From: Halorussus caseinilyticus
GTDB taxonomy: Archaea; Halobacteriota; Halobacteria; Halobacteriales; Haladaptataceae
Assembly: GCF_029338395.1 (NCBI RefSeq)
Contig: NZ_CP119809.1
Span: 2,976,001-3,040,000 of the forward strand
Reading direction: 5' to 3'
Length of the DNA: 64,000 nt
Shown here piece after piece: positions 1 through 64,000 of the stretch. Positions within the stretch are counted from its first letter, which is position 1. Each line of letters begins with the position of its first letter. The notes under the pieces were generated by a model. That model had not been told where the DNA came from and ran no database searches. It worked only from the letters and a program-made list of their open reading frames with translations. The translations under genes and the position numbers were made by a program.

Positions 1-219
1 GGCGACCCCGACGAGTGTGGTCTCGGCCGCCTCGTCGCCGGGATGGTCGCCGGAACCGCGGTCATCTACGCCTTCGGCGTGGTCGGTATGGCGCTCGTCC
101 TCGGCATGACGCTCCAGAAAGCGTTCGTCGCGGGGGCGCTGGCGTTCATTCCCGCCGAGGCGTTCAAGATGGCCGCCGCAGTCGGCGTCGTCCGGAGCGA
201 CCAAATCACCGCAGAGTAG
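1..219 (+). CDS. bioY: Biotin transporter BioY, C-terminal part (cut by window edge)
   Basis: The open frame runs in from the left edge and ends at TAG 217-219, leaving about 72 residues. What is visible is a glycine/alanine-rich membrane segment pair with the late BioY pattern (GALAFIPAEAFKMAAAV), where the final helix begins with Pro-x-Glu. BioY is the substrate-binding S component of the energy-coupling-factor biotin importer in the cytoplasmic membrane. The next two genes are the ATPase and the T component, 3 nt downstream and then overlapping, which fits a bioYMN operon. The N-terminal half lies outside the window, so substrate specificity cannot be checked; biotin is inferred from the C-terminal pattern and gene order. 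Confidence 0.8.
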   Translation, partial: GDPDECGLGRLVAGMVAGTAVIYAFGVVGMALVLGMTLQKAFVAGALAFIPAEAFKMAAAVGVVRSDQITAE

Positions 220-222
220 CGC

Positions 223-945
223 ATGATAGAGACCCGCGAACTGGTCCACCGGTACGGCGCGAGTGGTGCGTCGGACGGGGACCCACCGGCGGCGGTCGAT
301 GGCGTCTCGCTGTCGATTCCGGACGGCGAGTTCGTCCTGCTGGCGGGCGCGAACGGGTCGGGCAAGACCACGCTGGTCCGCCACTTCAACGGCCTGCTCG
401 AACCCGACGAGGGCGAGGTGCTGGTTGACGGCACGTCGGTCTCCGAGGACCTCGTGGCCGCCCGGACCCGCGTCGGGATGGTGTTCCAGCAACCCCGCGA
501 CGGGTTCGTCTCGGCGACGGTCGGCGCGGACGTGGCATTCGGCCCGGAGAACCTCGGTCTCCCACGCGAGGAAATCGACCGCCGAGTCGAGGAAAGCCTC
601 GCCGCCGTGAACATGGCGGGACGCCGCGACGAGCGAATCGACGAACTCTCGGGCGGCGAGCGAGAGCGAGTCGCCATCGCGGGGGCGCTAGCGATGGACC
701 CCGACCACCTCGTGTTAGACGAACCGTTCACGGGACTCGACGCCCCGGCGCGCGAGTCGGTGGTCGAGCAGTTGCGGCGTCTAAAGGAGTCTGGCACCGG
801 CGTCGTCCTCGTGACTCACGACCTGCGGGACGCCTTCGAACTCGCCGACCGAGTGGTCGCACTGGCGGACGGACGCGTGGCCGTGGACGCCGCGCCCGCG
901 GACGCGCGCGAACGACTCCCCGACATCGGCGTCCGAGTCCCGTGA
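223..945 (+). CDS. bioM: ECF transporter ATPase (BioM-like)
   Basis: A 240-residue ABC ATPase that energises the ECF importer. Walker A is GANGSGKTT (near residue 43), followed by Q-loop VFQQP, signature LSGGERERVAIAGAL, Walker B HLVLDEPF and switch histidine VLVTHD. The length matches BioM/CbiO ATPases. The start ATG is 3 nt after the bioY stop, and the 3' end overlaps the GTG of the T-component gene (GTGA), so the three genes look translationally coupled. Within the family, CbiO, EcfA and BioM cannot be told apart by motifs; the BioY neighbour decides the name. Confidence 0.88.
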   Translation: MIETRELVHRYGASGASDGDPPAAVDGVSLSIPDGEFVLLAGANGSGKTTLVRHFNGLLEPDEGEVLVDGTSVSEDLVAARTRVGMVFQQPRDGFVSATVGADVAFGPENLGLPREEIDRRVEESLAAVNMAGRRDERIDELSGGERERVAIAGALAMDPDHLVLDEPFTGLDAPARESVVEQLRRLKESGTGVVLVTHDLRDAFELADRVVALADGRVAVDAAPADARERLPDIGVRVP

Positions 946-1649
946 CGCTGAGCTATCTGCCGGGCGACTCGCTGGCCCACCGACTCGACCCCCGGACGAA
1001 ACTGGCCTTTCAGGTCGCGTTCGCGGCCGCGGCGTTCGCGCACACGACGCCTCGCGGTCTGCTCGCGCTGACGGCAGTCGCGTTCGTCGTCCTCCGAGCG
1101 TCCGGTCTCGGCGCGCGCGAGACGCTGGTCGGGTACCGCTTCGTCTTCCCGTTCCTGCTGGCGGGTCCCCTGCTTTCGGCGCTGACGCTCGGTCCCCCGT
1201 GGCTTCGGGTGGAACAGGGGTTCGAGAGTCTGCTCGCCAGCTATCGGGTCGTCCTCGTGTTGTTCGCAAGCGCGGCCTACCTCCGGACGACCCCCGTCAG
1301 GGACTCGCGGGCGGCGATTCAGCACCTCGTGCCCGGAAAGACGGGCCGACTTCTCGGCACCGGCGTCGGGTTCGTCTTCCGGTTCCTTCCCGTCTTGCAG
1401 GCCGACCTGCGCCGGATTCGGGACGCGTCGGCCGCCCGACTCGGCGACCAGCGCGGACTGGTCGAGCGGATGCGACTCGTCGGCGTCTCGGGACTGGCGC
1501 GGGCGCTCTCGCGGTCCGACAGGTTCGCGTTGGCGCTCCGCGCCCGGTGTTTCGCGTGGAACCCGACGCTTCCCCACCTCTCGCTCTCGCGGACCGACGT
1601 ACCGGTGGCGGTGGTGAGTCTCGGACTGCTGGCGTGGGCGATAGTCTAA
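942..1649 (+). CDS. bioN: ECF transporter transmembrane T component (BioN-like)
   Basis: A 235-residue membrane protein of the CbiQ/EcfT/BioN family. It begins YLPGDSLAHRLDPRTKLAFQ, the usual N-terminus of T components (His-x-Leu-Asp-Pro-Arg-x-Lys), followed by several hydrophobic helices. The cytosolic coupling region carries the characteristic Ala-Arg-x-x motifs (DASAARLGD near 160 and ALRARCF near 205), which contact the ATPase. It starts at GTG 942 inside the bioM stop. The protein couples ATP hydrolysis to S-component toppling. Last gene of the operon; an AT-rich 80-nt gap follows. Confidence 0.85.
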   Translation: MTLSYLPGDSLAHRLDPRTKLAFQVAFAAAAFAHTTPRGLLALTAVAFVVLRASGLGARETLVGYRFVFPFLLAGPLLSALTLGPPWLRVEQGFESLLASYRVVLVLFASAAYLRTTPVRDSRAAIQHLVPGKTGRLLGTGVGFVFRFLPVLQADLRRIRDASAARLGDQRGLVERMRLVGVSGLARALSRSDRFALALRARCFAWNPTLPHLSLSRTDVPVAVVSLGLLAWAIV

Positions 1650-1732
1650 ATTATAAACTCCGAGTCCGTTTTTGGACGGGGAAGCCGCCTGAGTCGGTAA
1701 AACTTATGCGAATCCTGTCCCCCGTGTAAAAC

Positions 1733-3853
1733 ATGGCAAGATTTGTGCTGGCGCAGGCGGGGTCCGACGTGACCCGCCCGACGTTGTGGAAGATAGGCCA
1801 CTTCGGAGAGGCCATCTTCTACTACCTCGCGGCGGTGGCGATAGCCATTTTCGCCGTCGGCGTCTACGAACGGTTCTCTACCTACGCGGACGGAACCGAG
1901 TCGTGGTTCGACCGCCTCGACGACCTGACGGGACGAATCGTCTCGGCGACCAAAATCGTCTTCTCGAACCAGAAGCAGTTCGACCGGGACCTCTACGCGG
2001 GCCTGATGCACGCGTTCATCTTCTGGGGCTTTCTGACCCTGTTCATCGGGACGACCATCCTGATGATAGACATGGACATCTGGACGAAGGCCCTCGGGCA
2101 GGACTCCTTTTTCGTCGGCGCGTTCTACCTCTCGTACTCGCTGGTGATGGACGCGATGGGTCTGCTGTTCGTGGTCGGCGTCGGTATGGCCATCTACCGG
2201 CGCTACTGGGTCCGGGAGGGTCGGCTCTGGGGCAAACACACCTCCACCGAGGACGACCTGTTCATCTGGGCGCTCTTCCTGTTGGGCGTCGGCGGCTACG
2301 TCACCGAGGGCGTCCGAATCCTCGGGACGAGCGCGACCCGCGACGTGTCGTTCGAGACGGTGAGTTTCGTCGGGTGGTTCGTCTACGACGTGATGGAACT
2401 CGCGGGCGTGACCCCCGAGATGGCGGCCGCGGCCTACCCCGCCATCTGGTGGTCCCACGCAATCTTGGCGCTCGCGTTCGTCGCCGCGGTTCCGTACGCC
2501 AAGCCGTTCCACATGATTTCGAGTTTCGCCAACGTCGTCACCCGCGACGAGAAGGCGGGCAAGCGACTTCCCGGCGTGCCCGACGACGCCAGTCCCGAGG
2601 AAATCGGACACGGGTCCATCGAGGACTTCTCGTGGAAGGAACTACTCGACCACGACGCCTGTACCAAGTGCGGCCGGTGTTCGTCGGTCTGTCCCGCGAA
2701 AGCGTCGGGCCGACCCCTCGACCCACGCGACGTGATTCTCGACCTGAAACAGTACCGCGAGGACTTGGACGCCGGGCGGACCGAGGAGAAGGACATCATC
2801 GCCGACGGCGGTGCCTCGGTCATCAACAGCGAGACGATGGAGTCGTGCATGTCCTGCATGGCCTGTATGGACGCCTGTCCGGTCGAAATCGAACACGTCG
2901 AGCAGTTCACGCAGATGAACCGCCGACTCACCGAGTCGGGCCAGATGGACCCCAACGTCCAAGACACGATGATGAACGTGTTCCAGAACGGCAACACGTT
3001 CGGCGAACCCCAGCGCAAGCGCCCCGACTGGGCCGACGAACTCGACTTCGAGATTCCCGACGCCCGCGAGCAGTCCGTCGAGTACCTCTGGTACGTCGGC
3101 GACTACCCGAGTTTCGACGAGCGCAACCGGAAGGTCGCTCGCTCGTTGGCGACCATCCTCGAAGAGTCCGGCGTCGAGTACGGCATCCTCTACGACGACG
3201 AACAGGCCGACGGCAACGACGTGCGTCGGGTCGGCGAGGAAGGACTCTACGAGATGCTCGTGGAGGACAACGCCGCGGCAATCGGCGACTGCGACTACGA
3301 CAAAATCGTCTGCACGGACCCCCACAGCTACAACACCTTCAAGAACGAGTATCCGGAGTTCGAGGAGTGTGAGTGGAGCGAGGACGACGTGTTCCACTAC
3401 ACACAGGTGGTCGAAAACCTGTTCCGCGAGTTGGGACTCTCCGGGTCCGAACTCGACTACACCGTCACCTACCACGACCCGTGTCACCTCGGGCGGTACA
3501 ACGACGAGTACGAGGCACCCCGCGAAATCGTGAGAGCGACCGGGTGTGAGTTGGACGAGATGCCGCGCAACCGCGACGACTCGTTCTGTTGCGGCGGCGG
3601 CGGTGGCGGCCTCTGGATGGACTTCGAGGAAGACCCCAAGCCGAGCGAGGAACGCCTCCGAGAAGCCCTGAACGACACCGATTCGGGAAGCCGCGTCGAG
3701 AAGTTCGTCGTCGCGTGCCCGATGTGCATGACGATGTACGAGGACGGCCGCAAGACCGGCGGCTACGAGGACGACATCGAAATCGTGGACGTGTCGGAGT
3801 TGCTGGTCGAAGCGATTGGACAGAAAGAGCGCGTGGAAGTCGCGGCGGACTGA
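1733..3853 (+). CDS. Membrane heterodisulfide-reductase-like iron-sulfur oxidoreductase
   Basis: A 706-residue protein. The N-terminal ~260 residues hold about five transmembrane helices of nitrate-reductase-gamma/cytochrome type. A ferredoxin-like domain with two 4Fe-4S motifs follows: Cys310-x2-Cys313-x2-Cys316-x3-Cys320 and Cys372-x2-Cys375-x2-Cys378-x3-Cys382. The C-terminal half has the HdrD/GlpC CCG-type cluster ligands (CHLGRYN and FCCGGGGGG, then ACPMCM). Such proteins pass electrons from cytosolic donors, for example electron-transfer flavoprotein, to the quinone pool. The donor here is unknown because neither neighbour is a dehydrogenase. The start ATG follows an AT-rich gap. It is probably monocistronic and ends directly against a small gene on the other strand. 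Confidence 0.85.
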   Translation: MARFVLAQAGSDVTRPTLWKIGHFGEAIFYYLAAVAIAIFAVGVYERFSTYADGTESWFDRLDDLTGRIVSATKIVFSNQKQFDRDLYAGLMHAFIFWGFLTLFIGTTILMIDMDIWTKALGQDSFFVGAFYLSYSLVMDAMGLLFVVGVGMAIYRRYWVREGRLWGKHTSTEDDLFIWALFLLGVGGYVTEGVRILGTSATRDVSFETVSFVGWFVYDVMELAGVTPEMAAAAYPAIWWSHAILALAFVAAVPYAKPFHMISSFANVVTRDEKAGKRLPGVPDDASPEEIGHGSIEDFSWKELLDHDACTKCGRCSSVCPAKASGRPLDPRDVILDLKQYREDLDAGRTEEKDIIADGGASVINSETMESCMSCMACMDACPVEIEHVEQFTQMNRRLTESGQMDPNVQDTMMNVFQNGNTFGEPQRKRPDWADELDFEIPDAREQSVEYLWYVGDYPSFDERNRKVARSLATILEESGVEYGILYDDEQADGNDVRRVGEEGLYEMLVEDNAAAIGDCDYDKIVCTDPHSYNTFKNEYPEFEECEWSEDDVFHYTQVVENLFRELGLSGSELDYTVTYHDPCHLGRYNDEYEAPREIVRATGCELDEMPRNRDDSFCCGGGGGGLWMDFEEDPKPSEERLREALNDTDSGSRVEKFVVACPMCMTMYEDGRKTGGYEDDIEIVDVSELLVEAIGQKERVEVAAD

Positions 3854-4081
3854 CTACGCAATTTCTTCTGGGTCGAGGCGAGGAACTATCCCGTCGAACG
3901 CGAGTACTGCGTCGGAGTCCCGTACCCCGACGAGTGCGATGGGAGACCCGTAGACCTCTACGGGAGGGCGAGTGGTATCAAACACGTGTCCGTTTCGGCA
4001 CTCGAACCTCGGGTCGAAAAACGGCGACTGCCGCACCCATCGCGGCAGAAATGCGCTCGCGTGGATTTCAAAGCATGGCAC
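3854..4081 (-). CDS. Small hypothetical protein, doubtful
   Basis: A 75-codon frame that begins at a GTG and ends exactly where the convergent iron-sulfur gene stops. The latter half (VYGSPIALVGVRDSDAVLAFDGIVPRLDPEEIA) is acidic and haloarchaea-like, while the first 25 residues are basic and may not be translated; an internal GTG at about residue 16 is an alternative start. The segment FECRNGHVFD has a single Cys, too few for a zinc ribbon. I do not recognise a family. It could be a real short protein or a remnant. Confidence 0.35.
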   Translation of the reverse strand: MPCFEIHASAFLPRWVRQSPFFDPRFECRNGHVFDTTRPPVEVYGSPIALVGVRDSDAVLAFDGIVPRLDPEEIA

Positions 4082-4184
4082 GCGATGAAGTCGGCACGCG
4101 AGCGCAAGCCGACGTAAGTACTCTGGCTTGTTAGGTGTGACGCCTCTCGGTTCGCAGAGAAGTGCGGACGGGTAGCCCGCCGGG

Positions 4185-4898
4185 TCAGAGGAAGCCGAGG
4201 AAGCCGAGTTCGACGGCGTAGAGCGCCGCGGCCGCGAGCCACGTCTGGAAGACGAGAGTGCCGAGCGCCGAGAGGACGACGAACTCCGTGTCGTTCATCT
4301 CCGCGAATCCGGCGGGCACCGTGAGCATCCCGCGGGTGAAAAGCAGAGCGTTGCTGACCGGGACGACGACCCGGCCCCACCGCTGGAACCACCCGTCGAA
4401 GCGGTCGAGTTGGTCCGCGTCGATTCGGAACCACCGCTTTTCGAGCAGGTACTCCCGGCCGCCGCGCTTTGCGAGCAAGAAGAGCGCGTACTGGCCGATA
4501 GTCGCGCCGACGACGGCGACGCCGATGACTGCGCCGATAGTGGCGTAGTCGCTGGCCGACTCCGCGAGCAGGGTGACGCCGAGGGGAACGAGGCTCTCGC
4601 TCGGCGCGAAGTAGAGCAGCATCGCGCCCTCCAGAATCAGGATGAGGAAGAGCGCGAGCAGGCCGTACTGGTTGAGCCACGCCTTGGCGAGTTCCTTGTT
4701 CCCGACGAAGAACAGGCCGACGCCGACCACCGCCGCGAGGACGATGCCGACCGTCAGCAAGACGAGACCGTTGTCCGCGAAGAACTGCCGGACGCGGCCG
4801 GGTTCGGTCGCGTTCGAGAGTAACACGCCTACGAGGAGTACCGCGGCTCCGAGCGCGACAGGCGCGTCGGAAGCGACGAGAGCGAGCGGGGAAAGCAT
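4185..4898 (-). CDS. DedA/SNARE-associated (VTT domain) membrane protein
   Basis: A 237-residue integral membrane protein. After two N-terminal helices (about 5-25 and 43-65) comes a DedA-type core: re-entrant segment with Glu and Pro (ILEGAMLLYFAPSESLVPLG, about 90-110), a glycine-rich helix ending GATIGQYALFLLAKRGG, and the second re-entrant motif RWGRVVVPVSNALLFTRGMLTVPAGF. DedA/VTT proteins are linked to lipid-carrier or phospholipid translocation and membrane homeostasis. The DWNS extension is haloarchaeal. It stands alone, divergent from hemB across a 430-nt intergenic region. The exact substrate cannot be read from the sequence. Confidence 0.8.
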   Translation of the reverse strand: MLSPLALVASDAPVALGAAVLLVGVLLSNATEPGRVRQFFADNGLVLLTVGIVLAAVVGVGLFFVGNKELAKAWLNQYGLLALFLILILEGAMLLYFAPSESLVPLGVTLLAESASDYATIGAVIGVAVVGATIGQYALFLLAKRGGREYLLEKRWFRIDADQLDRFDGWFQRWGRVVVPVSNALLFTRGMLTVPAGFAEMNDTEFVVLSALGTLVFQTWLAAAALYAVELGFLGFL

Positions 4899-5083
4899 TC
4901 GTGACTGTCGTATCGACTGGGTGTACTAAATGCGTTATGACCCCGTTCGAGAGACGTGTTCTGAGAGCATCGTAAGAGAGTCGAAGATAACGAGAAGAGA
5001 AACGTCTACTGAAGCCCCGCCCGGATACTCTATCTTAGTGTAGCTGTGAGCGCAAACGGCACGATTTCGGTAGTGTTGTCCTC

Positions 5084-5247
5084 TTGAAGCCCCCGGTCGC
5101 TCGCGGTCGTTCAGCGACATATCTGCCGGACGTAGTTGCGTCAGATAGAGGTCGCTGAAACGACCACGGCCCTTCGGACCGCGAGCGACCGGCCCCTTCA
5201 TCCCACCCTCGGTCGATTCGCCGGGCGTTCGCCGGTGGAAAGTCGTA
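5084..5247 (+). ncRNA. Structured repeat element, copy A (candidate RNA or mobile hairpin)
   Basis: The 430-nt gap before hemB holds no convincing gene but carries a long foldable element. Stem P1 pairs 5093-5105 (CCGGTCGCTCGCG) with 5180-5192. Stem P2 pairs GGTCG plus TTCAGCGAC (5105-5118, sharing one base with P1) with 5151-5165 and leaves a bulged A at 5160. A small apical hairpin is formed by ATCTG 5121-5125 with 5142-5146. The sequence begins GAAGCCCCC and continues CCCCTTCATCC after P1. A second copy with the same flanks and compensatory changes lies at 63004. Whether it acts as RNA or DNA is unknown. The rest of 4899-5330 shows nothing else. Confidence 0.6.
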
Positions 5248-5330
5248 CCGAGCGTTCACTGGTTTTTGCGGCGTGACAGAACTGCGGCGGGAGCGACGCG
5301 GTTTTGACGCCCGCGGCGCAAATCCCGGAC

Positions 5331-6311
5331 ATGGACCTCAGCGACCGGCCCCGCCGTCTCCGGCGGGACGGAATCCGCGGGATGGTCAGCGAGACCGACG
5401 TGGACGCCAGCGACCTCATCGCGCCCGTGTTCGTGGACGCGACGACCGACGTGCGACGCCCCATCGAGTCGATGCCCGGCCACGAGCGCGTACCGGTCTC
5501 CGAGGCCGTCGCGCGCGTGGAGGAAGTGCTCGAAACCGGCGTCGAGGCGGTCATGCTGTTCGGCATCCCCGAGTCGAAAGACGAACGAGGCACCCGCGCG
5601 TGGGCCGACGACGGCGTGGTCCAAGAGGCGACACGGCGCGTCACGGCGGAGACCGACGCCTACGTGATTACCGACGTGTGCCTCTGCGAGTACACCGACC
5701 ACGGCCACTGCGGAGTGCTGGAGGACGGCGCGGAATCGGCGGCGCGACTCACCGTCAGGAACGACGAGACGCTGGACCTCCTCGGGAAAATCGCCGTCTC
5801 GCACGCTGAAGCGGGCGCGGACATGGTTGCACCCTCGGGGATGATGGACGGGATGGTCGGGGCGATTCGAGAGTCGCTGGACGCCGCGGGCTTCTCGGAC
5901 GTGCCAATCATGAGTTACGCCGCCAAGTACGAGTCGGCCTTCTACGGCCCGTTCCGAGACGCCGCCGACGGCGCGCCCGCGTTCGGCGACCGGCGACACT
6001 ACCAGATGGACCCCGCGAACCGCCGCGAGGCGATGCGCGAGGTCCGCCTCGACGTAGAACAGGGCGCGGACGTGTTGATGGTCAAGCCCGCGCTCCCGTA
6101 CCTCGACATCGTGCGCGACATCCGCGAGGAGTTCGACCACCCCGTCGCGGCCTACAACGTCAGCGGCGAGTACGCGATGCTCCACGCCGCCAGCGAGAAG
6201 GGGTGGCTAAATCTCGAGGAAGTCGCGCTGGAGTCGCTGGTGTCGATGAAGCGCGCCGGAGCGGACCTGATTCTGACGTACTTCGCGGAGGACGTTGCCG
6301 ACCAACTATAG
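5331..6311 (+). CDS. hemB: Porphobilinogen synthase (5-aminolevulinate dehydratase)
   Basis: A 326-residue enzyme that condenses two 5-aminolevulinates to porphobilinogen in the cytosol, the second committed haem step. The N-terminus has the usual RPRRLRR pattern. The zinc-binding segment is DVCLCEYTDHGHCGVLED with three Cys. The two active-site lysines lie in YAAKYESAFYGPFRDAA and VLMVKPALPYLDI. I chose ATG 5331 because a TTG 27 nt upstream adds only non-conserved residues. The structured element at 5084-5247 sits directly upstream. The other haem genes hemL, hemC and hemD are 8-13 kb downstream, not in one operon. Confidence 0.97.
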   Translation: MDLSDRPRRLRRDGIRGMVSETDVDASDLIAPVFVDATTDVRRPIESMPGHERVPVSEAVARVEEVLETGVEAVMLFGIPESKDERGTRAWADDGVVQEATRRVTAETDAYVITDVCLCEYTDHGHCGVLEDGAESAARLTVRNDETLDLLGKIAVSHAEAGADMVAPSGMMDGMVGAIRESLDAAGFSDVPIMSYAAKYESAFYGPFRDAADGAPAFGDRRHYQMDPANRREAMREVRLDVEQGADVLMVKPALPYLDIVRDIREEFDHPVAAYNVSGEYAMLHAASEKGWLNLEEVALESLVSMKRAGADLILTYFAEDVADQL

Positions 6312-6394
6312 ATTTCTTAGAGGCTGATTTTTGTTTTCTTTAGCCATAATTTGGTTGCTTTTGTTCGGCGAGAGAGGGGCGTATCGACTAGCAC

Positions 6395-6403
6395 AAAATA
6401 TAA
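6395..6403 (+). promoter_or_regulatory. TATA-like promoter of the HTH gene
   Basis: AAAATATAA is centred about 31 nt before ATG 6430, in an AT-rich stretch of a GC-rich window. This spacing would give a transcript with almost no leader, as is common in haloarchaea. Confidence 0.5.
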
Positions 6404-6429
6404 TCAGTAGTAGCTCAAATAATTCTGTG

Positions 6430-6996
6430 ATGGCTGAAGACTCGGGGAGTCCGTCCGCTCCGTCGCCGCTGGCCGACTACCGAACGAAGACGGAAAATCG
6501 GAGCGCCTTAGAGCGCGTGTCGATGCTCGTCCCGAATCTGACCGAGGAGACCACGGTAGCGGAGGTCGCAGACGACGCCGACGTGTCGAGAGAGACCGCA
6601 CGGAAGCATCTGAACCACTTCGAGAACTGGCACGTGCTGGTTCGGACTGGGACCAACCCGGAGACGTTCGTCCGAAACGAGTCGTACTTCGACTGGCTAA
6701 GAATCGACGCGCTCAAGCGAGAGCAGTCGGTCGAGGAACTACAGGAGACGCTGAGCGAACTCGCGGCCGAGGACGAGCGACTCGCCGAGGAACTCGACGG
6801 GGAGTCGCCCGCGAGCGTCGATATGCTCGGAGAAGGCTACGAAAACGCGGCCGAGTCCGCCGAGAAAGTCCGCCGGTGGCAGAGCGTCCGCGACCGAATG
6901 GACGACGTGGTGGCCGCTCTCCGGAACAAACTCGACCTCGATTCGACGGTTCCACGCGAGGACGCTTCCGGGGAGCGCCTGCGGATTTCGGAATAA
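6430..6996 (+). CDS. Haloarchaeal HTH protein (DUF7342-like), possible antitoxin/regulator
   Basis: A 188-residue protein with an N-terminal winged helix-turn-helix (about 35-85: TTVAEVADDADVSRETARKHLNHFENWHVLV), where ADDADVSRETARKHL is the recognition unit. Highly charged helical segments (95-165) that could form a coiled-coil dimerisation arm follow. The ATG lies about 30 nt after an AAAATATAA box. The next gene is 42 nt downstream on the same strand and resembles TumE-type toxins, so this may be the DNA-binding partner of a two-gene module. I recognise the family from haloarchaeal genomes but know of no function. Confidence 0.75.
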   Translation: MAEDSGSPSAPSPLADYRTKTENRSALERVSMLVPNLTEETTVAEVADDADVSRETARKHLNHFENWHVLVRTGTNPETFVRNESYFDWLRIDALKREQSVEELQETLSELAAEDERLAEELDGESPASVDMLGEGYENAAESAEKVRRWQSVRDRMDDVVAALRNKLDLDSTVPREDASGERLRISE

Positions 6997-7038
6997 GTAT
7001 CTTTAAACTCTGTAGTCGATATAGTCGAACCGAGCGCC

Positions 7039-7467
7039 GTGGGCCGAACCTCAGTAGACGACCGAGTGTTGCGCGACATCGCCGACGAGTGGCGAGGCTT
7101 AAATTGGGTAACGAGTATCCGCGTCAGACCGCGAAACAAATCGAACAAGGTAGTCGTCGAACTCGAAGCGAATTACTACCCCAGTGAAGTTCGACAGGTA
7201 TCGGTAGAGTTCGAGGTACTGGTAGGCGGCGACTTCTTCGTCACGTACCGCGAGGTTTGGGAGCGGAAAGCCGACGATTATCGGTGTCGGTGGGACCGTC
7301 ACGCGAACGACCACAACGCCCGAGACCACTTCCACGAACCGCCGGACGGCGAGCAGGCGGTAGACAGAGACGACTTTCCGAAGTATCCGTTCCGGATGAC
7401 CGAACTGGTCCTTCGGTTCGTGGAGCGACGACGCGGACTCGCGTTCGAGGACCGACGACGCGACTGA
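7039..7467 (+). CDS. TumE-like small protein, partner of the HTH gene
   Basis: A 142-residue protein. The middle is a beta-rich stretch (VVVELEANYYPSEVRQVSVEFEVLVGGDFFVTYRE), followed by a conserved-looking RCRWDRHANDHNARDHFHEPP block with Arg, Trp, Asp and several His. This resembles the ...WD..P.H...HKH block of TumE/DUF6516 toxins that pair with HTH antitoxins. The start is GTG 7039, 42 nt after the HTH gene, with no separate promoter visible, so the two are probably cotranscribed. The toxin reading is an inference from that motif and the pairing; catalytic activity is unproven. Confidence 0.6.
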   Translation: MGRTSVDDRVLRDIADEWRGLNWVTSIRVRPRNKSNKVVVELEANYYPSEVRQVSVEFEVLVGGDFFVTYREVWERKADDYRCRWDRHANDHNARDHFHEPPDGEQAVDRDDFPKYPFRMTELVLRFVERRRGLAFEDRRRD

Positions 7468-7715
7468 CGGCGTTCGACCGCCCGAGACCCCCCGATTTTC
7501 GCGCGCACCGCCGGTTCGCGCCGCCGCGTACCACCCGCGACGCCGACACTACGAACGTCCGGAAACCGACCTGACGAACGACGAATTTCTGGACGGAATA
7601 CAACCTTATATCGCTATTATCCGATTTTAAACCGGACGACCGTCTACCGTAGACCCATTATTTTGTAAAATATCAACGCACAACCTTATGTACTGCTTTG
7701 CCGTCACACTATATC

Positions 7716-7808
7716 GTGAGCGAACACACGAACCAAGAGGAATTCGAGGTTTTCCTGAACAGTCGTCCAGACGATTTGGTGGTACTCCCGACGGAGGAGT
7801 CGGAATGA
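7716..7808 (+). CDS. 30-residue ORF coupled to amt (possible leader or small protein)
   Basis: GTG 7716 opens a 30-codon frame ([15 protein letters not shown]..., acidic, ending ...LPTEESE) whose TGA overlaps the amt ATG as ATGA. A CTTATGTA box at 7685-7692 sits about 27 nt upstream, which would start a leaderless transcript exactly at this GTG rather than at amt. The composition is typical of haloarchaeal protein, not random. It may be a translational-coupling leader or a small partner of the transporter. I do not recognise a family. Confidence 0.5.
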
Positions 7809-9475
7809 TAGGCGCGCCGTTGCAGGTGGACCCCGGTTCGATAGCCAGCGGGGTCAACAACGTCTGGGTCCTGACAGTGACCTTCCTCATCTTCTTCATG
7901 CACGCCGGATTCGCCATGCTGGAGGCGGGGCAGGTCCGGTCGAAGAACGTCGCCAACCAGTTGACCAAGAACATGCTGACGTGGAGCGTGGGCGTCGTGG
8001 TCTACTTCCTCGTCGGCGCGGGCATCTCGTCGGTGGTCGGCGGGGCCGCCGACCCCTTCGCCTACGTCAACGGAGGGTCGGACTCGTGGATAGGCTGGCT
8101 GTTCGGCGCGGTGTTCGCCATGACCGCGGCGACCATCGTCTCCGGGGCGATTGCGGGCCGCGCGAAGCTCCGGGCCTACGTCACCTACACCGTCCTGCTG
8201 TCGGCGGTCATCTACCCCGTCGTCGTCGGCTTCACGTGGGCTGGCGGCTTCCTGACCGACATCGGGCCGGGCTTTCAGGACTTCGCGGGCGGCGTCATCG
8301 TCCACGGGATGGGCGGCATCGCGGGCCTGACCGCGGCGTGGATTCTCGGCCCGCGGATGGACCGCTACAACGACGACGGGTCGGTCAACGTCATCCCCGG
8401 TCACTCCGTGACCTTCGCGGTCCTCGGGACGCTCATCCTCTGTTTCGGCTGGTACGGCTTCAACGTCGGGACCGCCGCGAGCGTCTTCGTGGTCGAGAGC
8501 GGTAGCCTCGCGCTCGGCGCGTTCGCCGACACGGTGGGTCGCGTGGCGCTGACCACCACCCTCGGCATGGCCGCGGGCGCAATCGGTGCCGGGACCGTCT
8601 CGCTGGTCAAGACCGAGAAGGTGGACACCCTCTTCGTCGCCAACGGGATGCTCGCCGGACTCGTCGGCATCACCAGCAACACGAACGCGATTACGTGGAC
8701 CGGCGCGCTGGTCGTCGGCCTGCTCGCTGGCGGCCAACTCCCGGTCGTCTTCGAGTTCGTGGAGAAGAAGCTCAAGATAGACGACGTGTGCGCCGTCTTC
8801 CCGGTTCACGGCTCCGCGGGCGTCCTCGGGGCGCTCCTGTTCCCGTTCTTCGCCATTCCCGGCTACGAAGTGAGCTTCCTCGCGCAGGCCATCGGCGTCG
8901 GCGTCATCGCCCTCTGGACGATAAGCGCGACCGGACTCGTCTTCGGCGTCCTCAAACTGCTCGGACAGGCCCGCGTCAGCCTCGAACACGAGCGCGAGGG
9001 TCTCGACATCGCCGAACACGGCGTGGACACCTACCCCGAGTTCGGCGGTCCCGACGTGGAAGGGAGCGCCGTCCGGACGGACGGCGCGGGCGGCCTGCGG
9101 GCCGACGGTGCGGGCGACCTGCCCAACGCGGGGCAAATCAAGATGGTCACGGCAGTCGTCCGCCCGGACCGCCTCAGCAACGTCAAGACCGCCCTCGCGC
9201 AGGTCGGCGCGCCGAGTCTCACGGTGACGAACGTCTCGGGTCGCGGGAGCCAACCCGCCAAGACCGGCCAGTGGCGCGGCGAGGAGTACACCGTGGACCT
9301 CCACCAGAAGGTGAAAGTCGAGTGCGTCGTCGCGGACGTGCCCGCCGACGAGGTGGTCGAAGCGATTCGTGACGCCGCCGACACCGGCGAACCCGGCGAC
9401 GGCAAAATCTTCGTGATGCCCGTCGAGGACGCCTGTCAGGTTCGGACCGGTGTCCGCGGGACCGAAGCGGTGTAA
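7805..9475 (+). CDS. amt: Ammonium transporter with C-terminal fused PII (GlnB/GlnK) domain
   Basis: A 556-residue protein. Residues 1-400 are an Amt/Rh channel with about 11 helices, including [25 protein letters not shown] and the two pore-histidine segments [10 protein letters not shown] and [11 protein letters not shown]. After a charged linker, residues 443-556 form a complete PII domain: [20 protein letters not shown]-loop [20 protein letters not shown] and the PII signature [14 protein letters not shown]. Amt moves ammonium across the membrane and PII plugs or regulates it; normally these are two genes (amtB-glnK). The tyrosine that bacteria uridylylate is Trp490 here. I chose ATG 7805, which overlaps the small upstream ORF; an upstream ATG at 7688 would add 39 non-conserved residues. 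Confidence 0.93.
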
Positions 9476-9536
9476 AGAGCAGTCGCTGGTGGGTTCGTCT
9501 TCTCTTCCGTTCTCGAAAAAATGACCGACAGTCGGG

Positions 9537-10250
9537 TTACGACAGGTTGTTGTTGTCGATGTAGTTGCGCACGGAGTTGGTCGCACAGCTACTGGTGAAG
9601 TCGGTGATTATCTCCGTGTTCCCGCCGTCGGTACACGAAACGCCGTCCCAGCTGTACATGATGGAGATGTAGTCGTAGTAGTTGCGGTTCGAGTACGTAC
9701 TCACGTCCGAGGGGTGTTCGGCGTTGAAGGTGTGGAGTAGCTCGTGGAAACCGACGCCCTCGGACTCAACGTTCGAGAGTTCCGTGGGGAGGTTGCCGTT
9801 GTCTTCGTGGTGAGTGTCCACGAGACCGCAGATGTCGTCGTCGTCGCCAGCAGAGCCGATATATCCCCAGCCGTAGGTACCGGAGTCGTCTCCGTAGTAG
9901 TCCACGACGACGATGGATTCAGCGCCGCTGTAGAGGTTGCCCTCGTTGTTCTTCAGCCAGTCGTCGGCGGCGTACAACCGGTCGTTGAGGGCGTTGTTGT
10001 CCGGGAGCGCGGACGCGGGGATGGTCACGCCGCCGGTGTACTGTGCGGTGACGCCCGCGTCGTACTCGTTGCTTCCGTCCTCGATGTTCGTACTCCACTT
10101 GTCGGAAATCCAGCTCAAGATGTCGTCCATCTTGTTGCTGGCCGACTGGTTGGAGTAGTTGTTCCAGAACGGGTCGGTACCGACGATTTGGACCGCTATC
10201 GTCTTAGCCTCCTCGGGGTCGAAGTCTTTTGGTCGGGTTTTCGTCTGCAT
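9537..10250 (-). CDS. Metzincin-like zinc metalloprotease without signal peptide
   Basis: A 237-residue protein with the extended zinc site H169-E170-L-L-H173-T-F-N-A-E-H179, the metzincin HExxHxxNxxH spacing, and a Met-turn-like SIMYSWDG around Met198. The fold therefore looks like a compact metzincin. The Gly normally at position 8 of the motif is Asn. It has three Cys and many Asn/Asp/Tyr residues, as expected of a secreted protein, yet the N-terminus (MQTKTRPKDFDPEEAK) is no signal peptide. The gene follows a Tat-exported protein with a 2-nt gap, so the pair is probably cotranscribed and may be exported together. Substrate unknown. Confidence 0.75.
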   Translation of the reverse strand: MQTKTRPKDFDPEEAKTIAVQIVGTDPFWNNYSNQSASNKMDDILSWISDKWSTNIEDGSNEYDAGVTAQYTGGVTIPASALPDNNALNDRLYAADDWLKNNEGNLYSGAESIVVVDYYGDDSGTYGWGYIGSAGDDDDICGLVDTHHEDNGNLPTELSNVESEGVGFHELLHTFNAEHPSDVSTYSNRNYYDYISIMYSWDGVSCTDGGNTEIITDFTSSCATNSVRNYIDNNNLS

Positions 10251-10252
10251 CG

Positions 10253-11065
10253 TTACGCACCTCCGTTAGCGTTCGTCTCGACCTGAACGTCCTTGGGGAC
10301 CGCGAGCAGGTCGGCCTCGTCGATTTTCGAGAGTTGGTCTTGCGCCAACGCCAGTAGAGACTGGACGCGAGCGCGCGCGTACGGGTCGTTCGACGCGAGC
10401 GGGAACACCATGTAGTCCTCGTGAGCGTAGAGCGTCACTTGCCCGTGGTTTCGAACCGTAATGCGCTGGCGAGCCGAAACCGGTCGCTCGCCGTTCGCGG
10501 GCGTGACCGAAACGGTCCGGTCCTCGAACTCGGCTTCCTGCCCTTCGGGGACACGCATCTCGTCGCCGCCGGTGGCGAGACGAACCGCACCGTTTGCTTC
10601 GACCAGCGACGCTTTCGGAACCGACCGTTTCCGACCGAGACCGACGTATTCGTTTGTCAGTCCTCGGTAGTCGGTCTCGACCGGGATTTGATACCTCGAT
10701 TTCGTAATCGGGAACGAGGTGCCACTCTCGTAGAACTCGCCGTCGGCGGCGACCACGCCGGAGTCGCCCGTGAACGTATCGACGGGCGCATTCGTGAGCG
10801 TGAGTCGTTTCTTGGAAGGTTCGACGACGTATCCGGCGGTACCGTGTCGCGCAGACTTCGGTCCCGTCGGGGCGTTCGGGAACTCCTCTTTGACCTCGAC
10901 GAACTGGACGGTTCCGCGCTCGAACTTGCTCGGGTCGGCGGCGGCGAGGTCGGTACTGGTACCGAGACCGAGCGTGAGGACTCCGAGACCACCGGCGCTT
11001 TTCAAGATGCTACGTCGCGTTGGCGTCTCGCGTCGTTCTCTCGTTTCGTTGGGGGACTCATTCAT
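10253..11065 (-). CDS. Tat-exported protein encoded with the metzincin
   Basis: A 270-residue protein with a clear twin-arginine signal (TRRSILKSAGGLGVLTLGLG, followed by an Ala-rich cleavage region, about residues 14-42). The mature part looks beta-rich with many Val/Thr and no recognisable enzyme motif; near the end is a helical segment (RARVQSLLALAQDQLSKIDEADLL). I chose the ATG at 11065, which puts the RR pair near residue 15; an upstream frame start adds a Cys-containing non-conserved stretch. It precedes the protease by 2 nt and could be its export carrier, inhibitor or substrate. Family not recognised. Confidence 0.72.
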   Translation of the reverse strand: MNESPNETRERRETPTRRSILKSAGGLGVLTLGLGTSTDLAAADPSKFERGTVQFVEVKEEFPNAPTGPKSARHGTAGYVVEPSKKRLTLTNAPVDTFTGDSGVVAADGEFYESGTSFPITKSRYQIPVETDYRGLTNEYVGLGRKRSVPKASLVEANGAVRLATGGDEMRVPEGQEAEFEDRTVSVTPANGERPVSARQRITVRNHGQVTLYAHEDYMVFPLASNDPYARARVQSLLALAQDQLSKIDEADLLAVPKDVQVETNANGGA

Positions 11066-11283
11066 GTTATCTGCACCACAACAATCTAGTTGGAAGATTA
11101 ACACTTATCCCTTTCTACCGTATTTAGATATGATTAATTATATTAATAAATCCCTATATCATGTCGATTTTGTATTATTTATATTTATTTTGTGTTTAAT
11201 TGAGGACTGTTTTCCACCAAATAACGAGAAAGTGGCTCCGAGATAGTGTGGAGGAGCGAGACGGAAAACAGGGTCGAACGGAG
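11066..11283. other. Very AT-rich intergenic stretch
   Basis: Between the Tat-protein gene and the lipoprotein gene, both on the minus strand, 11090-11225 is almost pure A/T, including several TATTTA/TAATTA runs, in a window that is otherwise strongly GC-rich. The minus-strand promoter of the Tat/metzincin operon should lie at its left end. No ORF of note was seen. Confidence 0.5.
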
Positions 11284-11793
11284 TTAGGCCTCAACGACAG
11301 TCCCGTTTCGCGGATTCGGGCCGGGACGGACCTGACCGGCCGTCTGAGCGCGTAATATCACCGTCTCGTTGACGAAGTAATTCACCGTGTAGAATCCGCC
11401 GCCGGACATCTCACTGCCGTCTCGCCGGAGGGTCTTCGAGAATCCCACTTCAAGGTGGACGACGAACCCCGTCGCGGTAACGTTGAGAATTTTCGTTCGG
11501 GCCGGGGTCATCGCCAACTCGGTGGTGTCGTTCGTGAGTTCTTCGTTCCACATGTACGCCTGTTCGTAGTCTTCAACGAACCCGACGACGTTCTCTCGCG
11601 TCAGATTCTCAGGTCGCTCCGGGAGAGACCTCTCGGTCAGACGAGTATCGTTGGACGAGTCGGGGGGCGGCGTCTGTACTGGCGTCGAAGCATTCGTTGT
11701 CTCCCGATTCTGGTCGCTAGCTGGCGCACTGGAGAGACACCCCGCAGTCACCAACAGCAACCCGAAACCGAGTATGGCGAGTCTCGAATGCAT
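11284..11793 (-). CDS. Haloarchaeal lipoprotein, function unknown
   Basis: A 169-residue protein with a short signal and lipobox (GFGLLLVTAGCLSS; Cys at about residue 19). A Thr/Pro/Ser-rich tether (25-55) follows, then a compact domain with FVEDYEQAYMWNE and a later ATGFVVHLEVGFSK...VNYFVNE beta-rich part. Such proteins are anchored to the outer face of the membrane through the lipidated Cys. The start ATG at 11793 is the one that puts the lipobox in place; the longer frame upstream is spurious. Haloarchaea carry many similar lipoproteins of unknown role. Confidence 0.75.
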   Translation of the reverse strand: MHSRLAILGFGLLLVTAGCLSSAPASDQNRETTNASTPVQTPPPDSSNDTRLTERSLPERPENLTRENVVGFVEDYEQAYMWNEELTNDTTELAMTPARTKILNVTATGFVVHLEVGFSKTLRRDGSEMSGGGFYTVNYFVNETVILRAQTAGQVRPGPNPRNGTVVEA

Positions 11794-11917
11794 GACGCGG
11801 AGTACACCTACTCGGGACAAAGACGTTTGGTTAGATAAAATAGATTTTTGGCCAACTAGAGCGGACTCAAACGAGACCCCGGCGAAAGTATATCCTATCG
11901 CGGACGAAAGTCCCGAT

Positions 11918-12331
11918 ATGGAAGAGGAACGCACCACCGTCCGGTCCGCGAACCGTTCGCCGACAGACGAGCGTCCGCGCGACGACGACCCGAACACGCT
12001 GATGAACGCCGTCGTCGGTGCCGTCGTGACCGTCGTGACCGCGCCTCTCCTGCCGTTCGCGGCCATCGCTGGCGGCGGGGTCGCGGGCTACCTCCAGAAG
12101 GGGGACCTCGGCGAGGGCGCGAAGGTCGGCGCAATCTCCGGCGCGATAGCGACGATTCCGGCGTTCCTGTTCGCGTGGGCAGTCGCCGGATTCCTCCTGC
12201 TCGGCGGCGAACCCCTGCTCGCGCTCAGCAGTATCTTCGCCATCTTTCTCTTCGTCGTCGTCGCGGTCTACCTCGTCGGTGCCGGGGCGCTCGGCGGGGC
12301 GCTCGGCGCGTACCTCCGGAAGGAACTGTAG
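11918..12331 (+). CDS. DUF5518-like small membrane protein
   Basis: A 137-residue protein. A charged cytosolic N-terminus (MEEERTTVRSANRSP) precedes four glycine/alanine-rich helices (about 30-53, 65-85, 88-105 and 108-130) with the repeated pattern GGGVAGYLQKGDLGEGAKVGAISG. This is the typical layout of the haloarchaeal DUF5518 family. Function unknown. ATG 11918 follows a CGAAAGTATAT-type promoter element at 11882-11893. It stands divergent from the lipoprotein gene. Confidence 0.78.
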   Translation: MEEERTTVRSANRSPTDERPRDDDPNTLMNAVVGAVVTVVTAPLLPFAAIAGGGVAGYLQKGDLGEGAKVGAISGAIATIPAFLFAWAVAGFLLLGGEPLLALSSIFAIFLFVVVAVYLVGAGALGGALGAYLRKEL

Positions 12332-12401
12332 AGCGACTCGGACGACGGCCGGTCCGGACGTGCTACTTTTAAGGTCGCGTGCCGACATCCTTCCGGTAAG
12401 A

Positions 12402-13052
12402 GTGCCCGACGCCGACGCCGGGAGGGAACTGCCGCTGTCGCCCGAGTCGCTCGACAGCGGCGCGAACGTCCTCGTCGCCGGGGAACCGCTGACCAGAAAG
12501 CGCGCGGTGATGCTGGACCTGATGGAGACGCCGGACCGCGCGGCCATCCTCGCCACGACAAAACGGAGCGCCGCGCAGTTACAGCAGGCGTTCGACCGGC
12601 ACCACGACGCCGAGGCGTGGAAACTCCGGTTCGTGGACTGCGTGAGTAAGAGCAGGTCGGTCGAAGCCGTACAGGAGACCGAGACGGTCCGGTACGTGGC
12701 CGACCCCGGCGACCTCACGGGTATCGGCATCGAACTCTCGGGGTTCATGCAGGACTTCTACCACGACGAGGCGGTCGAACGCGCCCGACTCGGCTTCGAC
12801 TCGCTGTCGCCGGTCCTGATGTACGCCGACGTGCGTCGGGTCTACCAGTTCCTCCACGTCATCACGGGTCGAATCGCCAGTTCGGGCTTTACGGGCGTCT
12901 TCACGCTCGATACGGTCGGCGGCGAGCGAGAAATCACCCAGCGACTGATGCAGGTGTTCGACGCGCTGGTGGAGGTTCGAGAGACCGAGGACGCCACGGA
13001 GTTGCGTGTCCGGGGGGGCGACTTCGGCCCGCGGACGTGGACCGAGTTCTGA
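12402..13052 (+). CDS. DUF7504-like haloarchaeal protein (degenerate RecA/KaiC-type fold)
   Basis: A 216-residue protein of a haloarchaeal family that looks like a RecA/KaiC-type ATPase without the P-loop. The early strand reads ANVLVAGEPLTRKRAVMLDLM where Walker A would be, and later come LSPVLMYADVRRVYQFLHVITGRI and FTGVFTLDTVG, like the KaiC beta-strands and Walker B region. Missing Gly-Lys-Thr suggests it does not hydrolyse ATP. Relatives have been suggested to act in signalling; nothing here proves that. The start is GTG 12402, with a CTTTTAAG box about 30 nt upstream, which supports leaderless initiation there. Confidence 0.7.
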   Translation: MPDADAGRELPLSPESLDSGANVLVAGEPLTRKRAVMLDLMETPDRAAILATTKRSAAQLQQAFDRHHDAEAWKLRFVDCVSKSRSVEAVQETETVRYVADPGDLTGIGIELSGFMQDFYHDEAVERARLGFDSLSPVLMYADVRRVYQFLHVITGRIASSGFTGVFTLDTVGGEREITQRLMQVFDALVEVRETEDATELRVRGGDFGPRTWTEF

Positions 13053-13054
13053 GC

Positions 13055-13495
13055 CTACTCGTCTTGAAGATGCTGTTTCGCCAAGTCCACGATTGGCGAC
13101 TCGCGCCGGTCGAAGACGAACGCCAGCCCCGACCACTCGCGGTACGGGAAGTGGGCGACCTGCACGTTCTCGTACCACCGAATCGTGGCGTCCAGCGTCC
13201 CGAAGTCGAACAGCGGTCGCTCGCGCGGCGGGTCGCCGAGACCCTTCATCACGATGGTCTCGATGCGGTCTTCGAGTTCGGGGTCGGTGTACTGCTCGCG
13301 CACGTCCTCGCGGATGAACAGCACGTCCGACTCGTCGCCGCTGAACCGGACCGCGAGGCGAAGCGGGGCGTTCGTCTGGTCTCGGAGTTGGTCGATGAGA
13401 CCCCGGATGTCGGCGTTCACGTCCTCCAAGTCGTCGGAAATCTCGTCGAGTTCCTCGTCCAAGTTCTCCTGTGGTTCCTGTGGGGCGTCCACCAT
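13055..13495 (-). CDS. Uncharacterised haloarchaeal protein with N-terminal coiled coil
   Basis: A 146-residue acidic protein. Residues 1-45 form a heptad-rich helix (NLDEELDEISDDLEDVNADIRGLIDQLRD). A compact alpha/beta domain follows (LRLAVRFSGDESDVLFIREDVREQY and WYENVQVAHFPYREWSGLAFVFDR). It converges on the preceding gene with a 2-nt gap, and is divergent from hemL. No enzyme motif was recognised. The length and composition support a real gene. Confidence 0.72.
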   Translation of the reverse strand: MVDAPQEPQENLDEELDEISDDLEDVNADIRGLIDQLRDQTNAPLRLAVRFSGDESDVLFIREDVREQYTDPELEDRIETIVMKGLGDPPRERPLFDFGTLDATIRWYENVQVAHFPYREWSGLAFVFDRRESPIVDLAKQHLQDE

Positions 13496-13609
13496 GTCGT
13501 TGGACGAACTGAAACGGGGTCGGAGTATAACAGTTGTTGAAACTGGCGGTGGCGCGGAGCGGTCGGCGAGACAGAAATGGACTTCACGCAGGAGTCCGAA
13601 CCCCGAACC

Positions 13610-14950
13610 ATGCACGACGAACGTTCCCGCGAGTTGTACGACCGGGCGCTCTCGGTCCTGCCCGGCGGCGTGAACTCCCCGGTCCGGGCCGTCCGACCGT
13701 ACCCCTTCTTCGTGGAACGCGGCGACGGCGCGCACGTCGTAGACGCCGACGGCAACAAGTACATCGACTACGTGATGGGCTACGGTCCCCTGCTTCTGGG
13801 TCACGGCCTGCCACAGGAAGTCGAGTCGAGGATTCAGTCCCAACTCTCGGACGGGCCGATGTACGGCGCGCCGACCGAAGTCGAAGTCGAACTCGCCGAG
13901 TTCATCGCCCGGCACGTCCAGAGCGTCGAGATGGTTCGGTTCGTCAACAGTGGCACCGAGGCGACCACCTCCGCGGTCCGACTCGCCCGGGGCTACACCG
14001 GCCGGGACAAAATCGTCGTCATGCAGGGCGGCTACCACGGCGCACAGGAATCGACGCTCGTGGAGGGTAAGACCGGCGGCACCGGGTCGCCGAGTTCGTC
14101 CGGGATTCCCGACGCTTTCGCCGAGGAGACCATCACCGTGCCGTTCAACGACGAGCGGGCGGTCCGCGAGGTGTTCGAGGAACGCGGCGACGAAATCGCG
14201 GCAGTCCTCGCGGAACCGATTCTGGGCAACTGCGCGTCGGTGGGTCCGGTCGAAGGCTACCTCGACACCCTGCGAGAAGTGACCGACGACCACGGCGCGC
14301 TCCTCGTCTTCGACGAGGTGATGACGGGGTTCCGCGTCGGCGGCCTCCAGTGCGCCCAAGGCAAGTTCGGCGTCACGCCCGATTTGACCACCTTCGCCAA
14401 GGTCATCGGCGGCGGCTTCCCGGTCGGCGCTATCGGCGGTCCGGCCGAAATCATGGAGTCGTTCACGCCCACGGGCGACGTGTTCCAAGCCGGGACCTAC
14501 TCGGGTCACCCGCTGTCGCTGACCGCCGGACTGGAGATGCTCCGGTACGCCGCCGAGAACGACGTGTACGACCACCTCGCCGACCTCGGCGACCAGTTGC
14601 GCTCGGGGCTGGCCGACATCCTCGAAGACGAAGCGCCGGAGTACACCGTCACGGGCTACGACAGCATGTTCAAAGTCGTGTTCACCCGCGACGGCCCACG
14701 GGACCTGTCGGGCCAGTGTGAGGCCGGGTGCCGACAGGACCCCGACTGTCCGCGGTTCGACTACTGCCCGAAGAGCAAGGCCGACGTGAGCGCCGCCGAG
14801 ACCGAGCGGTGGGAACGACTGTTCTGGCCCGCGATGAAAGAACAGGGCGTCTTCCTGACCGCCAACCAGTACGAATCGCAGTTCCTCAGCTACGCCCACA
14901 CCGACGAGGACGTGGAGAAGACGCTGGAAGCCTACAAAGAAGTGCTGTAG
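13610..14950 (+). CDS. hemL: Glutamate-1-semialdehyde 2,1-aminomutase
   Basis: A 446-residue class-III aminotransferase-fold enzyme that converts glutamate-1-semialdehyde to 5-aminolevulinate in the C5 haem pathway. It has [19 protein letters not shown] at the start, the cofactor pocket [33 protein letters not shown] and the PLP lysine K264 in [18 protein letters not shown] region of about 30 residues with four Cys (370, 374, 380, 386) interrupts the C-terminal domain. I chose ATG 13610 over ATG 13577 because the family begins close to RSRELYDRA. It is followed by a perfect hairpin and a convergent gene. Confidence 0.95.
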
Positions 14951-14953
14951 CGC

Positions 14954-14978
14954 GACCCGAGACCGCAGGTCTCGGGTC
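14954..14978. terminator. Perfect hairpin between convergent genes
   Basis: GACCCGAGACC (14954-14964), loop GCA, then its exact complement 14968-14978. This 11-bp stem starts 3 nt after the hemL stop and touches the stop of the convergent small gene. Probably a bidirectional 3'-end structure; there is no long T run. Confidence 0.5.
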
Positions 14979-15175
14979 TACGGCCCGGAGTAGTCCACTT
15001 TCCCCTCCTCCTCGCTGGTCTCTATCGAGTAGAGTCGCGCGTACGGGAGGTGGAGATACCCGCCGTCTTCGAGTTGGACGCGGACCCCGTGGACCTTCCC
15101 CGAGTCCGAAATCTTCTCGGTCTCGACTTCGACCGTTTCGACCCCCTCGGGGTCGTCGTAGGTGATTCGCGCCAT
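14978..15175 (-). CDS. Small conserved haloarchaeal protein
   Basis: A 65-residue acidic protein (MARITYDDPEGVETVEVETEKI...) predicted as mainly beta-strands: alternating Val/Glu, then VRVQLEDGGYLHLPYARLYSIET. No catalytic or metal motif. The ATG at 15175 is well placed, and the composition is that of an expressed haloarchaeal protein. It is convergent with hemL. I do not recognise a function. Confidence 0.7.
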   Translation of the reverse strand: MARITYDDPEGVETVEVETEKISDSGKVHGVRVQLEDGGYLHLPYARLYSIETSEEEGKVDYSGP

Positions 15176-15309
15176 CCCCCTCGTAGTGGGACCGCCGTTT
15201 CAATAAGGATGGTCCCGGAACCGACTGGCGCGAGTCGGTGGGCATCTGCCCGCCGACTCGCGCGACCGCATGCGACACCGGTTTAGGGTCTGCGCCCCGA
15301 ACTGCGACC

Positions 15310-15768
15310 ATGAGCAGTGAACGGGCGAACAGCGGACGCGTCCGACGACGCCGCTCGCACCACTGGTACTGGGTGGCCGCCATCCCCGCCGCGTTCCTCC
15401 TCTGGGTGGCGAGTCTCGCGTGGCTAGCGCTGGCCGCCTCGTGGGAGGCGTTCGGGTTCGGCGGGAGTACGGTCGAACTCTCGCTGGTCGCGCTCGGGGT
15501 TCCGTTCGTCTTCCTGACGGCCTACTTCCCGCTGGCGGTCTACCGGGACGCCGACTACGTGAACCGGACCAGCGGGAAGTGGGCACCCGACCCGAGAACG
15601 CAGGCGCTGAAGGCCGGACTCGGACTCGCCGTCCTCGCCGTCGTCGGAATCGGCGCGCTGGTGTTCGACTTCCCCCCGTCGTGGCCCGTCGTCGCCGGGT
15701 TCGTCGTCAGCGTCCCCTTCGCGTCGTACTACATCTACCAGCGCCACGAGAAGGTCGGGACGCCCTGA
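15310..15768 (+). CDS. Small four-helix membrane protein, function unknown
   Basis: A 152-residue protein with a basic N-terminus (RRRRSHHWYW) followed by transmembrane segments at about 20-42, 55-75, 102-120 and 125-143. The loop between helices 2 and 3 (YRDADYVNRTSGKWAPDPRTQAL) resembles a motif shared by many small haloarchaeal membrane proteins. No transport or enzyme motif was recognised. It stands alone between a minus-strand small gene and a minus-strand regulator. Confidence 0.7.
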   Translation: MSSERANSGRVRRRRSHHWYWVAAIPAAFLLWVASLAWLALAASWEAFGFGGSTVELSLVALGVPFVFLTAYFPLAVYRDADYVNRTSGKWAPDPRTQALKAGLGLAVLAVVGIGALVFDFPPSWPVVAGFVVSVPFASYYIYQRHEKVGTP

Positions 15769-15875
15769 GAGAACAGTCAGTAAATCGGTTCGACCGCGAC
15801 GTGTGCGTGTTGGAGGTAGGGACGTTTCGTGTGGTTAAAACGACAATCACCGCGTGACGTGTTGGAAAACGGAAT

Positions 15876-16217
15876 TTAGTTATCGAAGGCGATGTCGATT
15901 AACTCCCACTCCAACTCGGCCAATTTCTTGGCCGCGGCATTGTTTTTGTTGATTTTGTACTGCTTGCTACCGCCACGCTCTCGCGTCTGCTTCACGACAC
16001 CGAGGTCGGTTAAGTCTTCGATGTGACGATACACTGTATTCCGACTGACGCCAGCCATCTCTGCGATTTCGGTGATATTGTGGTCCCACTCGGGGTCGGC
16101 CAAGAAAGCGGTCAAGATTTTCACTTTCGGACCGTCACCGAGCAACTCGGTTAACGCCGCTCCATCGGCGTAGGGTTCCTCTTCTTCGGATGGTTTACAA
16201 TTACTGTTGGCACTCAT
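15876..16217 (-). CDS. Winged helix-turn-helix transcriptional regulator
   Basis: A 113-residue protein consisting of a single winged-helix domain. After an acidic N-terminus come LLGDGPKVKILTAFLADPEWDHNITEIAEMAGVSRNTVYRHIEDLTDLGVVKQTRERGGSKQYKINKN (about 28-95) and a short C-terminal helix. The helix-turn-helix core is NITEIAEMAGVSRNTVYRHIEDL. It is of the ArsR/MarR-like type found in many haloarchaeal repressors, without Cys ligands. I chose ATG 16217; a GTG two codons upstream is the only alternative. It is divergent from the next small gene across 235 nt with several AT-rich boxes and could control it. Confidence 0.8.
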   Translation of the reverse strand: MSANSNCKPSEEEEPYADGAALTELLGDGPKVKILTAFLADPEWDHNITEIAEMAGVSRNTVYRHIEDLTDLGVVKQTRERGGSKQYKINKNNAAAKKLAELEWELIDIAFDN

Positions 16218-16452
16218 GTTCACGCGAGTCCGTCTAGTTTATCCACAGACGAGATTTCCATCTGGCTATTCGTGATTGTGGCTTGCATCTGGATTATCGG
16301 TCTCTTACCTAAACAGGCAAGAGCACATGTTATGTTCTCACCCACACACACATAGTGTTTGTGGTAAAGTACACTACTGTTCATCTTCGAACTGGTATTG
16401 TTACTCTAACGTAACACTATTAAATAGCCCGCGAATACCCTCAAGTGGCCGC

Positions 16453-16731
16453 ATGAGTTTGCCGACTGACGAACGAGAAACAGCGGCCCGAATCGTCAAG
16501 CGTCTCCTCAGTAAGGGTGTATGGGGAAGTCATCACAAACAACCCCAGACGATAGCGGGATGGTTCGCCACTCACGAACGCGGCAACGTGAAGGAGATCA
16601 TCGGCGAAATGGTCTCCGACCGAGACGTTCCTCTCCGTCAAAAGGGGCGAGGAACAGTCCAACTCACGTCGAAGCAAGACGGTGAGAACTACCTCACTGA
16701 TAACGGCTTCGAACCGCCTAGTAGGTGGTGA
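16453..16731 (+). CDS. Small haloarchaeal protein, possibly DNA binding
   Basis: A 92-residue protein (MSLPTDERETAARIVKRLLSKGVWGSHHKQPQTIAGWF...). The helical N-terminal half and the VKEIIGEMVSDRDVPLRQKGRGTVQLTSK part look like a small winged-helix fold with a beta wing, ending in a polar tail. It starts at ATG 16453, with an ACTATTAAATAG box at 16426-16437 that places the transcription start near the ATG. Neighbour of a divergent regulator. No firm family assignment. Confidence 0.62.
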   Translation: MSLPTDERETAARIVKRLLSKGVWGSHHKQPQTIAGWFATHERGNVKEIIGEMVSDRDVPLRQKGRGTVQLTSKQDGENYLTDNGFEPPSRW

Positions 16732-16892
16732 GCGACTCTCGACCCTGAGAGGCGCACTCAGCTATCCTTAATTCTTACTGGCCCAGTTTTCCGGGGACAT
16801 TCAGATTACAGAGGCAGTACCTACCACGTCAAGGTTTCGTGCCAGTCTCGAAAACGAACAAGTGTTTCAACCTCCGTCGCCGACTCTCTCAC

Positions 16893-18050
16893 ATGAGCAA
16901 ACACGGGACGGAGATACGCCTCGCGACGCGGGGTTCGGACCTCGCGCTACGGCAGGCGGCCGAGGTCAAGGCCGCCTTGGAGGACCGGCGACTCGCGGTC
17001 GAACTCGTCGAGGTAGAGACGACCGGCGACGAGATTCAGGACGAACTCATCCACCGCCTCGGCAAGACCGGCGCGTTCGTCCGGAGTCTGGACGAGAAGG
17101 TGCTGGACGGCGAGTTGGACGGCGCGATTCACTCGATGAAGGACATGCCCACCGACAACCCCGAGAACTTGGTGGTCGCGGGCATCCCCGAACGCGCCAG
17201 CGCCAACGACGTGCTGGTCACGCCCGACGGCAAGGAGTTGGACGAACTCCCCGAGGGAGCGACGGTCGGCACGTCGAGTCTCCGGCGAAAGGCCCAGTTG
17301 CTGAACTACCGCGACGACCTGAACGTCGAACCCCTCCGGGGGAACGTGGACACCCGCGCCGAGAAGTTGCTCGCGCCCGCGCTTCAGCAGGAACACGAGG
17401 CCCGGACCGAGGCCGAGAAGGAAAAGCAGTCGAACAAGGCCAGAGAGCAGAAGGGCCACACGGTCGATTACGACGCCGAGTTCGACCGGACCGTCGAGGA
17501 GTGGTTCAACGACCTCGCGGAAATCGAGCGCCGGGCGCTGGAGCGGGAGGTCGAAACCGACTACGACGCCATCGTCCTCGCGCAGGCCGGACTCGAACGG
17601 AGCGGACTCGCCCACCACCTCGAATACGTCGAACTCCCGAGTAGCGAGTTCGTCCCCGCGCCCGGTCAGGGTGCGCTCGCGGTGACTGCGCTCGACGGCG
17701 AACTCGCGGGCGACATCAACACGGTGCTGGACCACCCGCGGACGCGGGTCGAGACCACCGTCGAGCGGACGATTCTTGCGGAGTTGGGCGGCGGGTGCGT
17801 CGCGCCCATCGGCGTCCACGGCCTGATTCAGGGCGAGAGCGTCCACGTGGACGTGCAAGTGTTCTCCCAAGACGGCCAAGAGGTCATCGAAGCCAGTCGG
17901 GACGTGCCCGTCGAGAATCACGTCTCGGCCGCGAAAGAGGTCGCCGCCGACCTCGCCGAGAAGGGGGCCGCAGACCTCATCGAGGCCGCGAAAGCCGACA
18001 CCGACGAACCGCGCGAGGCCAAGCGCGAAGGGGAGACGAGCGAGGAATGA
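16893..18050 (+). CDS. hemC: Hydroxymethylbilane synthase (porphobilinogen deaminase)
   Basis: A 385-residue enzyme that polymerises four porphobilinogens to hydroxymethylbilane. Motifs: IRLATRGSDLALRQA at the start, GAIHSMKDMPT, GTSSLRRKAQL, LRGNVDTR, the PAPGQGALAV block, and the dipyrromethane-cofactor cysteine C302 in LGGGCVAPIGVHG. An inserted charged helical segment (about 165-222, Lys/Glu-rich) makes it some 60 residues longer than bacterial HemC. I chose ATG 16893 because it sits just before the conserved N-terminus; an upstream frame adds a basic stretch. It overlaps hemD by 4 nt. Confidence 0.96.
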   Translation: MSKHGTEIRLATRGSDLALRQAAEVKAALEDRRLAVELVEVETTGDEIQDELIHRLGKTGAFVRSLDEKVLDGELDGAIHSMKDMPTDNPENLVVAGIPERASANDVLVTPDGKELDELPEGATVGTSSLRRKAQLLNYRDDLNVEPLRGNVDTRAEKLLAPALQQEHEARTEAEKEKQSNKAREQKGHTVDYDAEFDRTVEEWFNDLAEIERRALEREVETDYDAIVLAQAGLERSGLAHHLEYVELPSSEFVPAPGQGALAVTALDGELAGDINTVLDHPRTRVETTVERTILAELGGGCVAPIGVHGLIQGESVHVDVQVFSQDGQEVIEASRDVPVENHVSAAKEVAADLAEKGAADLIEAAKADTDEPREAKREGETSEE

Positions 18051-18823
18051 CCGGCGACGGGGAGAGCGGACGAGACGCGACGAACCGAGACGTTAGAGTC
18101 GCCGTCTTCCGGCCGGACGACGAGCGACTCGCCGAGGCCGAGCGACTGCTGGACTCGCTCGGTGCCGAAATCGTCGCGGACCCGATGCTCGAAGTCCGGC
18201 CGACCGGCGAGGAACCCCGCGAGGGCGACTACGTGGTGTTGACGAGCAAGACCGGCGTCGAACTCGCGTCCGAGGCCGGATGGGAACCGGGAGACGCCAC
18301 CGTCTGCGCCATCGGCGAGAGTACGGCCGACGCGCTCCGAGAGGCGGGGTACGAGGTGGACCTCGTGCCCGAGGAGTACACCTCGGCCGGACTGGTCGAA
18401 GCCCTCGGCGACGAGGTGGCGGGCCAGCGAGTCGAAGTCGCCCGGAGCGACCACGGGAGCGCGGTCCTGACCGACGGTCTGGCGGACGCGGGAGCGGACG
18501 TAAATGAGACTGTGCTATATCAATTGGTCCGTCCGGAGGGGTCGGGCGACTCGGCGACTCTCGCGGCGGAGGGCGGTCTCGACGCGGCGGTCTTCACCTC
18601 GTCGCTGACGGTGGTCCACTTCTTGGAGGCCGCCGACGAGCGCGGAGTCCGGGCGGAAGCGATTTCGGGCCTGAACGACGCCGTGGTCGGCGCGATTGGC
18701 GACCCGACCCGCGAGACGGCCGAGTCCGAGGGCATCGAGGTTGACGTGGTGCCCGAGGTGGCCGACTTCGAGAAACTGGCGTGTGCGGCCGTGGAAGCGG
18801 CCGCGCCGACGTACCACGAGTAG
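18047..18823 (+). CDS. hemD: Uroporphyrinogen-III synthase
   Basis: A 258-residue cytosolic enzyme that cyclises hydroxymethylbilane with inversion of ring D. HemD is poorly conserved, but the two-lobed layout is visible: VAVFRPDDERLAEAERLLDSLGAE, DYVVLTSKTGVEL, CAIGESTADALREAGYEVDLVPEEYTSAGLVEAL, then ARSDHGSAVLTDGLADAGADVNETVLYQLV and FTSSLTVVHFLEAA with VGAIGDPTRETAES. The ATG lies within the hemC stop (ATGA), so the pair is translationally coupled. A neutral 285-nt gap follows. Confidence 0.92.
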   Translation: MTGDGESGRDATNRDVRVAVFRPDDERLAEAERLLDSLGAEIVADPMLEVRPTGEEPREGDYVVLTSKTGVELASEAGWEPGDATVCAIGESTADALREAGYEVDLVPEEYTSAGLVEALGDEVAGQRVEVARSDHGSAVLTDGLADAGADVNETVLYQLVRPEGSGDSATLAAEGGLDAAVFTSSLTVVHFLEAADERGVRAEAISGLNDAVVGAIGDPTRETAESEGIEVDVVPEVADFEKLACAAVEAAAPTYHE

Positions 18824-18847
18824 TCGGACGAAAGCGGCCGAGGTCGC

Positions 18848-18891
18848 TACGGTCGCGGCGTATCCGTGTTACGGTCGCGGCGTATCTGTGT
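18848..18891. repeat. Two 22-nt tandem units in the hemD-kptA gap
   Basis: TACGGTCGCGGCGTATCCGT followed by GT (18848-18869) is repeated at 18870-18891 with one C to T change. More GGTCGCGG words follow to 18930. The 18824-19108 gap otherwise shows no gene; a T-arm-like GGTTCGACCC at about 19003 has no tRNA around it. Confidence 0.6.
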
Positions 18892-19108
18892 ACTTCAACC
18901 TCGGCGCGCGGTCGCGGTGCGGTCGCGGTCTTCATTGGTTCAAGCCCGAAGCTAGCGCCTCGGCTTCCGGTTCGTTCCCTCTAGAAGCGGTTGTTCGGGG
19001 GTTCGACCCGAAGTAGCGTCCCGACACCGCCGCCGGTCGCAGTCGCTACACCCACCGTTTCTCGGCGAGCGACCTTTCCGACGCGAGCGCCAACTCGACG
19101 CCGAAACC

Positions 19109-19777
19109 GTGACCGACGCCATCGTCCGCTGTCCGACCCACGGGTACGTCACCGTCGCCGACAGCGCCGACCCGAGGTGTCCCGACTGCGGGGCCGACGC
19201 CGAGCGAGTCCTCTCGGGCGAGCGGAGACGCCGCCTCTCGAAGTTCGTCAGCGGCGCGCTCCGGCACTTCCCCGACGACGCCGGTCTGGAACTAGACCGA
19301 CGCGGGTGGGCCGACTACGACGCCCTCGAAGCGGCGGTCGGCCGGAAGTACGACTGGGCCGACGCCGAGGACCTCGCGGCCGTGGTCGCCACGGACCCGA
19401 AAGGTCGGTTCGAGCGGAGCGAAGCGGACGGAAACGGGAAGATTCGCGCCGCCTACGGCCACTCGGTGGACGTGACGCTGGAAGCGGAGAGCGAGGGAGG
19501 CGGCGACGTGCCGGACCGACTCTACCACGGCACCGACCCCGAGAATCTGGACGCGATTCTCGCCGAAGGTCTGAAACCGATGGGCCGCCGTGAAGTCCAC
19601 CTCTCGGGGAGTCGCGCGACGGCCCGCGAAGTCGGCAGTCGCCACGCCGCGGACCCGGTGGTCCTCGCAATCGACGCCGCCGCGATGGTCGCGGACGGCC
19701 TGCGAATCTCGAAGCGCGGCGCGGAGACCCACACCGCCGACGAGGTGCCGCCGGAGTATCTGGACGTTCTAAGCTAA
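19109..19777 (+). CDS. kptA: RNA 2'-phosphotransferase KptA/Tpt1 with N-terminal zinc ribbon
   Basis: A 222-residue protein. A short zinc ribbon (CPTHGYVTVADSADPRCPDCG, about 8-30) is followed by the Tpt1 fold: RRLSKFVSGALRHFPDDAGLELDRRGWADYDAL (winged-helix lobe with the Arg-His pair) and the ADP-ribosyltransferase lobe RLYHGTDPENLDAILAEGLKPMGRREVHLS. The enzyme transfers a 2'-phosphate from RNA to NAD+, as in tRNA splicing. It starts at GTG 19109. The zinc ribbon is common in archaeal members. It appears monocistronic, with an AT-rich gap after it. Confidence 0.92.
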   Translation: MTDAIVRCPTHGYVTVADSADPRCPDCGADAERVLSGERRRRLSKFVSGALRHFPDDAGLELDRRGWADYDALEAAVGRKYDWADAEDLAAVVATDPKGRFERSEADGNGKIRAAYGHSVDVTLEAESEGGGDVPDRLYHGTDPENLDAILAEGLKPMGRREVHLSGSRATAREVGSRHAADPVVLAIDAAAMVADGLRISKRGAETHTADEVPPEYLDVLS

Positions 19778-19857
19778 CCATACGTTTCCTTTACAATTAT
19801 AAATATTGCTTTTAAAATTGCATATCATTCCCAATCGAAGAGACCGAGACGCGGAAC

Positions 19858-19864
19858 TTTATAA
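19858..19864 (+). promoter_or_regulatory. TATA box of the DHH nuclease gene
   Basis: TTTATAA is centred 29 nt before ATG 19890, preceded by a purine-rich GCGGAAC that fits a BRE. This predicts a leaderless transcript and supports the chosen start. Confidence 0.65.
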
Positions 19865-19889
19865 GTAATAGCGACTTACCTCACGCTGA

Positions 19890-21329
19890 ATGGCTTCCGC
19901 TGGTCCCGTTCCCGCCCTCGCAGACCGCGCCGCCGCGTGCGCCGACCGATTGCGGGACGCCGACGAGGTGTTGCTCGCCTCCCACATCGACGCCGACGGA
20001 CTCACGAGCGCCGCAATCGCATCGCGGGCGCTCGAACGCGCGGGCATCCCGTTCGAGACAGTCTTCAGCAAGCAGTTGGACGCCGAGGAAATCGCGTCAA
20101 TCGCGGCGACTGACTACGAGACGGTGCTTTTCACCGACTTCGGGAGCGGCCAGTTAGACATCATCGCCGACCACGAAGCGGCGGGCGACTTCACGCCCGT
20201 CGTCGCCGACCACCACCAACCGGCGGACGCGGACACCACATTTCATTTGAATCCGCTCCTGTTCGATGTGGACGGGTCGTCGGAACTCTCGGGAGCTGGC
20301 GCGGCGTACGTCCTCGCGCGCGCGTTGGAACCCGAAGGGACCGACAACCGCGACTTGGCGGCGCTCGCAGTCGTCGGCGCGGTCGGCGACATGCAGACCG
20401 TAGACGGCGAACTCGTCGGCGCGAACCAGTCCATCGTCGCCGAGGGCGAGGCGGCGGGCGTCGTGGAGACGACCACCGACCTCACGATGTACGGCAAGCA
20501 GACCCGACCGCTCCCCAAGATGCTGGAGTACGCAAGCGACACATACATCCCCGGCGTCACCAACGACGAGAACGGTGCCCTCAGATTTCTGGACGGTCTC
20601 GACCTGACGCTAAAAGACGACGAGGGCGACTGGCGGTGTTGGGTGGACCTGACTCAGGGCGAACGCCAGACCGTCGTGAAGGGACTGGTCGAGAGAGCCA
20701 GCGACCGAGGCGTCAGCGCCGGGCGAATCAACGACCTGTTCGGCACGGCATACGTCCTCACCGACGAGGACGAGGGTACGGAACTCCGGGACGTGAGCGA
20801 GTTCTCGACCCTACTGAACGCGACGGCGCGCTACGAGCGCGCCGACGTGGGTCTCGCAGTCTGTCTCGGCAACCGCGAGGGTGCGCTCGAACGCGCCGAG
20901 GAACTACTCCGGAACCACCGCACGAACCTCTCGAAGGGTCTCCAGTTCGTCAAGAGCGAGGGCGTCACCGAAGAGCGACACCTCCAGTGGTTCCACGCCG
21001 GGGACGAAATCCGCGAGACCATCGTCGGCATCGTCGCGGGGATGGCAGTCGGTGCCGAGGGCGTCGAACGGGGGAACCCCATCGTCGCGTTCGCCGAGAA
21101 GACCGACGGCGACGGCGAACCGACCGAAGTGAAAGTCTCCGCTCGCGCTACACCTTCGCTCACGGACCGAGGTCTGGACCTCTCGGTCGTGATGCGCGAG
21201 GCGTCACAGGCGGTCGGCGGCGACGGCGGCGGCCACAACGTCGCCGCGGGCGCGACGGTACCGAAGGGGACCGAAGACGAGTTCGTCGAGTACGCCGACG
21301 AACTCGTCGCCGAGCAACTGTCGGAGTGA
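19890..21329 (+). CDS. DHH-family phosphoesterase (archaeal RecJ-like)
   Basis: A 479-residue protein of the DHH superfamily. The N-terminal domain has ASHIDADGLTSAAI, LFTDFGSGQ and the signature VVADHHQP; LAALAVVGAVGDMQ follows, and the C-terminal DHHA1 domain carries the nucleic-acid-binding motif GGDGGGHNVAAGATVP. The family includes RecJ single-strand exonucleases and the GINS-associated nuclease GAN of archaea, and haloarchaea have several RecJ-like paralogues; which one this is cannot be decided here. Manganese-dependent 5'-3' exonuclease activity on DNA or RNA is the family expectation. It is monocistronic behind a good TATA box. Confidence 0.88.
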   Translation: MASAGPVPALADRAAACADRLRDADEVLLASHIDADGLTSAAIASRALERAGIPFETVFSKQLDAEEIASIAATDYETVLFTDFGSGQLDIIADHEAAGDFTPVVADHHQPADADTTFHLNPLLFDVDGSSELSGAGAAYVLARALEPEGTDNRDLAALAVVGAVGDMQTVDGELVGANQSIVAEGEAAGVVETTTDLTMYGKQTRPLPKMLEYASDTYIPGVTNDENGALRFLDGLDLTLKDDEGDWRCWVDLTQGERQTVVKGLVERASDRGVSAGRINDLFGTAYVLTDEDEGTELRDVSEFSTLLNATARYERADVGLAVCLGNREGALERAEELLRNHRTNLSKGLQFVKSEGVTEERHLQWFHAGDEIRETIVGIVAGMAVGAEGVERGNPIVAFAEKTDGDGEPTEVKVSARATPSLTDRGLDLSVVMREASQAVGGDGGGHNVAAGATVPKGTEDEFVEYADELVAEQLSE

Positions 21330-21551
21330 GTAACGAGGTTCTCGAAATCCGTGGAGGGCGTTCGACCGCTTCGCCGAGCGACGGCCACGTTCAGCGACGA
21401 GGCGGGGAGCGACGAACCCCGACATCGACTCTATTGTGGTCACGGCCGTCGGCGGACCGAGCGCCGACGCGATACTGACCGAATCTACCGACGAGCGGCG
21501 AAGAAGCAATTTCGTATATCGTTATCTAGTTTACATCGGGGTCCGCCGTGG

Positions 21552-21583
21552 GGCGAGTTCCGGCGTCGTCGCCGGAACTCGCC
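21552..21583. repeat. 14-bp perfect inverted repeat
   Basis: GGCGAGTTCCGGCG (21552-21565), loop TCGT, exact complement 21570-21583. It lies 220 nt after the DHH gene and about 15 nt before the CTTTTATT box of the next gene. It could be a terminator of read-through, an operator or a decayed mobile end. The rest of 21330-21627 shows no gene. Confidence 0.6.
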
Positions 21584-21627
21584 GGACGACCGGCCGACTT
21601 TTATTCGCGCTCGCCCAACTCCGGCAC

Positions 21628-21948
21628 ATGAGCGACTTCGACCCCGAGAAGTTCGAGGACAAGTACGCCCACTACTTCAACGAACTCCAGAAGGCGTACA
21701 AGGACGCCTTCAACCACCTCAACGAGAAGTACGACTCGGAACTCATCCACGCCATCGACCAGCAGATTCTGAACGAGTCCGAACCCTTCTACGAGGGCGA
21801 CGGCGAGTTCCGCGTCGAACTCCCCGAGAACCCCACCGAGCGCGTGCAGGGAATCGTCGTCGCCGACGAGAAACTCGAAGAGATGCTCGACATCTACGTC
21901 GCGGAAATCGAGACGGAACTCCGGCGCGTGTTCGGCTTCGAAGAGTGA
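21628..21948 (+). CDS. DUF5783-like haloarchaeal protein
   Basis: A 106-residue acidic helical protein (MSDFDPEKFEDKYAHYFNELQKAYKDAFNHLNEKYD...). Three long helices with regular aromatic positions, then the short strand EFRVELPE and a final helix EKLEEMLDIYVAEIETELRRVF. This matches the haloarchaeal DUF5783 type. ATG 21628 is about 25 nt after a CTTTTATT promoter box. Function unknown; a small dimeric helical bundle seems likely. Confidence 0.8.
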   Translation: MSDFDPEKFEDKYAHYFNELQKAYKDAFNHLNEKYDSELIHAIDQQILNESEPFYEGDGEFRVELPENPTERVQGIVVADEKLEEMLDIYVAEIETELRRVFGFEE

Positions 21949-22070
21949 GACCGCGGGGGCGGCCGACGGAATCGGAACTCCGGTAGGTACTCGAAGTCCG
22001 CTACGTCGCGCCGACGCCGGTATCGGGAGACACGTTCAGCTTTATTGGGACCGAGTAGAGTGAACGAATC

Positions 22071-23042
22071 ATGGTAACGAATTACGAAATTAGCGATTCT
22101 TTCGCCGAAGAATACAGGGATACGGAGGAAAAGCAGTCGTATCCGACCCTCTCTTTCGTGATTCCGGTCAACAGCGACCCGCAGGTCGAACAGACGGTGC
22201 GGTCGATTCTGGACGCCGGGTACGATAACTGCGAGATAATCGTCGCAATCACGCCGACCACTGGGGAGACGATGGCTCTTCTCGAAGACTTACAGGAGGA
22301 GACCGACCTGTTGGAAGTCTACACCCAAGAGGAGTATCGGACGCCCGGCGGGAACCGCAACCGCGGCATCGAGGAAGCGACTGGCGATGTCGTCGTCTTC
22401 GCCGACTCGGACGTGACAATCGGCCCGCTGTTCCCGTGGAAAGTCGCGTACCTCTTCGAGTACTCGTCGGTCGATTATCTGGGGTTCTCGGTCGATTTAG
22501 AGGTCCAAGACGGCGAGAAGAACCTGTTCAACTGGTACGACAAGCACGTCCGATTCCCGGTGGAGTTCTACATGAACTACGCGCTGTTCTGCCCGACGCT
22601 CTGTCTGGCCGTCCGGGACGAACTCGTGGAAGACATCCAGTTCGAACCGTGGATACTCTCGGGCGAGGACATGGTGTTCGGGAAGCTAGCCGCCTACAAG
22701 AACTACGAGTTCGGCTTCTGTGACGACGCGGTGGTGAAACACCCGACGCGGAACACGTTCGAGGACATCGTGGGCGTCGGGGAGAAGACCGGGCGAGGTG
22801 CCTACCAGATGTACGCCCATCTCCCGGTGGACGTGTTCGAGACCGAATCTCGGCTACTGACCGCGAAGGCGTACACTCCCCGGTCGTTCGAGTATCTGAG
22901 CGACATCTGCGACGACTGGGACGAGTTACAGACCTACGAGAAGGTGCTGATTTGGCTCGTCTCCTATATCGAAATCCTCGCGCGGACGTGGGGGTACGCG
23001 CTACAGGCGAAAGACGACTTCAAGCACCGAGTCACGCAGTAG
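22071..23042 (+). CDS. Family 2 glycosyltransferase
   Basis: A 323-residue GT-A enzyme. Rossmann-like start TLSFVIPVNSDPQVEQTVRSILDAGYDNCEIIVAI (27-60), GGNRNRGIEEATGDVVVFADSDVTIGP with the DxD metal site Asp-Ser-Asp, then an acceptor region SGEDMVFGKLAAYKNYEFGFCDDAVVKHP, where the ED pair is the usual catalytic base. The C-terminal amphipathic segment may bind the membrane face. It transfers a sugar from a nucleotide donor to a lipid or glycan acceptor. First gene of a glycan region that continues through the epimerase/nucleotidyltransferase operon on the other strand. Substrate unknown. Confidence 0.85.
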   Translation: MVTNYEISDSFAEEYRDTEEKQSYPTLSFVIPVNSDPQVEQTVRSILDAGYDNCEIIVAITPTTGETMALLEDLQEETDLLEVYTQEEYRTPGGNRNRGIEEATGDVVVFADSDVTIGPLFPWKVAYLFEYSSVDYLGFSVDLEVQDGEKNLFNWYDKHVRFPVEFYMNYALFCPTLCLAVRDELVEDIQFEPWILSGEDMVFGKLAAYKNYEFGFCDDAVVKHPTRNTFEDIVGVGEKTGRGAYQMYAHLPVDVFETESRLLTAKAYTPRSFEYLSDICDDWDELQTYEKVLIWLVSYIEILARTWGYALQAKDDFKHRVTQ

Positions 23043-23048
23043 CGCCTA

Positions 23049-23993
23049 TCACGAGTCGGACTCGCGTCGGGCCGCTTCGACGGTTCGTCGGAGTCCGTCG
23101 CGCCACGAGGTAGTCGGTTTCCAGTCGAGTAGCTCGGCGGCGTGCGACGGGTCGCCAACGAGATGGGACGCGGTTTGCTCGCACTCGGCGGCGTGGTCGT
23201 ACGTCGGCCGAGCGTCCGCGCCGACGAGTTCGTAGATGTCGCCGACCATCTCCCCGGCGGTCATCCCGGTTCCGCCACAGACGTTGAACAGCATCCAGTC
23301 GTCGTCCGCGAGTCGGATGGTCGCGTTCAGCAGGGCATCAACGGCGTCCCCGACGAATACCGGGTCCCGTACGTGGTCCGTACATCGGACGCGAAACGAC
23401 TCGTCTTCGAGTGCCGACGCGATGGCCGACGGTATCAAGCCGCCCGCGGGCGTCTGTCGCGGGCCGTAGACGAGAAACGGGACCGCGACTGCCACGGACA
23501 GGCCCTCATTCTCCGAGTACGACCGAGCGAGACGTTCCCCGGAGCGTTTCGAGGCGTCGTAGAGAGACGAGGCGGCGACCGGGTGTGACTCCGTTTTCGC
23601 GGTTCGCGTGTCGGCGTATCGGTAGGCGGAACTCGTGAACACGACGCCTTCGGCGTCGTGTTCGACTGCCTTCTCGAAGACGTTCTTCGTGCCCGTGACG
23701 TTCGTCTCGACCACCCCGGCGCTCTCGCCTCGGGAAGTCGTCTTGGCCGCGAGGTGATAGACGTACTCCGGTCGGGCCTCCCGAAAGCAGGTGTCGAGGA
23801 ACTGCTCGTCGGTAACGTCGCCGACGTACCGGCGGTGGGGCGACTCCGGGAGCGATTGGGACGGTTCGCTGTGGTGAATCGAGTGGACTTCCGCGCCGAC
23901 GCTAGACAGACGACTGGCGACGTGTCCGCCGAAAAATCCGCCCGCTCCGGTGACGAGGACCGTCCGCGACGAGAGTTCGTCGCCGACGCTCAT
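23049..23993 (-). CDS. NAD-dependent epimerase/dehydratase (extended SDR)
   Basis: A 314-residue extended short-chain dehydrogenase acting on nucleotide sugars. It has a TVLVTGAGGFFGGHVASRL glycine motif, EYVYHLAAKT, the catalytic pair in SSLYDASKRSGERLARSY (Tyr-x3-Lys), and RDPVFVGDAVDALL. It could be the 4-ketoreductase or epimerase acting after the RfbG-like enzyme upstream. A frame without stops continues over the next gene, but the real start is ATG 23993, which overlaps the upstream gene's stop. Last gene of the three-gene rfbF-rfbG-SDR operon. Confidence 0.85.
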   Translation of the reverse strand: MSVGDELSSRTVLVTGAGGFFGGHVASRLSSVGAEVHSIHHSEPSQSLPESPHRRYVGDVTDEQFLDTCFREARPEYVYHLAAKTTSRGESAGVVETNVTGTKNVFEKAVEHDAEGVVFTSSAYRYADTRTAKTESHPVAASSLYDASKRSGERLARSYSENEGLSVAVAVPFLVYGPRQTPAGGLIPSAIASALEDESFRVRCTDHVRDPVFVGDAVDALLNATIRLADDDWMLFNVCGGTGMTAGEMVGDIYELVGADARPTYDHAAECEQTASHLVGDPSHAAELLDWKPTTSWRDGLRRTVEAARRESDS

Positions 23994-24952
23994 TCGAGGC
24001 GGTCTTCGTACCACTGGGCGGTCCGTCCGAGACCGTCTTCGAGACTCGTCTCCGGTCGCCAGTCGAGCGACTGCTCGGCTTTCTCGGCGTCCACTCGCTG
24101 GTGGGTGATGTGGCCCTCGGCGGTCCCTTTCACCACCGGTTCGAGGTCGTCTTTCCCCATCACGTCGCCGACGAGCGAGACGAGTTCGAGGACGCTCGTC
24201 CCGGTTCCCGTCCCGAAGTTGAACGCCTCGCCAGCGACCGACCGGTTCTGCCGTCCGAGCGTCCGGTACGCGCTCACGGCGTCGTCGATGTAGAGATAGT
24301 CGCGCGTCGGCGACCCGTCGGACCGAATCACGGGCGCTTCGTCGTCCAGATACTTCCGTATCGTGCCGGGGACGATTCGACTGAAGTTCAGGTCGCCGGG
24401 ACCGTAGATGTTGGAGCATCGCGTGACCGTGACCGGAACGTCGTAACTCGTGTGGTAGGTCCGGGCGATGCGGTCGGCGGCCATCTTCGAGACGGAGTAG
24501 GGCGCGTCCGGGGTGAGCGCCGTGTCCTCGGTGTAGGGCGGGTTCTCCATCGGCCCGTACGCCTTGTCGCTGGAGGCGACGACCACGCCGTCGGAGACGC
24601 CCTCGGACTCCCGAACCACGTCGAGGACGTTCCACGTCCCCTCGACGTTCGTGGAGAACGCTCGGGTCGGGTCGGCCTTCGCGTCGCCCACCAGCGACTC
24701 CGCGGCGAGGTGGTAAACGAGGTCGAAATCGTAGTCTGCGAACAGCGATTCGATGCTCTCGCGGTCTCGAACGTCGAGAATCTCGAAGTCGAGGCGGTCG
24801 CTCTCGGTGTTCAAGTCGCGTTCGGCGGGCACGGTGTCGATGTCGGTAGCGACCACGGTCGCACCGCGGGATTCGAGGTCCGACGCCAGATGCGCTCCGA
24901 CGAACCCGGCGGCCCCCGTGACCAGCACCGTCTCGTCTCGCCAAAAGCTCAT
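23990..24952 (-). CDS. rfbG: CDP-glucose 4,6-dehydratase-like SDR
   Basis: A 320-residue extended SDR with features seen in RfbG: VLVTGAAGFVGAHLASDL, YHLAAESLVGDAKADPTRAFSTNVEGTWNVLD, SSDKAYG in place of the STDEVYG of dTDP-glucose dehydratases, PYSVSKMAADRIARTY with the Tyr-x3-Lys pair, and SNIYGPGDLNFSRIVPGTI with RDYLYIDDAV. The reaction would be CDP-glucose to CDP-4-keto-6-deoxyglucose. The neighbouring cytidylyltransferase-like gene upstream (4-nt overlap) supports the CDP reading. CDP-sugar pathways are best known from bacterial O-antigens. Exact substrate inferred. Confidence 0.8.
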   Translation of the reverse strand: MSFWRDETVLVTGAAGFVGAHLASDLESRGATVVATDIDTVPAERDLNTESDRLDFEILDVRDRESIESLFADYDFDLVYHLAAESLVGDAKADPTRAFSTNVEGTWNVLDVVRESEGVSDGVVVASSDKAYGPMENPPYTEDTALTPDAPYSVSKMAADRIARTYHTSYDVPVTVTRCSNIYGPGDLNFSRIVPGTIRKYLDDEAPVIRSDGSPTRDYLYIDDAVSAYRTLGRQNRSVAGEAFNFGTGTGTSVLELVSLVGDVMGKDDLEPVVKGTAEGHITHQRVDAEKAEQSLDWRPETSLEDGLGRTAQWYEDRLE

Positions 24953-25755
24953 GGTTCACCTCCGAGCCACGGAAGGTCGTCTTTTTCGGTCGAAATTTTC
25001 CGGACTTTATCCAACCCCTTCCGGGTATCGACACCCTTGAAGAATCCGTCGTGGCGGTAGATGCCGAGTTCGCCTCGGTCCGCGAGTTCGTTGAGCGTGT
25101 CCTGTTCGAGTTCCCGGTCGGCCGACAGGGAGTCGAACACAGTCGTCTCGAAGACGAAGAATCCCACGTTGATGCGCTTGGAGGTGAGCGGTTTCTCCTG
25201 CACCGCCGAAACGCTGTCGCCGTCGGTTTCGAGGACGCCGAACGAACTCGGGGCTTTGACGCCCGTGACGGTTCCGACAGTCCCGTTCTCCTCGTGGTGT
25301 TCGACCAACTGCTCGACGTTCACGTCGGCCAGTCCGTCGCCGTAGGTCAGCAGGAATCGGTCGGCGTCGATGTGGTCTCGGACTTGGAGCAGTCGTTCGG
25401 ACTTGCTGGTTTCGAGACCGGTGTCCACGAGCGTCACGTCCCAGTCGTTCGAACCGACGCCGCGGAACGTAGACGCCGAGGACAGTTCGACGCTCCCGCC
25501 GTCGGTGTACTCCCCCGCCAGTCCGCCGAAGTACTGCTCGAACGCCTCGCTCTTGTAGCCCAGACAGAGCACGAAGTCGTCGAACCCGTGCCGGGAGAAG
25601 TTCTCCATGATGTGATGGACGATTGGGTTCCCGTCGATTTCCAAGAGAGGTTTCGGCGTCTCGTCGGTCAACGGCCGAAGCCTTCGCCCTCTCCCCCCGC
25701 AGAGAAGAACGACAGGTAAGTCCGAATGTTTACGATTGGCCTCCGTTTCCGTCAT
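24949..25755 (-). CDS. rfbF: Glucose-1-phosphate cytidylyltransferase-like nucleotidyltransferase
   Basis: A 268-residue sugar nucleotidyltransferase. LLCGGRGRRLRPLTDETPKPLLEIDGNPIVHHIM is the nucleotide-binding loop with the Lys of PKP. GFDDFVLCLGYKSEAFEQYF closely resembles RfbF, and YGDGLADVNVEQLVEHH carries the metal-binding Asp. The later DTRKGLDKVR fits RfbF ends. It would make CDP-glucose from CTP and glucose-1-phosphate. First gene of the operon, with a GTTAAAATT-type promoter about 30-40 nt upstream. The base specificity (CTP versus dTTP) is inferred from similarity and from the RfbG neighbour. Confidence 0.82.
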   Translation of the reverse strand: MTETEANRKHSDLPVVLLCGGRGRRLRPLTDETPKPLLEIDGNPIVHHIMENFSRHGFDDFVLCLGYKSEAFEQYFGGLAGEYTDGGSVELSSASTFRGVGSNDWDVTLVDTGLETSKSERLLQVRDHIDADRFLLTYGDGLADVNVEQLVEHHEENGTVGTVTGVKAPSSFGVLETDGDSVSAVQEKPLTSKRINVGFFVFETTVFDSLSADRELEQDTLNELADRGELGIYRHDGFFKGVDTRKGLDKVRKISTEKDDLPWLGGEP

Positions 25756-25995
25756 ATTGATGCAATAGATAGCAGGACAATTTTAACTCTTTCGGAGAAT
25801 TGTATAATTTCCAACTCGGATAGCTGTCGTTTCGGAGAGAAGATTAGTCCGTAGGCGGGTCGCGTTCCGGTCGCTCGTCTCGAATCCAGTTCCGACCGCC
25901 GGTCACGAGTTCCGGCGTTCGGGGGCGAGCGAACCGTATTTTTCCCGGTCGTTCGTACCGAAACTACTTATGATACGGGTCGTAGACGAGCAAGT

Positions 25996-26799
25996 GTGAC
26001 TCGGAACGACCTCCCACCAATCGGACTCGGGACTGCCGGAAACGTCGGCCACGAGCAGTGTGCAGAGACGGTTCGGATGGGTCTCGAAGCGGGGTACCGA
26101 CACGTCGATACGGCGCAGATGTACGACAACGAGGCGGCGGTCGGCGACGGACTCGACGCCGCAGATGTCCCCCGGTCGGAGGTGTCCGTCGCGACCAAAG
26201 TCCACCCCGAAAATCTGGGGTACGAGGCGGTTCACCGCTCGGCGGCCGAGAGCGCGGACCGCCTCGGCGTCGATACCATCGACGTGTTGTACGTCCACTG
26301 GCCCGCGGGTGCCTACCACCCCGAGGAGACGCTCCGGGCGTTCGACGAGTTGTTCGAGGAGGGCGCGATTGGCGGGGTCGGTCTCTGCAACTTCACCGCT
26401 CCGTTGCTCCGGGAGGCGTTGGACCGACTCGACGCGCCGGTCGTCGCCCACCAAGTCGAGTGCCACCCGCTCCTGCCCCAAGACCGCCTCTACGCGTTCT
26501 CCCGGAAGTACGACCACGCGCTCGTCGCGTACGCTCCGCTCGCCCAGACGATGATTTTCGACCACCCGGCCGTCGAGTCGATTGCGGCCGAACGCGACCT
26601 GACGCCAGCGCAGGTGTGTCTGGCGTGGCTTCACGGCCGAGAAGGAGTCGTCCCGATTCCGAAATCGACCGGACGCGACCACCTCGAAGAGAACTTCGCG
26701 TCCCTCGATGTCGAGTTGCCGCCGAGCGCGCGCCAGCGACTGGACGGCATCGAGGCGAGAGCGCGGGTCATCGACCCGCATTACGCGCCGTGGAAGTGA
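25996..26799 (+). CDS. Aldo/keto reductase
   Basis: A 267-residue NAD(P)H-dependent reductase with the AKR tetrad: Asp and Tyr in HVDTAQMYDNEAAVGDGL, Lys in SVATKVHPENLG and His in LYVHWPAG. The QVECHPLLPQDRLYAFSRKY and IPKSTGRDHLEEN segments shape the cofactor pocket. The barrel is slightly short. It may reduce a keto-sugar or another aldehyde; the position between the CDP-sugar operon and FkbM gene suggests, but does not prove, a sugar role. GTG 25996 is preceded by a CTTATGATA box about 27 nt upstream. Confidence 0.88.
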   Translation: MTRNDLPPIGLGTAGNVGHEQCAETVRMGLEAGYRHVDTAQMYDNEAAVGDGLDAADVPRSEVSVATKVHPENLGYEAVHRSAAESADRLGVDTIDVLYVHWPAGAYHPEETLRAFDELFEEGAIGGVGLCNFTAPLLREALDRLDAPVVAHQVECHPLLPQDRLYAFSRKYDHALVAYAPLAQTMIFDHPAVESIAAERDLTPAQVCLAWLHGREGVVPIPKSTGRDHLEENFASLDVELPPSARQRLDGIEARARVIDPHYAPWK

Positions 26800-26800
26800 G

Positions 26801-27529
26801 TCACTTCGCGGCGACGACGAACTTCTCGTCTGACTGCTCGGACCCCATCTCGTTCCGGCGTCGGTGAAGCGTCGATACCTCGAAACCGCACTCCGAGAGC
26901 GTCTCGCAGATGCTGTCGGCGGTTTCGTCGCCGAAAATCTTCCCCTCGTGGAGTTCCAGATAGACGCGGCGACACTCGTCGTCGCGGAGGGTCGCTTCGA
27001 GACCCTCGATTACGTACCCCTCCGCGCCCTCAACGTCGATTTTGAGTACGCTCGGCGTCCCGTCGAGGTACCTCGAAATCATCTCGTCGCCGTCGAGCAT
27101 CGGCACCGTGACCTCCCCCTCGCCGAGCGACGCCATGTCGTCGATTCCGTCTAGCGTGTCGGCGTCCATCTGGGTCACTCGCTCGCCGTCGCCCATCGCA
27201 AACGGGAGCGTCTCCCAGTCGTCGCAGTTCAGTTCGAGGTTCTTCCGGGCCTTCACGACGTTCTGTTGTATCGGTTCGACGGCCACGGCGCTCGCGCCGA
27301 CGGTTCCGGCGACGGCGGCGTAGATACCCACGTTCGCTCCGACATCGAGAAACGAATCGTCCGCGGAGACGTGAGACACGATGTCCTCCAGAACTGGGGC
27401 CTCGGTGCTGTGCATGTAGCCGATAATCCGGAGTTCGTCCAGCGAAGAGATGTGATACGTGACGGACTCCCCACCGACCTCGAAACTGTACTCGGCTTCG
27501 TCCGACGCCACGAAACGTTCAAATCCCAT
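26801..27529 (-). CDS. FkbM-family SAM-dependent methyltransferase
   Basis: A 242-residue methyltransferase. Motif I is SFLDVGANVGIYAAVAG, followed by AVEPIQQNVVKARKNLELN, and the FkbM hallmark PSVLKIDVEGAEGYVIEGLEATL with Asp-x-Glu-Gly near the sugar/SAM site. Such enzymes O-methylate sugars or small natural products. In the glycan region it probably methylates a sugar residue of the surface polymer or S-layer glycan. I chose ATG 27529 (MGFERFVAS); an upstream frame start is less supported. It is convergent with the aldo-keto reductase with a 1-nt gap. Confidence 0.88.
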   Translation of the reverse strand: MGFERFVASDEAEYSFEVGGESVTYHISSLDELRIIGYMHSTEAPVLEDIVSHVSADDSFLDVGANVGIYAAVAGTVGASAVAVEPIQQNVVKARKNLELNCDDWETLPFAMGDGERVTQMDADTLDGIDDMASLGEGEVTVPMLDGDEMISRYLDGTPSVLKIDVEGAEGYVIEGLEATLRDDECRRVYLELHEGKIFGDETADSICETLSECGFEVSTLHRRRNEMGSEQSDEKFVVAAK

Positions 27530-27584
27530 ACTCGGCGTAAACAAGTGGGTACATTAAAAACCACTGCGTGTCGGTGAGGCGACA

Positions 27585-28847
27585 CTACTCGGGGAAGTAG
27601 CCGAGTTCTCGGAGTCGTTCGGCGACTGCGCCGTCAACGTCTCTCCCGTCGGGTCGGGAAGTCTTCTCTCTCCCTTCGAATCGGGCGTGAATCTCGGCCG
27701 GGTCGAGTCGCTTCTCCGTCCACGCGTTCTGGGCGTCACGAACCGTGACGAGAGCGCCCCGGTTTCTCGACGCGACTCGTTTTTCGACCCCTCGCTCGCC
27801 GTCCGTGTAGATTGCGCGCCACGGGCCGATGTAGTCGCTCACGTCCGCGTCGAACTGGTCTCTGTCCTCCTCGCGCAACCGATACGTCGAACTGAACACC
27901 GGGCCGTCCGTGACGAAGGAACTGCTGTCGGCGGTGCCGTCTACGGTCTCCGCGACGACGCGGGGGAAGTCGGTCAGCGAGACGACTCGCTCTACGACTT
28001 CCGATTCGGTCTGGCCCGGATAGCGAACGACGAGGGGAACGTGGGTCAGACACTCGTGGATGCCCCAGTTGTGGTCGGCGAGTCGAACCGCGGGTTCGAC
28101 TCGACTCCGCTCGCCGAACCCTTCGCCGTGGTCGCTCGTGACGACGACCAGCGTGTCGTCCAGCGCGTTTCGGCGTTTCAGCGTCTCGACTATCTCCCGG
28201 ACCGCGTGGTCGCTCTGGCGTATGCCGCCGTCGTAGAACGCTTCGAGCGTGTCGAGTTCGCCCCACGCGCGTCCCCCGGCGTACTGCGGAGCGATTGGGT
28301 CGCCGTAGACTTCGTTTGCGACGTGGAGCATCGTCGGCGTCGTCCACCGGTCGTACTCGTCTTCGGGCGTGTACGGCCAGTGGGAGTCCATCAGGTTCAG
28401 ACAAGCGGCCCACGGACCGTCCCGGTCTGCCTGCCAGTCGAGGAACGCTCTGGCGTATCGCTGTGCGGGTTGTCGCGGACCCTCGTCGTCGTCGGGTCTC
28501 TCGACCGTCTCGAAACACGCCGAGAGGTTCGAGGACTTGGAGACGATGAGGTTCGGCGTGAACAGACCGGTCGAGTAGCCGTCTCCCTGTAGGGTCTTCC
28601 ACACCGTCCGGTCTACGTCGATGTTCGCGTCGATTTCGAGCGCCTGATGTTCCTCGATGGTCTCTCCCGTGAACAGACTGACGTGGCTCGTGATGCTGTG
28701 GATGCTCGGCGAACGCGCCTGCGTGTACGTCGTCGCGTCCTCGGCGAACGTTTCGAGAAACGGGGTCGTCTCGTTGTCGTGTCCGTACAAACTCACGTTC
28801 TCGGCTCTGGTGCTGTCGAGAACGACCAGAAGGACGTTGGGGTTCAT
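27585..28847 (-). CDS. Sulfatase-like enzyme (alkaline phosphatase superfamily)
   Basis: A 420-residue enzyme of the sulfatase fold: NVLLVVLDSTRAENVSLYGHDNETTPFL (metal-binding Asp), catalytic segment SIHSITSHVSLFTGE, DGGIRQSDHAV and VVVTSDHGEGFGE (second metal site). The formylglycine Cys of true sulfatases is replaced by Ser, so phosphotransferase or phosphodiesterase-like activity is as plausible. There is no signal peptide, so it acts in the cytoplasm or at the inner membrane face. I chose ATG 28847 because the TATATTATA box at 28886-28894 would start transcription just inside the ATG at 28874. The C-terminus ends ...RLRELGYFPE. Confidence 0.82.
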   Translation of the reverse strand: MNPNVLLVVLDSTRAENVSLYGHDNETTPFLETFAEDATTYTQARSPSIHSITSHVSLFTGETIEEHQALEIDANIDVDRTVWKTLQGDGYSTGLFTPNLIVSKSSNLSACFETVERPDDDEGPRQPAQRYARAFLDWQADRDGPWAACLNLMDSHWPYTPEDEYDRWTTPTMLHVANEVYGDPIAPQYAGGRAWGELDTLEAFYDGGIRQSDHAVREIVETLKRRNALDDTLVVVTSDHGEGFGERSRVEPAVRLADHNWGIHECLTHVPLVVRYPGQTESEVVERVVSLTDFPRVVAETVDGTADSSSFVTDGPVFSSTYRLREEDRDQFDADVSDYIGPWRAIYTDGERGVEKRVASRNRGALVTVRDAQNAWTEKRLDPAEIHARFEGREKTSRPDGRDVDGAVAERLRELGYFPE

Positions 28848-29075
28848 CGTGCGTCTCTCTGCCGAGTCCGGCATTAATGTTTTTCCCCTATAATATATGA
28901 ATCGGAAGTCTCTACTGTGAGTGAATCGGCGCGGCCGTAGTTAAGTCTCCAAGCCGATTCGCCGACGTTCGGTGAGTTTCGCCGGTTGGTCCCGAGTCAG
29001 TCATTTCTAATTTTAGTTCTAGCCACCGTTAAGTATTTATTCGAGCTAAGAAAGATGTGACTACTACGACGAACT

Positions 29076-29651
29076 ATGAGCGACGTTGCAAGAGCGGTGT
29101 TTCGGGAGCGGGCACCACTCGTCGATTTGGACGAGTTCACGGAGATGATAGTCTCGGAAGTCGTGACCGACGAACTCCTCTCTAGGACCGAAAGTATCTG
29201 GCTAATCGGGAGTTTCACGAATCCGGGTAAGGAAATCGACACGAACAAGTTCGAGTGGAGCGACCTCGACGTGTACGTGGCCGTCTCGGATTGGGAGTTC
29301 TCGCAGGCCGCGACGAACATGCTCATCGCCGAACCGAGCGAACCGACGCCCAAAGGCGTGCCCACCGAACACGGTCCCGAGAAGTGGGACGACAGGTTGG
29401 CAGGTCCGAAGCGGTGGAACTGTAGCGTCACGGAAGCGTGGGAGCAGTTGCCCGAGTGCGCCAGAGAGACGATACGGAAGAGCGCACAGAAGGGGTTCTT
29501 CAGAAACCACGAGGAGTTCGAGAACCGGGAAGTGAGATACCTCGACCTCTTCGTCGGAAGCCGTGACCAACTCATGGGCCAACGAGAGCGAGGCCGTCAA
29601 TCGAGGGCCGACGCGCTCCCCGGTTTCTGCATCTGGGAGAGTGACGAGTAG
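29076..29651 (+). CDS. Nucleotidyltransferase-fold protein (Pol-beta superfamily)
   Basis: A 191-residue protein with the nucleotidyltransferase signature spread over IWLIGSFTNPGKEIDTNKFEWSDLDVYVAVSD (Gly-Ser, then Asp-x-Asp), residues about 47-78. The C-terminal part is helical and polar. MNT-type proteins transfer nucleotides to small molecules or, as antitoxins, to HEPN partners; no HEPN gene is adjacent. A TTTAT box lies about 40 nt upstream of ATG 29076. It sits between a sulfatase-like gene and a repeat-protein gene inside the glycan region. Substrate unknown. Confidence 0.65.
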   Translation: MSDVARAVFRERAPLVDLDEFTEMIVSEVVTDELLSRTESIWLIGSFTNPGKEIDTNKFEWSDLDVYVAVSDWEFSQAATNMLIAEPSEPTPKGVPTEHGPEKWDDRLAGPKRWNCSVTEAWEQLPECARETIRKSAQKGFFRNHEEFENREVRYLDLFVGSRDQLMGQRERGRQSRADALPGFCIWESDE

Positions 29652-29745
29652 CGGCGCTGGTAGGCCTATTATTGATTTCTAGTGCTATAATATAAATATA
29701 GCAAGGAAAACTTTTTTATATGCATGTGAATTACTATCTTTCGCA

Positions 29746-30216
29746 ATGAGTTCGAAAGAAAGCCCGGACTGGAAGTTCGACTTCACGAACGACGAGCTTG
29801 AAGACAAGACGATGAGCAATGCGGATTTCTCGAACACGTCTCTGGAATCCGAAGAAGAGACCACCCTGAACGATTCGCCGTTCTCGAACACCTCCCTGAA
29901 GTCCGACGACCCGGACACGACCCGCGCCGCCACCGACTGGGCGAAGACGGGTTCGGACGACGAGAAGACCGTGCGCGCCGCGACCGCCGACTGGTCGAAG
30001 ACCGACGACGACCCTGAGACGGTTCGCGCCGCGACCGCCGACTGGTCGAAGGCCGACGACCCTGAGACGGTTCGCGCCGCGACCGCCGACTGGTCGAAGG
30101 CCGACGACGACCCTGAGACGGTTCGCGCCGCGACCGCCGACTGGTCGAAGACCGACGACGAACCCGAGACCGTGCGCGCCGCGACCGCCGACTGGTCGAA
30201 GGCCGACGACGCCTAG
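29746..30216 (+). CDS. Acidic tandem-repeat protein, function unknown
   Basis: A 156-residue acidic protein. The N-terminal part holds two FSNTSL(E/K)S motifs (about 28-34 and 46-52). From residue 54 onward there are about six units of 16-17 residues with core DPETVRAATADWSK; the first unit (RAATDWAK) is diverged and the last ends ADDA. The DNA units are nearly identical, so copy number could change by slippage or recombination. There are no Cys, signal peptide or membrane segment. An ACTTTTTTATAT promoter box lies at 29711-29722. I recognise no family; the neighbours belong to glycan synthesis and a nucleotidyltransferase. Confidence 0.75.
   Translation: MSSKESPDWKFDFTNDELEDKTMSNADFSNTSLESEEETTLNDSPFSNTSLKSDDPDTTRAATDWAKTGSDDEKTVRAATADWSKTDDDPETVRAATADWSKADDPETVRAATADWSKADDDPETVRAATADWSKTDDEPETVRAATADWSKADDA
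29902..30210 (+). repeat. In-frame tandem repeat array (about 48-51 nt units)
   Basis: About six units inside the acidic repeat protein. Three consecutive units share the core GACGGTTCGCGCCGCGACCG without change. The array ends just before the stop. Confidence 0.8.
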
Positions 30217-30260
30217 AGACGCGGGTCGGAGCGGCAGATTCCGAAGCGTAGAAAGCGAAG

Positions 30261-30278
30261 GCCCGCGCTCTAGCGGGC
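30261..30278. terminator. Small hairpin after the repeat-protein gene
   Basis: GCCCGC (30261-30266), loop GCTCTA, GCGGGC (30273-30278), followed by GTTCGTAATTTC. It may end the repeat-protein transcript. The rest of the 30217-30390 gap shows no gene. Confidence 0.4.
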
Positions 30279-30390
30279 GTTCGTAATTTCTCACCGCTGC
30301 ACGAGCAGTGCCGTCAGGGTCGCAGGTTCGGGCATCGAAGAACTCGCAGTCCGGTCGATTCGAGTGCTAGACTTCCCGTCGGAGACGGGT

Positions 30391-31422
30391 TTACGCGCTG
30401 ATTTTCTCTTTGTTGTAGATGTAGAGACCTTGGAGGTACCCCAGCGTGTACGCACACAGTTGCAGGAACCGGAACGCCCACCGGCGCAACGACACTCCTT
30501 CAGACGAGTTCAGTTCCCCGAGCGTCGGCCGCTTCGAGAGCAGTTGCCGCCACTTCACCCACGGAGTGTAGTGGTTCCGATACGCCTCCTCCGAGTACTC
30601 CTTGACGTAGTGGTCGCCCGTCCCGAAGTACTGGAATCGCTTCAGATTGTCCGCGAGCGTCACCGGATAGCGATGGCGGACCCGGATGGTGCGGTCCATC
30701 ACGAAACCGGCACCGAGGTCGGTGATTCGCTTGCGCAACAGGTTGTCTTCGGCCACGTCCGCGTAGCGCGATTCGGTGTTGAAACCGCCGATGCTCTCGT
30801 ACACGTCCTTCCGGTAGACGAGATTCCGACTGTCGGCCTGCCCCGCCCGAAATCGGGACTTGTCCCGATTGCTCTCGTATCTGGTGTACCAGTTCCTGTC
30901 GGGCGGGTAGTCCAAGTAGTAGGCACCCTGTATCGCGCCCGGAAACCAGTGTTTCTTGATGGACCGATGTATGGATTCGACCCAGTTGTCCTCGGCAACG
31001 CAGTCGGAGTCGATACTGACGATGTACTCGTTTTCCGCCGCCTCGATGCCCGCGTCCCGTTTCCCGGTTATCGTCACCGCGTCCGTCGTGAGGACGCGCA
31101 GTGGGTCCCAGTCCATCGACCGGAGTCGCCGCACCGTCTCGCGGTCGTCGGCCGGACAGCAGACGAGACATTCGAACTCGATGTGGTCCTCGGGATACCG
31201 CCGATAGAACCGTTCGACCGACTCCCGAATGGAATCGACCATCTCGGCGGTCTGGTCGGGGCGCTTGTACGTCGAGTTCACCACGGACAGCGAGACCGGT
31301 CGCTCGTACTCGGCGACCATCGACCGAACGTCGGCGAACGCCTCGGAGTGGAAACTCCACGTGTAAATCGCGGGCAGGTCGCGCACGTCGTCGGCCAACG
31401 GTTCCGACGGGATGGTCGTCAC
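30391..31422 (-). CDS. Family 2 glycosyltransferase (probably 3' part of a split fusion)
   Basis: A 343-residue GT-A domain: PVSLSVVNSTYKRPDQTAEMVDSIRE, GKRDAGIEAAENEYIVSIDSDCVAEDNW (DxD site), then RADVAEDNLLRKRI-like acceptor residues (YADVAEDNLLRKRITDLGAGF). The annotated start is GTG 31422, overlapping the upstream gene, but the frame stays open and protein-like upstream of it (RLSSEEVVARFADGDPIRPPVED) with no start codon. The first residues VTTIPSEPLADDVRDLPAI look like the end of a DUF2064-type domain. The two genes may therefore be one disrupted by a frameshift at 31489-31510. It acts in surface glycan assembly by context. Confidence 0.8.
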   Translation of the reverse strand: MTTIPSEPLADDVRDLPAIYTWSFHSEAFADVRSMVAEYERPVSLSVVNSTYKRPDQTAEMVDSIRESVERFYRRYPEDHIEFECLVCCPADDRETVRRLRSMDWDPLRVLTTDAVTITGKRDAGIEAAENEYIVSIDSDCVAEDNWVESIHRSIKKHWFPGAIQGAYYLDYPPDRNWYTRYESNRDKSRFRAGQADSRNLVYRKDVYESIGGFNTESRYADVAEDNLLRKRITDLGAGFVMDRTIRVRHRYPVTLADNLKRFQYFGTGDHYVKEYSEEAYRNHYTPWVKWRQLLSKRPTLGELNSSEGVSLRRWAFRFLQLCAYTLGYLQGLYIYNKEKISA

Positions 31423-31874
31423 GTCCTCAACGGGCGGCCGTATCGGGTCGCCGTCGGCGAATCGAGCGACGACTTCCTCCGACGAGAGGCGTCCGGGGTT
31501 CCCCGGACGCCGAGAAGAGCGGGCGCGTCCCGCGGCGAGAAACTCGAGATTGCGGTCACTCGGTCGAGTTGCTCGAAGACCTGCTGGACTTTCCGGCTAT
31601 CGACCAGCGACCGACCGGAAATCAAGACGACATCCTCCGCGACATCGAGTACCTCGCGGGCCGATTCGAGGACCGCCGCGTCGTCGTACTCGGCGGCGTC
31701 AAGCGCCGACCCCTCGTCGGCGAAGTGGACGAACAGGTCGTACGGTTCGTCGCCGTGTTCGTCCACGAGACCCGATAGCATCCGACGATAGAGTTCGTCG
31801 GCCCGAGACACCCCGAGTCGGTCTTCGAGGGACGAACTGGGTTCCGAACCGAGAATTACGACTGCTCTATCCAT
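31419..31874 (-). CDS. DUF2064-like transferase domain, C-terminus out of frame
   Basis: A 151-codon frame. Residues 1-120 resemble the DUF2064/TIGR04282 GT-A fold: MDRAVVILGSEPSSS, ADELYRRMLSGLVDE, YDLFVHFADEG, VVLISGRSLVDSRKVQQVFEQLDRVTAIS and DAPALLGVR, corresponding to the VVLIGSDSPDL...GGYYLIGLR pattern of that family, although the Asp and Gly residues of the active site are degraded. The last 25 residues turn basic (ASRRRKSSLDSPTATRY), unlike haloarchaeal protein, right after a 22-nt palindrome. I read this as the 5' half of a DUF2064-GT2 fusion that left its frame. The start chosen is ATG 31874. Confidence 0.6.
   Translation of the reverse strand: MDRAVVILGSEPSSSLEDRLGVSRADELYRRMLSGLVDEHGDEPYDLFVHFADEGSALDAAEYDDAAVLESAREVLDVAEDVVLISGRSLVDSRKVQQVFEQLDRVTAISSFSPRDAPALLGVRGTPDASRRRKSSLDSPTATRYGRPLRT
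31489..31510. repeat. 22-nt palindrome at the suspected frameshift
   Basis: GCGTCCGGGG (31489-31498), loop TT, exact complement 31501-31510. It lies inside the glycan transferase coding region at the point where coding character changes frame on the minus strand; its G and C runs of four are typical places for a one-base indel. Confidence 0.7.
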
Positions 31875-32032
31875 GTATCTCCGGATTTTAACCAAGCCAC
31901 ATAACGCCTACGATTCGTAAGTTAGAAGTGCGAATAGAATTGCCTTGTTATCGTGTTACCGTTCGGGGTTCGGACGCCGAGCCGTCGAGTCGCAGGCCGA
32001 ACCCGCCGGTGTCGTCCGAGTCGATTCGAGTC

Positions 32033-33886
32033 ATGAGCGCCCACGAGAGACCTATCGCTTATCTGTTGAACAGGTTCGTCGAGACGCGATGGAAGCAGTT
32101 CGGGGTCGGAATCGGCCTCCTCGTACTCGCGCTTTTCTTCCAGCGCGTTCCCGCGCTGATTATCGGGGTCGCGCTCGACTCCCTCCTCCTCGACAGAGGG
32201 ACCTACGCGCTTCCGCTGGTCCCCTCGTCGTGGGTTCCGTCGTCCACCGAGGAGCAGGCACTCCTGACCGTCGGAACGCTCGGAATCGCTATCGTCGCCG
32301 AGAGCGCGCTGAAGTGGTACGGGCAACTCGTCTACGAGAAATCGACGCTCGAAACGCTCCACGAGATTCGGACGACGACCTACGCCACCGCGACCGGACT
32401 CTCGATGAGTTTCTACGACGAGCGAGAGAAAGGCGACGTGCTGAGCGTCTTAGCCGACGACGTGGACAACCTCAGCGACCTGTTCGCGGGAGTGCGCGAT
32501 GGCGTTCTCTACGGCGGCGGCATCGTCAGCGCGTTCGCCGCCATGCTCCTGTTGAACTGGAATCTGGCGCTCGTCATCGCCGTCTTGCCGTTCGTCATCG
32601 CGGCGCTCGGCCGGGTGTACGCTTCGCTGTTGGAACCCCACCACGACGCGATTCGGGAGACAATCGGCACGATGAAAGGCCGCTTCCGGGACGCTATCGA
32701 GGGACTGAGTACGGTCAAGGCGTTCACGCGCGAACCCAAAGAGCGCGCCCGCGTCTCGAACGTCTCGGAGGGGTACAAGTCCGCGAAGTGGTCGGCCATC
32801 CGGCTTCGAATCGTCTACAATCGCGTCTCGTGGTTCGTCGCCGCCGTCGGCATCTGGGGCCTGTTCTACGTCGGCGGCCACTGGATTCTGTCGGGACCGC
32901 CCGCGTTCTTCACCGAGAGCCTGTCGCCCGGGACGTTGCTGACGTTCATCATGTACACCTTCTCGTTTCTGGACCCGACGCGGCGTCTCGCCGTCGAAGT
33001 GATAAACAAGTACGAGAGCGCGCGAGCGTCGAGCAAGCGCGTCGTGGAGATTCTGCGAAACACCGACCGACTCGAAGAAGGTGACGGCGACGCCGAAGCG
33101 TTGACCGTGACCCGTGGGCGCGTCAAGTACGACGAGGTTTGCTTTTCGTACCCCGGAGCCGAAGACCGGACGCTCGAAGACGTGTCGTTCGCCACCGACG
33201 ACGGGGAGTTCGTCGGCATCGTCGGTTCGACCGGCGCGGGAAAATCGACGCTGATGAAGCTTCTGTTCCGGTTCTACGACGCCGACTCGGGCACCGTCAG
33301 CATCGACGGAACGGACGTGACCGACGTGGACGCCGCGAGCCTCAGAGACCGAATCGGCTACGTCAGCCAAGACCCCTTCCTCTTCCACGGCACGGTCCGG
33401 GAGAACGTCGCGTACGCCACCCCGTCCGTGTCCCACGAGGAGGTTGTCACGGCCGCCAAGCGCGCCGGTGCCCACGAGTTCGTCCAGCAGTTGGACGACG
33501 GCTACGACACCCAGATAGGCGAACGCGGCGCGACCCTCTCGGGCGGTCAGCGCCAGCGTCTCGCCATCGCTCGCGCAATCGTTGACGACCCGCCAATCCT
33601 CGTCTTCGACGAGGCGACCAGTCACGTGGACAACGAGACGGAAGTCGAGATTCAGCGGAGTCTGCTATCGATGTCCGAGGACCGAACGGTGTTCGCCATC
33701 GCCCACCGCCTCTCGACGGTCCGGAGCGCCGACCGCATCTTGGTGATGGACGACGGCCGACTCGTGGAGGAGGGAACCCACGAGCGGCTGGTCGAACGCG
33801 ACGGGACTTACGCGAAACTCTGGCGCATCCAGACCGGCGAGATTGCGGCGACCCGGATGGGCGACCCGCGGGAGGTGAACCGATGA
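32033..33886 (+). CDS. ABC exporter half-transporter, first subunit
   Basis: A 617-residue fused permease-ATPase. Residues 1-310 form a six-helix exporter domain with the coupling segment MSFYDEREKGDVLSVLADDV. Residues 365-600 are the ATPase: Walker A GSTGAGKST, Q-loop YVSQDPFLFHGTVRENVAY, signature LSGGQRQRLAIARAI, Walker B ILVFDEATSHVDNETE with intact Glu, and AHRLSTVRSADRI. It overlaps the second half-transporter by 4 nt, so a heterodimer is likely. The surroundings suggest export or flipping of a lipid-linked glycan, but drug-exporter-like families share these motifs. I chose ATG 32033; the longer frame upstream is not conserved-looking. Confidence 0.88.
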   Translation: MSAHERPIAYLLNRFVETRWKQFGVGIGLLVLALFFQRVPALIIGVALDSLLLDRGTYALPLVPSSWVPSSTEEQALLTVGTLGIAIVAESALKWYGQLVYEKSTLETLHEIRTTTYATATGLSMSFYDEREKGDVLSVLADDVDNLSDLFAGVRDGVLYGGGIVSAFAAMLLLNWNLALVIAVLPFVIAALGRVYASLLEPHHDAIRETIGTMKGRFRDAIEGLSTVKAFTREPKERARVSNVSEGYKSAKWSAIRLRIVYNRVSWFVAAVGIWGLFYVGGHWILSGPPAFFTESLSPGTLLTFIMYTFSFLDPTRRLAVEVINKYESARASSKRVVEILRNTDRLEEGDGDAEALTVTRGRVKYDEVCFSYPGAEDRTLEDVSFATDDGEFVGIVGSTGAGKSTLMKLLFRFYDADSGTVSIDGTDVTDVDAASLRDRIGYVSQDPFLFHGTVRENVAYATPSVSHEEVVTAAKRAGAHEFVQQLDDGYDTQIGERGATLSGGQRQRLAIARAIVDDPPILVFDEATSHVDNETEVEIQRSLLSMSEDRTVFAIAHRLSTVRSADRILVMDDGRLVEEGTHERLVERDGTYAKLWRIQTGEIAATRMGDPREVNR

Positions 33887-35769
33887 CCGACGAGACGCTC
33901 GGCGGGATGTCCGACCGCGAGTACCCGCTCGTCGGGTTGGTGCGCGAGTTCGGCGCGTCCGAGATTCACCACTTGGTGGCCGCCGTCCTCGCCCGAACAG
34001 TCTCTACGTTCCTGAGTTTCGCGGACGTGTTCCTCATCGGTCTCGGAATCGACGCGCTGTTCAACGGCCGGGAGTTCGCGATTCCGCTGTTGCCCTCGGC
34101 GTGGGTCCCGTCCGAACCCCTCCCGTTGCTGGCGTTCATCACCGGACTGATGTTCGGCCTGAACGTCCTCACGAACCTCACGCTGTTCGTCGCCCAGTAC
34201 GGGTTCGGCGTCTTCACACAGCGGATACTCCACCAGATTCGGGTCGCCAAGTTCGACACCGCCCAGCGACTCGAACTCGGTTTCTTCGAGGAGAATCGGA
34301 CGGGCAACATCATCAGCGTCCTGAACGACGACGTGAACGAACTCGACGGGTTCCTCAATACGGTTCTGAGCGCCGCAATCTGGATTTCGATGACGGTCGT
34401 CAGCGCGTTCGTCTACATGTCGGCGTTAAACTGGCAACTCGCGCTACTCGTCCTCGCTTCCGCGCCGGTCGTCGCTGGCGTCAACTACTGGTTCTCGCGC
34501 CGACTCGAACCGCTCAAAGACGAGGTTCGGACCGAGCGCGGGGCGCTGAACGCCCGCCTCGAAACGAACCTGAGCGGCATCGACGTTATCAAGTCGTTCA
34601 CGGCGGAGGAACACGAGCGCAAGCGCGTCGAAGACGCGTCGCTCGACTACTTCGACGCGCGCCTCGGGAGTCGGCGGCGGGCGGTCCAACAGAGTCCGGC
34701 CAACCGCCTCATCATGGGCGTCTGGTTGGTGGCGACGCTCTCGCTCGGCATCTACTGGATTGTCGTGGAACCACCGCTTTTCTTTTCCGGGACGCTGACC
34801 GCCGGGCAACTCGTGCCGTTTCTGTTCTACATGGAGCGGTTGACCCTCCCGCTGAAGAACCTGAGCGGGGTCATCGACGGCTACAAGTCGGCGAAAGCGT
34901 CCGCGAAGCGAATAGACGGTCTCACGAGCATCGACGGGCGACTCGAAGGCGACTCGGGCGACGAGTTGGTAATCGACGGCGGCCGGGTCGAGTTCGAGAA
35001 CGTCGAGTTCGGCTATCCGGGGACCGAACAGCGAGTCTTCGACGGCATCAGTTTCGCCGCCGAGTCCGAGGAGACTATCGGTCTCGTCGGGTCGACGGGC
35101 GCGGGCAAATCGACGCTGGTCAAGTGCCTGTTGCGGTTCCACGAGGTGGACGACGGTCGAATCACTATCGACGGACAGGACGTTCGGAACGTCTCGCTGG
35201 AGGACCTCCGAGACGCCATCGGGTACGTGAATCAGGACGCCTACCTCTTCGACGGGACGATTCGGGACAACATCGCGTACGGCGCGTCCGACGCCTCGGA
35301 CACCTCGGACGTGCCCGACGAGCGAATCGAAGCGGCCGCAAAGACCGCCGGAGCCCACAGGTTCGTCACGGAACTGCCCGACGGGTACGAGACGCAGGTC
35401 GGGGACCGAGGAACCTCGCTGTCGGGCGGCCAGCGCCAGCGTCTCGCCATCGCTCGCGCAATCGTTGACGACCCGCCAATCCTCGTCTTCGACGAGGCAA
35501 CCAGTCACGTGGACAACGAGACGGAGTTAGTGCTTCAGGAGAAACTCGACGAACTCACCGAAGACCGGACGACGTTCATCATCGCCCACAGACTCTCGAC
35601 GGTCCGGGGTGCCGACGAGATTCTGGTCCTCGAAGACGGCAGTATCGCCGAGCGAGGGACTCACGAGCGACTGGTCGAACGCGACGGGACCTACGCGACC
35701 CTCTGGAACGTGCAGGTCGGCAATCTCGACGCGCTGTCGTCGCTCGGCGAGGCCACGACCGACGACTGA
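33883..35769 (+). CDS. ABC exporter half-transporter, second subunit
   Basis: A 628-residue permease-ATPase paralogous to the gene before it. The membrane domain has LELGFFEENRTGNIISVLNDDVNEL as coupling segment. The ATPase has GSTGAGKST, YVNQDAYLFDGTIRDNIAY, LSGGQRQRLAIARAI and ILVFDEATSHVDNETE. Both subunits keep consensus catalytic residues, so two active ATP sites are expected in the heterodimer. An Asp/Ser-rich insert (GASDASDTSDVPDE) follows the Q-loop. A 95-nt stretch around the signature and Walker B is almost identical in DNA to the first subunit while the surroundings differ. It ends convergent with the Gfo/Idh gene. Confidence 0.88.
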   Translation: MTDETLGGMSDREYPLVGLVREFGASEIHHLVAAVLARTVSTFLSFADVFLIGLGIDALFNGREFAIPLLPSAWVPSEPLPLLAFITGLMFGLNVLTNLTLFVAQYGFGVFTQRILHQIRVAKFDTAQRLELGFFEENRTGNIISVLNDDVNELDGFLNTVLSAAIWISMTVVSAFVYMSALNWQLALLVLASAPVVAGVNYWFSRRLEPLKDEVRTERGALNARLETNLSGIDVIKSFTAEEHERKRVEDASLDYFDARLGSRRRAVQQSPANRLIMGVWLVATLSLGIYWIVVEPPLFFSGTLTAGQLVPFLFYMERLTLPLKNLSGVIDGYKSAKASAKRIDGLTSIDGRLEGDSGDELVIDGGRVEFENVEFGYPGTEQRVFDGISFAAESEETIGLVGSTGAGKSTLVKCLLRFHEVDDGRITIDGQDVRNVSLEDLRDAIGYVNQDAYLFDGTIRDNIAYGASDASDTSDVPDERIEAAAKTAGAHRFVTELPDGYETQVGDRGTSLSGGQRQRLAIARAIVDDPPILVFDEATSHVDNETELVLQEKLDELTEDRTTFIIAHRLSTVRGADEILVLEDGSIAERGTHERLVERDGTYATLWNVQVGNLDALSSLGEATTDD

Positions 35770-35793
35770 GACGCGGGAACCGCCGGGACGAGG

Positions 35794-36852
35794 CTACTCC
35801 TCGAAGGGGTTCGTGACGTGTTCGCGGTCGTCGAGTCGCGAGGCCACGTCTACGGTAGTCCCCTCCTCCCACGACTCCCGAATCGCGGCGCGGAGTTCCG
35901 CGAGGACCACGCCGACTTCGCCGGAAATCGTCGGTTGCGTCCCCGAAACCGTCGCTTCCACGAAGTCACGGAGTTTCGACATGGTGGGGTTGTCCGAGGA
36001 GACGCCCTCGAAGGACGTTTCGTACGTCGGGCGTCCGTCGCGGACGATGCGAAGCGACGAGACGGACTCGGCGCGCCGGTCGGACTCGTACTGGAGGCGT
36101 CCGCGACTGCCCCAGATGGAGAGATGTTCGTCCGACGAGAGGTCGGTACTCTCGCCGCAGACTCCGGCGCTCACCGTCACGATTTGGTCGCCCGTCTCGA
36201 TTTGCATCGAGAGCGCGGTGTTCACGTCTATCGACTCCCCCCGGTCGTCGGCAGTGACCGCCACCTGCGTCGGCGTGCCTTCAAGCAACCACAGGAGCTT
36301 TTCGAGCATGTGCGACCCGGTGTCGAAGACGAGTCCGCCGCCGGACAGCTCGGGGTCGGTCCGCCACGACTCGGCGCTGGTTGCGAGCCAATTCTGCGCG
36401 AGGTGGCAACTCACCATCCGCGGGACGCCGATGTCGCCCGACATGAGACGACGCTTGGTCTCTTGAACCGGCGAGACGTACCGACGCTGATAGCCGACGC
36501 CGAGCGGACACTCCTGTTCGTTAGCGGCTTCGACCAGTTTCTCCGCCTTGTCGGGGTCCACGGTCAGGGGTTTCTCCACGAACGTCGCCACGCCCGCTTC
36601 GAGCGTGGTCAACGCCTGTTCGAAGTGAGCGGTGTGGGGAGTGACGATAGACACCGCGTCGATGGGCAGGTCGTCTACGACCTCCTCCACCGATTCGTAG
36701 GCGGGCGCTCGGAACTCGCTCTCGAACTGTTCGCGCGCGGAGGCGTCCACGTCCACGCCAGCGACGAGCGAAACGCCGTCCATCTTGCTGTATCCGATAG
36801 CGTGTTGCTGACCCATCCGTCCCAAACCGACGACTGCAACTTGTACGGCCAT
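35794..36852 (-). CDS. Gfo/Idh/MocA-family oxidoreductase
   Basis: A 352-residue NAD(P)-dependent oxidoreductase. The Rossmann motif VAVVGLGRMGQQHAIGYSKM, DAVSIVTPHTAHFEQALTTLEAGVATFVEKPLTVDPDKAEKLVEAA with the catalytic EKP lysine, and GGGLVFDTGSHMLEKLLWLL with the Asp/His active-site pair near 175-185 are all present. Such enzymes oxidise or reduce sugars or nucleotide sugars at a hydroxyl or keto group. In this region a role in making a modified sugar is likely. Substrate unknown. A minus-strand promoter would lie in the AT-rich 36870-36920. Confidence 0.88.
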   Translation of the reverse strand: MAVQVAVVGLGRMGQQHAIGYSKMDGVSLVAGVDVDASAREQFESEFRAPAYESVEEVVDDLPIDAVSIVTPHTAHFEQALTTLEAGVATFVEKPLTVDPDKAEKLVEAANEQECPLGVGYQRRYVSPVQETKRRLMSGDIGVPRMVSCHLAQNWLATSAESWRTDPELSGGGLVFDTGSHMLEKLLWLLEGTPTQVAVTADDRGESIDVNTALSMQIETGDQIVTVSAGVCGESTDLSSDEHLSIWGSRGRLQYESDRRAESVSSLRIVRDGRPTYETSFEGVSSDNPTMSKLRDFVEATVSGTQPTISGEVGVVLAELRAAIRESWEEGTTVDVASRLDDREHVTNPFEE

Positions 36853-37032
36853 ACCGAGTTTTCTTCTATCCCGCGGACTTAAATCCTTTTAGAGTATTCG
36901 GTTCTAAAAACTGAGGAATTCCGGACCCTCGACGAAGCAAGCGTGACGCCGTAAATTCCAAAGCAGAGACGGGGCGCGTTCGATTCTCCGATACCGATAA
37001 ATTAAAAAAGACGAATTGGCTCTAAATTGGCT

Positions 37033-37752
37033 ATGAACGACGTACTGATTACCGGTGCCGCACGCGGGTTGGGGTTGGCGCTCGCCCGCACTTTCTCGGA
37101 AGCGGGATGGCGCGTCTTCGCGTGTGCGAGGAACGCGTCGGACCGGGACAGACTACAGGCCCTGCGCGAGCAACGGCCGAAGTTGGTCGTCCCGATTCGG
37201 TTCGACGTGACGAGCGACCACGACCGATACCGGGCGCGCCAACTCGTGGAACACGAGACTGACTCGCTCGACGTACTCCTCAACAACGCCGGAATCAACG
37301 CCGGAACGTCGGGGAACCCCCAAGCCCACGTTTCGCTCGGGTCCCTAGACGGCGACGAGATGGCCGAGATGTTCCGCGTCAACTCGATTGCGCCGTTGCT
37401 CGTCGTCCAGACGTTCCGGGAGTTGCTGGTTCGGTCGGACTACCCGCGCGTCGTCAACGTCTCGTCGGACAGCGGGTCGATTACCCGGAAGGAGACGCCC
37501 GGCAACTACAGTTACGCCGCGAGCAAAGCGGCGCTGAACATGATAACGCGGGCGCTGGCGAACGAGTTGCGGAGCGACAGAATCGTCGTGACCGCGGTGG
37601 ACCCCGGACACCTGCGGACCGACATCGGCGGTCCGACCGCGCCCGACGACCCCGACGACGCCGCGGACGAACTCTACGAGTTGATAGAAGACCTCTCGCC
37701 CGGAGAAACCGGGGAGTTCCTCGCGCGGACCGGCGAGAAACTCGCTTGGTAG
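37033..37752 (+). CDS. Short-chain dehydrogenase/reductase
   Basis: A 239-residue classical SDR: VLITGAARGLGLALARTF (Gly-rich cofactor loop), LLNNAGINAG, the catalytic Ser in VVNVSSDSGSI, the YSYAASKAALNM Tyr-x3-Lys pair, and VDPGHLRTDIGG. Probably an NAD(P)-dependent sugar or lipid reductase; substrate unknown. I chose ATG 37033, with a GATAAATTAAAAAA promoter region about 30 nt upstream, over the TTG two codons before it. The gene ends in a perfect hairpin. Its neighbours are a Gfo/Idh oxidoreductase and a NifU-like protein. Confidence 0.88.
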   Translation: MNDVLITGAARGLGLALARTFSEAGWRVFACARNASDRDRLQALREQRPKLVVPIRFDVTSDHDRYRARQLVEHETDSLDVLLNNAGINAGTSGNPQAHVSLGSLDGDEMAEMFRVNSIAPLLVVQTFRELLVRSDYPRVVNVSSDSGSITRKETPGNYSYAASKAALNMITRALANELRSDRIVVTAVDPGHLRTDIGGPTAPDDPDDAADELYELIEDLSPGETGEFLARTGEKLAW

Positions 37753-37781
37753 GGAGCGTCTCCGCCGAGTGGAGACGCTCC
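37753..37781. terminator. Perfect hairpin directly after the SDR stop
   Basis: GGAGCGTCTCC (37753-37763), 7-nt loop GCCGAGT, exact complement 37771-37781. It begins right after TAG 37750-37752. No T run follows at once; an AT-rich stretch starts about 15 nt later. Confidence 0.5.
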
Positions 37782-37898
37782 GGCCGAGAGTAGTAGTAAA
37801 TTCTATTTCGCTATATAGAATCCGGTTCGGTCCGCGAGTTAGGCGGTAGTGACCTGTTGAACCAAAGGCCTAAGACTTCCCGAACCCAATCTCGGCGT

Positions 37899-38261
37899 AT
37901 GAGTACCGAGACTCAGGACGACGGGGACGACCTAGAGGAGCGCGTCAGCAACTTCCTGCGGCGCAACTTCCCCCAGATTCAGATGCACGGCGGGAGCGCG
38001 GCCATCCAGAACATCGACCGCGAGACCGGAGAGGTACACATCCAGTTGGGCGGGGCGTGCAGTGGTTGTGGCATCTCGCCGATGACGATTCAGGCCATCA
38101 AGAGCCGAATGGTCAAGGAAATCCCCGAAATCGAGACGGTCCACGCCGACACCGGAATGGACGGCGGTGGCGGTCACGGCGGCGGCATGAGTCCCTCGTT
38201 CCCCGGCGAGACGAGCGACGACGGCGGCGAAGACGACGAGGGTCCGCAGGCCCCGTTCTAA
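37899..38261 (+). CDS. NifU C-terminal-domain iron-sulfur scaffold protein
   Basis: A 120-residue protein. The Nfu core runs from about 10 to 78 (VSNFLRRNFPQIQMHGGSAAIQNIDRETGEVHIQLGGACSGCGISPMTIQAIKSRMVKEIPEIETV) with the cluster-binding CSGC pair. A glycine-, histidine- and Asp-rich disordered tail (MDGGGGHGGGM...) follows. Nfu proteins carry or deliver Fe-S clusters, which would suit the several Fe-S proteins of this genome. ATG 37899 is the first in frame after the GGCCTAAGACTT promoter area. It stands alone. Confidence 0.88.
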   Translation: MSTETQDDGDDLEERVSNFLRRNFPQIQMHGGSAAIQNIDRETGEVHIQLGGACSGCGISPMTIQAIKSRMVKEIPEIETVHADTGMDGGGGHGGGMSPSFPGETSDDGGEDDEGPQAPF

Positions 38262-38355
38262 GTCCGGATTTCTCGTCTCGAAACGACGCAATTCTTCCCA
38301 TAGAACGCGGCTAACATCAGGATATTTATCCCGTCGGGGATTGGACGGTACTGGT

Positions 38356-39891
38356 ATGACCAACGACGCCGATGCGGGGAACGTCGTCTTTGTGGTCATG
38401 GACACGGTTCGCAAGAGCCACCTATCCGTCTATGGCTACGACCGGCCGACGACGCCGGGTCTGGAGCGGTTCGCTGAGGAGGCGGCCGTCTTCGAACAGG
38501 CAGTCTCCCCCGCACCGTGGACGCTCCCAGTTCACGCCTCGCTGTTCACCGGGATGTACCCGAGCGAACACGGCGCGAGTCAGGAGAATCCGTATCTGGA
38601 AGGCGCGACGACGCTCGCCGAGTCGCTCTCGGAGGAAGGCTACGAGACGGCGTGTTACTCCTCGAACGCGTGGATTACGCCCTACACCCACCTCACCGAC
38701 GGTTTCGACGACCAAGACAACTTCTTCGAGGTGATGCCCGGCGACCTGCTGTCGGGACCGCTGGCGAAGGCGTGGAAGGCGATGAACGACAACGAGTCGC
38801 TCCGGAAGGTCGCCGACTGGTTGGTGTCGGTCGGCAACAAGATTCACGAGTACACGGCCTCGGGCGAGGGTGCCGACTCGAAAACGCCGCAGGTCATCGA
38901 CCGGACGATGGAGTTCATCGAGGACGCCGACGACGACTACTTCGCGTTCATCAACCTGATGGACGCTCACCTGCCCTACCACCCGCCTGAGGAGTACAAA
39001 CGGGAGTTCGCGCCCGGCGTCGATTCGACCGAGGTGTGCCAGAACTCCAAGGAGTACAACTGCGGGGCGCGCGACATCTCCGACGACGAGTGGGAGGACA
39101 TCGAAGGCCTCTACGACGCCGAAATTCGCCACATCGACGCCGAACTCCAGCGCCTCTTTTCGTGGATGCAGGAGAACGACGAGTGGGAAGACACCATGGT
39201 CGTCGTCTGCGCCGACCACGGCGAACTCCACGGCGAACACGACCTGTACGGCCACGAGTTCTGCATCTACGACCCCCTCGTGAACGTCCCGCTGATGGTC
39301 AAACACCCCGAGATGGAGTCGGGCACGCGCGAGGACCAGCAGGTCGAACTCGTGGACCTCTACCACACCGTGCTGGACCACACCGGCGTCTCCGCCGAGC
39401 GTTCGACGGTACCCTTGGACCGAAAGCGCTCGCTTCTGGACGCCGACTACCGAGACTTCGCCGAGAGCGAGGCGTCGAGCGCCTCGAAGTCGCCCGGTAG
39501 CCATCCGGGCGACGGCGACTACGCCTTCGTGGAGTACTACCGGCCGGTCGTGGAGTTGAAGCAGTTAGAGCAGAAGGCCAGTGACGCCGGTATCGAACTC
39601 GACACGAACTCGCGGTTCTACTCGCGGATGCGGGCGGCGCGCCGACCCGACGCCAAGTACGTCCGCAACGAGCGTATCACCGACGAGTTCTACCACCTCG
39701 ACTCGGACCCCGGAGAGACCGACGACGCATACGGCGAGGCGAGCGACGAGGAAGTCGAACTCGAAGGCGCGCTCTCGGAGTTCGAAGCGAGCGTCGGCGG
39801 CGAGTGGAAGGAAGTCGAGGACGACGACGTGTTAGACGACATGAGCGACGACGCGAAAGACCGCTTGCAGGACCTCGGCTACATCGATTGA
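38356..39891 (+). CDS. Sulfatase-like enzyme (alkaline phosphatase superfamily)
   Basis: A 511-residue protein: VVFVVMDTVRKSHLSVYGYDRPTTPGL (metal Asp), catalytic segment APWTLPVHASLFTGMYPSEHG, LMDAHLPYHPPEEY, and VVVCADHGELHGEHDLYGHEF (second metal site). The nucleophile position is Thr, not the Cys needed for formylglycine, so a phosphotransferase or phosphodiesterase is possible. An acidic C-terminal extension (about 430-505) ends SDDAKDRLQDLGYID, as in the other sulfatase-like gene here. ATG 38356 lies about 30 nt after a GATATTTATC box. It probably modifies a surface polysaccharide or lipid headgroup. Confidence 0.83.
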   Translation: MTNDADAGNVVFVVMDTVRKSHLSVYGYDRPTTPGLERFAEEAAVFEQAVSPAPWTLPVHASLFTGMYPSEHGASQENPYLEGATTLAESLSEEGYETACYSSNAWITPYTHLTDGFDDQDNFFEVMPGDLLSGPLAKAWKAMNDNESLRKVADWLVSVGNKIHEYTASGEGADSKTPQVIDRTMEFIEDADDDYFAFINLMDAHLPYHPPEEYKREFAPGVDSTEVCQNSKEYNCGARDISDDEWEDIEGLYDAEIRHIDAELQRLFSWMQENDEWEDTMVVVCADHGELHGEHDLYGHEFCIYDPLVNVPLMVKHPEMESGTREDQQVELVDLYHTVLDHTGVSAERSTVPLDRKRSLLDADYRDFAESEASSASKSPGSHPGDGDYAFVEYYRPVVELKQLEQKASDAGIELDTNSRFYSRMRAARRPDAKYVRNERITDEFYHLDSDPGETDDAYGEASDEEVELEGALSEFEASVGGEWKEVEDDDVLDDMSDDAKDRLQDLGYID

Positions 39892-39920
39892 CGCGGCGAC
39901 TCGTGACGAGTCGCCGCGTC
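39890..39920. terminator. 15-bp palindrome overlapping a stop codon
   Basis: The arm 39890-39904 (GACGCGGCGACTCGT) and its exact complement 39906-39920 are separated by one base. It overlaps the TGA of the sulfatase-like gene and lies between this gene and the convergent flippase-like gene; likely a shared 3'-end structure. Confidence 0.5.
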
Positions 39921-39939
39921 GGAACGACGCTTCGCTCTT

Positions 39940-40965
39940 TTAGACGGAATCGACGCCGACCACGCTCACGACGCCGCCGCCGATTGCGACCGGAACCCAG
40001 TAGATAGCGCCCCGGAAGATGACCACGGCGGCGAAGGCAGTCTCCCATCCGACGCCCGCGCCGGGGAGACTGGAGAGGAGTCCGACCAGCACCGCTTCGA
40101 TACCGCCCGCGCCGCCGGGAAGCGGCGTGACGCCAGCGATAGCGCCGACCGGGACGACGAAAAGGAGGACGGCGAACGGGACCGGAGAGCCGATAGCCAC
40201 GAACGCGAGCCACAGCGCGACCATCTGGCATATCCACCCCGCAGTCGAGGCGGCGAGCGCGAGGGTCAGGCCGCGCCGGTTGGTCGCCACGCGCTCTATC
40301 GAGTCGAAGAACTCGGCGACCCGCGATTCGAGGGTCTCACGGCTGAGCGCCACGTCCACGGGCGCGACTCGGGTCACGAGTCGGAGTATCGGCGCGAGCG
40401 CACGAGCGATGGCGCTCCGGAGCGCCTTCCGGTTTCGCCACCCGAAGAACCCGGCGAACGGAACGGCCACCGAGAGGACGACGATGGCCGCGGTAGCGAG
40501 TCGGAGGCGACGACCGAACGAGGTCTGGGTCGCGTAGAATCCCGCCCCGCCGAGCGCCAACACGATGGACGGGACGAAGTTGAGCGAATCGACGCTGGCG
40601 ATAGCCGCCAGTCCGCGTTCGTACTCGGTGTCGGCCACCTTCGAGATGAGCAGTGCCGTCACGGGTTCGCCGCCCGCCTGTCCGAAGGGCGTGACGTTGT
40701 TCGAGAACATCGCGCCGTTCAGGATGAAAAAGGACTTGGCGAACGACACGTCCACGCCGAGTACGTCGAGGACGGTCCGGAGACCGAACCCCCACGCGGC
40801 GAGCCACCCGAGCGTAATCACCACGACGAGCGCGACTATCTCGCCGTCGGCCTTCCGGAGTTGTTCTACGAACCCCTCGACGCCGACCAGATACAGGAGG
40901 ACGCCCAGAATCGCAAACGTCCCGAGAAACCCCAGAACTGTAGTTCGCAACTGCGCGCCGTTCAT
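39940..40965 (-). CDS. Lysylphosphatidylglycerol-synthase TM-region-like (UPF0104) membrane protein
   Basis: A 341-residue protein with about eight transmembrane helices. Typical family features are VLGFLGTFAILGVLLYLVGVEGFVEQLRKADGEIVALVVVITLGWL at the start, FSNNVTPFGQAGGEPVTALLIS in the middle, and PLPGGAGGIEAVLVGLL near the end, corresponding to the PxPGGxGxxE motif. UPF0104 proteins act as flippase-like partners in glycolipid or polysaccharide synthesis, and the C-terminal half of archaeal AglD is related. Position between the sulfatase-like gene and PanE-like gene. Exact lipid substrate unknown. Confidence 0.87.
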   Translation of the reverse strand: MNGAQLRTTVLGFLGTFAILGVLLYLVGVEGFVEQLRKADGEIVALVVVITLGWLAAWGFGLRTVLDVLGVDVSFAKSFFILNGAMFSNNVTPFGQAGGEPVTALLISKVADTEYERGLAAIASVDSLNFVPSIVLALGGAGFYATQTSFGRRLRLATAAIVVLSVAVPFAGFFGWRNRKALRSAIARALAPILRLVTRVAPVDVALSRETLESRVAEFFDSIERVATNRRGLTLALAASTAGWICQMVALWLAFVAIGSPVPFAVLLFVVPVGAIAGVTPLPGGAGGIEAVLVGLLSSLPGAGVGWETAFAAVVIFRGAIYWVPVAIGGGVVSVVGVDSV

Positions 40966-41080
40966 AGGCTTTGCTTGCTTTCTGCACTAATCAGTATGTC
41001 GGAATCTCCAGTCGATACGCACGGGTGAGACGGTCGGCGCGTGGGCATGTCTTGGCGTCTATCAGCGTCGTCAGAGCAGT

Positions 41081-41980
41081 TCAATCCTGCGGACGGTCGA
41101 TTTCCCAAGCCCGGAGCAAATTCGTTAAGGTCCGGTTGACCGGTGCAGTAACGTTACGTTCGCGTGCGCGCGAGCAAAGATAGCCGTTGATGGCTTCTAC
41201 TTCGGTGCGCCTCCCGTCCAGCACGTCCTGTCGCATCGAAGAGGTGTTCGCGGCCGTGGCGTCGGCGACTCGCTCGACGGCTCCGACCGCCGCGTCGTCG
41301 GCGAGTTCGACACCCTCGGCGCGGGCGACCCGTGCCGTCTCGCGGGCGGCGTCGGCGGCGACTTCGCGGGCGGGACCGTCCAGCAACGCGCCGTTCTCGA
41401 CGCGGGCGAGCGCCGTCGTCGCGTTGATTCCCGCGTTGACCGCCAACTTCTCCCAGAGGCGGCGTGGCATGTCGTCGGCGACGGTGGTCTCGATTCCGGC
41501 CGTGCGGAAGGCCCGGCCTACCGCGTCGGCAGTCTCGGAGGTGCCGCCCGCCCGCGGGCCGAGGACAACCTCGCCCACGCCGGTACACGCGACTGCGCCC
41601 GGTTCGGGGCGGACCGCGCCGTAGGTCGCGGTCCCCGCGAGGACGGGACAGTCGAGGTGGTCGGCCAGAGCGTCCTCGTTTCCCATCCCGTTCTGGAGCG
41701 AGAGCGCGGCGTCGAACCGGCCGGTAGCGAGCGTCCGGGCCGCCTCGTCGGTGTCGAACGCCTTGACCGTCACCACGGCGAGGTCGGCCGAAAGGTCGGA
41801 CCCGTCGGTCGTCGCGTCGGGGCGGACCGAGAAGTCGAACTCGCCGCCGACCCGGAGACCGGACTCGCGCACGGCCGCGACGTGCGGGTCGCGCCCGACC
41901 AGCGTGACCGCGTGGTCGCGCGCGAGCAGACCGCCCGCGAGACTCCCGAGACTCCCCGCGCCGAACACGACGACTTCCAT
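41081..41980 (-). CDS. panE: Ketopantoate reductase family protein
   Basis: A 299-residue ApbA/PanE-type enzyme. The Rossmann motif VVVFGAGSLGSLAGGLLARDHAVTLVGRDP, then VTVKAFDTDEAARTL, LSLQNGMGNEDAL, the catalytic Lys in RLWEKLAVNAGINATTAL, and the C-terminal helical domain SSMRQDVLDGRRTEVEAINGYL, where Glu and Asn bind ketopantoate. It would reduce 2-dehydropantoate to pantoate with NADPH for CoA synthesis. Well-kept motifs make the function likely, although the superfamily also contains other 2-keto-acid reductases. It is divergent from a region with a possible non-coding RNA. Confidence 0.9.
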   Translation of the reverse strand: MEVVVFGAGSLGSLAGGLLARDHAVTLVGRDPHVAAVRESGLRVGGEFDFSVRPDATTDGSDLSADLAVVTVKAFDTDEAARTLATGRFDAALSLQNGMGNEDALADHLDCPVLAGTATYGAVRPEPGAVACTGVGEVVLGPRAGGTSETADAVGRAFRTAGIETTVADDMPRRLWEKLAVNAGINATTALARVENGALLDGPAREVAADAARETARVARAEGVELADDAAVGAVERVADATAANTSSMRQDVLDGRRTEVEAINGYLCSRARERNVTAPVNRTLTNLLRAWEIDRPQD

Positions 41981-42031
41981 GTCGGTCCCTTGGAACCGGG
42001 GGTAGAAAAGTCGGGGCGTCTCACGAACGGC

Positions 42032-42039
42032 TTTAAATA
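42032..42039 (+). promoter_or_regulatory. Strong TATA box TTTAAATA
   Basis: TTTAAATA stands in a GC-rich context with an upstream CGAACGG. It could serve the plus strand (start near 42060) or, being symmetric in its core, the minus-strand panE gene 55 nt away. Spacing favours the plus strand, where no gene follows. Confidence 0.45.
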
Positions 42040-42059
42040 CGAGAGGAAAATAGTAGGGA

Positions 42060-42180
42060 TCGGTACCAGCGAACCACCTCCAAGGGGAAAAGCCTCTGAC
42101 GAGACCACGAGCGTTAAACTGCGAAGTCAGTCTACCTCACGCCGCTCCCCTTGGCGGTTGCCGTCGTTCCATTTCGACGT
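42060..42180 (+). ncRNA. Candidate structured non-coding RNA
   Basis: A 240-nt gap (41981-42217) with no good ORF. A TTTAAATA box at 42032 would start transcription near 42060. From there the sequence can fold: ACC-t-CCAAGGGGA (42076-42088) pairs with 42146-42158 with one mismatch, enclosing ACTG/CAGT and GCGT/ACGC helices. A second hairpin, CGTCG/CGACG, follows at about 42162-42179, ending near TACTACACCA, which recalls the ACA end of H/ACA guide RNAs. No known RNA family was recognised; this is a prediction. Confidence 0.35.
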
Positions 42181-42217
42181 ACTACACCACGATGTCAACC
42201 CCGCGTACTCTCACCAC

Positions 42218-43765
42218 TCAGCCCTCGGGTCGGTACTCCGCGACGAGTACGTCGTCGTTGTCGAACACGACTTCGAACTCTGCGGACGCTCTGACCGACC
42301 GGACCTTCGCGGGCGGTTGGCCGTCGGTGTGAAGATAGAGGTAGTCGGGCGTGACGTTCGCCTCGTCCATCTGCTCGGAGAGACAGGTCGCGTTCTCGCA
42401 GACGTTGAGCGAGAAGTACCGCGCCTTCTGTCGTTTCCACTCGTCCGCGCCCACCCACTCGACGCCCCAGTAGCCTATCAGGAGCGTGCGGTCCGAGAGG
42501 AGCGGAAGCCACTCGGCGGTTCGCTCGCCCACCGAGACGAACGTCGCGTCCGGACGGGTCTCCGAGCGAATCCACTCCGTCGCCTCGATGTCCCCGTCGC
42601 CGAGGTGACTCGGCATCCGGTTGTCCGCGCCGAAGACGGTCTGGTACTGACTGACCGGGTAGTTCGTGGCGAACATCGCGCCCGCGCCGACGCTGTAGGA
42701 GAGCAGTAGCGCGACGACCGCGAACGAGACTGCCCGGTCGGGAACTCGGAGTTCGAGTTCGAGATTCCGGCGAACGAGCGGAACCAAGTCGGCGACGAGG
42801 ACCCGCGCGCAGACAAGCGCCACGACCACGAACAGGAACTGGGACTTGTGGGTCACGAGCGCCAGCGACCCGTACCACGCCGGGAGGAACCACTCCCGGC
42901 GGGCGACCAGCAGGACCGCTCCGAAGATGAACAGGACGTGCCAGAGCGGGAGCAGTTCCGTCCGCGGCGGGACCACCATCAGGAGTCGCGCCGCGCCCGC
43001 CGACAGCGAGGCCAGACCGCCGTGAGTCCCCGAGGCGTTGAGGAACGGCGTAATTCCGAACCGAGAGACGACGGTGGCTAGCCACGGCGCGGCGACGAGG
43101 AACCCGCCGCCAGCGACGGACGCCGCGAGCAGGAACCCGCGCCGGGTTCGGTCCAACCCCGCCCAGAAGGCGACGTAACTCGCGCCGAAAAAGAGGGCGT
43201 ACCGGACGTGACTCAGCAGGGTGAGTCCGAACAGGAGGGCACCCGCGAGCGCGTACCGGCGTCGGCGCTCCCGGAAGAGGCGGACGCCGACGTAGAGTCC
43301 GGCGAGCGCGAAGGCGTACGCGCCCGCCCTGACGACGCCGCCCGACGAGACGTGCCACTTGAACACCTCGGGCGAGGTGGCACCGATGACGGCCGCAACC
43401 GCCGCTTGGCGTCGGGAGTCGAGTAGTTCGTACGCCAGCAGATAGAACGGGACGACGTACGCCGTGGCGTACACCTGCGGCAGAATCCGACTCGCCGCCA
43501 GCGGTCCCATCCCGAGCGTCTCGCGGACGAACGCCAGCAGATAGAACATCAGCGGCGGATAGGCGAACGGCAGACCGTCCGCCGTGTATCCGTGAATGGT
43601 CCGCGGAATCACGTACCCGTTCGCGGCGAGTTGGTTCGCCATCTCGTTGAAGAGACCGGCAGTCAGCGTCGGGTACTCGTAGGCGAGGAGGTGCCCGCCG
43701 GAGACGAGCAACGACGCGACGACGGCGGGAGCGAGGTAAGGAAGATGACGCTTGAGTGGTTTCAT
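42218..43765 (-). CDS. Polytopic membrane protein, GT-C-type glycosyltransferase-like
   Basis: A 515-residue protein with about 10 hydrophobic segments in the first 390 residues and a soluble C-terminal part. An outward loop early in the chain (YPTLTAGLFNEMANQLAANGYVIPRTIHGYTADGLPFAYPPLMFYLLAFV) is like the first loop of dolichyl-phosphate-sugar dependent GT-C enzymes, where an acidic residue is catalytic. The C-terminal part (ATEWIRSETRPDATFVSVGERTAEWLPLLSDRTLLIGYWGVEW) resembles the extracellular domain of related haloarchaeal membrane proteins. It probably transfers a sugar to a lipid or glycan outside the cell. Donor unknown. Confidence 0.65.
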   Translation of the reverse strand: MKPLKRHLPYLAPAVVASLLVSGGHLLAYEYPTLTAGLFNEMANQLAANGYVIPRTIHGYTADGLPFAYPPLMFYLLAFVRETLGMGPLAASRILPQVYATAYVVPFYLLAYELLDSRRQAAVAAVIGATSPEVFKWHVSSGGVVRAGAYAFALAGLYVGVRLFRERRRRYALAGALLFGLTLLSHVRYALFFGASYVAFWAGLDRTRRGFLLAASVAGGGFLVAAPWLATVVSRFGITPFLNASGTHGGLASLSAGAARLLMVVPPRTELLPLWHVLFIFGAVLLVARREWFLPAWYGSLALVTHKSQFLFVVVALVCARVLVADLVPLVRRNLELELRVPDRAVSFAVVALLLSYSVGAGAMFATNYPVSQYQTVFGADNRMPSHLGDGDIEATEWIRSETRPDATFVSVGERTAEWLPLLSDRTLLIGYWGVEWVGADEWKRQKARYFSLNVCENATCLSEQMDEANVTPDYLYLHTDGQPPAKVRSVRASAEFEVVFDNDDVLVAEYRPEG

Positions 43766-43922
43766 TCGAGCTTCGATTTTGTTCTGAAATCACTACCACA
43801 TAATTGTAGTGTTACGACGCTCGTCACGACTGGCGGACGCGACGAGTTCGGAAAATAGCCGGTCGGTCGTCGGTTCGGTCCTCGGCGCGGTCGGTCGTCG
43901 GCCGTCCGCGCCGGGAGCGCAG

Positions 43923-44264
43923 TCAGTCCTCGGTCCAGTACATCAGGGCTTCCTTGGGTTCGCCGCAGTTGGGGCACTCGTCGGGGATGCCCTCGTCTAT
44001 CTCGCCCATCTCGCCGCAGTTGGTACACCGCCACATCAGTTCGCCCTCGCCGAACTCGTGGCCCGCGCGGGAGTGTTCGACGCTCATGCTCTCGACGCCT
44101 TGCCGGGTCGAGACGAAAAAGCCCCCTTTGTCGAGTCCCCGAATCCGGCCGAGTTCCTCGCCGTCCTCGTCGTAGACGGTTTGGCCGAAATCGACTTCCA
44201 GCGTCTTCTCTGCCGCTTCCACGTCGCCGTCGTCTTCCACCGGTTGCTCCCCATGTCCACTCAT
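43923..44264 (-). CDS. DUF7130-like protein with C-terminal zinc ribbon
   Basis: A 113-residue protein. The N-terminal half forms a PRC-barrel-like beta part (VDFGQTVYDEDGEELGRIRGLDKGGFFVSTRQGVESMS). The C-terminal half is a rubredoxin/rubrerythrin-like ribbon with two CxxC pairs (CTNCGEMGEIDEGIPDECPNCGEPKE). A haloarchaeal family with redox or metal-sensing potential; function unknown. ATG 44264 has a TTTATC box about 28 nt upstream on the minus strand. It lies downstream of polC but is separated by strong hairpins, so it is probably transcribed alone. Confidence 0.8.
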   Translation of the reverse strand: MSGHGEQPVEDDGDVEAAEKTLEVDFGQTVYDEDGEELGRIRGLDKGGFFVSTRQGVESMSVEHSRAGHEFGEGELMWRCTNCGEMGEIDEGIPDECPNCGEPKEALMYWTED

Positions 44265-44427
44265 GCCCAAGTATACGGCGTCGTGAGTGATAAAGCCCGT
44301 CGCCGATTCGGGCGAGGAGGGTGCAGTGAGTACCGGCGGTTCGATGCAGTGGCGGTGCAGTGAGTAGGTAACTCCACCGCGAGCGAGGGAGCGAAGCGAC
44401 CGACCGAGCGGACCAAGGAACCGTCGA

Positions 44428-44452
44428 AGCCCCGCGCCGTGGGCGCGGGGCT
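44428..44452. repeat. 11-bp hairpin in the polC 3' region
   Basis: AGCCCCGCGCC (44428-44438), loop GTG, exact complement 44442-44452, followed by a smaller GGCG/CGCC hairpin. The GAAGCCCC beginning recalls the start of the two-copy structured element (5084, 63004) but the rest differs. A direct repeat GGTGCAGTGAGTA occurs twice just upstream (44319-44368). Confidence 0.5.
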
Positions 44453-44482
44453 GAGGCGGTGACGCCGCGTTTTTCGTGAACG

Positions 44483-44533
44483 TTTTGCCGCGCTCGGAAA
44501 TTCGCCTCTGGCGAATTTCCGAGCGCGGCAAAA
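44483..44533 (-). terminator. 24-bp perfect inverted repeat behind polC
   Basis: Arm 44483-44506 (begins TTTTGCCGCGCTCGG) and its exact complement 44510-44533 have a 3-nt loop. It lies 4 nt beyond the polC stop; on the minus strand the arm ends in TTTT preceded by AAAA on the other side, so it has the form of an intrinsic terminator. It is by far the longest hairpin in the window. Confidence 0.55.
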
Positions 44534-44537
44534 GGTT

Positions 44538-47500
44538 CTACATGAAGTCCGCGATGCTCCCCTGCTTGTTCTTGTCGTTCTCGAAGATGGACTCCAGTCG
44601 TCGGTCCATGATTTCGAGGCGCTGTTTGGTGTACTCCCGGCAGTCGTACTTTTCGGCCACCTGAATCGCCGTCTCCATGTACTTGTTCACCGACCCTTGG
44701 TGGACCGTGAGGTTGACCTGCCCGCCGCAGTTGCGACACTCCTTGGTCAGGGGCATCCGGCGATACTTCTCGCCGCAGTCGAGACACCGGGTCTCTTGGC
44801 GCGAAAAGGCCCGGAGGTTCCCGATGAGGTCCGGCAGGAAGTGGTACTCGATGACGCGCTCTGCCACGTCGGTCTCGTCCACCGACCGGAGTTTGCGCGC
44901 GAGTTCCAACTGGGCGTCCATCTTGTCCATCATCGACCCGAGGGTCTTGTACGCCGAGAGGTCCGGGCCGAGCGCGATGTTGGAAGTGTCGTGGCTGTGG
45001 TGGAAGTCGGTGTACTCGCGGTCGGTGCCCAGCGTCTCCTCGGCAATCGTCATCACGTCCTCGACTTCGCCGGGGTCGGCCATCTCGCGGGTCGCCTCGT
45101 AGAACTCGCGAGGGTACTCCCGCACGATGTCCATGTTGTGGGCCTCGTCGTCGATTTCCGAGGGGTCGATGCGCGAGGACATGACGAGAGGCGCGTCCAT
45201 CCGCCCGCCGCGTTTGTCGGGTAAAAATTCTTTACTGAAGTTGAGCAGACCGTCCATCAGGAGCATCACGCAGTCCTCGTCGCCGTCGCATTGGCCAGTA
45301 AAGAGGTCGTTTGCAACGAGTGTGTGAGTGTCTTCAACTGTAAGGGAGTACGTCTGGTCAACTTCGGAACTGGCGATTTTAACGGACTCTACCTCGTCTA
45401 GCCAAAGTTCTCCACCATCACTGAAGATACGCTGAGAGCGAATGGGAGTAGAATCAACCGTGTTCTCTAATGTTTCGGCCTTCCTGTCGAGGTCAAATCC
45501 AATTTTGTCGCCGAAGAGGACCGCATTCTCCGAAGTTATTTTAAGAACCCAAGATTCGAACTCGGGTACCGGCTCCTCATCGTAGAACTCGGCGATTTCG
45601 CCCGTCGAAGGGCGACGAATCTCGGTGTAGACCTTACTGGCAACGCCAAATCGCTTCAGCATTGCCACAAGGTCGTCTTTCAATTCATCGCTAACGGTGT
45701 ATGCCCGAATATCAATCCTCTCTCTCGCCACACTTCCATCCCCGCTAAAGTAAGAACGAAGAAATTCTTTGACAATTGGTTTTGGAGAGTTCACGATGCA
45801 CTCCGGGACTCGCTTCTCTTCAGCAGAGCTACCAGCGTCGATGACCTCCGTGAAGAGAGAAGCCACGAGACGACTTGAAGTCGTAATCTTCCACTCGTTT
45901 TCTTCGTATGGCGTCACCGAAAGTTCGTCTTCGAGAGTTTCGATGATGTGCTCTCGCGGTTCCTCGTCCGGCGTACAGATAGTCATCTGATAGAACTCGC
46001 CTTCTTCAGAGCGGGTGAAACCTTCAGCAGTATAGTACCCGAGAACCTTCGCTATGTCTTGTCCGATAGTTAGAACCCGGCTTACCGAGGCAGTATCACG
46101 CCGAACGCCGAGTTTGAGGTCGTCCGGAAGTCTTTCGAGAGTCCCCTCTTTTCCAAACAGCGTGATGAACACTGAGGCCGGGACGCTATCCCGATTGACC
46201 CAGTTGTAGACGGACGAATCGCTCTTGCCAAGATTCTCTGCAACTGGTTTGAGGTACCCCTTCCCCTCGGTGCCAGAGTTGAACATGTCCTTTATTCTCT
46301 TCCCACCGAGTCCTCGAATCATTAGTTCCTCGTTCGGAATAGAATCGAGGTGAAGAAACTCTTCGAGGAGGTCAATTGATGTGTACCCACCCTCGAACTC
46401 GACTTCCTTCGGGGAGGGAATTTCGTCACCAGCATCTAATTCCCGAGCCTCAACGTCCTGAATGCCATCGGGAGTCCAGCGACGCATCGAGTGGTCCGGC
46501 GTGACCGTAATCTCTCGCCCGCTTCGCGTCTCGATTTCCACGAGATGGTCCGGCGCGGGATGCTTCGAGACTGCCTTGACTGGCTTCTGAACGACTTCAC
46601 CGTCGTCGTCCACCGACGGGACCCACACGTCGCCGTCCAGTTCTTCGATTAGCGCGCCGAAGTCGTCTTCTCGCGGGTCGTCGAGTCGCTTCTCGACCAA
46701 CGTTCGAATCTCGTCGTGGTGCCACTCGCCGGACTCGTCTTCGTACCAGACTTTCGTCTCGGGGTGGAAGCAGTTCCGACGCTTTGCGGCGTGGAAATAC
46801 GGATGTGCGTAACCCACGGCCGCCGAGGTGAACCCGACGATTCGGCCCACGACCGCCGCGGAGGTGTGGGGTGCCATCCCGAAGACGAGTTCGCCGACGA
46901 GTTCCTCGCGTTCGTCCATCTCGTAGAACCGGTCGAGTCCGTAGTACTGTTCCAGCAGGTCGTCCACGAAGTCGGCGGTCTGGAGGAGATGTTCGGCCGC
47001 ACCGTCCGAGAGAACGATGTCTTGGACTTTAAGTTCGACCAGTTGGTCGTCGTGGCGAAGCGAGTCGCCGTGAACATCTTCCTCGTATCCGAGCGACCGG
47101 AGGTGGTCGGCGCTCACGTCGAGTTCCGAGGGTCGGACCGCGGTCACGGGCAGGTCCGTCATGTCGTAGCGGACCGTGCCGTCCTTGAACGCCGACACGT
47201 CGTGTTTCGCCCGGAGGATGCCCTTCTCGATGGGTTCGGGCGTCTTGTACGACGACGACAGCCCTTTGACGCCTTTCAGCGTGTCGAAGGCGTTCTCACG
47301 CTCGCCGACGGATTCGAGCGCCGACCGGAACTCGTCGTTCACGTCGATGGTTCGGTACTCGACGGACGTGGCCTCCACCTCGCAGTTGTCGCACACCGCG
47401 CGACCCGACTCGTCCAACTCAACGACCGAACCGCAGTCGGGGCACTTGAAGTGGGCGAAAGTGTTACCGCCGCACTCCGGACACTCGCACTCGAAGGTGT

Positions 47501-49565
47501 GTTCGCCGCAGTCCTCGCACTCCCGGCGGCCGACCTGCGCATCGACCAGTCCGGGCGTACTCTCCATGTCGGGGGCGTGCTTGGCGGCGGCGGCCACGTC
47601 GCGCTGACTGCCGCCCGCCTCGCCGATGGGAAAGAGGGTGTGGACCGCGGGCGAGAGTTCGCGCTCCTCGGACTTCTCGGGGCGGCCCATCCGGTTGCCG
47701 ATGCGGGTCGGCGCTCGCTCGCGGACCTCGAAGGGCGCGACTTCGTTGACCGCCCGGACCGCGTTGTCCCCGTCCTCCGCTTCGCCCCAGTTTCGGGCCT
47801 CGGACGAGAGGTCGGCCCACGTCTTTTCGAGGTCGTCGGAGACGCCGAGCGAGCGAGCGAGCGGACGCCACTCGGGGATTCGAATCTCGTCGTCGGCCTG
47901 CTCGTGGGGGACGAGGATGCATTCGAGCGCGGTCCGGACCGTCTCGGTGAACGCGACGACGAGCGTTCCGTCGCCGCCCTCGCCGCCGACGACTTCGCCG
48001 TCGGCGACCGTCTCGGCCAGCGCCTCGAACTGTGCGACGGTGAGGTCGTGCCAGAGGTAGGTGTACTTCGGGTGGAGCGGACAGTCGTGCTCGGTGGCCC
48101 ACGTCAGGGCTTCGTCTGGACTCGGGTCCGAGAGGTCCACGCTCGGGGAGTCCCGGAGTGCTTGCACGTCAGCGCCCGCGTGTTCGAAGTCCTGTTCCCA
48201 CCACTCGACGGTGTAGGAGGCGGGCGCGAGCGGGTGGTTGTTCTCCACGAACTCGCCGTAGTTGACCAGATACTCGCCGAGGTCCAGAATCTTCTCGACA
48301 CCGTTGCGCAGTTCCAGCGCCTCCTCGGGGTCGTCGATGCGCCGAACGTCGCCGTTGGCGAGTCGGACCGTCGGTCCCTCGATGGAGTCTACGGGGACGA
48401 CCCCCGCGGCCTTGCCGGGTCGCTCGGTCTTGATTTGGGTCCCGGTAGCGAGGAAGTCGTCCACGAGGTGCATCGTCGCGGGGTGGACGCCCGCCGTGGC
48501 GAACCCGTGGTTGCGTGCCCGGCCGTAGCGCAGGCGGAAGCCACCCGACTCGCTCGGGTGGCCGAAGACCGGGCGTCCGGCGATGAGGTCCCGGAGGAAC
48601 TTCTTGGCGGGGTCCACGCGCGGCGGACCCGAGACTTCCGGGGCGTCTTCGTCGGCGTCGTCCTCGGCCGCGTCCGCCTCGTCTTCCTCGTCGTCGCTCG
48701 CGTCTTCTTCGTCGGCGTCGTCCTCGCCGATGGTGCCGTCGATGAGGTCCTGCAACCACGGCCAGTCGATTTCGTCCAGATTCCGGGTGTAGCGCTGAAT
48801 CTTCGGGGCCTTGAGCGCGATACCCTCCGCGAGGACGAGACACATGCCGCCGCGGGCGTTGTTGGTATCGACCCGTTCGAGGTCCCGGAACCCCGAGACC
48901 TCTTCGTCGCCGGTCGATTCCCCGTCGAGCATGATTGGCATATGTTTCGCAATGAATTTTGTTTCTTTATCCTTGGGAGAGTATTGTAAGCCGGTCTCTT
49001 TGTCGTAGAGAGTTATCTCCTCGGCGTAGCGCTCTATCTCCTCCTCGCGGGCGTCGTACTCCGACATCCCGACCAGCGCTCGGGTGTAGTCGGCCACGAG
49101 GACCGACAGTGCTTGGGCGGTCCCGCCTGCCGACCGAATCGGCCCGGCGTAGTAGACGTTGACGAACTCGCTCCCGTCGTCGTTTTCGAGGACCTCCACC
49201 ATGTCGATGCCCTCGATGGGCGCGGCGACCACGCCCTCGGTCAGGAGAGCGACGGCGGTCCGGACCGCGCCCTCGACCTTTCCGGCCTTGCTCTCGTAGT
49301 CGCCGACCCGACCCTCCGCGAAGTCCTCGGCGAGTTCGAGTGCCGCTTCCTCGCGGGACATCTCGCCCTCCAACTCCCGGACGCGCTCGGCGACGCCCTC
49401 GATGCCGAGGATGTTCTCCACCCGGTCGGCCATGTCCTTGGCGACCGGAATCTCGACCTCGGGTTTGGGGTCGCCGCTGTTCGCGCGGGCCTCGCGCGCC
49501 ACGTCGAAGGCGTCGTCCAAGTCGTCTTCGAGGTCCTCGAAGTAGTCCTCGTCCTCCGCCCGCAT
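44538..49565 (-). CDS. polC: DNA polymerase D large subunit (DP2) containing an intein
   Basis: A 1675-residue precursor; 1181 residues remain after removal of the intein (932-1425). DP2 is the catalytic subunit of the replicative polymerase D of Euryarchaeota. Visible parts: N-terminal region MRAEDEDYFEDLEDDLDDAF, GPIRSAGGTAQALSVLVADYTR, an Asp/Glu-rich linker (about 275-310), a Cys-rich zinc region (CEDCGEHTFECECPECGG...CPDCGS...CDNC, about 705-755), the catalytic DGDED directly after the intein, and the C-terminal zinc finger CLDCGEKYRRMPLTKECRNCGG that contacts PCNA/DP1. It ends GSIADFM. The upstream PPC gene is 1 nt away, so they are cotranscribed. DP1 is not in this window. Confidence 0.97.
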   Translation of the reverse strand: MRAEDEDYFEDLEDDLDDAFDVAREARANSGDPKPEVEIPVAKDMADRVENILGIEGVAERVRELEGEMSREEAALELAEDFAEGRVGDYESKAGKVEGAVRTAVALLTEGVVAAPIEGIDMVEVLENDDGSEFVNVYYAGPIRSAGGTAQALSVLVADYTRALVGMSEYDAREEEIERYAEEITLYDKETGLQYSPKDKETKFIAKHMPIMLDGESTGDEEVSGFRDLERVDTNNARGGMCLVLAEGIALKAPKIQRYTRNLDEIDWPWLQDLIDGTIGEDDADEEDASDDEEDEADAAEDDADEDAPEVSGPPRVDPAKKFLRDLIAGRPVFGHPSESGGFRLRYGRARNHGFATAGVHPATMHLVDDFLATGTQIKTERPGKAAGVVPVDSIEGPTVRLANGDVRRIDDPEEALELRNGVEKILDLGEYLVNYGEFVENNHPLAPASYTVEWWEQDFEHAGADVQALRDSPSVDLSDPSPDEALTWATEHDCPLHPKYTYLWHDLTVAQFEALAETVADGEVVGGEGGDGTLVVAFTETVRTALECILVPHEQADDEIRIPEWRPLARSLGVSDDLEKTWADLSSEARNWGEAEDGDNAVRAVNEVAPFEVRERAPTRIGNRMGRPEKSEERELSPAVHTLFPIGEAGGSQRDVAAAAKHAPDMESTPGLVDAQVGRRECEDCGEHTFECECPECGGNTFAHFKCPDCGSVVELDESGRAVCDNCEVEATSVEYRTIDVNDEFRSALESVGERENAFDTLKGVKGLSSSYKTPEPIEKGILRAKHDVSAFKDGTVRYDMTDLPVTAVRPSELDVSADHLRSLGYEEDVHGDSLRHDDQLVELKVQDIVLSDGAAEHLLQTADFVDDLLEQYYGLDRFYEMDEREELVGELVFGMAPHTSAAVVGRIVGFTSAAVGYAHPYFHAAKRRNCFHPETKVWYEDESGEWHHDEIRTLVEKRLDDPREDDFGALIEELDGDVWVPSVDDDGEVVQKPVKAVSKHPAPDHLVEIETRSGREITVTPDHSMRRWTPDGIQDVEARELDAGDEIPSPKEVEFEGGYTSIDLLEEFLHLDSIPNEELMIRGLGGKRIKDMFNSGTEGKGYLKPVAENLGKSDSSVYNWVNRDSVPASVFITLFGKEGTLERLPDDLKLGVRRDTASVSRVLTIGQDIAKVLGYYTAEGFTRSEEGEFYQMTICTPDEEPREHIIETLEDELSVTPYEENEWKITTSSRLVASLFTEVIDAGSSAEEKRVPECIVNSPKPIVKEFLRSYFSGDGSVARERIDIRAYTVSDELKDDLVAMLKRFGVASKVYTEIRRPSTGEIAEFYDEEPVPEFESWVLKITSENAVLFGDKIGFDLDRKAETLENTVDSTPIRSQRIFSDGGELWLDEVESVKIASSEVDQTYSLTVEDTHTLVANDLFTGQCDGDEDCVMLLMDGLLNFSKEFLPDKRGGRMDAPLVMSSRIDPSEIDDEAHNMDIVREYPREFYEATREMADPGEVEDVMTIAEETLGTDREYTDFHHSHDTSNIALGPDLSAYKTLGSMMDKMDAQLELARKLRSVDETDVAERVIEYHFLPDLIGNLRAFSRQETRCLDCGEKYRRMPLTKECRNCGGQVNLTVHQGSVNKYMETAIQVAEKYDCREYTKQRLEIMDRRLESIFENDKNKQGSIADFM
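45291..46772 (-). mobile_element. Intein with LAGLIDADG homing endonuclease in polC
   Basis: A 494-residue intein, residues 932-1425 of the precursor, between ...KRRN and C-DGDED. Block A begins with Cys932 (CFHPETKVWYEDES). Block B is EITVTPDHSMRRW with the Thr-x2-His. Two LAGLIDADG-type helices are VLGYYTAEGFT and FLRSYFSGDGSV, and the C-terminal block is YSLTVEDTHTLVANDLFTGQ before Cys1426. The last intein residue is Gln, not Asn, and the penultimate is Gly, not His. Its DNA is visibly richer in A/T than the flanking polC exteins, as expected for a mobile insert. The site directly precedes the catalytic aspartates. Confidence 0.93.
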
Positions 49566-49566
49566 G

Positions 49567-49986
49567 TTAGAGCCAGAGGTCGAGGTCGGTGAGTTCGTCG
49601 GGTTCGCGCTCCAGTTCCTCTTCGAAGGTCCGCATGTACAGTTCCCCGGCGAACACGGTGGCCGAGTCGAGGTGGCCCGCGAGCGTCTGGCCGCTCTTGC
49701 GCGAGAGGACGGCGTGGGTGTGTGCGAACCGGTCGCCGTCTAGCCACGAGACGTTGCCGACGCAGGCGGCGACTTCGAGGGGTTCGTCGAACTCGACTTC
49801 GCGGTACTCCAGTTCCGACTGGTCGTAGTACCAGACGGTGGCGTTCTGCACCGCGCCCATGGCGACGAACCACGCCGCGTCAACGTCCTCGTCGGCGGCG
49901 AGACGCTCGATTTCGGCACGCCAGTCCTCGCCGTGGCCGAGTCGTGCTACGAACTCGCGGTCCCCTGAGACCTCCCGGTAGTTCAT
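49567..49986 (-). CDS. PPC-domain (DUF296) DNA-binding-type protein
   Basis: A 139-residue protein that is a single PPC/PCC domain: EFVARLGHGEDWRAEIERLAADEDVDAAWFVAMGAVQNATVWYYD, then EPLEVAACVGNVSWLDGDRFAHTHAVLSRKSGQTLAGHLDSATVFAGELYM. In plants the domain accompanies AT-hooks; prokaryotic members are stand-alone trimers of uncertain role, possibly regulatory. The conserved HTHAVL and GHL...VFAGE segments are present. It precedes polC with 1 nt between stop and start, so the pair is translationally linked. A role in polymerase expression is only suggested by this position. Confidence 0.9.
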   Translation of the reverse strand: MNYREVSGDREFVARLGHGEDWRAEIERLAADEDVDAAWFVAMGAVQNATVWYYDQSELEYREVEFDEPLEVAACVGNVSWLDGDRFAHTHAVLSRKSGQTLAGHLDSATVFAGELYMRTFEEELEREPDELTDLDLWL

Positions 49987-50086
49987 GTTGCGTGGAAAGA
50001 GGACCGTCGGGAAAAAGGTTCAGTATTGGCTCGTTACCGGGAGAGGCGACGAACCGCGTCGAAGAACCGAGAGCGACGAGAGACCG

Positions 50087-50254
50087 CTACTGCCAGTCTT
50101 GGAGGGCGACACTGCCGGATACGGGAACCGAAAGCCACGCGTCGTCGGCCGTCGTGTCTGCGATGATGAGTCGCTCCGTGCGACCATCATCGTCTAGCGA
50201 GGCCATAACCTCGCGCTGTGCGACCGATTCCGGGGTGGCCGTGTTCGGGGCCAT
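50087..50254 (-). CDS. Small haloarchaeal protein (DUF7556-like)
   Basis: A 55-residue ORF from ATG 50254 to TAG 50087: MAPNTATPESVAQREVMASL..., then ERLIIADTTADDAWLSVPVSGSVALQDWQ. The composition is that of haloarchaeal protein, and the ending with a Trp near the C-terminus looks like a short conserved haloarchaeal family I associate with DUF7556. The region holds no other credible gene. Role unknown. It lies upstream of the PPC-polC operon, on the same strand, separated by 100 nt. Confidence 0.6.
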   Translation of the reverse strand: MAPNTATPESVAQREVMASLDDDGRTERLIIADTTADDAWLSVPVSGSVALQDWQ

Positions 50255-50548
50255 ATGTGACACATGGTATCATGGGGTAATAAACGCTCCGGAACAGCAA
50301 ACGGGTGGTCGAAATCGAAGCCTTCAAGTGATGATAATTGGTACCACACCACGTTACTGCCATCATACTGTCACGAAAACCAGATGCGCCCGAACCCGAA
50401 AATCTCCACATCTCGTCGGAGACAGCCGTAAAAAAGGAAAAGAACCGACGGAATACGTCTAGAGACAAAGTAATTCGGGCGTTAAGCTGTCCTTTCTCTA
50501 AGTAACAAACGGTAAGTTTATCCGGTCCGCTTTACAATGAGTGCTTGG

Positions 50549-52408
50549 ATGACAGATACTGACAACCTGAGCCGCCGTCGCTTCCTGCAGGCGACCGGCG
50601 GTGCGGCATCGGCTGTGGCCCTCGCTGGCTGTACCGGTGGGAACGAGGACGACAGCGACCAGACGACCGAAGGCAACTCGACCGACGGAGGCGACCAAGC
50701 GGACAAGCCGAACGACGACGCTAACGTTCTTCGTCTCATCAACTCCACGATGAGTACGCTGGACCCCGTGAAGGCGACCGACACCGCCTCCGGGACCGTC
50801 ATCCAGCAAGTGTTCGACGCGATGATGAACTACCCGAACGGGACCATCGAAGTCGAACCCCAACTCGCCAAAGGTCACGAAGTCTCCGACGACTTCAAGA
50901 CGTACACGCTCAAGCTCAAGGAAGGCGCGAAGTTCCACAACGGCGACGAAGTTACGGCCCAAGACTTCGTTTACTCGTGGGAACGACTCGCGGCGTCGGA
51001 CAACTCCCGCCGTGCGTACTTCATCCTCTCGTCCATCGGCGTCGAACACGAGACCGAGACGGTTACGAAGGACGGCGAAGAGACCGAGCAGTACAAGCCC
51101 GGTTCGATGGCTGTCGAGGCCACGGACGACTACACCGTCGAGATGCAGCTCTCGGAGCCGTTCCACGCCACGCTCGAGATGCTGGCGTACACGTCGTTCG
51201 CCGCGATTCCGGAAGGCATCATCGGCGACATCGACGGCTACGACGGCGAGATGAGCCACAAGAAGTTCTCGACCGAGAACCCCGTCGGTGCCGGTCCCTT
51301 CACGTTCGACAAGTGGGAGAGCAACACCGAGGCCAAGGTCTCGAAGTACGAGGACTACCACGGTAGCGCCGCGAACGTGGACGGTATCCACTGGAACATT
51401 TCGTCCAGTTCGGACGCCATCTACAACTACGGCGTCGTCAACCAGAACGCCGACATGGTGACGGGCGAACAGCTTCCGACCCCCAAGTACGACCCCAAGA
51501 AGGTCAGCGTCGAGAAGACCGACAAACTTGGTCGGAAGGTAGGTACCTACGGTCCCACCAAGAGCGACATGACGATGGACTACACCGGGTTCGCCACCAT
51601 CAACGCGTTCTACATCGGCTTCAACACCGATGCCGTCGAGAAGCCGGTCCGTCAGGCCGCCGCGTACGCCCTGAATCAGGAGCAGGCCGTCAACAAAGTG
51701 TTCAAGGGTCGCGGTGAAGCCTCCTACCACTTCACGCCGCCGTCCATCTACCCCGGCGGAGCGCCCGAGTACCAGAAGCACGCCGAGAACAACTACCCCT
51801 ACGGCTACAACGAGGCCAAACTCGACAAGGCCCGCGAAGTCATGAAGGAAGCTGGCTACGGCAAGGACAACAAGGCCAAGTTCACCTTCACCGTCTACGA
51901 GTCCTCGGATACGTGGTCGGAACTCGGCAAACTCCTGCGCGACAAGCTTTCGAGCGCGTACGTCGATATGAGCGTCGAGAAGGCACCGTTCTCGACCCTG
52001 CTCAAGCGCGGTCGGAACGGCAACCTCGAAGCCTACTCGCTCGGGTGGGTCATGGACTGGCCCGCACCGGACAACTTCCTGCAACTGCTCAACCCGCCGC
52101 AGACTGACACCTCGAAGGCGGCACCGACCTCCTACATCAACTGGTCGGGAACCGAGGCGTCCAAGAGCGCGAAGGAAGCGTGGAAGACCATCGAGAGTAA
52201 CGCCGCGCCGACCGACGAGGCCCAGAAAGCCCGCGACGAGGCCTACGTCACGATGGAAGAGGCCAACTGGGAGGACGTTGGCTTCCTGCCGACCTACCAC
52301 CGCATGGACGAGCGCTTCAAGTACAGCTGGGTCGATTGCCCGCGCTTCGGCGGTGCCGGTGCCAGTCGCCAGATGTACAACAAGGTCGAAATCGGCGACC
52401 GGAAGTAA
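50549..52408 (+). CDS. dppA: ABC transporter substrate-binding lipoprotein (dipeptide/oligopeptide family)
   Basis: About 620 residues. It is exported by Tat as a lipoprotein: LSRRRFLQATGGAASAVALAGC carries the twin arginines and the lipobox Cys, then an acidic Asp/Thr/Gly-rich tether. The mature part is an SBP_bac_5 domain: NVLRLINSTMSTLDPVKATDTASGTVIQQVFDAMMNY, KLKEGAKFHNGDEVTAQDFVYSWERLA, PVGAGPFTFDKWE. It binds peptides or similar solutes outside the cell and hands them to the permeases next door. A TATA-like GTTTATC at 50517-50522 favours ATG 50549 over ATG 50537. Substrate not readable. Confidence 0.93.
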   Translation: MTDTDNLSRRRFLQATGGAASAVALAGCTGGNEDDSDQTTEGNSTDGGDQADKPNDDANVLRLINSTMSTLDPVKATDTASGTVIQQVFDAMMNYPNGTIEVEPQLAKGHEVSDDFKTYTLKLKEGAKFHNGDEVTAQDFVYSWERLAASDNSRRAYFILSSIGVEHETETVTKDGEETEQYKPGSMAVEATDDYTVEMQLSEPFHATLEMLAYTSFAAIPEGIIGDIDGYDGEMSHKKFSTENPVGAGPFTFDKWESNTEAKVSKYEDYHGSAANVDGIHWNISSSSDAIYNYGVVNQNADMVTGEQLPTPKYDPKKVSVEKTDKLGRKVGTYGPTKSDMTMDYTGFATINAFYIGFNTDAVEKPVRQAAAYALNQEQAVNKVFKGRGEASYHFTPPSIYPGGAPEYQKHAENNYPYGYNEAKLDKAREVMKEAGYGKDNKAKFTFTVYESSDTWSELGKLLRDKLSSAYVDMSVEKAPFSTLLKRGRNGNLEAYSLGWVMDWPAPDNFLQLLNPPQTDTSKAAPTSYINWSGTEASKSAKEAWKTIESNAAPTDEAQKARDEAYVTMEEANWEDVGFLPTYHRMDERFKYSWVDCPRFGGAGASRQMYNKVEIGDRK

Positions 52409-52680
52409 CGACGCGAGTCGTCGTAAACAACGACGCCAACCGTCGTAACTGTCGTATTCTTTTTCCGGGCGTAACGTCCTGATTTCGAAATTGACGCGCT
52501 GATAGCGATACCGGAACCCGTGTGTGACCCATCGAGAACGTCTGTAGTGCAGATTCCCACGTCGATACCGGAAAGCGCAAGACATAATGAGAGGACCCAC
52601 AATTTATCATGCATGTACGCGGTCCAGTTTGGGTACGTACAATTCGACCGGAGTAGCCGCAGCCGCGGCGGTGGTTCGCC
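52409..52680 (+). other. dppA-dppB intergenic region with 3'-end and promoter-like sequences
   Basis: The 272-nt gap holds repeated CGACG/CGTCG words just after the dppA stop (52410-52455), which can fold, followed by ATTCTTTTTCC (52453-52463), a plausible dppA terminator that would leave the binding protein more abundant than the permeases. An AATTTATCATG element at 52600-52610 may be a separate promoter for dppB. No ORF was seen. Confidence 0.4.
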
Positions 52681-53697
52681 GTGAGCAGGTGGCAATACTT
52701 CGCAAAGCGGGTACTGCTTTCGGTTCCGGTGTTACTGTTCGGAGCATCCATCACGTTCCTCGTGATTCGCGCCGGACCGCTTGACCCGGTATCTGCAATT
52801 CTGGGGCCACAGGGAGACCCTCAGGCGTACAACACCATCAAACGACAACTCGGCCTGAATCAACCCCTCTGGCAACAGTATATCGACTACATGGTCAACA
52901 TGTTCACCCTCAACTTGGGCGAGTCGTGGGTGCTTCAACCCGACACCAGCGTCTACTCGCTGGTGTTGAGTTACGCGCCGCGGACCATCTGGCTCGGGTT
53001 CTGGTCGGTCCTCATCGCCATCTTCATCGGCATCCCGCTCGGTTTCTACGCGGGACTGAACCCGAACACGTTCAGTGACTACGTGGCGTCGTTCGGTGGT
53101 ATCGTCTGGCGCGCGATGCCGAACTTCTGGCTGGCGGTCATCCTGATGAGCGTCCTCTCCCAGTCCGAGAAGTTCTTCTTCGGATTCGACTGGCAGAACT
53201 TCCTCTACGCGACGAACGTGACGGGACCGCCACCGCTCGGCGACCTGACCTCGGTGGACGGGTTCACGAAGGCGCTGAAGAAAATCGCCCCGGCCGCAAT
53301 CGTCCTCGGTTCGGCGTCGATGGGCAACGAGATGCGCATCGGCCGAACCGCGGTGCTGGAGACGGTCAACTCCAACTTCATCGAGACGGCGAAGGCCAAG
53401 GGCGTCCCGCCCCGGTCGCTCGTCTGGAAGCACATCTTCCGGAACGCGCTCATCCCGCTGGTGCCAATCATCACGGGCGAGGCGTTCCTGCTCATCGGCG
53501 GGTCGGTGCTGGTCGAGACGGTGTTCGACATCAGTGGCATCGGCTACCTGTTCTTCCAAGCGGTCAAGAACGGCGACATGCCGCTGGTCGGGTCGCTGAT
53601 GTTCATCTTCATCCTGCTCGTCGTCCTCATCAACATCCTGCAGGACTTCCTGTACACGATAATCGACCCACGAGTCGGTTACGACGGAGGTGCCTAA
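52681..53697 (+). CDS. dppB: Peptide ABC transporter permease (DppB-like)
   Basis: A 338-residue permease with six helices: RWQYFAKRVLLSVPVLLFGASITFLVIRAGPLDP at the start is a DppB hallmark, and the EAA-type loop is ETAKAKGVPPRSLVWKHIFRNALIPLVPII, which contacts the ATPase. It ends in an ILVVLINILQDFLYTIIDPRVGYD helix, as the family does. A haloarchaeal insert (about 160-200) around SEKFFFGFDWQNFLYATNVTGPPPLGDL lies in the outer loop. It starts at GTG 52681 and is followed directly by the DppC-like gene. Confidence 0.94.
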   Translation: MSRWQYFAKRVLLSVPVLLFGASITFLVIRAGPLDPVSAILGPQGDPQAYNTIKRQLGLNQPLWQQYIDYMVNMFTLNLGESWVLQPDTSVYSLVLSYAPRTIWLGFWSVLIAIFIGIPLGFYAGLNPNTFSDYVASFGGIVWRAMPNFWLAVILMSVLSQSEKFFFGFDWQNFLYATNVTGPPPLGDLTSVDGFTKALKKIAPAAIVLGSASMGNEMRIGRTAVLETVNSNFIETAKAKGVPPRSLVWKHIFRNALIPLVPIITGEAFLLIGGSVLVETVFDISGIGYLFFQAVKNGDMPLVGSLMFIFILLVVLINILQDFLYTIIDPRVGYDGGA

Positions 53698-53698
53698 C

Positions 53699-55093
53699 AT
53701 GAGCGTAGACGAAGACCGAGACGCCTCTATCACGCAACGAATCAAGGACAACCCCGGTCCCGCGATGGGATGGCTCGCGGGCGCACTGCTGTTGTTCGTG
53801 CTGGAAGCGGGCGCAGTCGTCCACTTCCTGACCGGACTCTTCGGGACGCCCGTCGAACTGCCGACGCTCCTCACGCGGGAACTCATCCCGAACAACGGCT
53901 ACCAGACGCCCGCCGGAGCGTGGAAGGAGACGTTCCTGAATCTGGCACCCGCCTACGCGTGGGCGATTCGCGTCGTGCTGATTTACGCCTACGCCTTCGT
54001 CTGGATGCTCTGGCTCTGGCGGGGCTACCTCGTCTTCCGAGAGCATTACCGGTACGCCGATTGGACGCCGCGCGACGACATGGTGGACCGACTCCGCGGT
54101 CACCGCTGGGGTCAGTTCGGCGCGGTCATCGTCTTCGCGTTCGTCGTGATGGCGATGTTCGCCCCGGCGCTCGGTCCGACGACCGTAGAGCGGACCATCT
54201 CGAACCCGTACTCCCATTACATCGAGTACTACAACGACGACGGCCAACTCGAGAACGTCACGGTCGGGTCCGCCAACCTCGAATCGCGTTCGCAGGGGAC
54301 GCCCGAGCGGAACGTCGGTCCGATGCAGTACGACGACTACGGGCGGTGGCACCCCTTCGGGACGTTACCGACAGGGAAAGACATGTTCACATTCATGGCG
54401 GCGGGGGCGAGAATATCGCTGTTCATCGGTCTCGTCTCCATCGGCGTGAGCGGCTTCATCGCGGCGGCGTTCGCGCTGTTGACGGCCTACTACAAGGGGC
54501 TGGTAGACCTCGCGGTAGTCATCGTGGGTGACTCGATAATGTCGTTACCCAGACTGCTGTTCGTCATGTTGCTGTCGGTGGTGTTGAGCGGGACGTGGAT
54601 AGCCGACATCTACAGCGGCGGGTTCCTGCTGGCGCTCATCTTCGCCGGGACCGGGTGGCCGTTCCTCTGGCGGTCGGTCCGTGGTCCCGCGATGCAGGTG
54701 GCAGAGCAGGAGTGGATAGACGCCGCGAAGAGCTTCGGACAGCGACCCCGAATCACGATGCAAAAGCACATGGCACCGTACATCCTCGGCTACCTGCTGG
54801 TGTACGCCTCCATGAGCCTCGGAGGTATCATCATCGCCGTCGCGGGCCTGTCGTTCCTCGGACTCGGCATCAACCCGCCGACGCCCGAGTGGGGCCGAGC
54901 GGTCAACATCGGCCAGTCGTACGTCACCACGTCGTCGTGGCACATCTCGTTCATCCCCGGCGTCCTCATCGTGCTGGTCGTGACCGCGTTCAACGCGCTC
55001 GGCGACGGTATCCGCGACGCTATCGACCCGCAGAGTGAAGGTGGCGAAGGCGACGGCGCTGAAGTCGCCGCGGCCGGTGGAGGTGGTGCCTGA
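53699..55093 (+). CDS. dppC: Peptide ABC transporter permease (DppC-like), extended
   Basis: A 464-residue permease, longer than the usual 300. Extra N-terminal helices (about 25-50 and 78-105) precede the standard part, which begins near [21 protein letters not shown]. The binding-protein-dependent core follows with [27 protein letters not shown] and the EAA loop [27 protein letters not shown], then [20 protein letters not shown] and a charged tail. ATG 53699 is one base after the dppB stop. It overlaps dppD (TGATG). The extra helices are typical of haloarchaeal DppC proteins. Confidence 0.93.
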
Positions 55094-56175
55094 TGGCACA
55101 ACGCGAGACCTCCGCGGTCCGAAGCGAGGAGGAACCACTGCTGTCGGTGGACAACCTCCAGACCGCTTTCTTCACGGACAAGGAGACGATTCGCGCCGTG
55201 GACGGCGTGAACTTCGACATCCGGCGGGGCGAAACCGTCGGCATCGTCGGCGAGTCCGGGTCGGGCAAGAGCGTCACCGCCCGGTCCATCATGGGACTCG
55301 TGGACTCGCCCGGCCGGGTGCTGGAAGGCAGTAGCATCCGGTTCGACGGCGAGGAACTGACCGAGAAGTCCGAGAAACAGTACCGGAACCTCCGAGGGAG
55401 CGACATTGCGATGGTCTTCCAAGACCCGCTGACCTCGCTCAACCCGGTGTACACCGTCGGGAACCAAATCAAGGAGGCGCTCCGCCTGCATCAGGACATG
55501 CGCGGGTCGGCCGCGACCGACGAGGCCATCGACCTGCTCGAAGCGGTCGGAATTCCCGACGCCTCGCGGCGGGTCACGGAGTACCCCCACGAGTTCTCGG
55601 GCGGGATGCGCCAGCGCGCGGTCATCGCCATGGCGCTCGCCTGCGACCCCGAACTGCTCATCTGCGACGAACCCACCACGGCGCTCGACGTGACGATTCA
55701 GGCCCAGATTCTCGAACTCCTCCACGAACTGCAGGAGGAGCGAGACCTCGCCATCATGTTCATCACCCACGACATGGGCGTCATCGCGGAGATTTCCGAC
55801 CGCGTGAACGTGATGTACGCGGGCGAAATCGTCGAGAGCGCGCCGGTCGAAGAGCTGTTCGAGAACCCCCGTCACCCCTACACGCAGGGGCTTCTCCAGT
55901 CGATTCCCGGCAACCAACCCGACGCCGACCGACTCCAGACCATCGAAGGCGACGTGCCGACCCCGAACGAACCCGCTGGCTACTGCCGGTTCGAGCCTCG
56001 GTGTCCGAAAGCCTTCGAGGACTGCACGCGCGTCCACCCGGCGTCGGTCGAAGTCGATAGCGACACGGACGACCACACCGCGGCCTGTCTGCTCTACCCC
56101 GAAGACGCGTCCCGACAGGAGGCCGTCGAGTTACACGAACAGCGTGAGAGCGAGCGAGAGGTGAGCAAACGATGA
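55093..56175 (+). CDS. dppD: Peptide ABC transporter ATPase (DppD-like)
   Basis: A 360-residue ATPase. Walker [16 protein letters not shown]-loop [20 protein letters not shown], signature [16 protein letters not shown], Walker [13 protein letters not shown], switch His FITHDMGVI. The oligopeptide C-terminal domain has [14 protein letters not shown] and TAACLLYP, the Cys that can bind an Fe-S cluster in DppD/F. Starts within the dppC stop (TGATG) and overlaps dppF by 4 nt. It pairs with the next gene to drive import. Confidence 0.95.
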
Positions 56176-57503
56176 GCGAACAAGTCCAACAGGAGTCCGT
56201 CAGTGTGGCCACGGGCGAGACGCTCGTGGAGGTCAACGACCTCAAGACCTACTACGACGAGGGGGGAATCGTCGATTCGAACCCGGTCAAAGCAGTCGAC
56301 GGCGTCAACTTCGAAATCAAGCGCGGCGAGACGCTGGGTCTCGTCGGCGAGTCCGGGTGCGGGAAGACGACGCTCGGCCGGACGCTCATCCAACTCGAAG
56401 ACGCCACGTCCGGCGAAGTGCTGTTCGACGGGACCGACGTGACCGAACTCTCCGGGCAGGACCTGAAAAACTGGCGGCGCAACAGCCAGATGGTGTTTCA
56501 GGACCCCGAGTCCAGCCTCAACGACCGGATGACCATCGGCGAAATCGTCCGGGAACCGCTCGACGTTCACGACTGGAAGACCCCCAAAGAGCGCCGCGAG
56601 CGAGTCCGCGAACTCCTCGACGTGGTGGGACTTCAGCCCGAACACTACTACCGCTACCCCCACCAGTTCTCGGGCGGTCAGCGCCAGCGCATCGGCATCG
56701 CCCGCGCGCTGGCGCTCGAACCCGAGTTCGTCGTGCTGGACGAACCGGTGTCGGCGCTGGACGTGTCGGTGCAGGCCCAGATTCTCAACCTGCTGGAGGA
56801 CTTACAGGACGAGTTCGGCCTGACCTACCTCTTCATCGCCCACGACCTCTCGGTGGTTCGGCACATCTGCGACCGCGTGGCCGTGATGTATCTGGGCAAC
56901 GTGATGGAGTTAGGCGAGACCGAAGAGTTGTTCGAGAACCCGAAGAACCCCTACACGCACGCCCTGCTGTCGGCGATTCCGGAACCCGACCCGACGGCCA
57001 ACAAGGACCGAATCACCCTGCGCGGGACGCCGCCGAGTCCGCGCGACCCGCCGAAGGGATGTCCGTTCACCACGCGATGTCCGATGAAGATTCGGCCCGA
57101 CAAGTATCAGGACATGGACCCCGACGTATGGGTCGCCATCGAGGTGTTCCGCGAGGTGCTTCGGGAACGGGCGCGCGCCGACAAGTCGCTGACCGAGCAG
57201 GCGAAGGAGATGCTCGGGATGGAGACGCGATTCTCCGACATCGGCGAAATCCGGCGGGAACTGTTCGGCCACCTCGACCTCTCGCGCGAAGTCGAGGAGT
57301 ACATCGACCGGGCGGCCAAGCACGTCGAGAACAACGACGAGGCCCAAGCCCGCGCGGTGCTACGCGAGGAGTTCGGGAGCATCTGTGATTCCGAGACTCC
57401 CGACAACCACGTCGTCAGCGATAGCGGACGGGTAAGCCACTGTCACCGCCACAAGTCCGAGTACACCGAACCGGACGAGTTCGTCCCGTACACCGAACGG
57501 TAG
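56172..57503 (+). CDS. dppF: Peptide ABC transporter ATPase (DppF-like) with an inserted helical segment
   Basis: A 443-residue ATPase. Walker [16 protein letters not shown]-loop [16 protein letters not shown], signature [15 protein letters not shown], Walker [15 protein letters not shown], and HDLSVV. The usual DppF C-terminal Cys motif is split: [10 protein letters not shown] is followed by about 105 residues of charged helices ([22 protein letters not shown]...[22 protein letters not shown]) before SICDSETP and [14 protein letters not shown]. The split would bring Cys ligands together only after the insert folds. This is longer than bacterial DppF. It is followed immediately by a small membrane-protein gene. 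Confidence 0.94.
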
Positions 57504-57977
57504 ATGTCGTCCACGGGTCCCGAGATGTCCGGTTCCTCCGGTCTCTCGTTTCGTGCGCGCCAACTCCTAGACGCCGTGATCTACGGGCTAGCGGTCGCCG
57601 CGGTGGTGTTCGTCCTCGGCGTAGCGGTCGGACTTGCAGTCGGCGGCGTCTTCGTGACCGCGAAGTACGTCATGTTCGTCGTGGGTCTCCTGCTGTTCGG
57701 GTACGCGACGTTTCAACTGCGTCCGGACCCACCGTGGGACACCGAACAGACCGAAGACGGCAAGGTCAGAGTGACCAAGAACGAACCGAAAGGGTCAGTC
57801 GTCGGCGGCCGGGACGAGACCAAGTTTCAGGCGGCCGTCCAGCGGATTCCGCCGCTTTCCCACTGGTCGCTTCCGCCGAACGAGCGCCTCCCCGTCGGGG
57901 GAAAGATGTTCGTCGCGAGTCTGGCGACGTTGGCGTGGTCGTTCGTGATGGAGACGGTGTTCGGCGTCGGCGTGTGA
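57504..57977 (+). CDS. Small membrane protein linked to the dpp operon
   Basis: A 157-residue protein with two N-terminal helices (about 20-48 and 50-68), a cytosolic loop rich in charged residues (PPWDTEQTEDGKVRVTKNEPKGS) and a third helix near the end (GKMFVASLATLAWSFVMETVFGVGV). ATG 57504 follows the dppF stop with no gap, so it is cotranscribed. I recognise it as a short haloarchaeal membrane family (similar to DUF7555) of unknown role; no motif links it to transport. Confidence 0.75.
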   Translation: MSSTGPEMSGSSGLSFRARQLLDAVIYGLAVAAVVFVLGVAVGLAVGGVFVTAKYVMFVVGLLLFGYATFQLRPDPPWDTEQTEDGKVRVTKNEPKGSVVGGRDETKFQAAVQRIPPLSHWSLPPNERLPVGGKMFVASLATLAWSFVMETVFGVGV

Positions 57978-57980
57978 GTC

Positions 57981-58787
57981 TCAGGGAAGCGCGCGTCTCA
58001 CGCTCGACGTGAGTTCTTTCAACAGGTATCTGAGTTTCACCGACTTCGTCCTGTCCGACCGAGTGTACAGAGTCCCGAGTTCGGAGTCGTCGAGTCGGAC
58101 CGGGTCGAACTCCGGGTCCCGAATCCGCGAGATGGCTTCCGCGAGCAGGTCTTGGGCCTCGGAGTGTTGGGCCTCCCGTATCCGCTCCCACGAGTGAAAG
58201 TCGGTGATGTCTATCGTTCGCTCCGCGACGATTTCCCCGCCGTCTAAGGTCTCGGTGAACTTCTGGACCGTCACCCCGGTCTCCGAGCGGCCGTGGAGGA
58301 ACTCCCAGAAACCGGGCGGTCCGCCGCGGTACTCCCGGAGGTTGCCGTGGTGGAACCCAACGACGCCGTGTTCGGTGGTCGAGAGGATGTCACCGGTGAG
58401 TATGCCGACGCTGTGGTGGAGGCAAACGTCGCACGACGATTCGATGGTTTCGAGGGTTTCGTCGTTCAGACCGACTTGCAGGCCGTCCATCACGCCTTCG
58501 GTCGTGTGTACGTCCACGCCGTCGAACAGCGCTAACTCGTCGATGGGACGCCAGCGTTTGAGGTCACCGACGACTCGCTTCTGGACGAACCTGCCGATTC
58601 GCTCGGCGATTCCGGGGTCGCTCCGTTCTAGCTCCTCGGGCGAGATTTTGTGCGGAACGTCCACGAGAACGACGAGTTCCAGCGTCGCCGCCGTCGAATC
58701 GACCATCTCCGATAGCGCGTCTACGAACCACTCTTCGAGATAGTCGAACCCCAACAGCAAGCATACCGGCGTACTATCTCGGGACAC
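57981..58787 (-). CDS. Formyltransferase-family protein
   Basis: A 268-residue protein of the methionyl-tRNA/sugar formyltransferase fold. The catalytic region is CDVCLHHSVGILTGDILSTTEHGVVGFHHGNLREYRGGPPGFWEFLHG: the Asn-x-His of the family appears as His-His-Gly-Asn, followed by the YRGGPP turn, then TVQKFTETLDGGEIV with the conserved Asp. Such enzymes use N10-formyltetrahydrofolate. Archaea do not formylate initiator Met-tRNA, so sugar-nucleotide N-formylation is the likely role. Start GTG 58787 is supported by AAATACTTATATCAG about 26 nt upstream on the minus strand. It is 14 kb from the main glycan region. Confidence 0.75.
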   Translation of the reverse strand: MSRDSTPVCLLLGFDYLEEWFVDALSEMVDSTAATLELVVLVDVPHKISPEELERSDPGIAERIGRFVQKRVVGDLKRWRPIDELALFDGVDVHTTEGVMDGLQVGLNDETLETIESSCDVCLHHSVGILTGDILSTTEHGVVGFHHGNLREYRGGPPGFWEFLHGRSETGVTVQKFTETLDGGEIVAERTIDITDFHSWERIREAQHSEAQDLLAEAISRIRDPEFDPVRLDDSELGTLYTRSDRTKSVKLRYLLKELTSSVRRALP

Positions 58788-58987
58788 GCGGGTTTCTTTC
58801 TCCCCCTGATATAAGTATTTTAACGGTGTCGGGACTCCCGAACCGGCCGCAGGAATCCGATTGAGAAGCTTAGCAAACCGTCGCGGGGTGGCAGTCGGTC
58901 CCGGCGGTCCACCCTCCGAACGGCCGTCCCCGGTCCGTTGGCACCCAAACAACAGATTTTACCATACGTAGGCCGTCAGGCGTACAC

Positions 58988-59572
58988 ATGCCAAAGACTG
59001 GGGACGGGGACGACGAACCCGATTACGCCGAGCAGATTGCCGCGAGTTCGGAAGTCCACAAGGGCGCGTGGCAACGCACCTTAGAGGACATGCAGGCGAT
59101 GGAAGAAGAACTCGAAGCGGAAGGCTGGGACGTAGTGACAATCGGGGCGGGCCACACCGCGCCGACGAACCCCGACGTGGGCGAGACCGACCGCTGGGGG
59201 TTCGTCCACGTCATCCCCGACAACAAGGCCGAACCGTTCGAGCAAGCGGTCGAGACCGGTAAGTTCCCCCAATACCGGGTGTTCCGCAACGAGATGGAGG
59301 GTCGCATCTTCATGCTGACCCAACTGCTAGACCCCGACTCGGAGACGGTCATCCTCATCGCGGGGAACTTCGAGATGCGCCACGCGCCCGGACTGGTCAA
59401 GACCGCACTGGAGGAAGACGAGATGTACACCCACGTCCAGAAACTCGACAAGACCCACCTCGGGTCGTTCCGCCACGACGACGTGGAGAAGTTCTTCCCC
59501 GAACCGCACAAGTACGCGGGCTATCAAGTGGAGTTCGGCGACGTGCTGGACGAAGAGGCGGAGTCGGAGTAA
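58988..59572 (+). CDS. Uncharacterised haloarchaeal protein (DUF7529-like)
   Basis: A 194-residue acidic protein. A helical N-terminus (EQIAASSEVHKGAWQRTLEDMQAMEEELEAEGWDVVTIGAGHTAP) is followed by an alpha/beta part (WGFVHVIPDNKAEPFEQAV and YRVFRNEMEGRIFMLTQLLDPDSETVILIAGNFEMRHAPGLVKTAL). I know it only as a conserved haloarchaeal family with no assigned role. ATG 58988 sits after an ACAGATTTTACCATACG promoter-like stretch. It stands alone before the CBS gene. Confidence 0.75.
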   Translation: MPKTGDGDDEPDYAEQIAASSEVHKGAWQRTLEDMQAMEEELEAEGWDVVTIGAGHTAPTNPDVGETDRWGFVHVIPDNKAEPFEQAVETGKFPQYRVFRNEMEGRIFMLTQLLDPDSETVILIAGNFEMRHAPGLVKTALEEDEMYTHVQKLDKTHLGSFRHDDVEKFFPEPHKYAGYQVEFGDVLDEEAESE

Positions 59573-59664
59573 GTCGTCTTTTTTTGCGAACTCCGAATTC
59601 GAGCGAACGGACGCAAATGTCCGGTTCGTAGACTACAAGAAGTCCCAACCCGTAACGCGGCAAC

Positions 59665-60513
59665 ATGAACGTCGGCGAAGCCATGACGCCACGCTCGGAG
59701 GTCGTGACCGTAGAACTTCCGGGCACCCGCGACGACGTACTGGAGTATCTACAGGAGCGGTCGTTCTCGTCCGTTCCCGTGGTCAAGAACAGCGGCGGGA
59801 CCGAGGAGTTCCGCGGACTCATCTCCCGAGACGACCTCATCGAGAACCCCGACGAGGACCAACTCGCCATGCTGATGCGCGAGGTTCCGACCACCACGCA
59901 GGACACCACCATCGAAGAAGTGGCGGCCCTGATGGTCGAAGAGGGCGCGCGCCGCGTGCCGGTCGTGGACGGCGAACTCGAAGGCATCGTCACCGTCACC
60001 GACGTAGTGCGGGCCATCGCCGACGAGGACGCCGACGGTGACTCGCCGGTCGGCGACATCGCTTCGCGCGACGTGAACACCACCTACGTCGAAGTGCCCC
60101 TGACCGTCGCCGAGCGCGAACTCTACTACGCCAACCTCCCCTACGCGGTCGTTCTCGACGAGGAAGGCGACATGGACGGCGTACTGACCGAGGTGGACAT
60201 CATCGAAGTCGCCCGCGTGGTCGAAGGCGAGGCCGACACCGGCAACTCCATCGCCGACGAGGACGACGACTGGAAGTGGGAGTCCATCAAGGCCGTCGGG
60301 AAACGCTACCTGCCGACTCGGAACGTCGAGATTCCGGCCGCGCCGGTCCGCGAGTTCATGACCGACGACGTAGTGACCGTCTCCAGTGAGAAGACCGCCA
60401 AGCAAGCGGCCCAGATGATGCTCCGCCACGACGTAGAGCAGATTCCGCTGGTGAACGGCGACCGACTCACGGGCATCGTTCGGGACACCAACCTGCTGGA
60501 GGCGATTCGATGA
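59665..60513 (+). CDS. Protein with four CBS domains
   Basis: A 282-residue protein made of two Bateman modules. CBS motifs: VGEAMTPRSEVVTVELPGTRDDVLEYLQERSFSSVPVVKN, TTTQDTTIEEVAALMVEEGARRVPVVDGELEGIVTVTDVVRAI, IASRDVNTTYVEVPLTVAERELYYANLPYAVVLDEEGDMDGVLTEVDII and VREFMTDDVVTVSSEKTAKQAAQMMLRHDVEQIPLVNGDRLTGIVRDTNLLEAI. Such modules bind adenine nucleotides and usually regulate a partner. ATGA overlap with the glycyl-tRNA synthetase gene suggests coupled expression. There is no enzyme domain. A partner is unknown. Confidence 0.93.
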   Translation: MNVGEAMTPRSEVVTVELPGTRDDVLEYLQERSFSSVPVVKNSGGTEEFRGLISRDDLIENPDEDQLAMLMREVPTTTQDTTIEEVAALMVEEGARRVPVVDGELEGIVTVTDVVRAIADEDADGDSPVGDIASRDVNTTYVEVPLTVAERELYYANLPYAVVLDEEGDMDGVLTEVDIIEVARVVEGEADTGNSIADEDDDWKWESIKAVGKRYLPTRNVEIPAAPVREFMTDDVVTVSSEKTAKQAAQMMLRHDVEQIPLVNGDRLTGIVRDTNLLEAIR

Positions 60514-62255
60514 GCAACGCCGACCTCGTGGAACTCGCCAAGCGGCGGGGCTACTTCTTCCAGTCCGCGGGCGCGTACGGCGGCGTCTCGGGCTTCTACA
60601 CCTACGGTCCGCAGGGCGCGACCCTCAAGCAGAACGTCGAGAACTCGTGGCGCGAGCGGTTCCAGATTCGGGAGGGCCACCGCGAAATCGACGCCCCGAC
60701 CGTGATGCCCGAACCCGTCTTCGAGGCGTCGGGCCACCTCGACACCTTCGACGATATGCTCGTGGAGTGTCCCGAGTGCGGCGAGAGCCATCGGGCGGAC
60801 CACCTCATCGAGGACAACACCGACATCGAGGAAGCCGAGAGCATCCCCATCTCGGAAGTCGAAGACCTCATCGCCGAACACGACTTACAGTGTCCGAGTT
60901 GCGGCACCGAACTCGGCGGCGTTCCGGTCGAGGACTTCAACCTGATGTTCGAGACCAACATCGGTCCGGGCAGTTCCTCGCCGGGGTATCTCCGACCGGA
61001 GACCGCACAGGGCATCTTCGTGGAGTTCCCGCAACTCGCCGAGTACGCCCGCAACCAGTTGCCCTTCGGCATCACCCAAATCGGCAAGGCCTACCGGAAC
61101 GAGATTTCCCCGCGCAAGTCCATCGTCCGCGTCCGGGAATTCACGCAGGCCGAGTTGGAACACTTCATCGACCCGACCGAAGACGAACCCGAGTTGGAGC
61201 GAGTGGCGGACGTGGAACTCAAACTCTACCCCGCCGACGAACAGGAGAAAGACGACGGCGAGTACGTCTACAAGACCGTCCGAGAAGCCGTCGAAGAGGG
61301 GCTGGTCCACGAGTGGGTCGCCTACTATCTGGGCGTCGGCAAGCAGTGGTACGAGTCCATCGGTGTGGACATGGACCGCTTCCGGTTCCGCCAGCACCTC
61401 TCGGGCGAACTCGCCCACTACGCCGCGGACTGCTGGGACGCCGAGGCCGAGGTCGGCGGCGACTGGATAGAGATTACGGGCTACGCCTACCGGAGCGACT
61501 ACGACCTGAGCAAACACGACGAGTACTCCGACGACGACTTCACCGTCTTCAAGCAGTACGACGAACCGAAGGTGGTCGAACGCGCCACCGTGGACCCGGA
61601 CATGAGCTACCTCGGTCCGGAGTTCGGCGGACAGGCGGGCGAGGTGGCCGACGCCCTCGAAACGCTGGCCGAACGCGACCGGACCGCCTTCGACGGCGAC
61701 GAGGTGACGGTCGAAGTTGACGGCGAGGAACACGCGATTCCCACCGAGAAGACCGGGTTCGGCGTCGAGGAGGTCAAGGAGACGGGCGAACACGTCATGC
61801 CCCACGTCGTGGAACCCTCCATCGGCATCGACCGAGTTCTCTACACGGTCCTCGACCACGCCTACGAGGACGACGTTATCGAGGGCGAGGAACGGAGCTA
61901 TCTCGCACTCGAACCCGAAGTCGCGCCCACGTTCGTCGGCGTCTTCCCGCTGGTCAACAAGGAGGGCATGGACGACCGAGCGCGCGAAATCGCCGACGAC
62001 CTGCGCGCGGAGGGTCTCGACGTGACCTACGACGACTCTGGTAGCATCGGCCGACGCTACCGCCGACAGGACGAGGTGGGCACGCCGTTCTGCGTCACGG
62101 TGGACGACGAGACTGCCGACACCGTGACCCTCCGGGAGCGCGACTCGACCGAACAGGTCCGAGTCGCCATCGAGGACCTGCCGGACCTGCTCACGGACCT
62201 CCGCGAGGGCGAGACCACCTTCGCGGACCTCGACGCGCCCGCCGCAGAACAGTAA
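60510..62255 (+). CDS. glyS: Glycyl-tRNA synthetase
   Basis: A 581-residue class IIa synthetase of the alpha2 type used by Archaea. Motif 1 region VELAKRRGYFFQSAGAYGGVSGFYTYGPQGATLKQN, an inserted zinc-binding segment (CPECGESHRAD...CPSCGTELGG), ETAQGIFVEFPQLAEYARNQLPFGITQIGKAYRNEISPRKSIVRVREFTQAELEHF as motif 2, and PSIGIDRVLYTVLDHAY as motif 3. The C-terminal anticodon-binding domain is VAPTFVGVFPLVNKEGMDDRA...VTYDDSGSIGRRYRRQDEVGTPFCVTV. It charges tRNA-Gly. It overlaps the CBS gene by 4 nt and precedes the dolichol-kinase-like gene by 2 nt. Confidence 0.97.
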   Translation: MSNADLVELAKRRGYFFQSAGAYGGVSGFYTYGPQGATLKQNVENSWRERFQIREGHREIDAPTVMPEPVFEASGHLDTFDDMLVECPECGESHRADHLIEDNTDIEEAESIPISEVEDLIAEHDLQCPSCGTELGGVPVEDFNLMFETNIGPGSSSPGYLRPETAQGIFVEFPQLAEYARNQLPFGITQIGKAYRNEISPRKSIVRVREFTQAELEHFIDPTEDEPELERVADVELKLYPADEQEKDDGEYVYKTVREAVEEGLVHEWVAYYLGVGKQWYESIGVDMDRFRFRQHLSGELAHYAADCWDAEAEVGGDWIEITGYAYRSDYDLSKHDEYSDDDFTVFKQYDEPKVVERATVDPDMSYLGPEFGGQAGEVADALETLAERDRTAFDGDEVTVEVDGEEHAIPTEKTGFGVEEVKETGEHVMPHVVEPSIGIDRVLYTVLDHAYEDDVIEGEERSYLALEPEVAPTFVGVFPLVNKEGMDDRAREIADDLRAEGLDVTYDDSGSIGRRYRRQDEVGTPFCVTVDDETADTVTLRERDSTEQVRVAIEDLPDLLTDLREGETTFADLDAPAAEQ

Positions 62256-62257
62256 CC

Positions 62258-62842
62258 GTGTCCCTGCCCAGCGAGGTCAAGCGCCGGATGGTCCACGTCT
62301 CCGGGACGGGGTATCCGGCGCTGTATCTGCTCGGCCTCGTGAACTACGACCAGTTACGACTCCTGCTCGTGGCGAGTTCGGTCGCCGCAATCGTGCTGGA
62401 GACGATTCGGTTGTTCGTGGGTCTCGACTGGCGCATCTTCGAGGAACTCACCCGCGAGTACGAGCAGGACAACCTCGCTGGCTACGCGCTGTACATGTTC
62501 GGCATGACCGCGGCGGCCCTCGCCTTCGAACCGCGGATAGCCATCCCCGCGATGCTGATGCTCACCATCGCCGACCCGATTAGCGGACTCGCGGGGTCGG
62601 GCGAGTTGGGCGTGAAGGCGACTCACACCCTCCTGCTCACGTTCGGGGTGTGTCTGCTCATCACCAGTCTGTCGGGGCTTCCGCTCGTCGCCGCCGTTCT
62701 CGGTGCGCTGGCCGCGACACTCGCCGACGGGATGAAGCCCATCGTCGCGGGCTACGTCATCGACGACAACCTCACGATTCCGGTCGGGTCTGCGGTGGCG
62801 ATGTATCTGGCGTTGCGCTACCTGCCGACGGTTTCGCTTTAA
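62258..62842 (+). CDS. Dolichol-kinase-like membrane protein
   Basis: A 194-residue membrane protein with about six helices. Features of the haloarchaeal dolichol-kinase/phosphatidate-cytidylyltransferase-like family: EVKRRMVHVSGTGYPALYLLG at the start, TREYEQDNLAGYALYMFGMTAAALAFEPRIAIPAMLML, the conserved IADPISGLAG acidic motif, and AATLADGMKPIVAGYVIDDNLTIPVGSA. Family members use CTP or CDP to modify lipid carriers. GTG 62258 is 2 nt from the glyS stop; the gene ends before a 480-nt intergenic region. Exact lipid substrate unknown. Confidence 0.85.
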   Translation: MSLPSEVKRRMVHVSGTGYPALYLLGLVNYDQLRLLLVASSVAAIVLETIRLFVGLDWRIFEELTREYEQDNLAGYALYMFGMTAAALAFEPRIAIPAMLMLTIADPISGLAGSGELGVKATHTLLLTFGVCLLITSLSGLPLVAAVLGALAATLADGMKPIVAGYVIDDNLTIPVGSAVAMYLALRYLPTVSL

Positions 62843-63003
62843 GCAATATTTTTGTTTCTTTTAGAAATGTTCTGTTTTGTCAGAGAACGGTGGATGTTGT
62901 TGTCGGTTCTCGTCGCGGACGTAGTGAGGAAGTTCTAGAAAGCCCTCGCTCTCTCCGCAACAGCACCGCAACCGCGGGAACTACGACGGCAAAGAAGTCT
63001 CAG

Positions 63004-63127
63004 AAAGCCCCCGCCCGCTCGCGGTCGCTCAGTGACATATTCTCGCGCCTCACTTCGTTCGGCGCTCGAATAGGGGTCACTGAGACGACCACGGTAAACG
63101 CGAGCGGGCGGCCCCTTTCATCCACCC
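63004..63127 (+). ncRNA. Structured repeat element, copy B (candidate RNA or mobile hairpin)
   Basis: Second copy of the element at 5084. P1 pairs 63011-63023 (CCGCCCGCTCGCG) with 63099-63111. P2 pairs GTCG plus CTCAGTGAC (63024-63036) with 63076-63089, leaving a bulged A at 63085; an apical GCGCC/GGCGC and ATATTC/GAATAG helix completes the rod. The element starts GAAAGCCCCC and continues CCCCTTTCATCCACCC. The conserved 3' strand word ACGACCACGG is shared with copy A. It lies 195 nt before the Hef start. The preceding 62843-63003 stretch shows only an AT-rich start and no gene. Confidence 0.6.
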
Positions 63128-63140
63128 AAACCGGTGGGTT

Positions 63141-63255
63141 GGTCGGCCGAGCGCGTCCCCGTGGGAGGTAACGCCGAGCGCATCTCGGCAGGTGGTCGGC
63201 CGGGCGCGTTTTCGTGGTTTGATTGGCCGGGCGCGTCCCGGTGGAACGTTCCACC
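63141..63255 (+). repeat. Three 24-nt direct repeats and a palindrome before hef
   Basis: Units at 63141-63164, 63194-63217 and 63221-63244 share GGCCG(A/G)GCGCGT, with GTGG at the end of each. The third runs into GGTGGAACGTTCCACC (63240-63255), a perfect 16-nt palindrome, and a partial copy CCGGGCGCGTTCCA follows. A similar GATT-GCCGGGCG...CCGGTGGAA segment lies 3' of copy A (5212-5242). They may be protein-binding sites or the tail of the repeated element. Confidence 0.6.
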
Positions 63256-63321
63256 GGGCGCGTTCCACTTTCACCCCGATAGGCGAATCCTTTAATCACT
63301 TGACGACCAACCTGCCCACGA

Positions 63322-64000
63322 ATGGCGACGACCGGGGACCAGCAGTACGTGGACCACGAACTCCTCGTCCCGGAGTTCATCGAGCGCCGGATGTACCAGT
63401 TGCAACTCGCGGGGTCGGCGAAGAGCCGCCACACCTTGGTCTGCCTGCCGACCGGACTCGGCAAGACCACCGTGAGTCTGCTGGTCACGGCCGAGCGACT
63501 GTCGAACGTGGGCGGTAAGAGCCTGTTGCTCGCGCCCACGAAGCCCCTCGTCCAGCAACACGCCGACTTCTACCGGGAGGCCCTCCGAATTCCCGACGAC
63601 GACATCGTGGTGTTCACCGGCGAGGTGTCGCCCGACGAGCGCACGGAACTCTGGCAGAGCGCGACAGTCGTCATCGCGACGCCGCAGGTCGTGGAGAACG
63701 ACCTCGTGGGAAGCCGAATCGACCTCGGGCCCGTCTCGCACGTCACCTTCGACGAGTGCCACCGCGCGACGGGCGACTACGCCTACAACTACATCGCCGA
63801 GCGATACCACCAAGACGCCAAGAAACCCCTCGTCACGGGAATGAGCGCCTCGCCCGGTGGCGACGAGGAGGAGATTCTGGAGGTGTGCGAGAACCTCGGC
63901 ATCGACAACGTGGAGGTGATGACCGAGGAGGACTCCGACGTAGACGAGTACACCCACGACACCGATGTCGAGTGGGAACGCGTCGAGTTGCCCGACGAGG
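63322..64000 (+). CDS. hef: Hef-type helicase/nuclease, N-terminal part (cut by window edge)
   Basis: The frame opens at ATG 63322 and is still open at the window end (about 226 residues). It is a superfamily 2 helicase of the Hef/FANCM kind: ERRMYQLQLAGSAKSRHTLVCLPTGLGKTTVSLLVTAERL (Walker A GLGKTT), LLLAPTKPLVQQHADFY, ATPQVVENDLV, HVTFDECHRATGDYAYNYIA (DECH box) and VTGMSASPGGDEEEI (motif III). Archaeal Hef joins this helicase to an XPF-type nuclease that acts on stalled forks; the nuclease part would lie beyond the window. A CCTTTAATCA box about 33 nt upstream supports the start. The structured element copy B precedes it. Confidence 0.93.
   Translation, partial: MATTGDQQYVDHELLVPEFIERRMYQLQLAGSAKSRHTLVCLPTGLGKTTVSLLVTAERLSNVGGKSLLLAPTKPLVQQHADFYREALRIPDDDIVVFTGEVSPDERTELWQSATVVIATPQVVENDLVGSRIDLGPVSHVTFDECHRATGDYAYNYIAERYHQDAKKPLVTGMSASPGGDEEEILEVCENLGIDNVEVMTEEDSDVDEYTHDTDVEWERVELPDE

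Follow-up and report, generated by a model that had tools for sequence, protein, structure and literature searches.

A gene break at a GC-rich hairpin in a haloarchaeal glycosyltransferase locus is most likely an assembly indel error

Indel errors left in assemblies are known to fragment genes (PMC8812927, PMC12007338), and when only long reads are assembled, wrong homopolymer lengths are the most frequent error to persist (PMC8812927). We analysed a gene that appears split in two on the chromosome of a haloarchaeon (contig C1 of genome G000, a genome of 4.39 Mb in 5 contigs). The locus resembles these published cases in that the breaks in this assembly are of the one-base type, lie in G/C-rich runs and affect recognisable as well as essential genes. 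It differs from them in its setting, a perfect hairpin rather than a long homopolymer. We conclude that the split is probably a sequencing or assembly error in one intact gene.

The gene lies in a 64-kb stretch of DNA, hereafter the window, to which positions refer unless another stretch is named. On its minus strand, an orphan open frame of 151 aa (ORF1, 31874–31419) runs from an ATG at 31874 to a TGA at 31419–31421. A GT2-family glycosyltransferase of 343 aa, counted from a GTG, occupies 30391–31422 on the same strand and was recognised by its match to PF00535 and its 40% identity to a protein of another haloarchaeal family, L031. The open GT2 frame extends from 31596 to 30391; the earliest ATG, GTG or TTG within it is the GTG at 31422, so that the first possible GT2 start codon overlaps the ORF1 stop codon in a GTGA (31419–31422, minus strand). 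A surface-polysaccharide cluster is found nearby (22059–28874), with a GT2, an epimerase, a nucleotidyltransferase, an FkbM methyltransferase and a sulfatase. At 29746–30216, on the plus strand, the window also encodes an acidic 156-aa protein, largely made of repeats of ~16 residues (TVRAATADWSKADD...) and with no Pfam match.

ORF1 is coding-like down to about 31505; beyond this point a basic, non-coding-like tail continues until the TGA, in agreement with the earlier note, according to which the protein turns basic after LLGVR. The tract 31423–31487 (minus strand, SSEEVVARFADGDPIRPPVED) overlaps this tail and is coding in the GT2 frame. The tract RLSSEEVVARFADGDPIRPPVED was confirmed in the GT2 frame, with no start codon. 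We trained a model of codon usage on 10,281 codons from 20 genes of the window. For 31487–31423 it assigned -109 bits to the GT2 frame; the ORF1 frame received -129 and the remaining frame -137. The GT2 frame therefore outscores the ORF1 frame by 20 bits across 21 codons, a margin of wrong over true frame reached in just 0.3% of windows inside genuine genes. A frame-break scan of the assembly, detailed below, flagged the same tract (dB 18.8). The start-less coding tract that had been reported at this place is borne out by the open frame and by codon usage.

According to the codon-usage model, the best switch point between the two frames is 31487–31490, with positions 31505–31484 within 5 bits, placing the likeliest switch inside a hairpin or at its 3' edge. 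This hairpin is the inverted repeat GGCGTCCGGGG-AA-CCCCGGACGCC (31488–31511, minus-strand reading), which has perfect 11-nt arms and a 2-nt loop (AA), and is GC-rich with G4/C4 runs. The earlier note had described a palindrome at 31489–31510: the frame does switch there, but the extent needs correction, as the true inverted repeat is 24 nt long and encloses it. Positions 31488–31511 are the sole match to this inverted-repeat pattern in the window; with as many as three mismatches allowed, 0.02 matches would be expected. Hairpins with arms of at least 11 nt and a loop of at most 6 make up 0.5% of the sampled bases, so a switch would coincide with one in about 1% of cases, an estimate made post hoc.

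The GT2 frame takes over at the hairpin, 81 nt ahead of its first possible start codon. Placing the switch at the GTG instead costs at least 13 bits (13.5 or more) relative to a switch at the hairpin. Because the hairpin switch fits codon usage better, one fused gene, start-less in its downstream frame, is favoured, and the best and simplest reading is that this gene shifts frame through the hairpin with a net change of minus one base. The one-base-type indel previously suspected is supported to this extent, as a net minus one at the hairpin within one open reading unit.

These data bear on whether the locus encodes two separate proteins, with ORF1 ending at its TGA and the GT2 beginning at the overlapping GTG by termination-reinitiation. 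Such a GTGA overlap is a usual geometry of translational coupling, and the stand-alone L031 starts close to the position of the GTG at 31422. However, ORF1 does not look coding in its last 21 codons and the GT2 frame does so above the GTG (20 bits), which is unexpected for two long-established genes, and the ORF1 tail is basic and modelled with very low confidence. A genuine overlap elsewhere in the genome (L104, shikimate kinase/chorismate mutase) received a similar score, yet the downstream frame there has a start codon. We consider two separate proteins improbable, with a slim chance of being correct.

The minus-one direction and the stable hairpin would in principle also fit programmed ribosomal frameshifting that joins the two halves, or phase variation that toggles them, and one archaeal minus-one case, an alpha-fucosidase, is established (PMC8037382). 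Yet there is no perfect X-XXY-YYZ heptamer anywhere in the ORF1 frame, the frame change lies within the hairpin or past it and not upstream, and the local RNA fold is unexceptional (z -0.85). No simple repeat tract extends beyond G4/C4, and no homologues show conservation of the two-frame arrangement. Programmed frameshifting or phase variation is accordingly rated exceedingly unlikely, and the recoding raised in the earlier note, for which we found neither a slippery heptamer nor a switch upstream of the hairpin, was not upheld. It is similarly very unlikely that the split or recoding is functional, the hairpin deciding between a fused and a separate glycosyltransferase.

The downstream frame scored 37.1 bits against PF00535, above the Pfam cut-off of 23.3, and is clearly a GT2 glycosyltransferase, with an activity predicted from its sequence. 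The earlier note had called for a comparison with haloarchaeal homologues: ORF1 proved to have no credible homologue, and the close GT2 homologue is stand-alone. That homologue, L031, was the only close one found among more than 500 haloarchaeal genomes; it is full-length, 40% identical over ~300 aa, and begins ~30 residues ahead of the glycosyltransferase core with no ORF1-like part upstream. The remaining GT2 homologues share 23–34% identity. Unlike L031, the GT2 frame in the window extends upstream into the orphan domain. We infer from the open frame and codon usage an ancestral ORF1–GT2 fusion, which the homologues neither support nor contradict.

ORF1 had been taken for a DUF2064-like protein. 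Searches of Pfam and NCBIfam found no match, even at an E-value of 10, for ORF1 alone or joined to the C-terminal tract. We built our own profile from 30 haloarchaeal DUF2064 proteins, and it scored ORF1 at 1.9–3.6 bits, a level equalled by shuffled sequences; the C-terminal tract added nothing. The profile alignment stops short of the junction, and the likeness of the GT2 frame to the C-terminal half of DUF2064 is by eye only. Membership of ORF1 in DUF2064 is not supported by Pfam, NCBIfam, our HMM or hhalign, all without significance. By eye and in a low-confidence model, ORF1 resembles DUF2064 (PF09837) in a faint motif (ELYRRML...) and in beta-alpha-beta order. The two differ in that ORF1 matches no family and its profile score falls within the shuffle range; the label is a likeness only and unproved. 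Searches for ORF1 homologues in more than 500 haloarchaeal genomes, in a scan of genome contigs and in plasmids returned matches at noise level, and the sequence around the single same-genus match (L004) contains no related gene. A single-sequence structure model of ORF1 gave a low-confidence alpha/beta arrangement, with a tail pLDDT of 29–39, and neither this model nor the one made in the same way for the GT2 frame was good enough for a fold search.

Besides the window, the frame-break scan took in eighty 20-kb stretches of the same contig, for a total of 1.66 Mb. It found the break in the window and six more start-less breaks in recognisable genes. One lies in ffh/SRP54 (plus strand, L111, G000:C1:2950001-2970000, about 11590–11760), where the frame changes twice within ~40 nt, at C6 and G4 runs. 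Just one locus in the genome encodes the signal-peptide-binding domain of SRP54, and the in-frame match there covers only positions 1–58 of 91. Another is in dapB (plus strand, L118, G000:C1:760001-780000, about 16798), where the break falls at a G-run within a GC hairpin, as at the window site. This gene too occurs once in the genome, divided between two frames (positions 1–73 and 51–120), and is unbroken in a single frame in each of the 22 relatives with a match. The other four, all on the minus strand, affect a glycosyltransferase (L145, 3473), a halophile protein (L146, 6700), a protein beginning MRVLFVPELYRP (L153, 15937) and an aldehyde dehydrogenase (L169, 11881), the names of the first, second and fourth being given by eye from the translation. 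Inverted-repeat arms of at least 7 nt occur at three of the seven breaks, against 15% of random windows, numbers too small to conclude from. Flags at L101, L106, L097 and window position 18047 were discarded as antisense shadows of real genes, and those at L104 and L152 as genuine gene starts. The true number of breaks in the assembly is probably higher than the count, because, in a trial on artificial one-base deletions, a more stringent form of the scan picked up about half.

Two genomes of the same genus served as controls, with 400 kb scanned in each. G013 had no clear breaks. G009 had at least two, in a GNAT-like acetyltransferase (L187, 4927, plus strand) and in a SecD-like protein (L189, 8401, minus strand), and its assembly may also carry errors. 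Since G009 shows such breaks too, their rate alone is no proof of error and cannot separate error from mutation; essential genes can. Indispensable genes (ffh and dapB) are broken in the assembly studied here, and Haloferax volcanii does not remain viable when SRP54 is deleted (PMC2905702). An organism without a working SRP54 being implausible, the assembly must contain indel errors. The window site has the same character, and is therefore most likely an error; we infer that its break belongs to the same class as the others. Among the options first listed for the split, a sequencing error is the one favoured by these breaks in essential, single-locus genes. Under the mechanism that we propose, the chromosome would carry one intact gene of ~490 codons, encoding an orphan N-terminal alpha/beta domain followed by a GT2 glycosyltransferase. 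The assembled sequence would have lost a net one base at the GC-rich hairpin with its G4/C4 runs, and this loss would artificially divide the gene into two overlapping ORFs.

The main rival to an assembly error is a genuine recent frameshift at the hairpin, by polymerase slippage or by template-switch correction of a quasipalindrome, that left a pseudogene or two fragments. In favour of such a mutation, the break coincides exactly with an inverted repeat whose 11-nt arms are perfect, and imperfect inverted repeats are mutation hotspots that template switching perfects (PMC7202029). Losing the gene would be tolerated, as it is not conserved among members of the genus. The natural decay and variation of surface-glycosylation genes count against an error, as do the length of only 4 of the G and C runs at the window break and the lack of a homologue confirming the intact fusion. 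Against a mutation stand the six other breaks in the sampled assembly, two of them in genes not plausibly lost, and the absence of codon decay away from the break in either frame. On balance, we regard a genuine frameshift as unlikely, with a small but real chance.

Explained as an error, the split gene is most likely ordinary. The assembly contains frame-breaking indels, so any split gene, pseudogene or sign of recoding found elsewhere in this genome should be treated with doubt until the reads have been consulted. A real break would amount to the loss, associated with a hairpin, of a surface-glycosylation gene specific to the strain.

Follow-up and report, generated by a model that had tools for sequence, protein, structure and literature searches.

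The hef upstream hairpin and its second copy

A long hairpin lies upstream of hef in the window (the whole stretch of 64,000 nucleotides from Halorussus caseinilyticus that was analysed), and a related one lies upstream of hemB; the question raised by this locus is what kind of element keeps its pairing while its letters change. The preliminary description left three readings: a structured RNA, a palindromic mobile element, or RNA related to IS200/IS605 ends. Both copies are present where it placed them (Table 1), and comparison by eye bore out the shared sequence blocks, the bulged A retained in P2 of both copies, and the four double changes that preserve pairing (G-C to C-G and T-A to C-G in P1; T-A to C-G and C-G to T-A in P2). 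Folding of the + strands gives z-scores of -6.66 and -7.46 as RNA and -6.68 and -7.35 as DNA, with 0 of 200 shuffles equally stable for either copy in either type of fold.

The core of copy 1 consists of P0 (4 bp), a C/C internal loop, P1 (12 bp), P2 (5+9+5 bp) and an apical hairpin. The 5' A/C-rich units of the 66-bp type and the 3' units of 26 bp belong to the element, which has a composite layout: a number of A/C-rich units of ~66 bp, a hairpin core of ~120 nt, and a number of units of ~26 bp. The start of the 5' unit, AAAGCCCCCGCCCGCTCGC, recurs upstream at several loci, and the 26-bp-type array also adjoins other copies and most short forms. Micro- or minisatellites of GTCGTT/GTCGGA precede the element at about ten of 43 loci; long satellites of the GTCGTT or GTCGTCGGA type stand directly 5' of the cores at L013 (~ten 33-bp units), L023 (close to 300 bp of GTCGTT), L030, L032 and L033. 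A second repeat, GCGGTGCGGTGCTGTGCGGTCTGATTGGCTCAAGCC-like, is found beside the element at L133 and L144 (downstream of the cores) and at L034.

Table 1. Features of the two copies and their surroundings, in window coordinates
Feature	Position	Strand	Basis
5' flanking A/C-rich unit, degenerate ~66 bp repeat	62926..63003	+	similarity extent; other copies have one to several
Hairpin core, copy 1	63004..63127	+	R1 135.8 bits; folds; alignments A1, A2
P1 5' arm	63011..63022	+	minimum-free-energy RNA fold
P1 3' arm	63100..63111	+	minimum-free-energy RNA fold
P2 5' arm, three helices	63023..63042	+	fold; covarying pairs
P2 3' arm with bulged A 63085 and GGG side of internal loop	63068..63090	+	fold; covarying pairs
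3' flanking tandem array, ~26-bp GGTTGGTCGGCCGAGCGCGTCC-like units, part of composite	63128..63246	+	similarity extent
Promoter-like block before hef, TTCCACTTTCACCCCGATAGGCGAATCCTTTAATC, outside and downstream of element	63263..63297	+	conserved at element-free hef loci
Hairpin core, copy 2, between VTT-domain gene (-) and hemB (+)	5086..5208	+	R1 107.4 bits; Pfam neighbours
26-bp-type 3' flanking units, copy 2	5209..5263	+	similarity extent

Copy number and distribution

A covariance model, R1, was built from 41 of 43 copies (alignment A1; L011 and L041 omitted), and alignments A2 and A3 were fitted to it. Both window copies belong to the training set of R1; a filter-off scan found no other convincing match in the window, the next-best scores falling on the same two places on the opposite strand (26.4 and 20.2 bits) and the rest at or below 18 bits. 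BLAST of 63004-63250 against the own genome, which scored 40 of 245 candidates, gave at least 41 matches. The covariance-model search that had been suggested scored 150 of 8483 candidates and gave at least 111 matches at E<=0.01; some of these are short or weak, and one place was counted on both strands. The element was first called two-copy, which is correct within the window and does not extend to the genome.

Further copies exist beyond the window in the own genome and in other haloarchaea, as found by both R1 and a pattern of the exact ends. R1 has matches in 32 of 59 genomes (own included) and in 17 of the 18 genomes of the genus, with none in G008; counts within the genus are patchy (0, 1, 6, 10, up to at least 60 per genome) and are lower bounds because at most 60 candidates were scored in each. 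The exact-ends pattern occurs in 36 of 391 genomes of the class, in 20 of 86 genera, and in 73 stretches of the named-sequence collection, all haloarchaeal by title; one hit of the reversed control was noted (G012), and among the forward hits a few, for example one in G349, do not resemble the element. As read from the pattern stretches, other subtypes share the ends and have a different interior. The test set of R1 comprised 43 of the 73 pattern loci (33 R1-type by eye and ten with another interior), 19 loci of relatives, and L085; none of the ten loci with another interior gave an R1 match, and therefore the family is wider than the model. Common ends argue less strongly for homology than R1 matches do.

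Named loci and plasmid records carrying the family come from Halorussus, Haladaptatus, Haloarcula and other haloarchaea; seven plasmid records have a match, all of them haloarchaeal. Phage records gave no match to the element. Viral spread was considered and set aside, as the nine IMG/VR pattern hits, read individually, are without the element; eight of them share one tRNA-like sequence (by eye) and the ninth differs.

Conserved fold and covariation

The order on the plus strand is AAAG, a C-rich loop, P1 of ~12 bp, P2 of 5+9+5 bp, the apex, an optional P3, P1', a C-rich loop and CTTT; P2 carries a bulged A or G, and an A facing G's. The fold was checked in 128 aligned matches from the own and other genomes. 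In the own genome (63 distinct matches) pairing holds in 98.6% of cells, and both partners change at 16 of 36 pairs; the corresponding values for other genomes are 97.5% and 21 of 36 (61 distinct matches, mostly from Halorussus with some from Haladaptatus and MAGs). The covariation score was reached by 0 of 500 shuffles in the own set and likewise in the foreign set, and sliding the partner positions abolishes pairing. The covariation claimed from two copies is real, holding across own and foreign aligned matches, and it backs selection on, or active maintenance of, the folded form.

The conserved fold includes conserved unpaired positions: across 63 foreign matches these are the C's at either end, the A that faces GG, and the bulged purine. 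The ends, read by eye, are mostly (T/C/A)(C/A)G-AAAGCCCCC and GGCCCCTTT, then CAGTCCC or a variant, and AAAG...CTTT forms an inverted repeat at the ends. By pattern, 58 of 65 own matches have T-N-C as the + strand apical loop; among 63 foreign matches this loop is T-N-C in 11, one other type in 18, a third type in 3, and unclassified in 31. Triloops of the P3 region, counted where stems had at least four perfect pairs, were T-N-C 26, G-A-A 1 and A-C-G 7 in 64 own matches, and T-N-C 13, G-N-A 4 and other 4 in 62 foreign matches; the A-C-G triloops look like chance pairings at the junction, and the apical bin of the scan held mostly T-C-A (18 and 16), taken for chance pairings within the P2 arm. 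When read on the minus strand, the apical and P3 loops of the own genome are mostly C-GNA-G triloops. Loops of the G-N-A type, the minus-strand form of T-N-C, are very stable in DNA, which is a hint and no more.

Strand signals

If the + strand were selected as RNA, G·U would be expected above A·C among the imperfect pairs. The two are 13 and 12 in own copies, while in other genomes G·U is 13 against an A·C count of 32, seven of which are at one pair; these counts omit the junction pair (G·U 12 and 14, A·C 1 and 1), where G·U goes with a particular sequence variant. G·U makes up ~1.2% of + strand cells. There is no + strand G·U excess, which argues against a + strand RNA and fits maintenance at the DNA level; the A·C excess in other genomes could possibly fit a minus-strand RNA.

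A multi-copy structured ncRNA made from one strand, its conserved loops binding a protein, would accord with the conserved unpaired positions and the strong covariation, and the foreign A·C pairs (equivalent to minus-strand G·U) together with the more stable minus-strand RNA fold at 63004-63127 (-72.3 vs -64.6 kcal/mol for the plus strand) would point to the strand concerned. Such an RNA is nonetheless judged unlikely given the scarcity of G·U on the + strand, the symmetry of the own copies, an even placement relative to genes, and the window having no match to Rfam covariance models at gathering scores. The proposal of a structured RNA thus fares poorly on the wobble pairs and on Rfam, and the element moreover lies upstream of a conserved block before hef.

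Placement relative to genes and orthologous sites

For 43 copies placed with a home-made gene caller based on hexamer scores, the neighbouring genes are both on the opposite strand in 12, both on the same strand in 11, divergent in 11 and convergent in 9; gene calls, some of them doubtful, overlap four copies, and the same caller makes the window 87% coding. The position directly upstream of a plus-strand gene reported earlier applies to the two window copies, and genome-wide the even orientation contradicts it. Transcription terminators, or other ordinary look-alike intergenic hairpins, would explain the GC-rich stems followed by CTTT on both strands; this reading is largely refuted by the placement of copies between divergent as well as convergent genes, and is highly improbable in view of the sequence, loops and ends conserved in other genomes.

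At the hef site an R1 match is present in the own genome only among the 18 of the genus (the G002 locus was cut 91 nt upstream of hef); in seven other genomes the two genes are still neighbours, separated by a clean stretch of 73-168 nt, and genus hef loci without the element have the promoter-like block conserved beside hef. The hef upstream gap in G003, G013, G001, G011 and G014 (L066, L068, L077, L080 and L082) holds other extra sequence of 550-1224 nt, and the gap therefore seems insertion-prone. The hemB site has the element in two of 18 genomes (G000 and G009) with the same apical sequence, the two copies differing by eye at three compensated P1 pairs and one P2 pair; since this copy is common to G009, some copies are old. 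The hemB locus of G016 (L093) has an apparent degenerate short form below the R1 threshold. A comparison of 64 copies with 400 kb of G004 found the flanking genes side by side for four of them (the two window copies, L134 and L135) and was ambiguous for two (L133 and L144); G004 lacks the element at all four sites, of which L135 may be no orthologue because its neighbours are only 55% and 67% identical. The repeat is dispersed, mostly intergenic, evenly oriented, and absent in relatives from several orthologous sites.

The element stands 5' of a conserved promoter-like block at hef and at L134, and is therefore not the leader of either gene; a riboswitch or leader RNA is disfavoured by this place upstream of promoter-like blocks and by the even gene orientation. 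An orientation linked to replication was suggestive in 61 copies and not significant in 87 (p=0.114). Replichores are ill-defined because the main chromosome contig of the own genome, C1, has five main Orc1/Cdc6 gene places.

Of the 111 matches, 106 are on the 3.48-Mb main chromosome contig, which is 79% of the genome (p=1.2e-6). A chromosome-structure or protein-binding site (for nucleoid, topoisomerase or insulator functions) selected at many intergenic sites would be expected to show such enrichment on the chromosome, a mostly intergenic position, and conserved loops; it would be less easily reconciled with matches that range from 0 to at least 60 within one genus and with the small number of genus genomes in which the two orthologous sites tested are occupied, and is considered quite unlikely.

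Probable exchange, inversion and loss of domains

Identical or nearly identical cores are found in three copies within 8 kb at L024, and in L026 and L032, which are 2.0 Mb apart; the 80-nt flanks around these cores are only 53-63% alike. Copies less than 20 kb apart are more alike than permuted ones (0.751 vs 0.685; 29 pairs among 61 copies, p=0.0004), a similarity helped by the L024 trio. In L252 (1001-1139) the P2 domain is inverted inside P1, matching at 0.94 as reverse complement vs 0.73 direct. Eleven short forms were read, and most retain the flanking arrays. Nine comprise P1 topped by a small loop, which in two of them is longer or shorter than usual, and the other two still have part of P2. 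Three of the small loops read GTGACC and three read GGTCAC, which are mutual reverse complements. A palindrome that is duplicated, turned round or severed at its stem in DNA would be expected to yield such short, inverted and exchanged forms; conversion is indistinguishable here from separate insertion into arrays already present.

L011 (2983-3106) and L253 have no 5' P1 arm and share a GTCTGCGTCGCTTCGCTCCGCAGAC hairpin instead; they are chimeras with the hairpin of another repeat. The inverted core pairs at L049, L058 and L159 flank an inner palindrome (in L058 and L159, CCTCCCCAACCGA ... TCGGTTGGGGAGG-like), and may form a larger composite unit; in this they resemble REPIN-like units.

Search for a mobilising enzyme

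The Y1 transposase family (PF01797) has no match in the own genome, nor in G001, G002, G009, G010 and G016, each of which has from 29 to at least 60 matches to the element. It is present in ten of the 18 genus genomes, six of these with at least 42 element matches, and is both found in and missing from high-copy and low-copy genomes of the genus. TnpB has eight above-cut-off matches in the own genome, all more than 3 kb from any listed copy, so that the check for tnpB beside the copies came out negative; the earlier statement that no transposase is nearby agrees with the five neighbouring proteins scanned. The proposed relation to IS200/IS605 ends did not find support, with IS605 ends or a RAYT disfavoured by the absence of PF01797 and by the TnpB distances, a comparison of adjacency only.

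A REP/BIME-type element moved by a RAYT or another Y1 (HUH) transposase, and therefore with IS200/IS605-related ends, would be extragenic, palindromic, present in high copy and sometimes found as inverted pairs, as is the case here (L049, L058, L159 and L015), and Y1 transposases do occur in the genus, including its high-copy genomes. This reading is very unlikely when the own genome and five well-populated relatives are without PF01797 and no TnpB match adjoins a listed copy; an enzyme since lost may be invoked to sustain it.

Retro-mobilisation by a reverse transcriptase is ruled against, as PF00078 is found in 0 of 18 genus genomes and in three of 14 control genomes. An autonomous parent was sought among 224 called proteins from 35 loci (window omitted), which gave only weak paralogue pairs and none recurring beside many copies; the genes between the tail-out pairs L145, L035 and L016 are, by the analysts' own reading, ordinary host genes. 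The test for a MITE covered PF01797 and TnpB as partner transposons. No target duplication or exact boundary is definable because the flanks are repeats and the relatives are diverged.

Comparison with known systems

The behaviour of the element appears closest to that of REP/BIME sequences and of the SMR elements of Haloquadratum. SMR-A of Haloquadratum walsbyi is ~110 bp with prominent terminal inverted repeats and no transposase, occurs in up to 54 copies, and has ends unrelated to known transposons; its mobilisation is called enigmatic by the authors (PMC3119063). By description, the element is like SMR-A in its comparable size, inverted repeats, high copy number and want of a transposase (PMC3119063). 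Copies of a given SMR type, however, are usually alike at >95% identity, and their targets are PATEs and IS605-type palindromes (PMC3119063), whereas the element here is diverged with coordinated stem changes, lies between ordinary genes, and has flanking arrays. The PATEs of Haloquadratum are likewise palindromes without a transposase; their palindromes resemble IS605-type ends (PMC3119063), while no IS605 link is seen here.

REPs measure 20-40 bp and carry a GTAG or CGTC tag, the GTAG types being accompanied by RAYT genes (PMC3733652). Like REP, BIME and REPIN sequences, the element is extragenic, palindromic and in high copy, has alternative complementary stem residues, and occurs as singles and dimers (PMC3733652, PMC2817692, PMC3116915). 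The REP hallmark of extragenic, high-copy palindromes is displayed; however, the element is ~120 nt, has another end motif, and comes from a genome in which no Y1 enzyme was found, and its ends, read by eye, do not have a GTAG/CGTC tetranucleotide at the foot of a 20-40 bp hairpin. Searches of open-licence literature gave no description of the element, and of 21 papers containing an end-sequence string, none of the 20 with a listed title concerns haloarchaea.

Proposed explanation and its meaning

The element is, with reasonable probability, a composite, non-coding, non-autonomous palindromic interspersed DNA repeat whose hairpin domains are exchanged, inverted or lost; the earlier palindromic mobile element holds as a broad class. 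Counted for a DNA repeat are the at least 111 matches, the patchy counts in the genus and the element-free hef sites; covariation in own and other genomes and strand-symmetric imperfect pairs in own copies; and like cores in unlike flanks, the likeness of copies less than 20 kb apart, the L252 inversion, the short forms, and the conserved unpaired positions. Counted against it are that no mobilising enzyme was found and no duplication or boundary is definable, the old hemB copy in G009, the indistinguishability of conversion and insertion, and the foreign excess of A·C over G·U. The 106 of 111 matches on the main chromosome also count against it, whereas active insertion sequences often accumulate on megaplasmids.

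For such a DNA repeat, the DNA of the core would extrude into a hairpin or cruciform, most likely while it is being replicated or repaired; domains could then be copied between extruded copies (conversion), or flipped or deleted at the stem. Occasionally a recombinase provided in trans may insert the whole unit at a new intergenic site; it would recognise the near-invariant ends (AAAGCCCCC ... GGCCCCTTT) and the loops. The compensated changes would then arise from module exchange, palindrome correction and retention of hairpin-competent copies rather than from RNA function.

Another account, possible though doubtful, is haloarchaeal mobile DNA active as folded ssDNA, in which a non-Y1 enzyme recognises the conserved C-tract ends, the A/GG loop and the bulged purine; the folded active strand would probably be the minus strand. 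If this were true, the stem sequence would be free to drift in pairs. Integron attC sites are an analogue for a folded single strand; the element here would instead spread genome-wide.

The large family of palindromic interspersed DNA repeats is real. It is an abundant non-coding element of Halorussus that is found in other haloarchaeal genera too, and its natural variants of a single DNA fold, which number well over a hundred, could serve to test palindrome spread, conversion and inversion in archaeal genomes without an IS200-type transposase. The family is furthermore a warning that covariation by itself is no proof of a functional RNA.
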